This document shows, piece by piece, positions 1-36,613 of a DNA stretch of 36,613 bases (positions are counted from its first letter, which is position 1; each line of letters opens with the position of its first letter). Location of the stretch: the NCBI GenBank assembly GCA_019240755.1, contig JAFAXS010000070.1, positions 1 to 36,613 on the forward strand, written 5' to 3'. This stretch comes from Vulcanimicrobiota bacterium (GTDB lineage Bacteria > Vulcanimicrobiota > Vulcanimicrobiia > Vulcanimicrobiales > Vulcanimicrobiaceae). The notes beneath the pieces are model-generated. The model made no database searches and was not told the DNA's origin. It saw only the letters and a program-made list of their open reading frames with translations. The position numbers were made by a program, and so were the translations under genes.

Positions 1-75
1 CGCGCTCAGAGGTTCCCAAGGGTGAGAGGGTCGAGCAGAAGAGGCCGATAACGCATTACCTCGTTGCACGCGCAA

Positions 76-147
76 TGGGGTGTAGCCAAGCGGTAAGGCA
101 GCGGACTTTGACTCCGCCATGCGTTGGTTCGAATCCAGCCACCCCAG
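76..147 (+). tRNA. tRNA-Gln, anticodon UUG
   Basis: A full cloverleaf can be folded by eye. The acceptor stem TGGGGTG (76-82) pairs with CACCCCA (140-146), and the discriminator base is G147. The anticodon stem GCGGA (101-105) pairs with TCCGC (113-117) around the loop CTTTGAC, giving anticodon TTG at 108-110, which reads CAA for glutamine. The T arm is GTTGG / TTCGAAT / CCAGC at 123-139 with one G-U pair. CCA is not encoded and would be added after transcription. The next gene starts 26 bases downstream on the same strand. Confidence 0.96.
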
Positions 148-173
148 CTTGCTGTTGACGTGGGGTGGACCGC

Positions 174-1481
174 ATGAGAGTGTTTCGTCGATTGACTGCG
201 CTCGCGCTGAGCGGCTTCACGATTTCCTGCGCCGGCCAGAGCGCCGGCACGCTCCCGACCCATATTGGGGATCAGGCCCGCGCCGGCATTGCCGGCGCGA
301 AGCGCTTCGAGCCGGAGCAGTTATGGGGCGCGGTGAGAAATCGGAGGTGGGAACCCGTTACGGCAGCGGATCCAAGCTCGCAATGGGTTTATCAGATGAC
401 GACGCGCCAGCGGCCCGACGCGCTGCTCTTTCGTGCCTCGGCCGATAGTGGTACGACGTGGCAACCGCTGCGCTATGTCTGCCGGCGCGGAGTTCGCGTG
501 CCGTTCCAATACGATCCGCAGATCGCCGTTGCCGGCGACGGCACGATCGACGTCGTCTGCCTGGACGGATTTCTGCCCGGCGTGGTCTTCGTGCGGTCGC
601 ACGACCACGGCGCCCACTGGACGAAGGCCATGCCGCTCGCGCGGCCCCTGAAGTATAGCGACAAGCCGACGCTCGCGATTTCGCGCGATGGAAAGAACGT
701 TTACGTCGCATTTAACTCGCGATATGCGCTCTACGTAGCGGCGTCGCACGACGGCGGCACTACCTGGATTCCTCGCGTTAAGGCGACGACGAAGCACTAT
801 TGGTACTACTCATATGGCGGCACCGTGGCCCCCGACGGATCGGTGTGGTTCGCCGTCGATGGCGAGGGTGGCGTCAACGAAACCGGCGGCGGTCACGTTG
901 CACTGGTCTCTTCATCCGATGGCGGCGCGTCGTGGCGAGTGATGCCGTTCGTGCGCAGTCACGAAGGCGCACCCTGCCGAGAACACAACTGCTATCCGGA
1001 CTATTTTACGGCACAGGACGCGGTCGCCGCCGATGCGAGCGGCCATCTCGCATTCGCCTTTGAGAAGAACGATCGCAAGCAGGGACCCAACTCGCTCTAC
1101 GTCACGACGTCGTCGAATGGCGGGCGCAGCTGGACCAGCGCAAGGGTCATCGCGAATCGGGGAGACTCAACCTGTCCGGCGATTGTTGCCGGGCCGAGCG
1201 CCGGCGACTTTCGCCTCGTGTGGCAGGATAATCGTAACGGCTTTCACTCGTGGAACACGTGGTATTCCAGAAGCACGGACGGCGGGGCGACCTGGACCCC
1301 GCCGATACGGCTTTCCGACCGCGGAACGGGCGCGCCCTATAAGCATCGCGAGGGTTACGACTTACCGTTTGGCGACTATCTGGGTCTTGCGGTGGATAGC
1401 AGAGGCACCAACTACGTCATTTGGGGGGAAGGTTCGGCGATCTATTCGCCGGGTGGCACTTGGTGGACGATCGGAGGTTGA
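174..1481 (+). CDS. Exported sialidase-like Asp-box (BNR) beta-propeller protein
   Basis: The predicted protein has 435 residues and an N-terminal export signal ending near FTISC at about residue 19, possibly a weak lipobox. At least six Asp-box repeats of the form S-x-D-x-G-x-T-W recur at about residues 90, 143, 192, 247, 314 and 367 (for example SHDGGTTW, SSDGGASW, STDGGATW). They mark a sialidase/neuraminidase-type six-bladed propeller. I cannot confirm the sialidase catalytic Arg triad and Tyr-Glu pair, so enzyme activity is uncertain; many such proteins only bind glycans or act as exo-glycosidases. ATG 174 is preferred over in-frame GTG 165 because it directly precedes the basic signal start MRVFRRL and has GGGTGG upstream. 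An S53-like peptidase gene follows after 4 bases, so the two are probably co-transcribed and work outside the cytoplasm. Confidence 0.8.
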   Translation: MRVFRRLTALALSGFTISCAGQSAGTLPTHIGDQARAGIAGAKRFEPEQLWGAVRNRRWEPVTAADPSSQWVYQMTTRQRPDALLFRASADSGTTWQPLRYVCRRGVRVPFQYDPQIAVAGDGTIDVVCLDGFLPGVVFVRSHDHGAHWTKAMPLARPLKYSDKPTLAISRDGKNVYVAFNSRYALYVAASHDGGTTWIPRVKATTKHYWYYSYGGTVAPDGSVWFAVDGEGGVNETGGGHVALVSSSDGGASWRVMPFVRSHEGAPCREHNCYPDYFTAQDAVAADASGHLAFAFEKNDRKQGPNSLYVTTSSNGGRSWTSARVIANRGDSTCPAIVAGPSAGDFRLVWQDNRNGFHSWNTWYSRSTDGGATWTPPIRLSDRGTGAPYKHREGYDLPFGDYLGLAVDSRGTNYVIWGEGSAIYSPGGTWWTIGG

Positions 1482-1485
1482 TACG

Positions 1486-2604
1486 ATGAAACTCTCTACG
1501 GCAGGCATATTGTCGAGCGCAGTGTTAGTCGGCGGCTGTTCAGGTGTTGGAAATCCGTTAAACTCGTCAATACTCCAACGGCAACAGGGTACCGCGCCGA
1601 TACACGCGACGGCGCGTGCCGCATGTTCGCCGAGGCGCCAAGGAGCAGCGGCATGCCTGACGTTGGTGCAGGCAGCCCGAGTACGGCGCGAGGTCGCGGG
1701 TTGGACCCCGGCAGATATTCAAACCCACTACGAACTACCGTCGAAAACCAAAGGCAGAGGCCAAATCGTCGCTATCGTCGACGCGTACGACAACCCCGAT
1801 GTCGCGTCGGACTTGGCCGCGTACAGAAAATATTTCGGTCTCGGGCGCGCGGACTTCGCGAAGTTCAATCAATATGGCAAGCGAGGCGACTACCCAGCGC
1901 CGAACACGGGATGGGGCGTTGAGATCGACGTCGACTCGGAGATGGTCTCCGCCGCATGTCCGAAGTGTACGATCTACTTGATCGAGGCGAATAGCGCAAA
2001 CGGCGGCGATCTCGACACCGCCGAAGACACGGCGGTGGCTCTGGGAGCGCGTATCGTCAGCAACAGTTGGGTCTGTTACGGCTCGTCGAACTGCGTGGAC
2101 CAGTCGCACTTTGACACGGCGGGCGTCACGTATGTGGCGGCCGCAGGAAACGTCGCCGGTGAGGGCGGCGCACCGATGGAGTTTGCGACGGTTGCGTCGA
2201 TTGGGGGCACGATGCTTACGAAGGCCGGCTCACAGTATACGGAGCAGGAATGGTCGGTTAGCGGCGGCTGCCTGAACGGCGTACAAAAGCCGCGATGGCA
2301 ACACGATACCGCGTGCAGCTACCGCGCGGCGAACGATGCATCGGCCGTCGCGTCGAACGTCGCGGCGTACGACAGCTACGGCGGCTACGGCTGGGTAACC
2401 CTCGAAGGAACCAGCATACCTGCCCCACTGCTGGCCGGCGTCTTTGCCCTCGCCGGCAACCCGCAGCAACAAAAAGGCGGCCGAACTTTTTGGGAACGCG
2501 CCCATCGTGCGCTTCTGTACGACGTCTGCGGTTCATCCTGTCTTTTCGGTCAGTACTCTTACGGCGGAGGCTGGGGATCGCCCGACGGGATCGGCGCGTT
2601 CTAA
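1486..2604 (+). CDS. S53 (sedolisin)-like serine peptidase, exported lipoprotein, no prodomain
   Basis: Start ATG 1486 has GGAGG at 1473-1477 and opens a lipoprotein signal (MKLSTAGI..., lipobox VGGC, Cys18). The in-frame open region upstream lies inside the previous gene and is a shadow. The 372-residue protein has the sedolisin layout. VEIDVD supplies Glu146 and Asp150 with the family E-x-x-x-D spacing. GTSIPAPLLAG carries the nucleophile Ser310. The C-terminal GGGWGSPDG (from about 360) resembles the family's calcium-site region. Two points are odd. Only about 70 residues precede the catalytic core, whereas secreted S53 enzymes usually carry a prodomain of roughly 180. The oxyanion position, normally Asp in an SGD context, reads AAGN (Asn222), as in subtilisins. 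Several Cys pairs (for example 159/161, 197/203, 348/352) suggest disulfides in an exported protein. Confidence 0.82.
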   Translation: MKLSTAGILSSAVLVGGCSGVGNPLNSSILQRQQGTAPIHATARAACSPRRQGAAACLTLVQAARVRREVAGWTPADIQTHYELPSKTKGRGQIVAIVDAYDNPDVASDLAAYRKYFGLGRADFAKFNQYGKRGDYPAPNTGWGVEIDVDSEMVSAACPKCTIYLIEANSANGGDLDTAEDTAVALGARIVSNSWVCYGSSNCVDQSHFDTAGVTYVAAAGNVAGEGGAPMEFATVASIGGTMLTKAGSQYTEQEWSVSGGCLNGVQKPRWQHDTACSYRAANDASAVASNVAAYDSYGGYGWVTLEGTSIPAPLLAGVFALAGNPQQQKGGRTFWERAHRALLYDVCGSSCLFGQYSYGGGWGSPDGIGAF

Positions 2605-2616
2605 CAGAACGGCACG

Positions 2617-3549
2617 ATGGCGGCTGCGCTGCCTGCGCTTCACATCACGAACGGCGATGGCGCAGTCGCATTGCTGAAGAAGGCCGCCATTATCGGTCGG
2701 CACGTGGCGTGGCGCGATGCGCTCAATGAAGGGCCGGTGCCCGCAGGACTGTCTCTCGAGGAGACCAGCGCGGTACGAAGCCGCTATTTGGGCGAGCGTG
2801 GTTACGGCCATCCCATACGGTTAATCGCCGACTTTGCGCGACGCGACCAACTGGTGCGCCGCGCCGGCGAGTTTGCCGAGATCGTGCTCTGGTTCGAGCA
2901 CGACCTCTACGATCAGTTGCAGCTCTTGCAAAGCCTCACGTCGCTGGAGGAGCATGCGCTCGAGCCCGGACGCATCTGGCTCGTCCAGAGCGATCACTAT
3001 CTGACGGCGCTCACGGCCGAGCAGATCGTCGCGCTCCACGCTAAGCGGCGGATCGCAACAGCGGCGGCGTTCAAATCGGCGCGGAGAACCTGGGAGCGTT
3101 TCACCTCGGCAACCTCGGACGCGCTGCGCCAAGCGGCGGTGGAAGACGCGATCGGCTTGCCGTTCTTAAAGGGGGCCCTGCAACGCCTCTGCCAGGAGTA
3201 TCCGTGGAAGCGCGACGGCGTATCGCGTTCGCAGCGTCAGATGCTCTATGCCGTTGCGCAAGGCCCGGCTTCGAACGACGAGCTCTTTGCGCGGACGCAA
3301 ATGCGCGAGGAAGCCGCATTCCTCACGGCCGGCGCTTTTGCCATGATTCTGCGCGACTTGCGCTCCGCGGACGCGCCGCTGATCGAGGACGAAGGCGGGT
3401 CATTGAACCTCACCGCGCTCGGCCGGCGCGTGATCGCGGGCGATGTGGACTGGTTGGAGCACCACGCGATCGATCGTTGGATCGGCGGCGTGCATCTTGT
3501 CGGCGAAAGCGTGACGCGATGGGATGACGACCTCGGCAGTCTCGTGTGA
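2617..3549 (+). CDS. DUF1835 domain-containing protein
   Basis: This 310-residue protein has no signal peptide or membrane segment and should be cytoplasmic. Its N-terminus has the DUF1835 hallmarks: LHITNGDGA at about residues 8-16, VAWRDALNEGPVP at about 30-42, and later WFEHDLYDQLQ followed by an acidic/hydrophobic stretch. The C-terminal third (from about 200) is a helical region with a possible winged-helix feel (SRSQRQMLYAVA..., LTALGRRVI), seen in several members of the family. No molecular function is established for this family that I can name with confidence. It starts 12 bases after the peptidase stop without a clear Shine-Dalgarno sequence, and a STAS gene follows 51 bases later. 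Operon membership with either neighbour is therefore possible but not shown. Confidence 0.8.
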   Translation: MAAALPALHITNGDGAVALLKKAAIIGRHVAWRDALNEGPVPAGLSLEETSAVRSRYLGERGYGHPIRLIADFARRDQLVRRAGEFAEIVLWFEHDLYDQLQLLQSLTSLEEHALEPGRIWLVQSDHYLTALTAEQIVALHAKRRIATAAAFKSARRTWERFTSATSDALRQAAVEDAIGLPFLKGALQRLCQEYPWKRDGVSRSQRQMLYAVAQGPASNDELFARTQMREEAAFLTAGAFAMILRDLRSADAPLIEDEGGSLNLTALGRRVIAGDVDWLEHHAIDRWIGGVHLVGESVTRWDDDLGSLV

Positions 3550-3600
3550 ATATCCCCTGAGGAATCAAGGCGCCGCGCATCTCCGGCGCGAAGCGCCGTT

Positions 3601-3981
3601 ATGAACATGGGGCATGAGGAGATCAGCATCGACCTGCGGACGGCCGACGGAAGCGACGCGCTCCTCTTCCGGCTGCGCGGAAGCTTGGATCTTGCGACGG
3701 CGCCGACCGTTCGCGCGGCCTTGACGGATGCAGCCGAGGAAAAAGGGCACGACGTGATCGTGGACCTGACCGGCCTCGAGTTCTTGGATTCAACCGGCTT
3801 GGGCGTCTTGATCGGCGCGCATCGCCGCGCCGCGGAACGAGGCGGATCGTTTCGCTTAGTTGTTTCGGACGGCCCGATCTCGCGGCTCCTGAACATTACG
3901 GGTCTCATGGGGGTCTTTGCCGTCTATCGCTCGCTCGACGACGCGCGGGGCGAGCGCGACCGCATCGAGGCTGCGATCTAG
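3601..3981 (+). CDS. STAS-domain anti-sigma factor antagonist (SpoIIAA/RsbV-like)
   Basis: The 126-residue protein is a single STAS domain. LRGSLDLATAPTVRAAL at about 25-41 is the typical first strand and helix. DVIVDLTGLEFLDSTGLG (51-68) contains Ser64, aligned with the serine phosphorylated in SpoIIAA and RsbV. Such proteins switch partners: the unphosphorylated form binds an anti-sigma kinase and frees a sigma factor. No cognate RsbW-type kinase or sigma factor is encoded nearby, so its partners are elsewhere. The start could be ATG 3601 or ATG 3607; neither has a strong ribosome site. The gene overlaps the 3' end of glcF on the opposite strand by four bases. A second STAS gene at 17748 is more divergent. 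Confidence 0.9.
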   Translation: MNMGHEEISIDLRTADGSDALLFRLRGSLDLATAPTVRAALTDAAEEKGHDVIVDLTGLEFLDSTGLGVLIGAHRRAAERGGSFRLVVSDGPISRLLNITGLMGVFAVYRSLDDARGERDRIEAAI

Positions 3982-5261
3982 CCCGGCTCGCTGTAGGCGT
4001 CGTCAAGAATTTCGACGACGTGACGTACGGTACCGGCGTATCCCGCTTCACGCAGTCCCGCTGCGACTTGCAACGCGCAGCCGGGATTGGCGGTGGCCAC
4101 CGTGGTCGCGCCCGTGTTCGCGATCGCCGCGGCCTTGCGCCGTTGCAGTCGCCGCGCCATCTGTGGCTGCGTGAGGTTATAGATGCCCGCACTGCCGCAA
4201 CAGACGGCGCTTTCGTGCATCTCAATCAGCGGACGGGATAAAACGCGCGCCAGCAACCGGCGGGGCGCAGCGGTTATCCGCTGCGCGTGTGCCAGGTGGC
4301 ACGGTTCTTGGTACGTCGTGCGTTCCGTGATCCGGCGTGCCGGCGGAGGCAGCTCCATCGCGTCGAGCACCTCGGTGACGTCGCGAACCTGTCCGGAGAA
4401 GCGGGCGGCGCGTTCGCGCCATCGTTCGTCATCTTCAAAGAGCCGACCGTACTCTTTGAGCATGCTGCCGCAACCGGCGGCGTTCACCACGTACACATCT
4501 GCGCCGCTCTCCTCGAAGCCGACGATGTTACGCCGAGCAAGGCGTCGCGCAAATTGCCGATCGCCGGCGTGGACCGCAATGGCGCCGCAACAGCCTTGCG
4601 CCGGGGGAACGACGGTCGAGAGTCCTGCGCGCCGCAACATTCGAATCGTCGCTTCGTGGACGTCGCCGAATGCCGCCGACATGATGCAGCCGGCAAAGAG
4701 GAACGCGACGCCTGCGGACGGCGCGGCGGTCACGCGTTGACCCCGCGCCGCAAATGAGGCCTGCGGCAGCTCCCGGGCGAGAGCGGCGCCGGCCAATCCG
4801 AAGCGCGCCGCCACGGCCATGAGGCCGAAGCGTTGCAGCCAGCGCAGCGCCCCGACGCACCAACGCAGCATTGCAAGGTTGCCGAAGAGCGTGTGCAAGA
4901 GCCAGCGCGGCGGCGTGCGGGCCGCTCGCGAATCCGGCGCGGATTTCGCTCGCTCGACCTGCGCGCGCGCGGTCTCGATTAGTTGGCTATAGGCAACGCC
5001 GGAGGGACAGACCGCCTCGCACGCGCGGCAGTCGAGGCACTCCCACATTTGGCCGACGAAGCCCGGACTGTGCACATCGAGCCGGCCCTCGCCGACCGCT
5101 TTGATGAGACTAATCCTGCCGCGGGGGCCCGATGTTTCTGTCATAGTCTCCAGATAGGTCGGACAAGACGGCAGGCAAAGACCGCAGCGGATGCAGGTAT
5201 CGTAAACGGTGGAGCGAGGACGATCGGTGTCGCTAAAGCCTCGCAATGCGTGCTCCGCCAT
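3978..5261 (-). CDS. glcF: Glycolate oxidase iron-sulfur subunit
   Basis: The 427-residue protein carries two ferredoxin-type 4Fe-4S clusters near the N-terminus ([14 protein letters not shown], then [14 protein letters not shown]). It also has two CCG-domain cysteine motifs ([11 protein letters not shown] and [10 protein letters not shown]). This is the architecture of GlcF, which passes electrons from the FAD subunits GlcD/GlcE as glycolate is oxidised to glyoxylate at the membrane. ATG 5261 is chosen because the ferredoxin motif then lies about 25 residues in, as usual; a TTG at 5303 would add 14 residues without a ribosome site. No glcD or glcE is in the window, so this is an orphan subunit or works with a partner encoded elsewhere. 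It is transcribed divergently from mdh across a 68-base gap that must hold both promoters. Confidence 0.9.
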
Positions 5262-5329
5262 TGGCGCACGGTGCTTCGCCTCGTGTCCTCCGAAGCTCTC
5301 CAACGACGGTGCGTGACATGGGAGGAAAC

Positions 5330-6325
5330 GTGAAACGACGGGTCAGGGTGGCGGTTACCGGCGCGGCAGGCCAGATCGGCTACGCGCTGCTCTTTCGGAT
5401 CGCGTCGGGACAGATGTTCGGGCCCGAGACGGACGTCGAGCTCTCGCTGCTCGAACTCGATTCCGCACTCGGAGCGCTCGGGGGCGTCGCGATGGAGCTC
5501 GAAGATTGTGCGTTTCCGCTGCTCAAAGACGTGCGCTGCGGCTCCGACGTTAACGCGGCGATGCGCGGTGTGAACTGGGCGCTGTTGGTGGGGGCGATCC
5601 CGCGCAAAGCGGACATGCAGCGTTCGGACTTGCTGCGGGTCAATGGTGGAATATTCACCGGGCAGGGCCGAGCGATCAACGATCACGCGGCGGAGGACGT
5701 TCGGGTGTTCGTCGTCGGCAATCCGGCGAACACCAACTGCTACATCGCGATGCGCAACGCGCCGCGCGTACCGCAAGACCGCTTCTTCGCGATGACGTCG
5801 CTCGACGAGCTGCGTGCCCGGGCGCAACTCGCGAAACGAGCCGGAGCGGAGGTTGGAGCCGTATCGCAGATGGCAATCTGGGGTAACCACTCCGCGACGC
5901 AATTCCCGGATTTCACCAACGCCCTCATCGGCGCACGCCCCGCCGGCGAGGTGATTGGGGATCGTGCGTGGCTCGAAGATCACTTTATCTCGACGGTGCA
6001 AAATCGCGGTACCGAGGTGATCAAAGCGCGAGGCGCCTCGTCGGCCGCCTCCGCCGCCAACGCCGCCATCGTCGGCGTATACAATTTGACGCACGACACG
6101 CCGGCGAACGAGTGGTACTCGGTGGCGCGGGTTTCGCACGGCGAGTATGGCGTCGATCCCGGGCTGATCTTTTCGTTCCCATCGCGCACGCAAGATGGCG
6201 TCTCGCGGATCGTCGAGGGCGTGACGCTCGACGAGTTCGGCAAACGCAAGCTAGCGGCGACGCTCGAGGAGCTCCGCACGGAACGCGACACGGTGGAAGA
6301 GCTCGGATTGACCGCCGCGAAGTAG
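5330..6325 (+). CDS. mdh: Malate dehydrogenase (NAD-dependent, about 330-residue type)
   Basis: The protein reversibly oxidises malate to oxaloacetate in the TCA cycle. The N-terminal Rossmann motif [18 protein letters not shown] is typical of the cytosolic-type MDH also found in many Actinobacteria. Other family blocks are [13 protein letters not shown] (substrate-binding Arg loop), [20 protein letters not shown] and [11 protein letters not shown] with the catalytic His. GTG 5330 is chosen because it follows GGAGG (5321-5325) and gives the usual short lead, [14 protein letters not shown]. An in-frame ATG at 5318 would place that GGAGG inside the coding region and has no ribosome site of its own. 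At 331 residues the length fits the family. glcF lies divergently upstream, so both flank a regulatory gap linked to C2/C4 acid metabolism. Confidence 0.95.
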
Positions 6326-6332
6326 GCCGTAC

Positions 6333-6797
6333 ATGTCAGGGTCGCGCAACGATGGCAGCGACGCCGAACTCGTCCAGGTGAACGTGGCCTCGCCCGCGGG
6401 CGCCTACACGGTCGGCAGCGCCTCGTTCTTTCGTTATATCCTGCGGCTCGGAGAGCTGGGCTTGCCGCTTTCGATCGACGATCGCGAGGCGATCGATATC
6501 CTCGGCGCGGTGCCGCACGCGTTCGCGAGCGACGACGACGTCGGCCTCGCCTCGGGGAGAGGCTGGCGCGTCGTGCCGGCGCAGGGAGACTTGGATTGGC
6601 CGGTCTTAGAGGCCACCCCGCGGCGCCTGCATAGCGCGCTGGAGCGGGCGCGCAGTTTGCTCTGGACTCACGCTGCGCGCTTTGCCGTCAGCGCCGTTGA
6701 GATTGCCGTTATTGAAGAGGAACTCGATGCGGTCTACGGCGTGCTCATGCGCGCCGAAGCGGCCGGCGTTGCGGTGAACGTCTCCTACGTCGTTTAG
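6333..6797 (+). CDS. Hypothetical protein, 154 residues
   Basis: I do not recognise this protein. It begins 7 bases after mdh and ends 14 bases before the DNA glycosylase, so it is probably in their transcript. The sequence is acidic and cytoplasmic in character with no signal or membrane segment. The first half looks like mixed strand and helix (ASFFRYILRLGELGLPLSI). The second half is strongly helical (LHSALERARSLLWTH, VSAVEIAVIEEELDAVYGVLMRAEAAG). The reading frame shows high third-position GC like its neighbours, so it is a real gene. No function is proposed. Confidence 0.75.
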   Translation: MSGSRNDGSDAELVQVNVASPAGAYTVGSASFFRYILRLGELGLPLSIDDREAIDILGAVPHAFASDDDVGLASGRGWRVVPAQGDLDWPVLEATPRRLHSALERARSLLWTHAARFAVSAVEIAVIEEELDAVYGVLMRAEAAGVAVNVSYVV

Positions 6798-6811
6798 GCC
6801 GGGCGCGCGCG

Positions 6812-7681
6812 ATGCCCGTAGTGTTGGAGCTTCCGTTGCGCGGCGCGGGCGGCGAGCCAATTTCGTTCGCCCGCACGGTTCACTCGCACGGATGCGCGCA
6901 GCTTCCCCCGGCGAGGCTTCAGTCTTCCCCGCTGATCTATCGCCGTACGCTTGCGTTCGATCGTAGGATCGTTGACGTCGCGCTCCGGCAGCGCCGCGGA
7001 ACGCTCGTCGCCGAAACGGCGAAAACGTTGCATGCGCGCGAGAGAGAGCTGCTGCACGCCGCCGTCACAAGAATGTTTCGGCTAAATGACGACCTCTCGC
7101 CCTTTTACGCCCGTATCCAACACGACGACGCCCTTGCCTGGGCGGCCGGCGGCGCCGGTCGGATCTTGGCGGCGCCGACCGTATTCGAAGACGTCATCAA
7201 GACCATCTGCACGACGAACTGTGCGTGGTCGGCGACGGAGCGAATGAGCGGCGCGCTGACAGCTCTCGGACGGGGCGCGTTTCCTTCGGCGCGGCTTCTG
7301 GCCTCCGCGCCGGAGCGATGGTACCGCGACGTCGCGCGAATGGGATATCGAGGGCCCTACATTCGCGAGATCGCGACCGCCGTCACGAATGGTTCGCTCG
7401 ATCTCGAGGCGTTCGCCGATCGAACGGCGCCCGACGCGGACGTCGGAAGCCGGTTGCTGGAGTTGCCGGGCATCGGACCCTACGGCGCGGCTCACGTCAT
7501 GCTGCTCTTGGGCAGGCATCGGGAGCTGGTGCTCGATTCCTGGACGCGTCCGAAGTATCGGCGACTTACCGGCAAACGCCGAGCCGCCGATTCCACGATT
7601 CGCCGTCACTTTGCACGTTACGGCGCGTACGCCGGTCTCGCGTTTTGGCTGTTCCTCACGCGCGATTGGCTTGCAGAGTAG
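6812..7681 (+). CDS. HhH-GPD superfamily DNA glycosylase (AlkA/OGG-like)
   Basis: The 289-residue protein matches the AlkA/OGG1 fold. A divergent N-terminal beta domain spans about residues 1-85. A helical region follows with FEDVIKTICTTNCAWSATERM at about 126-146. The helix-hairpin-helix LPGIGPYGAAHVMLLLG then leads to LVLDSWTRPKYRR, whose Asp is the conserved catalytic residue of the family. It would excise damaged bases in base-excision repair. The position that is Lys in bifunctional OGG1 (within GVGTKVAD) is Tyr here (GIGPYGAA). This argues for a monofunctional glycosylase of the AlkA kind rather than one with lyase activity. Substrate cannot be told from sequence. It lies 14 bases after the unknown protein gene. 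Confidence 0.85.
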   Translation: MPVVLELPLRGAGGEPISFARTVHSHGCAQLPPARLQSSPLIYRRTLAFDRRIVDVALRQRRGTLVAETAKTLHARERELLHAAVTRMFRLNDDLSPFYARIQHDDALAWAAGGAGRILAAPTVFEDVIKTICTTNCAWSATERMSGALTALGRGAFPSARLLASAPERWYRDVARMGYRGPYIREIATAVTNGSLDLEAFADRTAPDADVGSRLLELPGIGPYGAAHVMLLLGRHRELVLDSWTRPKYRRLTGKRRAADSTIRRHFARYGAYAGLAFWLFLTRDWLAE

Positions 7682-7701
7682 GCAAAGGCAAGCGGCCGCC
7701 T

Positions 7702-7716
7702 GAGAGATAATCTCTC
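7702..7716. promoter_or_regulatory. Perfect 15-base palindrome just upstream of the receptor gene start
   Basis: GAGAGAT-A-ATCTCTC has seven-base perfect arms and one central base, ending one base before GTG 7717 and three bases before ATG 7720. It also contains GATAAT, a possible -10 element, at a spacing that would give a leaderless or near-leaderless transcript. It could be an operator or a hairpin that blocks translation of the large receptor gene. No matching -35 box is evident. Confidence 0.35.
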
Positions 7717-7719
7717 GTG

Positions 7720-10700
7720 ATGCGCTGCTTGAAAACGCTGGGCGCGGCTTGCATTCTAGCCGCAGTATTGCCGTTTGCCGCGAGGGCCGGCACCACGGGC
7801 GGAATCGTCGGACGGGTTGTCGACGCCGATACGCGCGCGCCGGTCTCGGGCGTGCTCGTCACCGCAAACTCTCCTTCGAAGGCTGCCACCTCCACGACCG
7901 ATGCGAGCGGCACGTTTCGTTTTCTCGCCTTGCCGCCCGATACGTACACTCTCTCATTTTCGAAGAGCGGCTACGATCCGGTGGCGCAGGCGGGGCTTTC
8001 GGTTTTCGCGGATCAGGTTCAAAGCTACGACGTGGCGATGAAGCGAGCGTTGAAGACGATTGCTCGCGTCACGGCTCAATCGGCCGCGGCGCTCGTTAAG
8101 CCGGGCACGACGAGCGACGTCTATTCCGTCAATGCGGCCGGACAGCAGGCCCGCCAGGGCATGTCCGGCCCCGGCAGCCTGAACAACGCTTACGGCGCGA
8201 TCGCCTCGGTGCCCGGCGTGATGGTCGATCCCGGCGAGGTCGGATGGTGGCAAACGGTGCACGTGCGAGGCGGCGACATCGATCAGGTTGGCTATGAGCT
8301 CGACGGCATTCCGGTGAACCGCGCGTACGATAACGCGCCGCAAACGATGCTGTCGAGCCTGGGCAGTCAAGAAGTGCAGGTGTATACCGGAGGCGTTCCG
8401 GCCAGCTCGGACGCGCAAGGGATCTCCGGCTACGTCAATCAGGTGTTGAAAACCGGCACCTATCCCGGTTACGGTGACGCGAATCTCGGCGTCGGCTATC
8501 CCGCGTTTTACCACCAGGCGTCCGTCGAGGCCGGCGGATCCACACCCGACCGCCTGTTCAGCTACTACGTCGGAATCGGCGGAGCCAATCAATCCTTCCG
8601 CTACGTCAACGATAGCGACGGCGCGAACATTCCCTTTTCGTTCTTTTACCCGACGAGCGCCATTCCCGGCGTCTCCTGCGGAGCGCTGAAGTGCACGTCA
8701 TACGGAACGGCGCCCTACCTCGCGCAAAAGTCCAACGGTTACACGTATACGGGCGCACCCTCGCCGGTACTCTTTACCACCGGCCTCGGTTTTTCGCTCG
8801 CGTCGCAGTCGCTGCGCGATACCGTCGTCAACGTGCACGTCGGCATTCCCCAGCACAACGGCCTGCGCGACGACGTTCAAGCGATGTACGTCACGAGCGA
8901 AAATCTCAATCAATACTTTAGCTCGATCAACGACTTTGGGGCCAACACGCTCTTTGCGCCGTTCGGCGCCCTCGTGTGGGACGACTCATTCCAATACCGC
9001 GGCCCGGCATACAAGCCGTTCCAACGGAATGCCGTCTACAAATATATGTTTCCTTCGAGCCCGCCGCACGATTTCCAGGGACCCTTACCGTTTGACATAC
9101 GCGATCCGAACGATAACGGTTACGCTGGCGAAAAGCTGCAATACCAACACGAGTTCACGCCGGCCTCCTACCTTCGCTTTTACGGTTACGGATCGTACTC
9201 GAACTGGTTCATCAACGGCTATAACTCCGACGCGCAGCCCTTCTACGGTTGGGAGCTGCCGTATTTTCTGCCGGATCACACGTACGGCTTCAACCTGAGC
9301 TACGTCAATCAGCTGAGCGACCAGCATCTGCTGAGCGTTACGGGCGCGTACACCTACTCGGCGCTCCAGCGCTACTTTGTCACCTTCTTTCCATCGGACT
9401 GGCCGATCACGAGCTACGTCGGCCGCAACGGCAAGTGCTACGATCCGTCGAGCGGCATGCAGATCGGTTGCTACGATCAAAGCATGGGGACGCTGACGAA
9501 CCCGCAGCCGCCGGTCACGTACTCCTGCAGTGCCAGCCCGAAGCTGCCGGCCTGTGCGGCGGGCGTGGATCCGCAGTGGCTCGTCACTAAGACGTTCGAG
9601 AGCGGCAACCAAGGCCTCAATCAAGTCCACGCCGCGCTGACCGGGTACTCGATCAACGACCAATGGCGCCCTGGCGACCGCCTCAACGTCAACTTGGGAC
9701 TGCGCGTCGAGGATTTCACGTACTTTTTCGGCGACACGAGTCCCAACAATCCGGCGCGGCAGTTTTGGTTCAACGCGTACAACGCCGAGTATTGCTTTGC
9801 GCCGGGTGTCAACAACAATAAGCCGATCGATCGCACGAGCAACGGCGTCGGCCCCTGTCCCGTCGTGGGCGGCGTGCAGACGCTGCCGCTCGCACAGTCA
9901 CCCTACGGTCCGTTGATCAACGTTAGCGGCGGCCAGTACACGACGGCGCGCTTTCAGCCGCGGCTCGGCCTGACCTACTCGCTGAATCCGAACGACGTGC
10001 TGCGCGGTTCCTTCGGCATCTACGCGCGGCCGCCGAACTCGTCGTGGGTACAGTACAACACGATTAAAGAAGACTTGCCGTCGTTCTTAGGCTCCCACTT
10101 CTACGGCTACGGCTTCAACACTCCCGATCACTTAATTCGGCCCGATACGTCGTACAATTACGATCTTTCGTGGGAGCACCGCTTCAAAGGTACGGACATC
10201 AGCTTAAAGCTGAGCCCGTTCTTCCGCGCGACACGCGATCAGCTGCAGAACTTCTTTATTGACGCGCAGGGCGGAATCGAGTCGGGCCTCAACGTGGGCA
10301 GCCAGCAGAGCGAAGGCGTAGAATTTGCGTTGCAGAAGGGCGATTTGACGCAAGAGGGGCTCAGCGGTCAACTGGCGTTCACGTATACGCACAGCCAAAT
10401 AAAGTATCAGAACTTTACGAACACGAATCAAAACGTGATCGACCAGCTCAACGGATACATCCGGTCGTACGACGGGTTCCTGAAGGGCCACGGCGGCTTT
10501 CCCTGCTATTTCTACGAGTCGGCGGGCGGCAGAGGCACCACGAACTGCAAACAGGCGGGCGTCGTGCTCAATCCCTACTACAATCAGCCGTATCAGAACG
10601 TATTCTCGAGTACCGCATGGTATCCGACCTACGATATCATTCCCGGACCAGTGGCGGCGGCCAACGGCTACGCCGTCCCATACGTCGCGACGCTGCTCCT

Positions 10701-11262
10701 CAACTACAAGCACCGCCGGCTAACGCTAACGAACTATTGGAGCTTCAACTCGGGTGCCGAATACGGCGCGCCGACGTCCTGGCCGGGTTACAATCCGCAG
10801 TCGTGCTACGCGCCGCCGCGATCCTGGATGGCAACGCACGGTAAGGCGGCAGACCCGGCATCCTGCGACGACTTCGGAAACCTGCCGCTGTTCATTCCGG
10901 ATCCATTCAGCAAGGGCTACGACAACCTCGGCGCCTTTCAACAGCCGTGGCAACTGCAGATGGGCTTGGCAGTGAGCTACGATGTGAGCCCGCGTATTAC
11001 CGCGCGCCTCAACTTCACGAACATCCTCGACATCTGTGGCCAGCGCGGATACGCGTGGGACAATCCCTACGTCTGCGCCTACGGATCCTTGCCGACGAAC
11101 TTCTTATATCCGGCGGGCAACTTCTACCCGAACTCCGTCTCGTCGCGCCCGCCGCCGCAGTTGCAGTATCCGTACGCGTTTTGGTTCAACGGCGCCAACA
11201 CCGGGTTCTTAGGCGTCACGCAACCGTTGCAGGTGACGGGCGCGCTAACGATCAGGCTGTAG
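7720..11262 (+). CDS. TonB-dependent receptor-like outer-membrane protein with N-terminal carboxypeptidase-regulatory-like domain
   Basis: The 1180-residue protein starts with a signal peptide ending near AARA. A CarboxypepD_reg/Cna-B-like domain follows at about 25-110 (GGIVGRVVDADTRAPVSGV, GTFRFLALPPDTYTL, then MKR). Next comes a plug-like domain at about 135-250 (YGAIASVPGVMV, VHVRGGDIDQVGYELDGIP, QEVQVYTGGVP). The remainder is rich in aromatic and Asn/Tyr residues and alternating strands, as in a large beta barrel (RPDTSYNYDLSWEHRFK, SGQLAFTYTHS, ARLNFTNILD). This is the Oar/SusC-like layout, likely importing a large or scarce substrate or organising the surface; the ligand is unknown. 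No TonB, ExbB or ExbD gene is nearby and I see no clear TonB box. ATG 7720 is preferred over adjacent GTG 7717. The protein ends in Leu rather than the usual aromatic residue. Confidence 0.85.
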   Translation: MRCLKTLGAACILAAVLPFAARAGTTGGIVGRVVDADTRAPVSGVLVTANSPSKAATSTTDASGTFRFLALPPDTYTLSFSKSGYDPVAQAGLSVFADQVQSYDVAMKRALKTIARVTAQSAAALVKPGTTSDVYSVNAAGQQARQGMSGPGSLNNAYGAIASVPGVMVDPGEVGWWQTVHVRGGDIDQVGYELDGIPVNRAYDNAPQTMLSSLGSQEVQVYTGGVPASSDAQGISGYVNQVLKTGTYPGYGDANLGVGYPAFYHQASVEAGGSTPDRLFSYYVGIGGANQSFRYVNDSDGANIPFSFFYPTSAIPGVSCGALKCTSYGTAPYLAQKSNGYTYTGAPSPVLFTTGLGFSLASQSLRDTVVNVHVGIPQHNGLRDDVQAMYVTSENLNQYFSSINDFGANTLFAPFGALVWDDSFQYRGPAYKPFQRNAVYKYMFPSSPPHDFQGPLPFDIRDPNDNGYAGEKLQYQHEFTPASYLRFYGYGSYSNWFINGYNSDAQPFYGWELPYFLPDHTYGFNLSYVNQLSDQHLLSVTGAYTYSALQRYFVTFFPSDWPITSYVGRNGKCYDPSSGMQIGCYDQSMGTLTNPQPPVTYSCSASPKLPACAAGVDPQWLVTKTFESGNQGLNQVHAALTGYSINDQWRPGDRLNVNLGLRVEDFTYFFGDTSPNNPARQFWFNAYNAEYCFAPGVNNNKPIDRTSNGVGPCPVVGGVQTLPLAQSPYGPLINVSGGQYTTARFQPRLGLTYSLNPNDVLRGSFGIYARPPNSSWVQYNTIKEDLPSFLGSHFYGYGFNTPDHLIRPDTSYNYDLSWEHRFKGTDISLKLSPFFRATRDQLQNFFIDAQGGIESGLNVGSQQSEGVEFALQKGDLTQEGLSGQLAFTYTHSQIKYQNFTNTNQNVIDQLNGYIRSYDGFLKGHGGFPCYFYESAGGRGTTNCKQAGVVLNPYYNQPYQNVFSSTAWYPTYDIIPGPVAAANGYAVPYVATLLLNYKHRRLTLTNYWSFNSGAEYGAPTSWPGYNPQSCYAPPRSWMATHGKAADPASCDDFGNLPLFIPDPFSKGYDNLGAFQQPWQLQMGLAVSYDVSPRITARLNFTNILDICGQRGYAWDNPYVCAYGSLPTNFLYPAGNFYPNSVSSRPPPQLQYPYAFWFNGANTGFLGVTQPLQVTGALTIRL

Positions 11263-11265
11263 GCG

Positions 11266-12474
11266 TCACCGGATCAACGACAGCCAGAGGATTGCCGGCA
11301 GGAGCGTGGCCGGCGCAATGGCGGCGCCGAGCTTAAGATATTCCGCGAAGCCCACGCGGATGCCGTATTGACGCAGAATCGTCAGCCACAGGATCGTCGC
11401 GAGCGAGGCGCTCGTCACCAGGTTCGGTCCGAGATCCACTCCGGCGATCAACGGATATGCGACCGGCGCCGACGCATGCGCCGCCACGTACGACGACGCG
11501 ACTGCGACCGGCAGATTGTTGAAGAGATTCGAGAGGACGGCGGCGCCGGCGGCGGCGGCCGCGTTCAGGCCGAGCGCGCCCCCGTGCATCGCAGCGGTCA
11601 AATGCGCCGCGATCCACGCGACGAACCCCGCGCGCGCGACCGCATCGAACAGCACGAAGAGTCCGGCGAGCAACGAAAGGACGCTCCAGCCGGCACGCCG
11701 CAGTGCGCCGATGGGGTTCCTGCGCGCGGCGAGCAAAACGAGGATCGCACCGACGGAGGCGACGATTCCGAGCGGCCAGCCGCGGGCCAACGCGGTGAAG
11801 TATCCGACGACGACGAGCGCCATCGCGATGAGCGCTCGCTGGACGGCGGCCGTCGGGGCGGCGCATTCGATCGTGCTATAGCGTCCCGCGATCTCGCCGC
11901 GGAAGAAGAAGAGGAGAAGGCCGAGCGTCGCGGCGACCGCGCAAATCTGAGGAACCGCGAGGTGCCAGAGGTACGGCAGCAGCCGCGCATGGGGGAGAAT
12001 CAAGACGTTGGCCGGGTTCGAGAACGGCAGGCCGAAGGACGCGGTGTTTGCGACGAAGATGCAGGCGAAGAGAAACGGCTTAGGATTGCCGCCGTGCCGC
12101 GTGACGGCTCGGTAGACGATCGGCGTCAGCACCACCGCCGTTGCGTCGTTGGAGAGCAATAGCGCGATGACGGCTCCGGTGAGGAACAGGCCGATGAAGA
12201 GGCCCCGCCACGAGCCGCCGGCGCGTGCGAGAACGAAATCGGTGATCCAATGGAAGACGCCCGCAGCGTGAGCAGCCGCAGAGATGCCGAGCAGCCCGGC
12301 GATGAACAGTAACACGTTCCACTGCGCGAGGATCGCGCGAACGGCCGACGGCACGGGTTCGTAGCCCAGCGCGACGATGAGCAGCGCCGCCGCAACGGGC
12401 CACACCCAGCGCGGCAGGCCGAACGGACGCGTCGCGAGCAGCGCGATCGCAAACGCGGCGATGACGAAGACCAA
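11266..12474 (-). CDS. ArsB/NhaD-type ion permease
   Basis: The 402-residue protein is hydrophobic throughout, with about 10-12 predicted membrane helices. The duplicated ion-transporter superfamily signatures are visible. LLSNDATAVVLTPIV and ANTASFGLPFSNPANVLIL match the ArsB/NhaD/CitM pattern of an SND/AND-type loop plus an NPxN hairpin. The C-terminal half repeats the fold with NLFNNLPVAVASSY and LGPNLVTSASLATILW. It probably moves an anion or exchanges sodium for protons; arsenite specificity cannot be claimed because no arsenic genes are near. The only start codon before the first helix is TTG 12474. It follows the stop codon of the recombinase gene directly and in the same frame, which implies translational coupling. 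It is convergent with the receptor gene, 3 bases away. Confidence 0.85.
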   Translation of the reverse strand: MVFVIAAFAIALLATRPFGLPRWVWPVAAALLIVALGYEPVPSAVRAILAQWNVLLFIAGLLGISAAAHAAGVFHWITDFVLARAGGSWRGLFIGLFLTGAVIALLLSNDATAVVLTPIVYRAVTRHGGNPKPFLFACIFVANTASFGLPFSNPANVLILPHARLLPYLWHLAVPQICAVAATLGLLLFFFRGEIAGRYSTIECAAPTAAVQRALIAMALVVVGYFTALARGWPLGIVASVGAILVLLAARRNPIGALRRAGWSVLSLLAGLFVLFDAVARAGFVAWIAAHLTAAMHGGALGLNAAAAAGAAVLSNLFNNLPVAVASSYVAAHASAPVAYPLIAGVDLGPNLVTSASLATILWLTILRQYGIRVGFAEYLKLGAAIAPATLLPAILWLSLIR

Positions 12475-13452
12475 CTACGGAAGGCGATCGCGCGGGTGCG
12501 CCCGATCGTACGTTCGGCGCTTATGTCCCATCGCAAGTTTTAAATAAATTCCGGTCGTTGACAGGCTTTCGTGTCCCAGCAACTCCCGGACGGTCTCCAG
12601 ATCGCTGCCGTTTTCGATCAAGTGCGTCGCGAAGGAATGGCGCAAGGTGTGCGGACTGGCTTTTTGGGCGACCCCGCTGATTCGATAGACGTCCTTGAAA
12701 ATTCGCCATACGTGCTTCGGCGTAAGCCCCTTGCCGCCGCGTCCTTGGAAGAGCGCGGCGTCGTCCGTACGGGGGCGTACCCGCAGATACGACTCGATCG
12801 CCGCTGCGGCGGTATGATTGATGATGACGGTGCGCTCCTTGCTGCCTTTGCCCATCACTCTGATCTCGCGCCTCTCGAGATTCACGTCGGCCAGCCGCAC
12901 GCCGGCGAGCTCGGCGCGCCGCATTCCGCTGGCGTAAAAAAGCTCGAGGATGGCCCGGTCGCGGGCTTGCATCGCAGCGTCCCTGCCGGCGATCGACGTG
13001 TGCAGGATCTTCATAACGTCTTTGACGTCCAGCGGCGCCGGTTTTTTCTTGACAATCGACGGCGCCGCGATCGAGCTTGCGGGATCCGTCTCGAGAACGC
13101 CGGTGCTCCGCAGAAACCGGTAGAGCGCCCGAATTGACGAAAGCTTTCGGCAGACCGTCCGGCTATCGTAGCCATGGACATCGAACATGTAACCGATGTA
13201 GCGCCGGATGTGCGACGGGGTGACCGCACGCAGGCTAGGATCCGGCCACTCCTCGGGGGCCTCGGCGTGCTGCCGCTGGAGAAAGCCGGCAAAGTCCGTA
13301 AGGTCCCGCGCATACGCCGCCACCGTTAAGGGACTCCGTTTGCGTTCCGTGCCCAAGTAGTAGGCCAGCTCGCCGACGAGGGGATCCATACTTCGCGGCA
13401 AGGCAGCCTCTGCGTTCGGGCGGCCCTTCCCTCGCCTTGCGGTACGCGACAT
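12475..13452 (-). CDS. Tyrosine recombinase, XerC/XerD type
   Basis: The 325-residue protein has the N-terminal SAM-like core-binding domain (about 22-120, LAYYLGTERKRSPLTVAAYA). The C-terminal catalytic domain shows all active-site residues: Arg178 in YASGMRRAEL, Lys202 in GKGSKER, His268 and Arg271 in HTLRHSF, His294 in LLGHES and Tyr303 in GIYLKL. Length and motif order fit chromosome-dimer-resolving XerC or XerD rather than a phage integrase. Which of the two cannot be decided, and no dif site was recognised here. ATG 13452 is used; ATG 13389 would give the N-terminus most typical of Xer proteins and is the only start that fits the promoter-like boxes at 13451-13479. The permease gene follows without any gap. 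Confidence 0.9.
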   Translation of the reverse strand: MSRTARRGKGRPNAEAALPRSMDPLVGELAYYLGTERKRSPLTVAAYARDLTDFAGFLQRQHAEAPEEWPDPSLRAVTPSHIRRYIGYMFDVHGYDSRTVCRKLSSIRALYRFLRSTGVLETDPASSIAAPSIVKKKPAPLDVKDVMKILHTSIAGRDAAMQARDRAILELFYASGMRRAELAGVRLADVNLERREIRVMGKGSKERTVIINHTAAAAIESYLRVRPRTDDAALFQGRGGKGLTPKHVWRIFKDVYRISGVAQKASPHTLRHSFATHLIENGSDLETVRELLGHESLSTTGIYLKLAMGHKRRTYDRAHPRDRLP

Positions 13453-13479
13453 AATAAAACTTTTATCGTATTCGAGCAA
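13451..13479 (-). promoter_or_regulatory. Possible promoter of the recombinase gene with overlapping palindrome
   Basis: Read on the minus strand, TTGCTC (13474-13479) and TATTAT (13451-13456) are separated by 17 bases, close to a sigma-70 pattern. The first box matches consensus at only three positions. The palindrome ATAAAA-C-TTTTAT (13454-13466) lies inside the spacer. If these boxes are real, transcription begins downstream of ATG 13452 and translation would start at ATG 13389. Confidence 0.3.
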
Positions 13480-13490
13480 AGCTTCCTGCC

Positions 13491-13511
13491 GGCCCTATGG
13501 ACCGTAGGGCC
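13491..13511. repeat. Inverted repeat between the GH114-like gene and the recombinase gene
   Basis: GGCCCTA (13491-13497) and TAGGGCC (13505-13511) form a perfect seven-base stem around a seven-base loop that is itself nearly symmetric (TGG-A-CCG). It sits about 70 bases past the GH114-like stop and 38 bases upstream of the recombinase ATG, both on the minus strand. No T-run follows, so it is not a standard intrinsic terminator. It may be a weak terminator, an operator or an RNA hairpin. Confidence 0.4.
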
Positions 13512-13581
13512 GCGCGGGGCCTCCTCTCGGAAAAGGTCCCCTACCGGCCGATTGGGACGGCCGCAGCGACGGCGAAGCCCC

Positions 13582-14448
13582 TTAGCTCGGCGATCCGAGC
13601 GCCGGCTTCGAACAGGTGACGATCCACGCCGTCAACTGCAATTTCTTTAATATGGCCGTTTCGTCGTAGCGCGCATCGCTCGCGCACGTCTTCGTGAGAA
13701 ATGTTTGTTCGCTCAAGCCGTATTCAACATCCACGACGAGCCGGTGGGACTTAGCGTAAAGGGCAAACTGCTTGCACCACCCCTGCGCGTAGCACTGCTC
13801 GAGGACGGCGAAGTCGAACGCCTTCGAGAGTTGCGCCACTTGTCCGTTGTCGTTCTTTTGGGCCACTGCAAGGCCGCGCGCGTGGGCTGCCTTGGCCAGC
13901 CACAGATCGTAGGCGAGTTGCTGGGCGCCGGAGAGACGAAAGCCGGTATCGTTCGTGTAGCCGTCGATGTTGTCGGGATCCACGCCGTCGAACCCCTTCT
14001 GCTTGCAGAGATCGAACCGCTTGCTCATGATCGGTTCGAGTATTGCCGTCGCGCGAATGTCGAGCCACCGTTCTCCCGGCCAGTGGCTTACCGGCTCTCC
14101 CAGCACTTTCTTGGGGAATTCCTTGGCATCGGGACGCCAGTTCTCCCAAGTGCCGGCGTCGATGTAGCAGACCGCCCGGCGTTTGAGCGCGTGCAGTTTA
14201 GTTACGACCGACGGCGGCGTGTCGAAGCCGTCGAGATCGTAGATTTGCGCCGGCACGCGTTCGTCGAGCCTTCCGGTGTACTGAATCTGATACGACGTAT
14301 CGGCGCGCGGCAGCCAGTGTTGCTCGGGCGCTCCGCGCTGTATGGACGCACTCGTCGCCGGCAAGGGCTGTGCCGCGTTTCCGCAGCCCGCGGCGAGCGG
14401 CAGGGCGAGGCAGAGTTGCAGGCGGCAAAAGGCGCGGAGCCTCTTCAT
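13582..14448 (-). CDS. GH114-like endo-alpha-1,4-polygalactosaminidase, lipoprotein
   Basis: The 288-residue protein has a lipoprotein signal (LPLAAGC, Cys22). A TIM-barrel region follows with the GH114 marks: YQIQYTGRLDE, AQIYDLDGFDT, VCYIDAGTWENWRPD, FDGVDPDNIDGYTND and LAVAQKND. Characterised relatives cleave galactosamine-rich exopolysaccharide. The acidic residues in DAGTWE and GVDPDNID are the likely active-site region. As an exported lipoprotein it would act at the cell envelope on self-made or foreign polysaccharide. Four Cys residues late in the protein suggest disulfides. It is divergent from the DUF4097-like lipoprotein gene, with only 14 bases between the chosen starts. Neither start has a clear ribosome site. 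Confidence 0.85.
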   Translation of the reverse strand: MKRLRAFCRLQLCLALPLAAGCGNAAQPLPATSASIQRGAPEQHWLPRADTSYQIQYTGRLDERVPAQIYDLDGFDTPPSVVTKLHALKRRAVCYIDAGTWENWRPDAKEFPKKVLGEPVSHWPGERWLDIRATAILEPIMSKRFDLCKQKGFDGVDPDNIDGYTNDTGFRLSGAQQLAYDLWLAKAAHARGLAVAQKNDNGQVAQLSKAFDFAVLEQCYAQGWCKQFALYAKSHRLVVDVEYGLSEQTFLTKTCASDARYDETAILKKLQLTAWIVTCSKPALGSPS

Positions 14449-14462
14449 CGAAAGCCGCTTTA

Positions 14463-15173
14463 GTGAAGCGCCCTTGTCTCCTTCTTCTCCCTGCGCTCCT
14501 CGCGGCGTGCAACGCGCCGGCGCCGTACGCGACCACGGAGGGCATTCTGCGGCCGGGCGCGACGCTGAACGTTGAGATCGCCGGGGGACGCCTGGATGCG
14601 TACCACCCCGCGTCAGGTCAGCGCCCCGACCTCTTCACCGTTTCGGCAACGGCGCCGTCGAACGGCACGCCGCCTGCGCCGCGGCTGCGCGCACGCGGCA
14701 ACGAGGTCACGGTCACCGCGGGCGCGCTGGCGTCATTGCTCGTCCGGGTGCCCGCCGGGGTCAACCTGGTTGTTAATTCACGCAACGGCGACGTCAACGT
14801 GACCGACATCGGCGGAAACGCGCGCATCAACGCCGCTCGCGGAAACGTCACAGTGATGGTGCCGCAATACGCCCAAGCGACCGTCGGTGAGGGAACGCTC
14901 GCGGTCACGATGGGCGCGATGCGCTGGCCCGGGACGCTGCGCTTTTCCGTGAGCCGCGGCGACATCACTCTGCGCGTGCCCGCGCCGGCCGCCTTCAGCG
15001 CGCACCTGCAGACGGACGACGGAACCCTCTTCACGGAGTTTGCGTTGCGCGGTAGTGCCCACGGCAACGTCGAGACGATCGACGGCGGCGTGAACGGCGG
15101 CGGCGCGCAGCGCATTTGGGCGCACACTCGCGTTGGAGCGATTCGGCTCTTACGTATGCAGCCGCAACCGTGA
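14463..15173 (+). CDS. DUF4097-like adhesin-type lipoprotein
   Basis: GTG 14463 opens a textbook lipoprotein signal (basic start, poly-Leu stretch, lipobox LAAC). An upstream in-frame ATG at 14370 would add 31 Arg-rich residues inside the opposing gene and is rejected. The 236-residue protein is a series of short beta repeats: VNLVVNSRNGDVNVTDIGGN, ARGNVTVMV, GEGTLAVTMGAM, SRGDITLRV and TDDGTLFTEF. This right-handed solenoid pattern is typical of DUF4097/putative adhesin domains, which are found at cell envelopes with no proven activity. It lies divergent to the GH114-like lipoprotein, so the pair may share a promoter region and serve the cell surface. Its 3' end overlaps the panE-like gene by 24 bases. 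Confidence 0.75.
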   Translation: MKRPCLLLLPALLAACNAPAPYATTEGILRPGATLNVEIAGGRLDAYHPASGQRPDLFTVSATAPSNGTPPAPRLRARGNEVTVTAGALASLLVRVPAGVNLVVNSRNGDVNVTDIGGNARINAARGNVTVMVPQYAQATVGEGTLAVTMGAMRWPGTLRFSVSRGDITLRVPAPAAFSAHLQTDDGTLFTEFALRGSAHGNVETIDGGVNGGGAQRIWAHTRVGAIRLLRMQPQP

Positions 15174-16091
15174 GCGCGCGAGCACCGCTTCCCGCGCCCT
15201 GATCAGGCGCACCATCGCGTCGTTGTAGGGCGTCGGCGTCGCCGTTCGCCGCCCAAACGCGACCACGGCTCCGTTGATGTGGTCGACCTCTGTTGGATGC
15301 CCCGTCGCAAGGTCCAGCGCCATGGAGCTCTTCGCGTCGGCACCGAGCGCGATCACCTCCGTTACGTATTGCCAGGGAGTCGCAAACGGCAGGTTGATTT
15401 TCAGGGCCGCGGCGACGGCCGCCGTTTCATCGGCGAGGGCCTCGGCAAGGCGCGCGGCGTTCGGATCTCGCGAAATCTCCCCGGCGTTGCAGTCGAGCAA
15501 CGCAGAGAGCGCGTTGACGGCCGCGTTGGCAACCAACTTTCCCCAGAGGTGCGGCCGGATGTCGTAGACGATCGAGGCTTGCAGGCCACTGGCGTTGAGC
15601 AGGTCGGTCACCATCCGCGAGGTCGCCTTCGATGCGGTCGTCGAGCCGATGACCGTGTTGCCTCGCTTCGAGCTGCGAACGTGACCAGCTGCAATCGTGT
15701 GAGACGATTCCGTCGTGATTCCCAAGATCACCGCGACGGCGCCTCCGAGGGCCGTCTTGATCGCCTCTTCATTCCCCAGCCCGTTCTGCAGCGAGATCAC
15801 GGGCGCGGCCGGATCGAGCTCCCCCGCGAACGCGCGCAGCGCCTGGAGCGTGTCGACCGCCTTGACAAAGAGAAAGAGCATGGTCGAGCCGTACAGGTCG
15901 CGCGCGTGCCGAGCGACTTTGACGGGGCGCGAAGGTTCGTCGTTGACGCGCAGGCCATCGCGTTCCACGCCGTCGGCGACCTCGGGGTTGTCGTCGCGGA
16001 TCGTCACGTCGCACGAGGCGGCCAGATGAAAGCCGAAGAGCGTGCCCATCGCGCCTGCGCCGATGATGCCGATGCGCGGTCGTTCCGCCAC
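15150..16091 (-). CDS. panE: 2-dehydropantoate 2-reductase family protein (PanE/ApbA)
   Basis: The 313-residue protein would reduce ketopantoate to pantoate with NADPH in pantothenate and coenzyme A synthesis. The N-terminal nucleotide-binding loop is GIIGAGAMGTLFGFHLA. LFLFVKAVDT and ISLQNGLGNEE are the conserved middle blocks. HLWGKLVANAAVNALSALL contains the Lys that acts as acid/base in the characterised enzyme, with the conserved Asn downstream. HPTEVDHINGAVV matches the C-terminal substrate block. The family includes related reductases, so the gene symbol is probable rather than certain. The start is GTG 16091, 18 bases after the mlaD-like stop, implying co-transcription from upstream. 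AGGA lies about 15 bases before it. Confidence 0.88.
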   Translation of the reverse strand: MAERPRIGIIGAGAMGTLFGFHLAASCDVTIRDDNPEVADGVERDGLRVNDEPSRPVKVARHARDLYGSTMLFLFVKAVDTLQALRAFAGELDPAAPVISLQNGLGNEEAIKTALGGAVAVILGITTESSHTIAAGHVRSSKRGNTVIGSTTASKATSRMVTDLLNASGLQASIVYDIRPHLWGKLVANAAVNALSALLDCNAGEISRDPNAARLAEALADETAAVAAALKINLPFATPWQYVTEVIALGADAKSSMALDLATGHPTEVDHINGAVVAFGRRTATPTPYNDAMVRLIRAREAVLARSRLRLHT

Positions 16092-16109
16092 GGTTCGGGT
16101 TAAGGTTCC

Positions 16110-17627
16110 TTAGAACTGATACTGGAAGCCGAAGGTCGTTCGCCGGGACGCGTGCGTGATGTCGCGCTGCCCAAAGAACAGCTGCGTACCGGGCGCGATG
16201 TGCAGATTCCCGTAGAGATCGATCATCGGATAGTTAAGGCCGTAGATGCGCGTTTCGGCCCCAAAGCCACGCGCCGGCGCATACTGCGCCAGTACCCCGA
16301 GCTGCGAATAGAGCACGCCGCCGCCGACGCGGAAGTCGCCCTTGCGCTGTTCGAGAACCGCGTTGTACGTGGTGTTGGTTCCGATCGCGTTTGCGCCGAA
16401 CATCAGGCTGGTCTTGCCGTGCGGCAGGATCACGGCGTTGAGGTCGCCCAGCGGGCCCTGGCTCGTGGTCAACACCGGGTTCGGCGTCACCGCGTGCTGC
16501 TGCGAGAGGCCGCTCATTCGCAACTGAATCGCAACCAACTCGTGTGCGAGGCTCACGACTTTTCCGTGGAGCCGATCGCGCAGGGTCGGTGATACTCCGC
16601 GCGGTGCGGGGCTCGCACCGGGCGCCGGCGTCGCGCCCGTATCGACGCCCTGCACGCTGCTCGTGCCCCCCAGCTCTCCCAGCAACGAGTTTGCCTTCTG
16701 TAAGACGGCGTCGAGGTTGGCAATCGTGTTGCGAAGCTGCGCTTGCGTCTGCGGATCGCCGGTGACCGTTCTCAGGTCTTTCGCCAGCTCGGCCATGGTC
16801 TGCGTGGTGTCGGCAATGCCTTGCGTCGTCGCGAGCAAGTTGGCCTTGAACCTGGGATCGGTGGACAAGTCGCGCAACACCGCCATCGAGCGATTCAGGG
16901 AAACGGCGGTTGACTGAAACTGATCCAACAGCACGCCGACCTTCTTTGAATCGACGGTCGCCGCGTCGTTGAGCGTCGTCGAGAGCGCTGCGAGGTTGCC
17001 GCCGGCGGTTCCCAACGTGGATTGCAGCTCGCCGCCGAGCCCTAACAACTCGCCCGAGAGCCGCTGCATCGAGGACTTCGTCGTAACGGTGAGGTCGTTG
17101 GCGTTGTCGAGGGTCGTTTGCAGCGTGGCGAGAAGCTTGGGCGTCTTCGCTTGCAGCAGCGACATCACGTCGTCGAAGCGCCGCAGCTCGCCTTCACCCT
17201 GGGAGAGCAAGTCGGCGATGGAAACGCTGTTGATTCCCTGGGGTTGCTCCGCCACCGGCAGCACTTCGTGCGGCAGCAACGGGAGCGGTGGGGGCGCGTG
17301 CGGCGGCACGATGACCACGGAGGGCGAGCCGGTCAATGGAGCCTCGATCAAGAACTTCGACGCGGCAGGAATGTCGATGTCGCGGCTGATAGCGACGATC
17401 ACGTCCACGGTATTGTCGGGAAGCAGCTCGATCGATGCTACCGATCCGATGTCCACGCCGCTGAAGTACACTTGGGCGCCCGGCGTCACTCCCGCGGCGG
17501 AGCGGAAGTGCACGCCGACGCGATAGCCCGTATGCCGCGTCGCAAAATCGGTGATCACGTAAAAGACGCCGAAGAGCAACAACAGCGCCGTCATCGCAAA
17601 CGCCCCAACCTGGGCCTGCCTTGTCAT
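16110..17627 (-). CDS. mlaD: MCE/MlaD-family lipid-transport protein with outer-membrane-like C-terminal tail
   Basis: The 505-residue protein has one N-terminal membrane helix (VGAFAMTALLLLFGVFYVI). An MCE domain follows at about 35-115 (GYRVGVHFRSAAGVTPGAQV, VYFSGVDIGSVASIEL, PLTGSPSVVIVPP). A long helical region spans about 145-330 with repeated LLATLQTTLDN-like segments. A low-complexity Pro/Ala linker comes next. The last roughly 110 residues look like amphipathic beta strands (RVGGGVLYSQLGVLAQYA, ETRIYGLNYPMIDLYGNLHI, TQLFFGQRDI, RTTFGFQYQF) and end in Phe. MlaD proteins form rings that carry phospholipids between membranes; the helices could span the periplasm and the tail could insert in the outer membrane. 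ATG 17627 is chosen; TTG 17675 is an alternative. panE follows, while mlaE and mlaF are encoded about 6 kb away. Confidence 0.87.
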   Translation of the reverse strand: MTRQAQVGAFAMTALLLLFGVFYVITDFATRHTGYRVGVHFRSAAGVTPGAQVYFSGVDIGSVASIELLPDNTVDVIVAISRDIDIPAASKFLIEAPLTGSPSVVIVPPHAPPPLPLLPHEVLPVAEQPQGINSVSIADLLSQGEGELRRFDDVMSLLQAKTPKLLATLQTTLDNANDLTVTTKSSMQRLSGELLGLGGELQSTLGTAGGNLAALSTTLNDAATVDSKKVGVLLDQFQSTAVSLNRSMAVLRDLSTDPRFKANLLATTQGIADTTQTMAELAKDLRTVTGDPQTQAQLRNTIANLDAVLQKANSLLGELGGTSSVQGVDTGATPAPGASPAPRGVSPTLRDRLHGKVVSLAHELVAIQLRMSGLSQQHAVTPNPVLTTSQGPLGDLNAVILPHGKTSLMFGANAIGTNTTYNAVLEQRKGDFRVGGGVLYSQLGVLAQYAPARGFGAETRIYGLNYPMIDLYGNLHIAPGTQLFFGQRDITHASRRTTFGFQYQF

Positions 17628-17747
17628 GCGCAGCGTATTGGCGCTCCGCAAGTACAGTGCCTCGCCGACGTCCAAGCAAGCGCGCCATTATTATGAATAG
17701 CAGGAGCCGCCCCCAGAGCGCCGTAGTCTTTTCGCCGGAGGGCCGTT

Positions 17748-18197
17748 ATGGTGCAACGCCAGAATCTTGTTCAAGCGCCGGGCGTAGAGAGCTCGGGGGC
17801 ATTCGCAATTACGCTCGACGGTGAGTTCGACATCGCCGAGCGTGCCCGGCTGCTCGCGGCGTTCGCCGAAGCGACGAACTGGCCGCTCATTATCCTGGAT
17901 TTCGAGCGCACGAGGTACGTGGATTCCACAGTGCTCGACTGTCTGGTGGCCCTTGACCGAGCGGCGGCCAAGCGCGAATCGAAACTCATACTAGTAGGAC
18001 TTCGACCGGAAATCCGGCGAATTTTCGAGATCTGTGATCTTCATCGCCATTTCGACATTCGCCCTCAGTTCACTGAGGTTGCCACCAGGTTGCGGCTGAA
18101 TGGGGCTGACCTTCACCGCGTGACGCTGGTTGCGGAGCCGATTCCGGACGTTGGAGACATCGAAGCCCGTCGAACTGAGGTAATTGGTGAGTCTTAG
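17748..18197 (+). CDS. STAS-domain protein (anti-sigma antagonist-like)
   Basis: The 149-residue protein has GGAGG at 17737-17741 and ATG 17748. FAITLDGEFDIAERARLLAAF and LIILDFERTRYVDSTVLDCL form the STAS core, with Ser60 in the DST motif that is phosphorylated in SpoIIAA-type antagonists. LVGLRPEIRRIFEICDLHRHF matches the usual C-terminal helix. A 30-residue C-terminal extension beyond the STAS domain is unrecognised. It probably relays a partner-switch signal. A ribbon-helix-helix gene starts 4 bases after its stop, so the genes of this island are likely co-transcribed. The reading frame after its TAG stop stays open through the multidomain gene downstream. The gap of 120 bases to the divergent mlaD-like gene should contain both promoters. 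Confidence 0.88.
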   Translation: MVQRQNLVQAPGVESSGAFAITLDGEFDIAERARLLAAFAEATNWPLIILDFERTRYVDSTVLDCLVALDRAAAKRESKLILVGLRPEIRRIFEICDLHRHFDIRPQFTEVATRLRLNGADLHRVTLVAEPIPDVGDIEARRTEVIGES

Positions 18198-18201
18198 ACG
18201 C

Positions 18202-18441
18202 ATGAATGGATCCGAGGCGGCTCTTTCGCAACGAATCGGCGAGCCGCAAAACGCTCAACGCTTTACCGTCAATCTTTCGGCCGAGATCGGCGCGGAGTTG
18301 CGCGACATAGCGACGACGCATCGCGTGAGCGAGAGCTCCGTCGTAGAAATCGCGCTGCGCCATCTGTTCCGGCGCGTCAGCGCGCCGGCGCTCGGAACGT
18401 TTTTGCGAGAACGGGGAGCCTGTTTACGCCGGCGCGCGTAG
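18202..18441 (+). CDS. Ribbon-helix-helix (CopG-like) protein
   Basis: The 79-residue protein shows the CopG/MetJ/Arc pattern. QRFTVNLSAEIGAELRDIA is the beta strand and first helix, VSESSVVEIALRHLFRRV the second helix. The C-terminal tail is basic (LRERGACLRRRA). Proteins of this size usually bind DNA as dimers and act as autoregulators, antitoxins or plasmid-type repressors. No toxin gene is adjacent. ATG 18202 is chosen, 4 bases after the STAS stop; GTG 18184 would overlap the STAS gene and lacks support. The coding-like frame of the next gene already overlaps the last codons of this one. Either the two are translationally coupled, or a frameshift joins them. Confidence 0.75.
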   Translation: MNGSEAALSQRIGEPQNAQRFTVNLSAEIGAELRDIATTHRVSESSVVEIALRHLFRRVSAPALGTFLRERGACLRRRA

Positions 18442-18620
18442 ACCTCGGCATCGCACCCGGTGGAGAGCTCGGGCAACTCGCGCACGTACTGCGCGCGCTC
18501 GATGAAGCGTGCGCCGATCCGAAGTCCATCGACGCCTTCGCCGCCGCCCTGACCGAAACGCCGCCCCTCTGCATAACTGGCGCGGGCATCTTCGCGGCGT
18601 CAAGCGCCGATGTCCCGTTT
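18411..18620 (+). other. Coding-like upstream extension of the multidomain signalling gene, no normal start codon
   Basis: In the frame of the gene starting at 18621, these codons are all open and strongly protein-like: GELGQLAHVLRALDEACADP, then IDAFAAALTETPPLC, then GAGIFAASSADVPF. Third positions are GC-rich like real genes here. The frame is open back to the STAS stop at 18195-18197, but no ATG, GTG or TTG occurs in it before 18621. Candidates are CTG 18420 or ATC 18450, a frameshift from the ribbon-helix-helix gene near the T5 run at 18400-18404, or a sequence error. Confidence 0.6.
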
Positions 18621-20318
18621 TTGTTGACCGAGACGCGGTCCGTCAGCGCGACGACCATGCGGCGCTGGAGTCGCTGGCCGCTTCACCGGCTTTTTACTAG
18701 GATGAAGCCCACGCGGATCGCCCACCCCGCTGGCTTGGAGGGCCGGGCACTCGCGGTGCCCCTACGGTACGGCGCGCGCCGGTTCGTCGTCGTTGCTCCA
18801 CTCGCCTCGCAACCATCGGATGCGGCGCGCGAGGCCTTCTTCTCCATACTCGAGAGCGTGACGATTCCTTTTCGTGAAGAGCCGCCGGCGGCGTCCGCCG
18901 ATGTTCCGGCCTCCGACGCGAACCCGCGTATCGTGGCCCTCGCGCTCTGCGACCGCTTGCGCGCGGACTTCACCGAACTGCTGCGCCGGCGGGGTTGGTC
19001 CTTGCAGATCCGTTGGAGCATGCGACAGCTGTACGATCTGATTGCAACGGATCCCGACTCCAACCCGGCGCGTCCCGATCTCATCATCGTCGACCTCCAA
19101 GAATTACACGATCCCGTTGGAGTACTGCGGATGATTCGTCATGCGGATGCCGGTGACGCTCGAGTCGTCGCATTTGAATCCGCAGCGTCGCTCGGGCCGG
19201 AAGGACGGGCCCTTGCAGATATTCTTCTTCCGCACTCCGCGGGGAAGAATGAGATGTTCGCGGCGCTGAAGAGCGCCGTCCAAGCAATCCCCGAGAGCTT
19301 GCAGGCGCGCTTCGAACGTCGTCACCGGGCCGCACAGGATCGGTTCGACCGGATCCATTCACCCGATCGCCTGGCGGCCGTTGCCGCGGGTCAGGCTTCC
19401 GAAATCATGGCCGGCTGGGCCGGCGTCGCCCTACTGAGTCCTTCCGGTGCGCTCTACCGTGCCGAGCAGCCGCAATTCGGCGGCGCGATTCTTTCTTCGA
19501 TCCCGGCTGCGTTTCTCGACGATCGGCCGCTCTTCTGCAGCGCGGTCGACGAGGGATTTCTGGAAGCGGTCTTCGACGACGTGCGTCAGCAACAAGCGTT
19601 CTTGGAGCTGTCGCCCCTTTCAGCCGCGGCGATACCCTTGATCTCGGGGCGGCAGCGGCTCGGGCTGGTCTTGGCCACCTCACGATTTGAGAGCGCCCCG
19701 GCGGAAGCATTCGAGGCCCTGGAACGGCTCGCGCGATCGTTGACGAAGCGTTTCGCAGAGCTCACCTCCCGCGCTTCCGCGCTGCCGCAGTTCACCCGCG
19801 ACGCCTACTGGCAGCGCTGGTCGCACGACCGGCTCGACGTCGCCGTCTACCGTTCGGCGGAGTGTGAAATTCCTTGGCACTACCGGCCTATCGGCGCCTC
19901 TCGCGGCATCTTGGTCGTCGGTATGCCGGAGAATCGCCAGCTCCAGCGGCGGCTCACCGAAGAGCCCGCACTCGAGCGCCGCGAGCTCAGCGGCGCACTC
20001 GCGGCTTCACTCGAGCGCGCCGAAGGCTTCGCCTCACTATTGGACGGCGACCGGCGGACGATGCTGTACGCGACCCGCAAATTTCCGCCCCCGTTGGTCG
20101 TCGGCGAGCCCGGCCCGCATCTCGTCATGAGCGCCTCTCGCGACGTTACGATGGGCTCGGCGGCGCTCGAAGAATCGCGCGGCATCGTGATCTGCAACGA
20201 CGCGCTGCGGCCCTGGTTGGACGCGAGCCCCCCGATCGAGCAACTGCGCGAGCTCCTGGAGCGAGAGCGGCCCAGCGGTTTTGCGTCGCTCCTTACGCTA
20301 AGCTCTCAGCCTCGGTAA
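18621..20318 (+). CDS. Multidomain signalling protein: GAF-like, degenerate receiver, GAF-like, degenerate SpoIIE/PP2C-like
   Basis: From the first normal start (TTG 18621) the protein has 565 residues; the true N-terminus is probably upstream. GRALAVPLRYGARRFVVVAP (about 45-64) reads like the end of a GAF domain. RIVALALCDRLRADFTELL to ALKSAV is receiver-like, with a possible phospho-acceptor Asp in DLIIVDLQE. It lacks a clear acidic pair and the usual Lys-Pro. A second GAF-like part spans about 250-370 (AAAIPLISGRQRLGLVLATS). The C-terminus resembles SpoIIE/RsbU phosphatases (VAVYRSAECEIPWHYRP, MLYATRKFPPPLVV, RGIVICNDALRPWL). The metal-binding Asp of the usual IGDVxGHG is Met in LVVGMPENRQ, so catalysis is doubtful. 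It may act as a binding partner or sensor for the STAS protein. The 3' end overlaps the cheB-like gene by 26 bases. A possible frame change lies at 18656-18698. Confidence 0.65.
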   Translation: MLTETRSVSATTMRRWSRWPLHRLFTRMKPTRIAHPAGLEGRALAVPLRYGARRFVVVAPLASQPSDAAREAFFSILESVTIPFREEPPAASADVPASDANPRIVALALCDRLRADFTELLRRRGWSLQIRWSMRQLYDLIATDPDSNPARPDLIIVDLQELHDPVGVLRMIRHADAGDARVVAFESAASLGPEGRALADILLPHSAGKNEMFAALKSAVQAIPESLQARFERRHRAAQDRFDRIHSPDRLAAVAAGQASEIMAGWAGVALLSPSGALYRAEQPQFGGAILSSIPAAFLDDRPLFCSAVDEGFLEAVFDDVRQQQAFLELSPLSAAAIPLISGRQRLGLVLATSRFESAPAEAFEALERLARSLTKRFAELTSRASALPQFTRDAYWQRWSHDRLDVAVYRSAECEIPWHYRPIGASRGILVVGMPENRQLQRRLTEEPALERRELSGALAASLERAEGFASLLDGDRRTMLYATRKFPPPLVVGEPGPHLVMSASRDVTMGSAALEESRGIVICNDALRPWLDASPPIEQLRELLERERPSGFASLLTLSSQPR

Positions 20319-21261
20319 TCAGTCCCGTGATCGCGTCATTGACGCGAATCAAGTCCTGGCGAACCTCTTCGACTTGGTGCTCAAGGCGCTGGCCGGTGCG
20401 GGTGTCGCCGGCGCGGCGCGTCCGTACCGCGAGCCGCCGAAGGAGATCGTAGCGTTCTTGTAAGGTCCGCATCGCCGCCCAGAGCGCCGTTTCCAAGGAT
20501 CGGCTTTGGACGGCAAGCATCGAACTCTCGCTGTACGCGTGACCGGTACGGCAACGAAATCGCAAAACCGCTTCGTCGTCGACTTCCCACAGCGTTCCGC
20601 CGCAATCCGGACACGTAAACACCGAAGGAGCTCCGACCTCCCGTTCGTCGCGTGCGATCGACGGCGGCTGGGGCTGACTTTTCGGTTCGTTCAGCCATTG
20701 CAGCATAGCGGCTACGATATCGTCTGCCGCGTAGATACCGTCGACGGCGCCCGTGCGAATCGCGTTGCGCGGCATATCCGGAAACTGTGCGTCCTCCGGA
20801 TCCTGTACGATGGCCTTTCCCCCCGCCTCATGGATCGCCAACAGGCCCGCAACGCCGTCATCGAGCGTCCCGGAGAGCAAAACGCCGCAAACGGAGTTCA
20901 TGTACGTCGTAGCCGCGCTGCGAAACAGAACATCGATCGACGGCCGGTGATTGTTCTCCATAGGACCGCGGAAGACGCGCATCACGCTGTCTTCGACCAG
21001 GAGGTGATGGTCGGGCGGTGCGACGATGATGCGGCCGGGCGCCACCGGCGCGCCGTCGATCGCGTGGGTCGCAAAGAGCGGGCCACTCCGCGCGAGGAGG
21101 TGCGGTAGCGCCGACACGCTCGACGCCGGAACGTGCGTCGCGACGAAAATCGCCGCGGGAAAGTCGCTCGGCAAGTCCGCTGCAATCCGTTGCAGCGGCT
21201 CCAGCGCACCGGCGGAACCCCCGACGACGATGGCCGCAAATCCCTCGTCCGGCTGTGCCAT
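20293..21261 (-). CDS. CheB-type protein-glutamate methylesterase with C-terminal zinc ribbon
   Basis: The 322-residue protein has the CheB catalytic domain without a receiver domain. Ser16 in VVGGSAGAL, His43 in ATHVP and Asp135 in SGTLDDGVAG match the catalytic triad. A C-terminal zinc ribbon (CPDCGG ... FRCRTGHAYS) and a helical tail follow, as in other receiver-less CheB-like proteins. Classical CheB removes methyl groups from chemoreceptors, but no receptor or CheA is present, so the substrate is unknown. ATG 21261 places the catalytic domain at the very start, as usual. ATG 21303 is possible and would overlap the start codon of the divergent CheB-CheR gene within CATG at 21301-21304. 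The gene is convergent with the multidomain signalling gene. Confidence 0.88.
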   Translation of the reverse strand: MAQPDEGFAAIVVGGSAGALEPLQRIAADLPSDFPAAIFVATHVPASSVSALPHLLARSGPLFATHAIDGAPVAPGRIIVAPPDHHLLVEDSVMRVFRGPMENNHRPSIDVLFRSAATTYMNSVCGVLLSGTLDDGVAGLLAIHEAGGKAIVQDPEDAQFPDMPRNAIRTGAVDGIYAADDIVAAMLQWLNEPKSQPQPPSIARDEREVGAPSVFTCPDCGGTLWEVDDEAVLRFRCRTGHAYSESSMLAVQSRSLETALWAAMRTLQERYDLLRRLAVRTRRAGDTRTGQRLEHQVEEVRQDLIRVNDAITGLITEAESLA

Positions 21262-21301
21262 TCGAGGGCTTTGTTCCCGGATTGCGAAGGACTCATGCGT
21301 C

Positions 21302-23881
21302 ATGCGTGACGGGAAGCCGCTCGACGGCCCGTCTGTTGTCGTTATCGGCGCATCTGCCGGCGGTATTGAAGCACTGGAGCGGCTCGTTGCGGCCCTGCCC
21401 GCCAGCTTTGCGGCTCCGATCATCATCGCCCAGCATGCCGATCCAAAAGTGCCCAGTCATCTGCCGCAGATCTTGTCGCGGCACACGGCAATGGATATCG
21501 TTTCGATCCAAGAGCAGGTCGAGACGCTCGCTCCGGGCACGATCTACGTCGCAATCGCGGGCAGAAACTTGATCGTCCGCGGTTCGGAGATTACCGGCGC
21601 GCCGCGGCGACGCGGTCATCCAATTCCCTCGATCGATGCGCTCTTCACCAGCGCCGCCGAAAGTTACGGCGACCGAGTCATCGCGGTTATCTTGACGGGC
21701 ATGGGCACGGACGGCGTCTCGGGCGTCCGCGCCGTCAAAGAGCACGGCGGGACGGTTCTCGTGCAGGAGCCCGAATCTGCGGCCTTCCCTTCGTTGCCGG
21801 CCGCCATACCGTTGAACCACATTGACTTCACGGCGAACTTGGAATCGTTGCCGTCGTTATTGACCACCCTCGCTGCGAGCGATCACCTCGGCAACGAACT
21901 GGCAAACGCCGATACGCTGCGAGCATTTCTCGATCAACTGCGCAGTCGCAGCGGCATAGACTTCCGGCAATACAAGACGCCCACCATCGTTCGCCGGCTT
22001 TCCCGGCTCATGGCAGCGTCCGGTCACTCGTCGCTCTCGGACTACATGCGCTATCTCGGCAACAATCCGGACGCCTATCAACGGTTGATCAGCACGTTCC
22101 TGATCAAGGTCACCGGCTTCTTTCGCGATCCGTCCCTGTTCGCACACTTGCGCGAAAGCATTCTTCCGGAGCTTGTAGAACGCGTTCGAAAAACGAAGGG
22201 CGAGCTGCGGCTCTGGTCGGCGGGATGCGCCACCGGCGAAGAGGCGTATTCGTTGGCGATCACGCTTGCCGACTTGATCGGCGGCGACTTCGATTCATTG
22301 CCCATTCGGATCTTCGCGACGGATCTCGATGGAGATGCGATCGCGTCGGCGCGGCGCGGCATCTACCCGCTCAGCGCCTTCAAAGAGATGCCACCGGAGC
22401 TTCTGGCCAAATACTTCACACGCGTCGATGACGCGTATCAGGTTACGAAACGGGTCCGGAATCTGACCGTTTTCGGCGAGTACGATCTGGGGCAGCGTGC
22501 GCCGTTTCCGCGCATCGACCTGGTTCTCTGCCGAAACGTGCTGATCTATTTTACGAAGGAGCTGCAGCAGCGCACCCTGCACCTCTTTGCCTTCTCATTG
22601 CGACCCGGCGGCTTTCTCGTGCTCGGTAAGGCCGAGACGACTAACCCGCTCCCGCAATACTTTGCGATGATGAATCCGGCCCTGAAGATCTTTCGCCGTC
22701 AGGGCGACCGGCTGCTGATTCCGGCGCCCGCGATGACGGACGGCGGTTCGATCGCGGAGCGCCCGATGCCGCGACGGATCGGGATTCGCTCAATCCCGAT
22801 GATGCGCAAGCCTATCGCGGAGACGACTGCGCCTCGCTGGACGTTGGTGGATCGCCTTGGCGCATTTCTCTTCGAATCGCCGATCGGCGTCGTCGTCGTC
22901 GACCGAAACTACGACATCCTGACGATCAATCAGGCGGCGCGAACGCTGCTCGGGATTCATGGGCAAGGAATCGGTGAGGACCTGATCCACTTGGCGCAAG
23001 TGCCCGCCAACGAGCTGAAAGCGCTCGTCGACGGCGCCTTTCGGGCCGACCGGCAGGAAGCGCGCGAGATCGAGGTCACGGATGCTGCGGTCGGCGAGAC
23101 GAGATGCTTGCATGCCGCCTGTTATCCCGATCCCACCGCCAGTAAAGAGGCTAAGGTAGAGACCGTTTTCGTGCTGATCGTCGACGTCACCGATCAGTCT
23201 AAATGGCGACGGCGGCTCGAAAAGGAAAACGCCGAAAGCACTACGAGTCTCACGCACGTTCAGGCGCGCAACGAGGAGCTCGTCGAGCGACAGCGGCTCC
23301 TCATGGAAGCGAACACCGAGCTGACTTCCATCAACTCGGACTTGCGCAGCGCCAACGAACACCTCCTCATCGCGGCCGAAGAGGCCGAGGCCTCCGCCGA
23401 GGAAGTGGAAACGCTCAACGAAGAGATGCAGGCCACCAGCGAAGAGCTCGAAACGCTCAACGAAGAGCTGCAGGCGACTGTCGAGGAGCTGAACACCACC
23501 AACGAAGAGCTCGCCGCTCGCAGCGGCGAACTGGAGGTCTTGGCGAGGCAGCGTCAGGAGCAACTCGACGAAGCGCAACACTCACTCGCGACGCTGCGCG
23601 CGGTCATCGAAGAGATACCGTTAGTCGTATGCCTCCTGGATGAACGATCTCGGATTTTGATTGCCTCTCGCCAATATCTCGCTCTCGCGCACGGCGACTC
23701 GCGGCTACCGCGCGTCGGCGATGCTTGGCGAAATCCGCCGAGAACGATACAAGTGAGCGACGACGGTGGCGGCCGAACGGCCTACTCGATCGTCCCGATC
23801 GCACTACCGCACGACGGCAACGACGTCATGCTCCTGCTAAAAAGCGACGACAAACAGACGAAAGAAGCTAGATCGGGATAG
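21302..23881 (+). CDS. CheB-CheR fusion with PAS domains and coiled coil
   Basis: The 859-residue protein contains five parts. The CheB methylesterase (about 10-190) has Ser18 in IGASAGG, His45 in AQHAD and Asp137 in GMGTDGVSG. The CheR methyltransferase (about 205-465) has TFLIKVTGFFRD, the SAM-binding SAGCATGEE at 306-314 and DLVLCRNVLIYF. A PAS domain (about 510-620) includes ESPIGVVVVDRNYDILTIN. A long coiled coil (about 640-770) carries the Glu/Leu repeat EELETLNEELQATVEELNTT. A PAS-like C-terminus follows. Both active sites look intact, so one polypeptide could add and remove methyl groups. Such fusions usually sit in two-component or stress systems rather than flagellar chemotaxis. ATG 21302 has AAGGA about 10 bases upstream. 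The open frame before it back to 21026 is an antisense shadow. Confidence 0.92.
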   Translation: MRDGKPLDGPSVVVIGASAGGIEALERLVAALPASFAAPIIIAQHADPKVPSHLPQILSRHTAMDIVSIQEQVETLAPGTIYVAIAGRNLIVRGSEITGAPRRRGHPIPSIDALFTSAAESYGDRVIAVILTGMGTDGVSGVRAVKEHGGTVLVQEPESAAFPSLPAAIPLNHIDFTANLESLPSLLTTLAASDHLGNELANADTLRAFLDQLRSRSGIDFRQYKTPTIVRRLSRLMAASGHSSLSDYMRYLGNNPDAYQRLISTFLIKVTGFFRDPSLFAHLRESILPELVERVRKTKGELRLWSAGCATGEEAYSLAITLADLIGGDFDSLPIRIFATDLDGDAIASARRGIYPLSAFKEMPPELLAKYFTRVDDAYQVTKRVRNLTVFGEYDLGQRAPFPRIDLVLCRNVLIYFTKELQQRTLHLFAFSLRPGGFLVLGKAETTNPLPQYFAMMNPALKIFRRQGDRLLIPAPAMTDGGSIAERPMPRRIGIRSIPMMRKPIAETTAPRWTLVDRLGAFLFESPIGVVVVDRNYDILTINQAARTLLGIHGQGIGEDLIHLAQVPANELKALVDGAFRADRQEAREIEVTDAAVGETRCLHAACYPDPTASKEAKVETVFVLIVDVTDQSKWRRRLEKENAESTTSLTHVQARNEELVERQRLLMEANTELTSINSDLRSANEHLLIAAEEAEASAEEVETLNEEMQATSEELETLNEELQATVEELNTTNEELAARSGELEVLARQRQEQLDEAQHSLATLRAVIEEIPLVVCLLDERSRILIASRQYLALAHGDSRLPRVGDAWRNPPRTIQVSDDGGGRTAYSIVPIALPHDGNDVMLLLKSDDKQTKEARSG

Positions 23882-24638
23882 GGCCCGTCTCGGCGCCGGC
23901 CAAAAATTGCTGCACGATGGGGTTCGTCGAGCTCCGAATCGCGGCGGCGGTATCGTATGCGATGATGGCCCCTTCGAAGAGCATCGCTACGTAATCCGCC
24001 ATTGCAAAGATCGAGTCGAGGTCGTGCGAGATGACCACCGCGGTGCCTGCGAGCTTATCGCGCAAGCGCAGGATCGTATCCGTGATCAGGTTAGTGACGA
24101 TCGGATCGAGCCCGGTCGTCGGCTCGTCGTAGAGCACCAACTCCGGGCGCGTCACGATCGCCCGCGCGAAGCCGGCCCGCTTGAGCATTCCGCCCGACAG
24201 CTCTCCCGGCAACGCATCGTAGGCGTTCGCTAGGCCGACGCTGTCGAGCGCGTCCATGACCGTTCGGTGAATCTCCGCATGGGTCAGGCGCGTGTGCTCG
24301 CGCAGCGGTAAGGCGACGTTGTCCCCTACGCTGAGACTGTCCAACAGCGCGGAGAACTGGAACGACAGGCTGATCTTCTGGCGGATGACGTTGCGCTGCT
24401 CCTCCGAGACGTGGCAGATGTCCTGATCGCGCACGAAGACGTGCCCCTCGCTCGGCAACAAGAGCCCGTCGATCAGCCGTAAGATCGTGGACTTCCCCGC
24501 GCCGGAGAGGCCGATGATGCAGGTGATCGCCCCTTCGACGATGTCGAGGGTACAGTTTCTTAGGATGATGCGGCTTCCGAAGGCCAGCGCGGTGTTCTCG
24601 AGCCGCGCGATCACGTTGGCGCCGGCGCCGTTGCGCAT
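23868..24638 (-). CDS. mlaF: MlaF-type ABC transporter ATP-binding protein
   Basis: The 256-residue ATPase has Walker A GLSGAGKST, the ABC signature LSGGMLKRAGFARAI, and Walker B LVLYDEPTTGLDP followed by a switch His in VISHDLDSI. The sequence is closest to MlaF/Ttg2A, the energising subunit of phospholipid ABC transporters that work with MlaE and MlaD. ATG 24638 is two bases after the mlaE stop; the longer open frame to 24911 is a shadow inside mlaE. It overlaps the CheB-CheR gene tail by 14 bases on the opposite strand. It is the last gene of the run that begins with the small lipoprotein and gmk. Confidence 0.93.
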   Translation of the reverse strand: MRNGAGANVIARLENTALAFGSRIILRNCTLDIVEGAITCIIGLSGAGKSTILRLIDGLLLPSEGHVFVRDQDICHVSEEQRNVIRQKISLSFQFSALLDSLSVGDNVALPLREHTRLTHAEIHRTVMDALDSVGLANAYDALPGELSGGMLKRAGFARAIVTRPELVLYDEPTTGLDPIVTNLITDTILRLRDKLAGTAVVISHDLDSIFAMADYVAMLFEGAIIAYDTAAAIRSSTNPIVQQFLAGAETGPIPI

Positions 24639-24640
24639 CA

Positions 24641-25417
24641 CTAGCGGCCGCCGAACAGCAAGAACGAGAGCAAGAAGTTCGACGCAAAGATCAGTATGAT
24701 CGCGAGCACGACCGCAAACGTCGTCGAACGGCCGACGCCGGCAGCGCCGCCTCGGGTGGAGAGACCCTGATAGGCGCCGACCAGCGCGATGATCGCGGCA
24801 AAGACGACCGACTTGACCAACCCTTTGACGACGTCGCTGAAGTCGATTGATTCGCGGATGGACGACACGAACGAATCGTAGGGGATGTGGGCGTACGTCT
24901 GCGCGATCCACGCGCCGCCGGCGATCGAGACCACGTCGGCAAAGATCGTCAGCAGCGGCAGCATCAGCAAGAGCGCCAAGAGCCGCGGAACGACCAGAAA
25001 GCGCGGCGGTTCGACGCCCATCGAGCGCAGCGCCTCAATTTGCTCGGTAACGACCATCGAGCCCAGCTCGGCGGCGATCGCTGCGCCGACGCGGCCGGCC
25101 ACCACGACGCCGGTGAGCATCGGGCCGAGCTCCCGGACCGAGGCGTAAGCGACCGCGCCGCCGACCAAGTTGGAGACGCCGTAGGCCACGGCTTGTTGCG
25201 CCGATTCCAGCGAGATCACCATCCCGGTGAACAGCGACGTTAGGCAGACGATCAGCAGCGATTGCACGCCGAGCAGCGCCGCCTGGGAAATCGTCTCGGC
25301 AATTCGAATTCGCAGCTGCAGCATGAAGCCGAGCGACTCCGCCGAGAGCAGCGCCAGCCCGCCGGCGTACTCGAAGAAGTCGATCGTTGCCCGGCCGAAC
25401 CGGTCGAGCGCCCTCAC
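24641..25417 (-). CDS. mlaE: MlaE-type phospholipid ABC transporter permease
   Basis: The 258-residue membrane protein carries the MlaE family blocks LTSLFTGMVISLE, VRELGPMLTGVVVAGRVGAA and IAAELGSMVVTEQIEALRSM, followed by VVPRLLALLLMLPLL. It has five or six membrane helices in the expected order. With MlaF it would move phospholipids between the inner membrane and the MlaD ring. The start is GTG 25417, which overlaps the upstream stop as GTGA. No mlaD, mlaB or mlaC gene lies in this run; an MCE/MlaD gene is at 16110-17627. Confidence 0.93.
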   Translation of the reverse strand: MRALDRFGRATIDFFEYAGGLALLSAESLGFMLQLRIRIAETISQAALLGVQSLLIVCLTSLFTGMVISLESAQQAVAYGVSNLVGGAVAYASVRELGPMLTGVVVAGRVGAAIAAELGSMVVTEQIEALRSMGVEPPRFLVVPRLLALLLMLPLLTIFADVVSIAGGAWIAQTYAHIPYDSFVSSIRESIDFSDVVKGLVKSVVFAAIIALVGAYQGLSTRGGAAGVGRSTTFAVVLAIILIFASNFLLSFLLFGGR

Positions 25418-25755
25418 GACGCATCCTCCGCGAACGCCGCGATCGCATCGAGCACGCCCTGCGTGGCTTCGATTCGCTTGACCGCCACGCCGCGCTCCGC
25501 CGTCAGGTTGAACTGCACTTGATTGAGCTTTTCGAGCCGCGCGTCCACGTCGCGCAAATGCGCTCGTGCTTCGCCGGCGAACTCGGCGAAGTAACGCCGG
25601 GCGGCGCGAGAATATGACGCGCGCAGCTCATCCGTCACCGCGCCGTTGCGCAACGCCGTCTCCGCTCCGCGTTGGGCTCGCGCCATCGTTCGGTCGGTGA
25701 TGTGAAAAGCGCCGATGCGCGCGACGAGCAGCTCGAAGGAATCGTCAGCCGGCAT
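25414..25755 (-). CDS. Small coiled-coil protein between rph and mlaE
   Basis: I do not recognise this 113-residue protein. It is almost entirely helical and rich in Ala, Arg and Glu ([30 protein letters not shown]), with the heptad-like spacing of a coiled coil and no signal peptide. ATG 25755 overlaps the rph stop by 11 bases, and the stop overlaps the mlaE start by four, so it is translated within the operon. An earlier in-frame start at 25806 lies inside rph and is rejected. Its position suggests a partner of the lipid transporter, but this is inference only. Confidence 0.7.
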
Positions 25756-26485
25756 GGATCGGGGCGCCGGCTTCGATGGCGGCGGCCTGAGCGACCAATA
25801 ACTCACGAATGCCGCGTTCGGCGAGCGCCAGCAGTAGATCGAGCTCGCGGCGGTCGAACGGTGCGGCTTCCGCCGTCCCCTGCAACTCGACGAAGCGCCC
25901 TGAATCCGTCATGAATACGTTCAGGTCGACGTGCGCGCGGCTGTCCTCATCGTATGCAAGGTCCAAAACCCCCGTGCCGCCGACGATTCCCACGCTGATC
26001 GCGGCGACTTTACCGAGCAGGGGCCACTGTCGGAGATCGCTCGGATCGAAGCGGGAGCGCAGCGCCAAGGCGAGCGCGACCCACGCGCCGGTGACCGCCG
26101 CCGTGCGCGTGCCACCGTCGGCTTGGATGACGTCGCAATCGAGCCATACGGTGCGCTCGCCCAAGCGCGTCGTGTCGGTCACGGCGCGCAACGCGCGACC
26201 GATGATGCGCTGGATCTCGTGCGTTCGTCCGCCGAGCCGGCCTTTCGCCGCTTCGCGCTGCGTGCGCTCGTGCGTCGCCCGCGGCAGCATGGAATACTCC
26301 GCGGTGATCCAACCCACGCCGCGCCCTTTCATCCACGCGGGGACGCGTTCTTCAAGCGACGCGGCGCAGAGCACGCGCGTGTTTCCCAGAGTGATCAGCG
26401 CGCTGCCTTCGGCGTACTTTAGGAAGCCGGGCTCGATCGTGACCGACCGGAGCTCGTCGGGCGCGCGCCCGTCGCCGCGGATCAT
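25745..26485 (-). CDS. rph: Ribonuclease PH
   Basis: The 246-residue protein trims the 3' ends of tRNA precursors using phosphate. Family blocks are present throughout: [96 protein letters not shown] and [20 protein letters not shown]. The start ATG 26485 overlaps the glmS stop by one base (TAATG), showing tight coupling. The length is standard for the family. Confidence 0.97.
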
Positions 26486-28326
26486 TACTCGACGGTGACG
26501 GTCTTGGCGAGATTGCGGGGCTGGTCGACGTCCTTGCCCTCGAGATCGGCGATGTGATAGGCGAGCAGCTGCAAGGGGATGATGTTCACGATCGGTGCGA
26601 GCAGCTCGTCCACCTTAGGCACCGGCAAGAGGTAGTCCGCGGCCGCGCGGGCTTCGGCGTCGTCGCGGTTGCCGACCACGATCACCGGCGCCTCGCGCGC
26701 CTTCGATTCCATGAGGTTCGACAACATCTTCTCGCGCACGCGATCGTCCGTGACGATGCCGACGACCGGTACGGTCGAGTCGAGCAACGCGATGGGTCCG
26801 TGCTTCATCTCACCGGCCGCGTATCCCTCGGCGTGGATGTAGGAGATCTCCTTCAGCTTGAGCGCGCCTTCCAACGCGGTCGGCACGTTCATGTAGCGTC
26901 CTAAAAACAGGACGCTTGGCGACTTGCGAAAACGCCGCGCGACGTCTCGAATCTCCGCCGACCTATCGAGGACGACGTCGACCGCGGCGGGCAATAGTTT
27001 TGTGCCTTGCGCCGTCGCGATGAGGCGGCGGTCGTCGGTGCTGTTGCGCAGATGCGCCAGATAGAGCGCAAAGAGCGTCAACACCGTGACTTGCGAAACG
27101 TAGGTCTTCGTCGCGGCGACGCCGATCTCAGGACCGCCGCGAGTGTAGAGCATTCCGTCGGCGAGCCGGCTCAGATGCGCCCCTAAGACGTTCGAAATGC
27201 CGAGCACCTTTGCTCCGGAAGCCTTCGCGATGCGCACGGCCTCGATCGTGTCGGCCGTCTCGCCCGATTGCGACATCGCGATCACGAGCGTCGTCGGATC
27301 GATAACGGGATCGCCGTAGCGAAACTCGCTCGCCAGCTCCATCTCGACGGGGAGGCGCACCAGCGAACGCAGCAGATACATTCCAACCATCCCCGCGTGG
27401 TACGCAGTGCCGCAGCCGGTGATCGCGACCTTGCTGAGGCCGCGCAGCGTCTCCGTAGAGATCGCGCCCAACTCGCTCCCTAGGTGTACGTCGCCGTCGT
27501 CGCCGACTCGACCGGCCAGCGTCTCCTTGATCACCGTGGGCTGTTCGAAGATCTCCTTGAGCATGAAATGCTTGTAGCCGCTCTTCTCGGCGGAAGCGGC
27601 ATCCCACGTAATCGAGATCGGTTCGCGGTGAAGCCGGCTGCCGTTGTAGTCGGTCAACCGAAAACCGTCGCGTGCGACGACGAGCATCTCGCCTTCGGCC
27701 AGCACGATCTCTTTGCGCGTATACGGCAGAATCGCCGGCGTGTCGGACGCGACGAACATCTCGCCGTCGCCGATTCCCAGCACCAGCGGGCTCGCGCCGT
27801 TGCGAGCGAACACGAGGTGATCGGGATCGTCGCTCGAGATCACGCCTAAGGCGTAGGCGCCGCGGACCTCGGCGACGCTGCGCCGGACGGCCTCTTCCAG
27901 CACGCCGTCGTAATGCAGCTCGATCAGGTGAGCCAACACCTCGGTATCCGTTTGGCTCACGAACGTGTGGCCGAGCTCGATCAATCGAGCGCGCAGCGAC
28001 GAGTAGTTTTCAATGATGCCGTTGTGCACCACGGCGATTCGGCCGGTGCAGTCGAGGTGGGGGTGGGCGTTGGCATCGGAGGGAGCGCCGTGCGTCGCCC
28101 AGCGCGTGTGCCCCAGTCCGACGGCGCCACTCAGCGGACTGCCGTTCGATAGTCGCTCCGCCAGCCTCGAAAGCTTCCCCTCCGCCTTCGATCCGGCCAA
28201 GGCTCCGGCGGCGTCGATCACCGCTATCCCGGCGCTGTCGTAGCCGCGATACTCCAAGCGGCGCAGCGCATCGAGTATGATGGGAACGCTATCGCGCCGG
28301 CCGATGTATCCGACTATGCCGCACAT
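26485..28326 (-). CDS. glmS: Glutamine-fructose-6-phosphate aminotransferase (isomerizing)
   Basis: The 613-residue enzyme makes glucosamine-6-phosphate from fructose-6-phosphate and glutamine, the first step to UDP-GlcNAc for peptidoglycan and lipopolysaccharide. The N-terminus MCGIVGYIG supplies Cys2, the glutaminase nucleophile after Met removal. [22 protein letters not shown] and [14 protein letters not shown] are glutaminase blocks. Two SIS sugar-isomerase domains follow ([43 protein letters not shown]). The end [11 protein letters not shown] is the typical C-terminus. Only 22 bases separate it from rpoZ, so there is no room for a glmS ribozyme. Open sequence upstream of 28326 is a shadow in rpoZ. 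Confidence 0.97.
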
Positions 28327-28348
28327 TGATTGAGGGGCCGCATGAGAG

Positions 28349-28660
28349 TTACTTGATTCCTTCTCGCGTCCGACGGTACTTGACCTTGCCATCGGCGATT
28401 TCGTCGAGCGCGATCGACACGGGCTTATTCGGATTGATCGTATCGCGATCCACGAGCGGCTCGCTCGTAAAATATTCTCGGCGGTCCGTCGCGGGCAGCT
28501 GCTGGACTCGAATCCAGTTGTTGAGTTGGCGAGCGCGTTTCGTCGCAACGTTCACTAAGCTGAACTTAGAGTCCGCGTGCTGCAACAGAAGGTTCAAGTC
28601 GCCGAAGACAGGTTTGCTCATATCGCTGTAGTTGTTTCCTTTATGCTGACGTGGCTTCAT
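28349..28660 (-). CDS. rpoZ: DNA-directed RNA polymerase omega subunit
   Basis: The small protein carries the omega core: HADSKFSLVNVATKRARQLN at about 28-47, then a C-terminal PVSIALDEIADGKVKYRR. Omega helps assembly and stability of RNA polymerase. ATG 28660 overlaps the gmk stop as ATGA, giving 103 residues. ATG 28621 would give 90 residues and a more usual omega N-terminus, with AAAGGA 15 bases upstream. The choice is not settled. The gmk-rpoZ order is common in bacteria and supports the call. Confidence 0.92.
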   Translation of the reverse strand: MKPRQHKGNNYSDMSKPVFGDLNLLLQHADSKFSLVNVATKRARQLNNWIRVQQLPATDRREYFTSEPLVDRDTINPNKPVSIALDEIADGKVKYRRTREGIK

Positions 28661-29277
28661 GAGGACTCGACGCGTTGTATCGAGTCGTCGGGATACCGAT
28701 GAATCCGAAAACGCTCGGCCGCAAAGATCGCTTCAAGGTCCACGACGGCTTGTTCCGGTCGTCCCTGCTCGTTCACCACGAGGTAGTCGAACCGTCGAAT
28801 GAACTTCATTTCGTCTTGCGCGATCTCGAGGCGGCGGACGATCTCCTCATTCGTTTCGGTCCGCCGGGCAAGCAGGCGCTCGCGCAGGTTGGAGAAGCGA
28901 TCGGGAACCAGGAAGATCAGAACCGCATCCGGGTACGCTGTTTTTACGGCAAGTGCTCCGTTGACCTCCGGTTTCATGACTACGTCGTAGCCTTGCGCCA
29001 GGCACCCTTCGACGTAATCCCGCGGCGTGCCGTAAAGGTTGCCGTTGTATTCTCGCCATTCGAGAAGGCGCCCGCCTTCGCGCAGTCGGTCGAACTCCGA
29101 GCGGCCCACGAAAAAGTAATGTTCCCCTTCCCGCTCGTCGGCGCGAGCCGGACGCGTCGTCGCGGAGACGGAGTAGCGCAGGCTCGCGCGGCGCTCGCGC
29201 ATCGCCTCCACGAGGGTATCCTTGCCGGCGCCCGATGGGCCCGAGACGACGAAGAGCAGCCCGAGCCCTGAAGTCAT
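28657..29277 (-). CDS. gmk: Guanylate kinase
   Basis: The 206-residue kinase phosphorylates GMP to GDP. The P-loop is VSGPSGAGKDTLVEAM. YSVSATTRPARADEREGEHY and GRLLEWREYNGNLYGTP are the GMP-binding region, and DYLVVNE lies near the end. ATG 29277 overlaps the preceding lipoprotein stop as ATGA and is chosen over ATG 29298. The kinase is a standard neighbour of rpoZ. Confidence 0.96.
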   Translation of the reverse strand: MTSGLGLLFVVSGPSGAGKDTLVEAMRERRASLRYSVSATTRPARADEREGEHYFFVGRSEFDRLREGGRLLEWREYNGNLYGTPRDYVEGCLAQGYDVVMKPEVNGALAVKTAYPDAVLIFLVPDRFSNLRERLLARRTETNEEIVRRLEIAQDEMKFIRRFDYLVVNEQGRPEQAVVDLEAIFAAERFRIHRYPDDSIQRVESS

Positions 29278-29720
29278 TGGTTCGCGGACAGCCTGCATAG
29301 CGAGTTCTTCATCGCCTCCAGCGCCGCGGGATCGCCCGACGTGCCGAGCGGATGCACGTAGGCGATGCGCACCGCGCGGCCGTTGCGGACCGAGAAGGCC
29401 TCTTCGAGACGGCGTTCGTCCGGCAGCCGGAACCTGGCGATTCCCGCGGGGCCCGGGCAGCTCGCGAAGGGCGCGCTACCTTCCCATCGGGCGCCGCGGT
29501 GACGCGTCAAAACGTCGATCGTTACTTGCGACGCCAGGTCTTGCAATCCGCCGCTAAAGGGAGCGTTAGTTACGCGATACTCCTGGAGCCGCGCGCCGCT
29601 TCCCATCGACCAGGCGCCGGTCTCGCCGGCGATGGGATGCCAGCCCTTGGGCGCCGGCGACGGCGCCGCGCAGGCGCTGAGCAACAGTATTGCGAGGAGG
29701 CGGGCGAATGTGCGCACCAT
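29274..29720 (-). CDS. Hypothetical lipoprotein, 148 residues
   Basis: The N-terminus is a clear lipoprotein signal (MVRTFARLLAI..., lipobox LSAC, Cys17). The mature part is small and soluble, with two Cys (CPGPAG and LCRLSANQ) that could bridge. I do not recognise a family. It heads the gmk-rpoZ-glmS-rph-mlaEF run and overlaps gmk by four bases. Its start is only 17 bases from the divergent rqcH-like start, so its promoter must lie inside rqcH. Confidence 0.75.
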   Translation of the reverse strand: MVRTFARLLAILLLSACAAPSPAPKGWHPIAGETGAWSMGSGARLQEYRVTNAPFSGGLQDLASQVTIDVLTRHRGARWEGSAPFASCPGPAGIARFRLPDERRLEEAFSVRNGRAVRIAYVHPLGTSGDPAALEAMKNSLCRLSANQ

Positions 29721-29737
29721 ACGCCGGTGGAAGTTTG

Positions 29738-31216
29738 ATGCTTACCGATTGGGTCCTCATCGCGCGCCTCGCGGCGGAGCTCAGCGAGCGCCTGCGCGGC
29801 GCCCGGGTGCGCGGCGCCGGGATCCTCAACGACGGTCGCGTGGCCTTGAGCCTGCGCTCGCGCGGCGCGCCCGCGACCCTCGCCGTCGATCCGTTCTTCT
29901 CCCCGCCGATGGTGACGCTCGAGAACGGGGACGCGGGCGTTACGCCCGGGCCCGGTTTCGGTCGCGCGCTCGCGGATTCGCTCGTCGGGATGGTGCTTGG
30001 CAGCGTCTCGGCGCGACGCCACGACCGTCTCTTGAAGCTCGTATTCCGCGCCCGGTCGAAGTTTGGCGTTTCCGACGAGCTGGTGCTGTACCTGGAGCTG
30101 GTCCCGCGCTTCGGCAACGTCGTGCTGGCGAAGGGCGAGCGAGTCATCGCGGCGCTCAAGGAGTTCGCGCCGGCAGCCCCGGCGCGTCGCAGCGTCCTCC
30201 CGGGCCATCGGTACGAATTGCCGCCACTGCCGGAGCGGCCGCGCACGCTGGCGGCCGCGCCCGAGCCCGACGACCGGCTACAACGACCAATTCACGTGTA
30301 TCGCCGGGACGGCGGTATCGTCGCGGCCTACGTCAGTCCGCTCGACTCGCAGAAGGATTCGAGCCACACTCTCGAGGGGTCGTTGCTCGACGTCTTCGCG
30401 CAGCTGCGCGCTCAGCACGGGCTCAGCGAGCGCTCGCAGCACGGCGAGCGCCGCCGAGAGCGGCTTTTCCGCCGCTTGGAGGAACGCGAGCGCAAGGCGC
30501 GCGCCGAGCTCGCCGCGCTCTCGGAGAAGCGTCGCTACGCGGCGGATCGCGAGACGCTGCGGCGGGATGGAGAGGAGATTTTCGCGACGCTGCACGCGCG
30601 GCCGATGGAAGAGCGCGCGGCGTCGAAAGATCGGGCGGCCGCGCTGTTCTCCGAATACAAGAAGTTGGGCAAGAGCCTGCCGCACCTCGAGCTTCGAGTT
30701 CGCGACCTTACCGCGCTTCTCGCAAGCATCGAAACGCTGAGGTGGGAGACCGAGCGCGCGCGCGATGAGGACTTGGCCGACGTCGAAGCCGCCGCGGCAC
30801 AGCTCGAGCCGCGGCAAAAGAGCGCACGAACGCGCGCCGCGCCGGCGAAACGCAGACGCGCGGCGCTGGAGTTTCGCACGGTTCATGGATCGCGCATCCT
30901 GGTCGGCCGCTCGCCGCTCGATAACGCGGAATTGACGTTCCGCGTTGCGCGTCCGGACGATCTGTGGTTCCACGCGCAAGGCATCCCCGGCGCGCACGTG
31001 ATTCTTTCGCGCGACGACCGCAGCGCGATTCCCGCGGCCGATCTGTCGACCGCGGCCGAGCTCGCCGCGTTCCATTCGCGCGGCAAGGAGAGTGCCGTTG
31101 TCTTGGTCGATTACACGCGCCGCAAGCACGTGCGCAAGCAGCGAGCGGCGCCCCCGGGATTAGTCTGGTACACGCATGCCCAGACGATCGCCGTTACGCC
31201 AAAGGCTTTTGAGTAA
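29738..31216 (+). CDS. rqcH: NFACT-family protein, RqcH-like ribosome quality-control factor
   Basis: The 492-residue protein has an N-terminal NFACT-N domain with the conserved Asp96-Arg97 pair in ARRHDRLLKLVF, needed for tail synthesis in characterised RqcH. A long Arg/Glu-rich coiled coil spans about 240-370. The C-terminal NFACT-R domain has ILVGRSPLDNAELTFRVA, DLWFHAQGIPGAHVIL and a basic end (YTRRKHVRKQRAAPPGLVWY). RqcH binds split 50S subunits carrying stalled peptidyl-tRNA and adds C-terminal alanine tails that mark the product for proteolysis. ATG 29738 is chosen, preceded by GTGGAAG. The earlier open frame lies in the divergent lipoprotein gene. Confidence 0.92.
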   Translation: MLTDWVLIARLAAELSERLRGARVRGAGILNDGRVALSLRSRGAPATLAVDPFFSPPMVTLENGDAGVTPGPGFGRALADSLVGMVLGSVSARRHDRLLKLVFRARSKFGVSDELVLYLELVPRFGNVVLAKGERVIAALKEFAPAAPARRSVLPGHRYELPPLPERPRTLAAAPEPDDRLQRPIHVYRRDGGIVAAYVSPLDSQKDSSHTLEGSLLDVFAQLRAQHGLSERSQHGERRRERLFRRLEERERKARAELAALSEKRRYAADRETLRRDGEEIFATLHARPMEERAASKDRAAALFSEYKKLGKSLPHLELRVRDLTALLASIETLRWETERARDEDLADVEAAAAQLEPRQKSARTRAAPAKRRRAALEFRTVHGSRILVGRSPLDNAELTFRVARPDDLWFHAQGIPGAHVILSRDDRSAIPAADLSTAAELAAFHSRGKESAVVLVDYTRRKHVRKQRAAPPGLVWYTHAQTIAVTPKAFE

Positions 31217-31253
31217 TCGTGGAAAAGCAGTCGGCACCGAGGAGGAAAATACG

Positions 31254-31370
31254 TTGAAGAATCCGCTCGATTCGCTCTGGGGAACGGTCATCAGCGGTTT
31301 TGTCTTGACCGCCATTCTGTGGCTGCTGGCTCGTGCGATCGTCTCGCATGCGATTGGAAGTGGCGCATGA
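31254..31370 (+). CDS. Small membrane protein, 38 residues
   Basis: This gene is short but well supported. GGAGG (31241-31245) lies 8 bases before TTG 31254, and the stop overlaps the next start as ATGA (31367-31370). The peptide is KNPLDSLWGTVISGF, then a single membrane helix (VLTAILWLLARAIV), then a short tail. It is probably translationally coupled to the PuuD-like membrane protein and may be its small subunit. Function unknown. Confidence 0.7.
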   Translation: MKNPLDSLWGTVISGFVLTAILWLLARAIVSHAIGSGA

Positions 31371-31888
31371 GTCCGTCCTCTGACTGGATCCTTCGCTGGT
31401 TCCACATCATGGCCGGGATCATGTGGATCGGCTTACTGTACTTTTTCAACTTTGTCAACGCCGCCGCCGTCAAGGAAGCCACGGCAGCCGGCGAAGCGGC
31501 TCCGATCTCGAAGTACGTCGTTCCGCGCGCCCTCTTCTTCTTTCGTTGGGGCGCGGTCGTTACGTGGATCTTCGGCGCAGCGCTGCTTGGCGGCTATCCC
31601 GCACCCAACGGGATGAACGGCTTCGTCGCCGCTTTTGGCCTGCAAGGCACGATGGCGCCGATCGGCATCGGCGCATGGCTCGGCACCATCATGCTGATTA
31701 ACGTCTGGACCTTCATCTGGCAGAACCAAAAGAAGCTGCTGGGAATCGTACCCGCGACCGACGAGGAAAAGGCCAAGGCGCGCCGCCCCGCCTTCATCGC
31801 TTCGCGCGTCAACACGATGTTGTCGATTCCAATGTTGTTCTTCATGGCGACCGGCCCGACGTCTATGTCCCAGTTTATTTACCACTAG
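31367..31888 (+). CDS. PuuD-like (urate hydroxylase N-terminal/DUF989-type) membrane protein
   Basis: The 173-residue protein has about four membrane segments. The opening WFHIMAGIMWIGLLYFFNFV matches the start of the PuuD membrane domain family. Further helices are FFFRWGAVVTWIFGAALLGG, GIGAWLGTIMLINVWTFIW and MLSIPMLFFMAT. Full PuuD proteins add a cytochrome c domain and oxidise urate; here that domain is missing, and the short form is of unknown role. Conserved His and Trp residues in helix 1 could bind heme. The ATG overlaps the 38-residue peptide gene by four bases. The gene overlaps the convergent quinone oxidoreductase gene by 14 bases. Confidence 0.75.
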   Translation: MSPSSDWILRWFHIMAGIMWIGLLYFFNFVNAAAVKEATAAGEAAPISKYVVPRALFFFRWGAVVTWIFGAALLGGYPAPNGMNGFVAAFGLQGTMAPIGIGAWLGTIMLINVWTFIWQNQKKLLGIVPATDEEKAKARRPAFIASRVNTMLSIPMLFFMATGPTSMSQFIYH

Positions 31889-32864
31889 GAACTAGAACTA
31901 TCTTTCCTATGTGTGCGCTCGCTTCTAGGCGGGTGTGCGCGTCGGCGGCTCGTTCGAACGTGAAGACCGAATCCACCAGTGGCGCGATCGGGTCGCGTCG
32001 CGGCAGCAGCGGCCAGATGTCTCGGAGAAGTTTGCGCGCGATCGCGGCCTTCTCTCCGCTGCTGCGTGGGCGCAGGCTTGACGCCAACAGCGTGGCGCGT
32101 TTGGCGAAGAGGCGACTCAAGTCCAGTTCGATCGTTCGGCCGCGCGGCGTCGCGAGGCAGGCGATTCTACCGTCGGGCGCGAGCGCTTCCAGGTCGCGCA
32201 TGATGTAGTCGCCGCCGACGATGTCCACGATCACGTCGGCGCCCCCGCCTGACGTTGCGGCAAGCGTTTCAGCGACGAAGTCCTGGGTGTGATAATTAAT
32301 TGCCAGCGACGCGCCGAGCATGCGGCAGGCGTTGCACTTCTCGTCGGTGCCCGCAGTCGCGACGACGGACGCGCCGAGCGCGCGCGCAAACATGATCGCG
32401 GTGCTGCCGATGCCGCTCGTGCCGCCGTGAACGAGCACGGTCTCGCCGGAGCGCAGACGCGCCCGCGCGATCAGACTATCGTAGACGGTAAAGGCGTTTT
32501 CGGGTAAGGTCGCCGCTTCGACGGCGCTCCAGCCGTCCGGAACCGGGAGCACCTGACCCTGTGGGACGGCGACGTACTCCGCGTAGCCACCGCCGTTGGT
32601 CAGTGCACAGACAGCCTCGCCGGCGCGCCAGCGCTTGACGCCCTCTCCCACCGCGGCGATCGTGCCCGCTACCTCGAGACCTAATATTTCGGACGCGCCG
32701 GCCGGCGGCGGATATCGGCCCGCGCGCTGCATGACGTCGGCGTGCGAAACGCCCGCGGCCTGTACGGCGATCAAAACGTCGGCTGCGCCGATGCGCGGGG
32801 TCGGAGCGTCGGCGAGCCGCAACACGTCGGGCCCTCCGTGGCGCTTGACGGCGACGTACTTCAT
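31875..32864 (-). CDS. Zinc-independent quinone oxidoreductase (MDR superfamily)
   Basis: The 329-residue protein is a medium-chain reductase of the NADPH:quinone oxidoreductase type. Key blocks are the N-terminal VLIAVQAAGVSHADVMQRAG, GLEVAGTIAAVGEGV, and the nucleotide site ETVLVHGGTSGIGSTAIMFA. DVIVDIVGGDYIMRDLEALA follows. Zinc-ligand cysteines of alcohol dehydrogenases are absent, as in QOR. It would reduce quinones or enones with NADPH. ATG 32864 overlaps the queA stop as ATGA. Confidence 0.9.
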   Translation of the reverse strand: MKYVAVKRHGGPDVLRLADAPTPRIGAADVLIAVQAAGVSHADVMQRAGRYPPPAGASEILGLEVAGTIAAVGEGVKRWRAGEAVCALTNGGGYAEYVAVPQGQVLPVPDGWSAVEAATLPENAFTVYDSLIARARLRSGETVLVHGGTSGIGSTAIMFARALGASVVATAGTDEKCNACRMLGASLAINYHTQDFVAETLAATSGGGADVIVDIVGGDYIMRDLEALAPDGRIACLATPRGRTIELDLSRLFAKRATLLASSLRPRSSGEKAAIARKLLRDIWPLLPRRDPIAPLVDSVFTFERAADAHTRLEASAHIGKIVLVPSGK

Positions 32865-33925
32865 CGCTCCGGCGCGATCAGCATGGCATCGCCGAACGAG
32901 TAAAAGCGATAGCGCAGCGCAATGGCCTCGGCATAGGCCTCGCGGATCCGTTGCACGCCTGCGAACGCGCTGACGAGCATCAGCAGCGTCGAGCGCGGAA
33001 GATGAAAGTTCGTCAGCAGCCCATCGGTCGCGCGGAAGCGGAAGCCCGGTCGAATGAAGAGATCCGTGGCATGACGGCCGGGGGTGACCGCGCCGAAGGC
33101 AGCCAGATTCCCCTCGAGCGCGCGCACGACCGTCGTTCCGGCCGCGACGATTCGACGGCCGTCTGCGCGAGCCGCTTGCAGGGCGCTCGCCGCGGCTTCA
33201 GAGATTTCGTAGGCTTCCGCGTGCATGATGTGATCGTCCACTGACTCGGCGGTGACGGGCCGAAAGGTTCCTACACCGACGTCGAGCGTGATGCGCGCGA
33301 CCTCGATGCCGCGCCGTTCGATTGCTCGAAAAACCTCGGGCGTGAAGTGCAACGACGCCGTCGGGGCCGCGACGCTGCCGGCAACACGAGCAAAAACCGT
33401 CTGATACCGCTGCTGCGCTTCCATGGAGTCGTTGTGGATGTAAGGCGGCAGCGGCATTTGCCCGGCGCGCGAGAGAAACTCTTCAAACGGCAGCGTGACG
33501 GAGAATTCCACTTCTCGCAAGCCGTGGGCCAGCTCGCGCACGACGCGCGCCTCGCCAAGCTCGCCGAACGTTATTCGGTCGCCGGCATGCATCCGGCGCG
33601 CGGGGCGGCTCATTGCAATCCAGTTTTTGGCGGCCACGTCGTAGCGCAGAGAATCGGCGGGATGCAACAGGAGAAGCTCGGTCTCGCCCCCGCCCGACCG
33701 ACGGCCGCGCAGGCGTGCCGGCACGACTTTCGTTTCGTTAAGGACGAGCAGGTCGTCACACGCGAGTAGCTGCGGTAGGTCGCGAAAGGTCCTGTGTTCG
33801 GTCAGCGGGCCCCGCAGCACCATCAGGCGGCTCGCGTCCCGCTGCGGCGCGGGCGACTGCGCGATCAGCTCGTCGGGAAGATCGTAGTCGAACCGGACGA
33901 GAGAGTTATCGATCGAGCCGCGCAA
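32861..33925 (-). CDS. queA: S-adenosylmethionine:tRNA ribosyltransferase-isomerase
   Basis: The 354-residue enzyme makes epoxyqueuosine in tRNA. Motifs are VRFDYDLPDELIAQSPAPQR, LVLNETKVVPARLRG, GQMPLPPYIHND, RYQTVFARVAGSVAAPTASL and DLFIRPGFRF with LLTNFHLPRSTLLMLVSAFA. No ATG or GTG lies between the spoIID end and the first conserved block. TTG 33925 is the best start; it overlaps spoIID by 20 bases and has no Shine-Dalgarno sequence, so coupling is likely. Open frame further upstream belongs to spoIID. Confidence 0.95.
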   Translation of the reverse strand: MRGSIDNSLVRFDYDLPDELIAQSPAPQRDASRLMVLRGPLTEHRTFRDLPQLLACDDLLVLNETKVVPARLRGRRSGGGETELLLLHPADSLRYDVAAKNWIAMSRPARRMHAGDRITFGELGEARVVRELAHGLREVEFSVTLPFEEFLSRAGQMPLPPYIHNDSMEAQQRYQTVFARVAGSVAAPTASLHFTPEVFRAIERRGIEVARITLDVGVGTFRPVTAESVDDHIMHAEAYEISEAAASALQAARADGRRIVAAGTTVVRALEGNLAAFGAVTPGRHATDLFIRPGFRFRATDGLLTNFHLPRSTLLMLVSAFAGVQRIREAYAEAIALRYRFYSFGDAMLIAPER

Positions 33926-34913
33926 GCGTCGTAGTGGGAAAATACGCCGCCAAAATCTCGGTTGCGCCGCGAGCAGCGAGCGCCATTCCGCGCGCACCCC
34001 ACTGACAGAGTCCGACCCCGTGCCCGAGGCCGCCGCCGAGCGCGGTCACTTGGTCTGCGGAAGGATCGCGTTCGATTTCCGAGATCAGCAGGCTCGGGAG
34101 TTCGCGCGAGCCCAGGGCTCGCCGAAACGTCGTGCCGGGCACGAACGTGCTGCCTTGCGGGGTGACGATCTCTACCGCGCGCGCCCGTCCGCTCGCGTCC
34201 CGCGCGGCCACCTTGACGTCCCGCACTTGCGCGGCCGGCGGAACGTCGGCTGCAAGGCGCGTGGCGAGATCGTCGAGTGCGATCGTTCGACTCCAGCGAA
34301 AGTTCGGCGACGCCGCGCACCAGTCGCATGCCACGCCGCCGAGGTAGGGCACCGGCGCCCCTCCCCACGCGTCGTCGGACGCCTCGGTGTGGCCGCCGCA
34401 ACACGACGAGTACGCGACGCGCGCAAAGTTGCTGCCGTATTTCAGGACCGTCGAGGGAGTCGCTCGGACCGCTGCGGTGGCCGCCGGCGTCTCGGCCGTA
34501 ACGCCATCGTAGACCTGATCGAGCTGCGATGGGATCAAGTCGTACCCTCGCCGCGGGTCGCTGCGTTGGAGCACGTAGGTTCGCGCGCAGATAGACTGCG
34601 CTTGCAGCGCCTCCGCCGGCCAGCGCGAGGGCATCTCCGCGGCGACGACGCTCAACAGATAGGCTTCCAAATCGACCAAATTGACGATCTGACCGTCGGC
34701 CAGACGCGAAAAGGTTCCACGGAATGGCCGGCCGTTAAAAGCGAAGAGATCGTGGTCCAACGGCGAAGCGCTGCCGGCTCCCAAGAGGACGCGCAACGCC
34801 GGCGCCGCCGACCACTGTGCGGGGTCGGCATCACCCTGCGCGCCCGCCGTGACGCCGCTCAGGAGCGGTGCACCGATCAGCGCGAGAAAGCTCGAACGAC
34901 GCAACTGCGCCAT
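33906..34913 (-). CDS. spoIID: SpoIID/LytB-family protein (peptidoglycan lytic transglycosylase-like)
   Basis: The 335-residue protein has an N-terminal export signal (SSFLALIGAPLLSGVTAGA). The SpoIID core follows: YLLSVVAAEMPSRWPAEALQ, with Glu93 aligned to the catalytic Glu, then QAQSICARTYVLQ. Later come YSSCCGGHTEASDDAWGG and LGGGLGHGVGLCQWGARGM. SpoIID cleaves denuded peptidoglycan during engulfment in spore formers, but relatives occur in non-sporulating bacteria as wall enzymes (LytB-type). No other sporulation gene is here, so a role in cell-wall remodelling is more likely. It lies 2 bases after ruvB in the same run. Confidence 0.92.
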   Translation of the reverse strand: MAQLRRSSFLALIGAPLLSGVTAGAQGDADPAQWSAAPALRVLLGAGSASPLDHDLFAFNGRPFRGTFSRLADGQIVNLVDLEAYLLSVVAAEMPSRWPAEALQAQSICARTYVLQRSDPRRGYDLIPSQLDQVYDGVTAETPAATAAVRATPSTVLKYGSNFARVAYSSCCGGHTEASDDAWGGAPVPYLGGVACDWCAASPNFRWSRTIALDDLATRLAADVPPAAQVRDVKVAARDASGRARAVEIVTPQGSTFVPGTTFRRALGSRELPSLLISEIERDPSADQVTALGGGLGHGVGLCQWGARGMALAARGATEILAAYFPTTTLARLDR

Positions 34914-34915
34914 GA

Positions 34916-36007
34916 CTACAACAGGCGCTCCTGTTGTGCGTGCGTCGTCGCGACGCCGAGGTGCCGATACGCCTGCGCGGTTGCGCGCCGTCCGCTGGCG
35001 GTACGCGTGACGAATCCTTCCTTGAGGAGGAATGGCTCGACGACGTCTTCGAGCGTTTCGGCGTCTTCGGTCAGCGTGGCCGCGATCGCCGCGATGCCGA
35101 CGGGTCCGCCGCGATATTGCTCGACGATCGTGCGCAAAAAGGCGCGGTCGAGACGGTCCAAGCCCAGCTCGTCCACGCCTTCGCGTTCCAGCGCTTCATC
35201 GGCAACGGCTGCCGTGATGCGCCCATCCGAGCGGACCTCGGCATAGTCTCGCACCCGCCGCAACAGGCGATTGGCGATGCGCGGCGTGCCGCGGCTGCGC
35301 CGCGCGATGGTCTCTGCCGCATCTGCGTCGATCGGCACGGCCAACACGCCCGCTGAGCGTCGCACGATCCGTTCCAGATCCTCGGGCGGATAGTAATCCA
35401 AGTGCTGAACGATCCCGAAGCGCTCGCGCAGCGGTGCGCTCAACATCCCCGCGCGCGTCGTCGCGCCGACGAGAGTGAACCGGCGCAGCGGCAGTTTGAG
35501 CGTCTTCGCATACGCGCCGCGGTCGACGACGAAGTCGATTTGGAACTCCTCCATCGCGGGGTAGAGAAACTCTTCGACGACGCGGCCCAGCCGGTGCACC
35601 TCGTCCACGAAGAAGACGTCGCCGTCGTCCAGCGCGGTCAGAATGCCGACGAGATCCTTGGGCTTCTCGAGCGTCGGACCGCTCGTGGGACGGAAGTTGG
35701 CGCCGAGCTCGCGCGCGATGAGACCGGCCAGCGTGGTCTTACCGAGACCGGGCGGGCCGTAAAACAGCACGTGCTCGAGCGGCTCGGCGCGCCGCTTGGC
35801 GGCGTCGATCGAGATTCGGAGATTTTCGACGACGCGTTGCTGGCCCACGTATTCGTCGAACGATTTCGGCCGAAGGCTTGCACCGTAGAGCTCGTCCTCG
35901 AGCGAGTCCTGCGGGTCCACGGGGCGCTGCGTCTGCCAAGGTGAGCGCGCTTGGTCCGGTGCGTCGGCCGGCCCCAGAACTCGCCGGCGCGCGTTGGCAT
36001 CGCTCAC
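34916..36007 (-). CDS. ruvB: Holliday junction DNA helicase RuvB
   Basis: The 363-residue AAA+ ATPase drives branch migration with Ruv[20 protein letters not shown] precedes Walker [16 protein letters not shown], Walker [31 protein letters not shown] and the arginine-finger/sensor region. The C-terminal winged helix includes [16 protein letters not shown]. An N-terminal extension of about 35 residues before [17 protein letters not shown] is longer than in many RuvB proteins. The start GTG 36007 overlaps the ruvA stop as GTGA. Confidence 0.97.
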
Positions 36008-36613
36008 GCCGATTCCTTTGCTCTTCGCCGGTAAATCTCTGCCAGCAACCGTTCCGCCTCGTCGAGCGCGGGATTCGCTTCGATGGTTTCGCGGATCATC
36101 GCTTCACCCTCAGCGCGCTTGTAGCCCAGTTGCAACAGTACCGCCAAAGCCTCGTCTGCGAAGTCGGGTATTGGGGCGGAGCGCGGCGCGGGAGCGTCCT
36201 GAATCAGCAAAAACTTGGTGACCTTCCCCTGCAATTTCGCCACGATGTCGCGGGCCTTCTGCTGTCCGATCCCCGGAAGGCTTTTCAAAAAAACGTGATC
36301 GCCGCGATCGATCGCCGACGCAATGGTGGACATCGGCGCGGAAAAGGCTCGTGCGGCCGACCGCGGGCCGATCGACGCCACCGTCAGCAGCGCCTCGAAG
36401 AACTCGCGTTCGACGGCATTGGTGAATCCGTAGTACGTGAAGCGCCCGCTCTTTCCGTCGAGATTCATCACGGCATAGATCTCGAGCGTCACGTTGCCGC
36501 CCGGAACAGCGGGCAATTTCTCGGCGATGCAGGGGGGAAGCAGGATCTCATAGCCGAGTCCGGCGGCCTCGATCACCGCCGCGTCGGGTCCACGCTCGAC
36601 AAGCGAGCCGGAG
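36004..36613 (-). CDS. ruvA: Holliday junction DNA helicase RuvA, 5' end outside the window
   Basis: The gene is cut by the window edge; about 10 N-terminal residues are missing, and the visible protein begins [20 protein letters not shown]. The blocks are [33 protein letters not shown] and the helix-hairpin-helix [17 protein letters not shown]. The C-terminal domain III ([17 protein letters not shown]) binds RuvB. RuvA recognises four-way junctions. It overlaps ruvB by four bases. GTG 36576 is not the true start because the frame continues to the edge. Confidence 0.96.

Follow-up and report, generated by a model that had tools for sequence, protein, structure and literature searches.

The window analysed here is a 36,613-nucleotide stretch of a Vulcanimicrobiota bacterium contig, and positions 17748-23881 of it hold an island of regulatory genes. 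A check of open reading frames and domains placed all five frames where the earlier note had described them, and the following features were delineated.

17748..18197, plus strand: STAS-domain protein of 149 aa (PF01740, E 3e-12), an accessory gene
18184..18441, plus strand: probable ribbon-helix-helix (RHH) protein of 85 aa with a TTG start (an ATG at 18202 is possible)
18438..20318, plus strand: GAFp, a GAF / receiver-like / GAF / degenerate PP2C protein of about 626 aa
18915..19286, plus strand: receiver-like domain of GAFp (alignment A1; predicted fold likeness to RssB and Spo0F)
19803..20300, plus strand: PP2C/SpoIIE-like pseudo-phosphatase domain of GAFp (motif loss; no Pfam SpoIIE match)
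20293..21261, minus strand: stand-alone CheB methylesterase without a receiver, with a C-terminal Cys4-type ribbon and helical tail (PF01339, E 2e-51)
21302..23881, plus strand: CheBR, a CheB-CheR_N-CheR-PAS-coil-PAS fusion of 859 aa (Pfam; alignment A5)
23390..23518, plus strand: six tandem heptads (CheBR residues 697-739), the proposed built-in methylation substrate

Because the stand-alone CheB gene is read in the minus direction, so that it converges on GAFp and diverges from CheBR, the five genes do not constitute one operon; CheB translation probably starts near 21261. The STAS, RHH, and GAFp frames overlap in an operon-like manner. The expected start of GAFp carries no ATG, GTG, or TTG in the window or in its closest relative, both of which have GTA, whereas the other copies have ATG or GTG; the candidate starts are GTA at 18438, CTG at 18420, and TTG at 18621.

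The STAS protein combined a STAS fold with the D-S-[ST] acceptor of RsbV/SpoIIAA-type antagonists, and alignment A2 revealed that the phospho-acceptor residues D59, S60, and T61 were retained. Val replaces the Gly of DSTGL, a position at which anti-sigma antagonists usually carry Gly. The protein scored 46.8 bits against the anti-sigma antagonist profile TIGR00377 and 15 bits against mlaB. The small protein exhibited no Pfam match; its predicted monomer model (11 homologues) displayed a strand (26-29) followed by two helices (33-46 and 50-64), and its nearest solved folds were CopG and CopASO, with weak matches (E>1, probability up to 0.85). These matches agree with the strand-helix-helix order and suggest a ribbon-helix-helix protein that may bind DNA. 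Its C-terminal tail, G-x-C-L-R-R-R, was conserved among the 11 homologues (alignment A3).

For GAFp, Pfam returned weak GAF matches only, with none to the SpoIIE profile PF07228, and profile-profile comparison with SpoIIE proteins yielded E 5e-5 at 67% probability. The predicted model (pLDDT 80) matched receiver-GAF histidine kinases (E 4e-9) and the RssB protein of Pseudomonas aeruginosa, which combines a receiver with a PP2C-like domain (Foldseek E 2e-7, probability 1.0, high rmsd). A high rmsd is expected from the inserted GAF domain. The receiver-like domain gave weak matches to CheY-like chains; the Asp D219 (alignment numbering) of its PD-x-x-x-x-D motif was invariant in all eight sequences of alignment A1, and the acidic pair and the Lys were lost. 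In the PP2C domain, the metal motifs GGD and GDVxGHG were deleted and YTDG was changed to CNDA. The degenerate SpoIIE-like module that the earlier note had proposed was thus borne out, and GAFp as an active phosphatase was ruled out on these motifs.

CheBR matched CheB (3e-48), CheR_N (4e-15), CheR (2e-49), and PAS_8 (2e-6) in Pfam. A Ser-His-Asp CheB, a CheR_N domain, a SAM-motif CheR, and PAS lie on one chain, as in CheB-CheR-PAS fusions, and an E-E heptad coil is found between CheR and the C-terminal PAS domain. The catalytic motifs had been described as intact, and the CheB triad, the CheR SAM motif, and the FFRD/RNVLIYF motifs were kept in CheBR and all 15 aligned homologues (16 CheBR sequences). 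One further frame in the class, G076:C28, is a long CheB frame without CheR motif or array and represents a different architecture.

A link between CheB/CheR proteins and the PP2C family was supported independently by five other loci of the class (G061, G064, G073, G097, and G068), in which an intact SpoIIE gene comes directly after CheB-CheR-PAS in the same orientation; three of these SpoIIE genes carry a fused RsbW-like kinase. The best reading is that the PP2C role next to CheBR is filled by GAFp in the window and by intact SpoIIE in the related loci. At five of the 18 CheBR loci of the class, the available DNA showed no adjacent PP2C gene, in some cases because of a contig end, and a motif scan found no PP2C genes beside CheB-CheR fusions in other phyla.

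Neither the MCP signalling domain (PF00015) nor CheW (PF01584) was detected in any of the 18 genomes of the genus, including that of the window (G000). The absence of a che cluster, claimed from the window, therefore held genome-wide, and a cluster hidden elsewhere was ruled out. MCPs exist in other genera of the class. CheB was confined to exactly the 5 of 18 genus genomes that bear the island, and the genome of the window has only two CheB domains. The enzymes for methylating and demethylating chemoreceptors are kept in a bacterium in which no such receptors were detected. The parallel claim that RsbW is missing was correct for the island, within which no RsbW kinase or sigma factor was found; it failed genome-wide, where 11 matches to HATPase_c_2 (RsbW-like kinases; three in short frames), none linked to the island, and two intact SpoIIE proteins were identified.

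Eight module copies were compared across three genera of one family. All eight kept RHH, GAFp, and CheBR in the same order, with RHH directly upstream of GAFp, and this confirmed that the neighbourhood is conserved; the separate CheB was present in six. The STAS gene, which the earlier note had treated as a defining part, occurred in three of the eight copies and also beside RHH alone in one module-free genome, and it was rejected as a core component. Three genus genomes carry RHH without the module, so RHH need not serve it. RHH relatives elsewhere in the class adjoin clpC-like and branched-chain-permease-like genes and have no tie to CheB/CheR. A phylum-wide profile search revealed that GAFp was restricted to the three genera, and an initial genome-wide scan with GAFp as the query returned no relatives. 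Omega values indicated purifying selection on CheBR (approximately 0.12), CheB (0.20), RHH (0.11), and GAFp (0.35). GAFp was the fastest-evolving of the set, with 45% identity in the nearest relative against 62-91% for its neighbours.

The earlier note had called for a substrate with conserved Glu/Gln pairs. A strong candidate was found, inside CheBR itself, where it had been overlooked. The region between CheR and the final PAS domain contains six tandem heptads (ASAEEVET-LNEEMQA-TSEELET-LNEELQA-TVEELNT-TNEELAA), every one of which fits the MCP methylation-site consensus [ASTG]xx[EQ][EQ]xx[ASTG]; the stricter EExxA(S/T) form fits exactly at only two sites (EEMQAT and EELQAT). Shuffled sequences had 0.8 consensus matches against the six observed (p 5e-5), and shuffling that preserved the heptads left 2.3 (p 0.007). 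The array was the most conserved 36-aa window of CheBR, with 75% of residues invariant against 20% protein-wide, whereas the flanking coil was variable (12% invariant upstream and 6% downstream). Most codons of the array core varied synonymously while the residues stayed unchanged, and these varying synonymous sites ruled out an antisense-gene artefact.

A heptad of the E-E-L type is also well suited to coiled-coil formation, and such repeats are common in coiled coils. Among 4,994 open frames from 236 loci, however, at least four tandem heptads occurred in 31 CheB-CheR frames and 19 others, and the latter comprised more CheB-CheR fusions, cut pieces of such fusions, one frame immediately downstream of a split CheB/CheR pair, and a single protein with CheR alone; with zero unrelated frames, a general coiled-coil feature was ruled out. 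The array search of 117 class genomes identified 19 genomes with one match each; 18 of these matches belonged to CheB-CheR fusions, two of them truncated at a contig end, and the remaining one, in G109, was weak and unassigned. A genome-wide scan was examined at its first 18 loci, from Chloroflexi, Proteobacteria, Cyanobacteria, Firmicutes, Bacteroidetes, and Polyangiales; the fusions there bore tandem heptads, and the domains after the heptads varied among fusions from PAS to GGDEF-EAL. Judged from sequence, the array is the best candidate for the methylation substrate.

We tentatively favour, at somewhat less than even confidence, a receptor-free adaptation module in which CheBR methylates its own helix and acts through the pseudo-phosphatase GAFp on RHH. 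CheBR would dimerise via its coil, its CheR domain would methylate glutamates of the six MCP-like heptads in cis or across the dimer, and its CheB domain and the separate CheB would demethylate the same glutamates. PAS input and methyl count would together set the state of the coil. Because CheBR lacks a kinase or cyclase domain for output, the signal would have to leave by direct contact with a PP2C-family partner, which would be an active SpoIIE phosphatase in related genera and GAFp in the window. We infer that GAFp receives this signal and may be a switch that works by binding, retaining or releasing the RHH regulator, the putative output, and, where present, STAS. The fast divergence of GAFp weighs against this reading, as do the coiled-coil character of E-E-L heptads, the small number of strict EExxA(S/T) sites, the genomes with RHH but no module, and the CheBR loci with no PP2C neighbour, in the class and in other phyla.

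A less likely, though serious, explanation is that CheBR and CheB modify another non-MCP protein, such as GAFp or an unlinked coiled-coil sensor, and that the array is a mechanically fixed dimerising signalling helix. E-E-L repeats are frequent in coiled coils, and enzyme and substrate are separate proteins in RsbM-RsbK (PMC4574943). Nevertheless, the flanking coils vary freely, whereas the surface Glu pairs and small residues of the array do not; and the array search of the 117 class genomes, with its single hit per genome falling almost entirely in the fusion, leaves no other protein with such an array to serve as the substrate.

It is improbable that the island is a classical partner switch, with STAS phosphorylated by an unlinked RsbW-like kinase, GAFp a cryptically active phosphatase of STAS, and CheBR tuning GAFp. 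The kinases and SpoIIE proteins elsewhere in the genome, the retained D-S-T acceptor, and the overlap of STAS, RHH, and GAFp are compatible with such a switch, but the metal motifs of GAFp are deleted or changed and five of the eight copies lack STAS. Rather improbable, too, is a tie to lipid transport, in which STAS is the MlaB analogue of the adjoining Mla genes and the island either came to lie between mlaF and mlaD by chance or regulates lipid transport. MlaB is a STAS protein, and each RHH, STAS, or module copy in the genus is found precisely at the junction of mlaF and mlaD, two genes that adjoin each other in relatives lacking the insertion; against this, the strand is opposite to that of mlaD, the STAS profile scores favour an anti-sigma antagonist over MlaB, and the core is located elsewhere in the genome in other genera (L018 and L021). 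A decaying leftover of a lost chemotaxis system is very improbable: MCPs in other genera and the divergence of GAFp fit it, but purifying selection, intact catalytic motifs, and a gene order held across three genera do not.

The favoured self-methylating module resembles several known systems. The experimental precedent comes from Bacillus cereus, where the S-helix of RsbK is methylated by RsbM, with RsbY (PP2C), RsbV (STAS), RsbW, and sigmaB acting downstream; the methylatable helix lies on a separate kinase and no esterase is involved (PMC4574943). Both arrangements would connect a CheR-type enzyme and a non-MCP signalling helix to a PP2C/STAS switch, a likeness that in CheBR is one of sequence consensus. 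In the RsbM-RsbK-RsbY system, however, enzyme and helix are separate, the sensor is a histidine kinase, there is no methylesterase, and the phosphatase is active, whereas CheBR unites methyltransferase, esterase, and helix on a single chain and has a degenerate protein as its putative PP2C partner. Other CheB-CheR-PAS fusions, often with a histidine kinase or GGDEF-EAL, share the domain order and E-E heptads; CheBR differs in having no C-terminal kinase or cyclase and, in this class, in being paired with SpoIIE or pseudo-SpoIIE genes. GAFp is predicted to share with RssB (Pseudomonas and Escherichia coli; receiver plus degenerate PP2C) a receiver followed by a PP2C fold, but it has two extra GAF domains and adjoins CheB/CheR, and RssB was absent among its sequence-profile matches. 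The HsbR-HsbA and RsbU-RsbV switches (PMC6482189) have in common with the island a STAS antagonist and a PP2C-family protein, but the island has no local RsbW or sigma factor, its PP2C has no metal site, and its STAS is optional. Canonical chemotaxis adaptation (MCP, CheR, and CheB) has both enzymes and the consensus for methylation sites in common with the island, but here no MCP or CheW was detected in the genome or genus.

To our knowledge, it has not been established what CheB-CheR fusion proteins act on, and a search of the open literature, with most subscription journals outside its coverage, returned no study of this question. It is possible, if still doubtful, that CheB-CheR fusions across bacteria are self-contained methyl-memory devices that need no chemoreceptor because one chain carries the methyltransferase, the methylesterase, and an MCP-like helix with several methylation sites, here driving a pseudo-phosphatase that controls RHH. 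The short, near-universal, invariant receptor-like array in the fusions examined allows the substrate question to be put directly to a test on a single purified protein. Methylation of the array would mean that graded sensory adaptation exists outside chemoreceptors in a single polypeptide, and the link to SpoIIE or, here, to a pseudo-phosphatase would carry methyl-controlled partner switching beyond the RsbM-RsbK case.

Five regulatory genes, grouped together in the earlier note, were all located between mlaD and an mlaF-type ABC gene in the window, which is a complete contig (C8) of a 2.59-Mb genome of 174 contigs.

17748-18197, + strand, STAS protein (domain call firm)
18184-18441, + strand, ribbon-helix-helix protein, RHH (no match in the Pfam search; predicted fold)
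about 18438-20318, + strand, GAF/receiver/GAF/PP2C-like protein, GAFp (predicted fold)
20293-about 21261, - strand, stand-alone CheB (domain call firm)
21302-23881, + strand, CheB-CheR_N-CheR-PAS-coil-PAS fusion, CheBR (domain call firm)

The predicted RHH fold is strand-helix-helix, with CopG-type structural neighbors. The convergent GAFp and CheB share 26 bases at their 3' ends (20293-20318), and the starts of the divergent CheB and CheBR are separated by at most about 40 bases.

We examined whether this neighborhood is conserved among 117 genomes of the class. GAFp relatives beyond marginal matches were identified in eight genomes, representing three genera of one family, and each of the eight has RHH immediately upstream of GAFp together with a linked CheBR, a count that includes one locus split over two contigs (G031) and one genome with RHH on a second contig (G058). 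CheB lies between GAFp and CheBR in six of the eight copies; in G058 and G059, GAFp continues straight into CheBR on the same strand. The proposed combination of five families held for RHH, GAFp, and CheBR and largely for CheB, but not for STAS, which was found in three of the eight copies. CheBR-type fusions occur in 18 of the 117 genomes, and GAFp adjoins the fusion in eight; G076 has one long CheB frame.

Within the genus, the island always lies between mlaF and mlaD, and in relatives without it mlaE-mlaF-mlaD is mostly contiguous. In other genera, the RHH-GAFp-CheBR core is situated elsewhere in the genome; therefore, the core, rather than the mla site, is the unit. In the window, the island interrupts the mlaE-mlaF/mlaD operon on the opposite strand (16110-25417). 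The mlaF/mlaD gap of island-free relatives contains RHH alone in two and STAS plus RHH in one, intermediate states at this site (loci L058, L069, and L071). A related RHH family with a similar Gly- and Arg-rich C-terminal tail occurs in other class genomes (L227, L229-L233) as one, two, or three copies, in most cases flanked by a clpC-like and a branched-chain-permease-like gene.

The coil of CheBR contains six tandem E-E heptads (residues 697-739, ASAEEVET LNEEMQA TSEELET LNEELQA TVEELNT TNEELAA), all of which fit the MCP methylation consensus. Shuffled sequences contained fewer consensus heptads, whether shuffled by composition (p 5e-5) or with the heptads preserved (p 0.007). Among 15 CheBR proteins, the other 14 being 44-74% identical to that of the window, the array was the most conserved 36-residue stretch (75% invariant; the CheR domain reaches 36% and the CheB domain 17%); its codons vary synonymously, and the coil before and after it is variable. 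The array was essentially confined to CheBR-type fusions in the class, with one further weak match in G109, and no unrelated open frame with at least four such heptads, the cut-off of the frame scan, was found in 236 loci. A genome-wide scan recovered fusions in Chloroflexi, Proteobacteria, Cyanobacteria, Firmicutes, Bacteroidetes, and Polyangiales, which carry tandem arrays after CheR and ahead of the C-terminal domains; the exceptions were L132, which fell under the four-repeat cut-off yet has two three-repeat runs, and L138, an array-bearing protein without the CheB part. A Chloroflexi MAG (JAHDEN010000221.1; L133, 198-8615) carries three tandem CheB-CheR fusion genes, each with its own array. 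These features make the array a candidate methylation substrate of CheBR. A search of the open literature, which takes in few subscription journals, found no prior description of it.

The earlier note had found MCP and CheW genes to be absent, and the genus bears this out: MCP signaling domains and CheW were each absent from all 18 genus genomes, leaving no complete che cluster outside the island, and CheB occurred only in the five island-bearing genomes. MCPs are present in 72 of the 117 class genomes. The reported lack of RsbW applies within the island only; outside it, the window's genome has genes for RsbW-like kinases as well as for two intact SpoIIE proteins.

In five other CheBR-bearing genomes of the class (G061, G064, G073, G097, and G068), the next gene downstream of CheBR on the same strand encodes an intact SpoIIE phosphatase (E 6e-40 to 2e-36) bearing PAS or GAF sensors; the two genes overlap by 4 bases at the closest and lie about 160 bases apart at the farthest. 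Because such genes are rare (two in the window's genome), chance adjacency is very unlikely. Three of the five are fused to an RsbW-like HATPase_c_2 kinase (L076, L077, and L079); therefore, phosphatase and anti-sigma-like kinase share one chain downstream of CheB-CheR. The GAFp model, of good confidence, predicts the order GAF-receiver-GAF followed by a C-terminal domain of mixed strands and helices; the solved structures closest to it are those of receiver-GAF kinases and of RssB, the second half of which is a PP2C-like domain. GAFp aligned weakly with the CheBR-linked SpoIIE proteins (E 5e-5, middling probability) because, as the motif alignment shows, it has lost GGD and GDVxGHG by deletion and has CNDA in place of YTDG. 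As the earlier note's doubt about catalysis anticipated, these losses make GAFp best read as a pseudo-phosphatase; it is still under constraint (omega about 0.35). GAFp orthologues start with ATG or GTG, overlapping or just past the RHH stop. No ATG, GTG, or TTG was present at the expected start in the window (18420-18450) or its closest relative (L004); both have GTA there (GTAG and GTAA), and a CTG in the same frame lies shortly before it. A non-standard start or coupled re-initiation is possible.

In Bacillus cereus, RsbM methylates the signaling helix of RsbK, keeping sigmaB off (PMC4574943), an experimental precedent for a methylated signaling helix. What is shown for our model is sequence-based; CheBR methylation, partner contact, and output we infer. 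In the simplest model, a CheBR dimer would both methylate and demethylate its own coil, so that slow methyl feedback would balance PAS input, as in chemoreceptors, and a PP2C-family partner would read the state of the coil. An active SpoIIE partner would give a partner switch as output, and in the window RHH would be the target of a binding switch.
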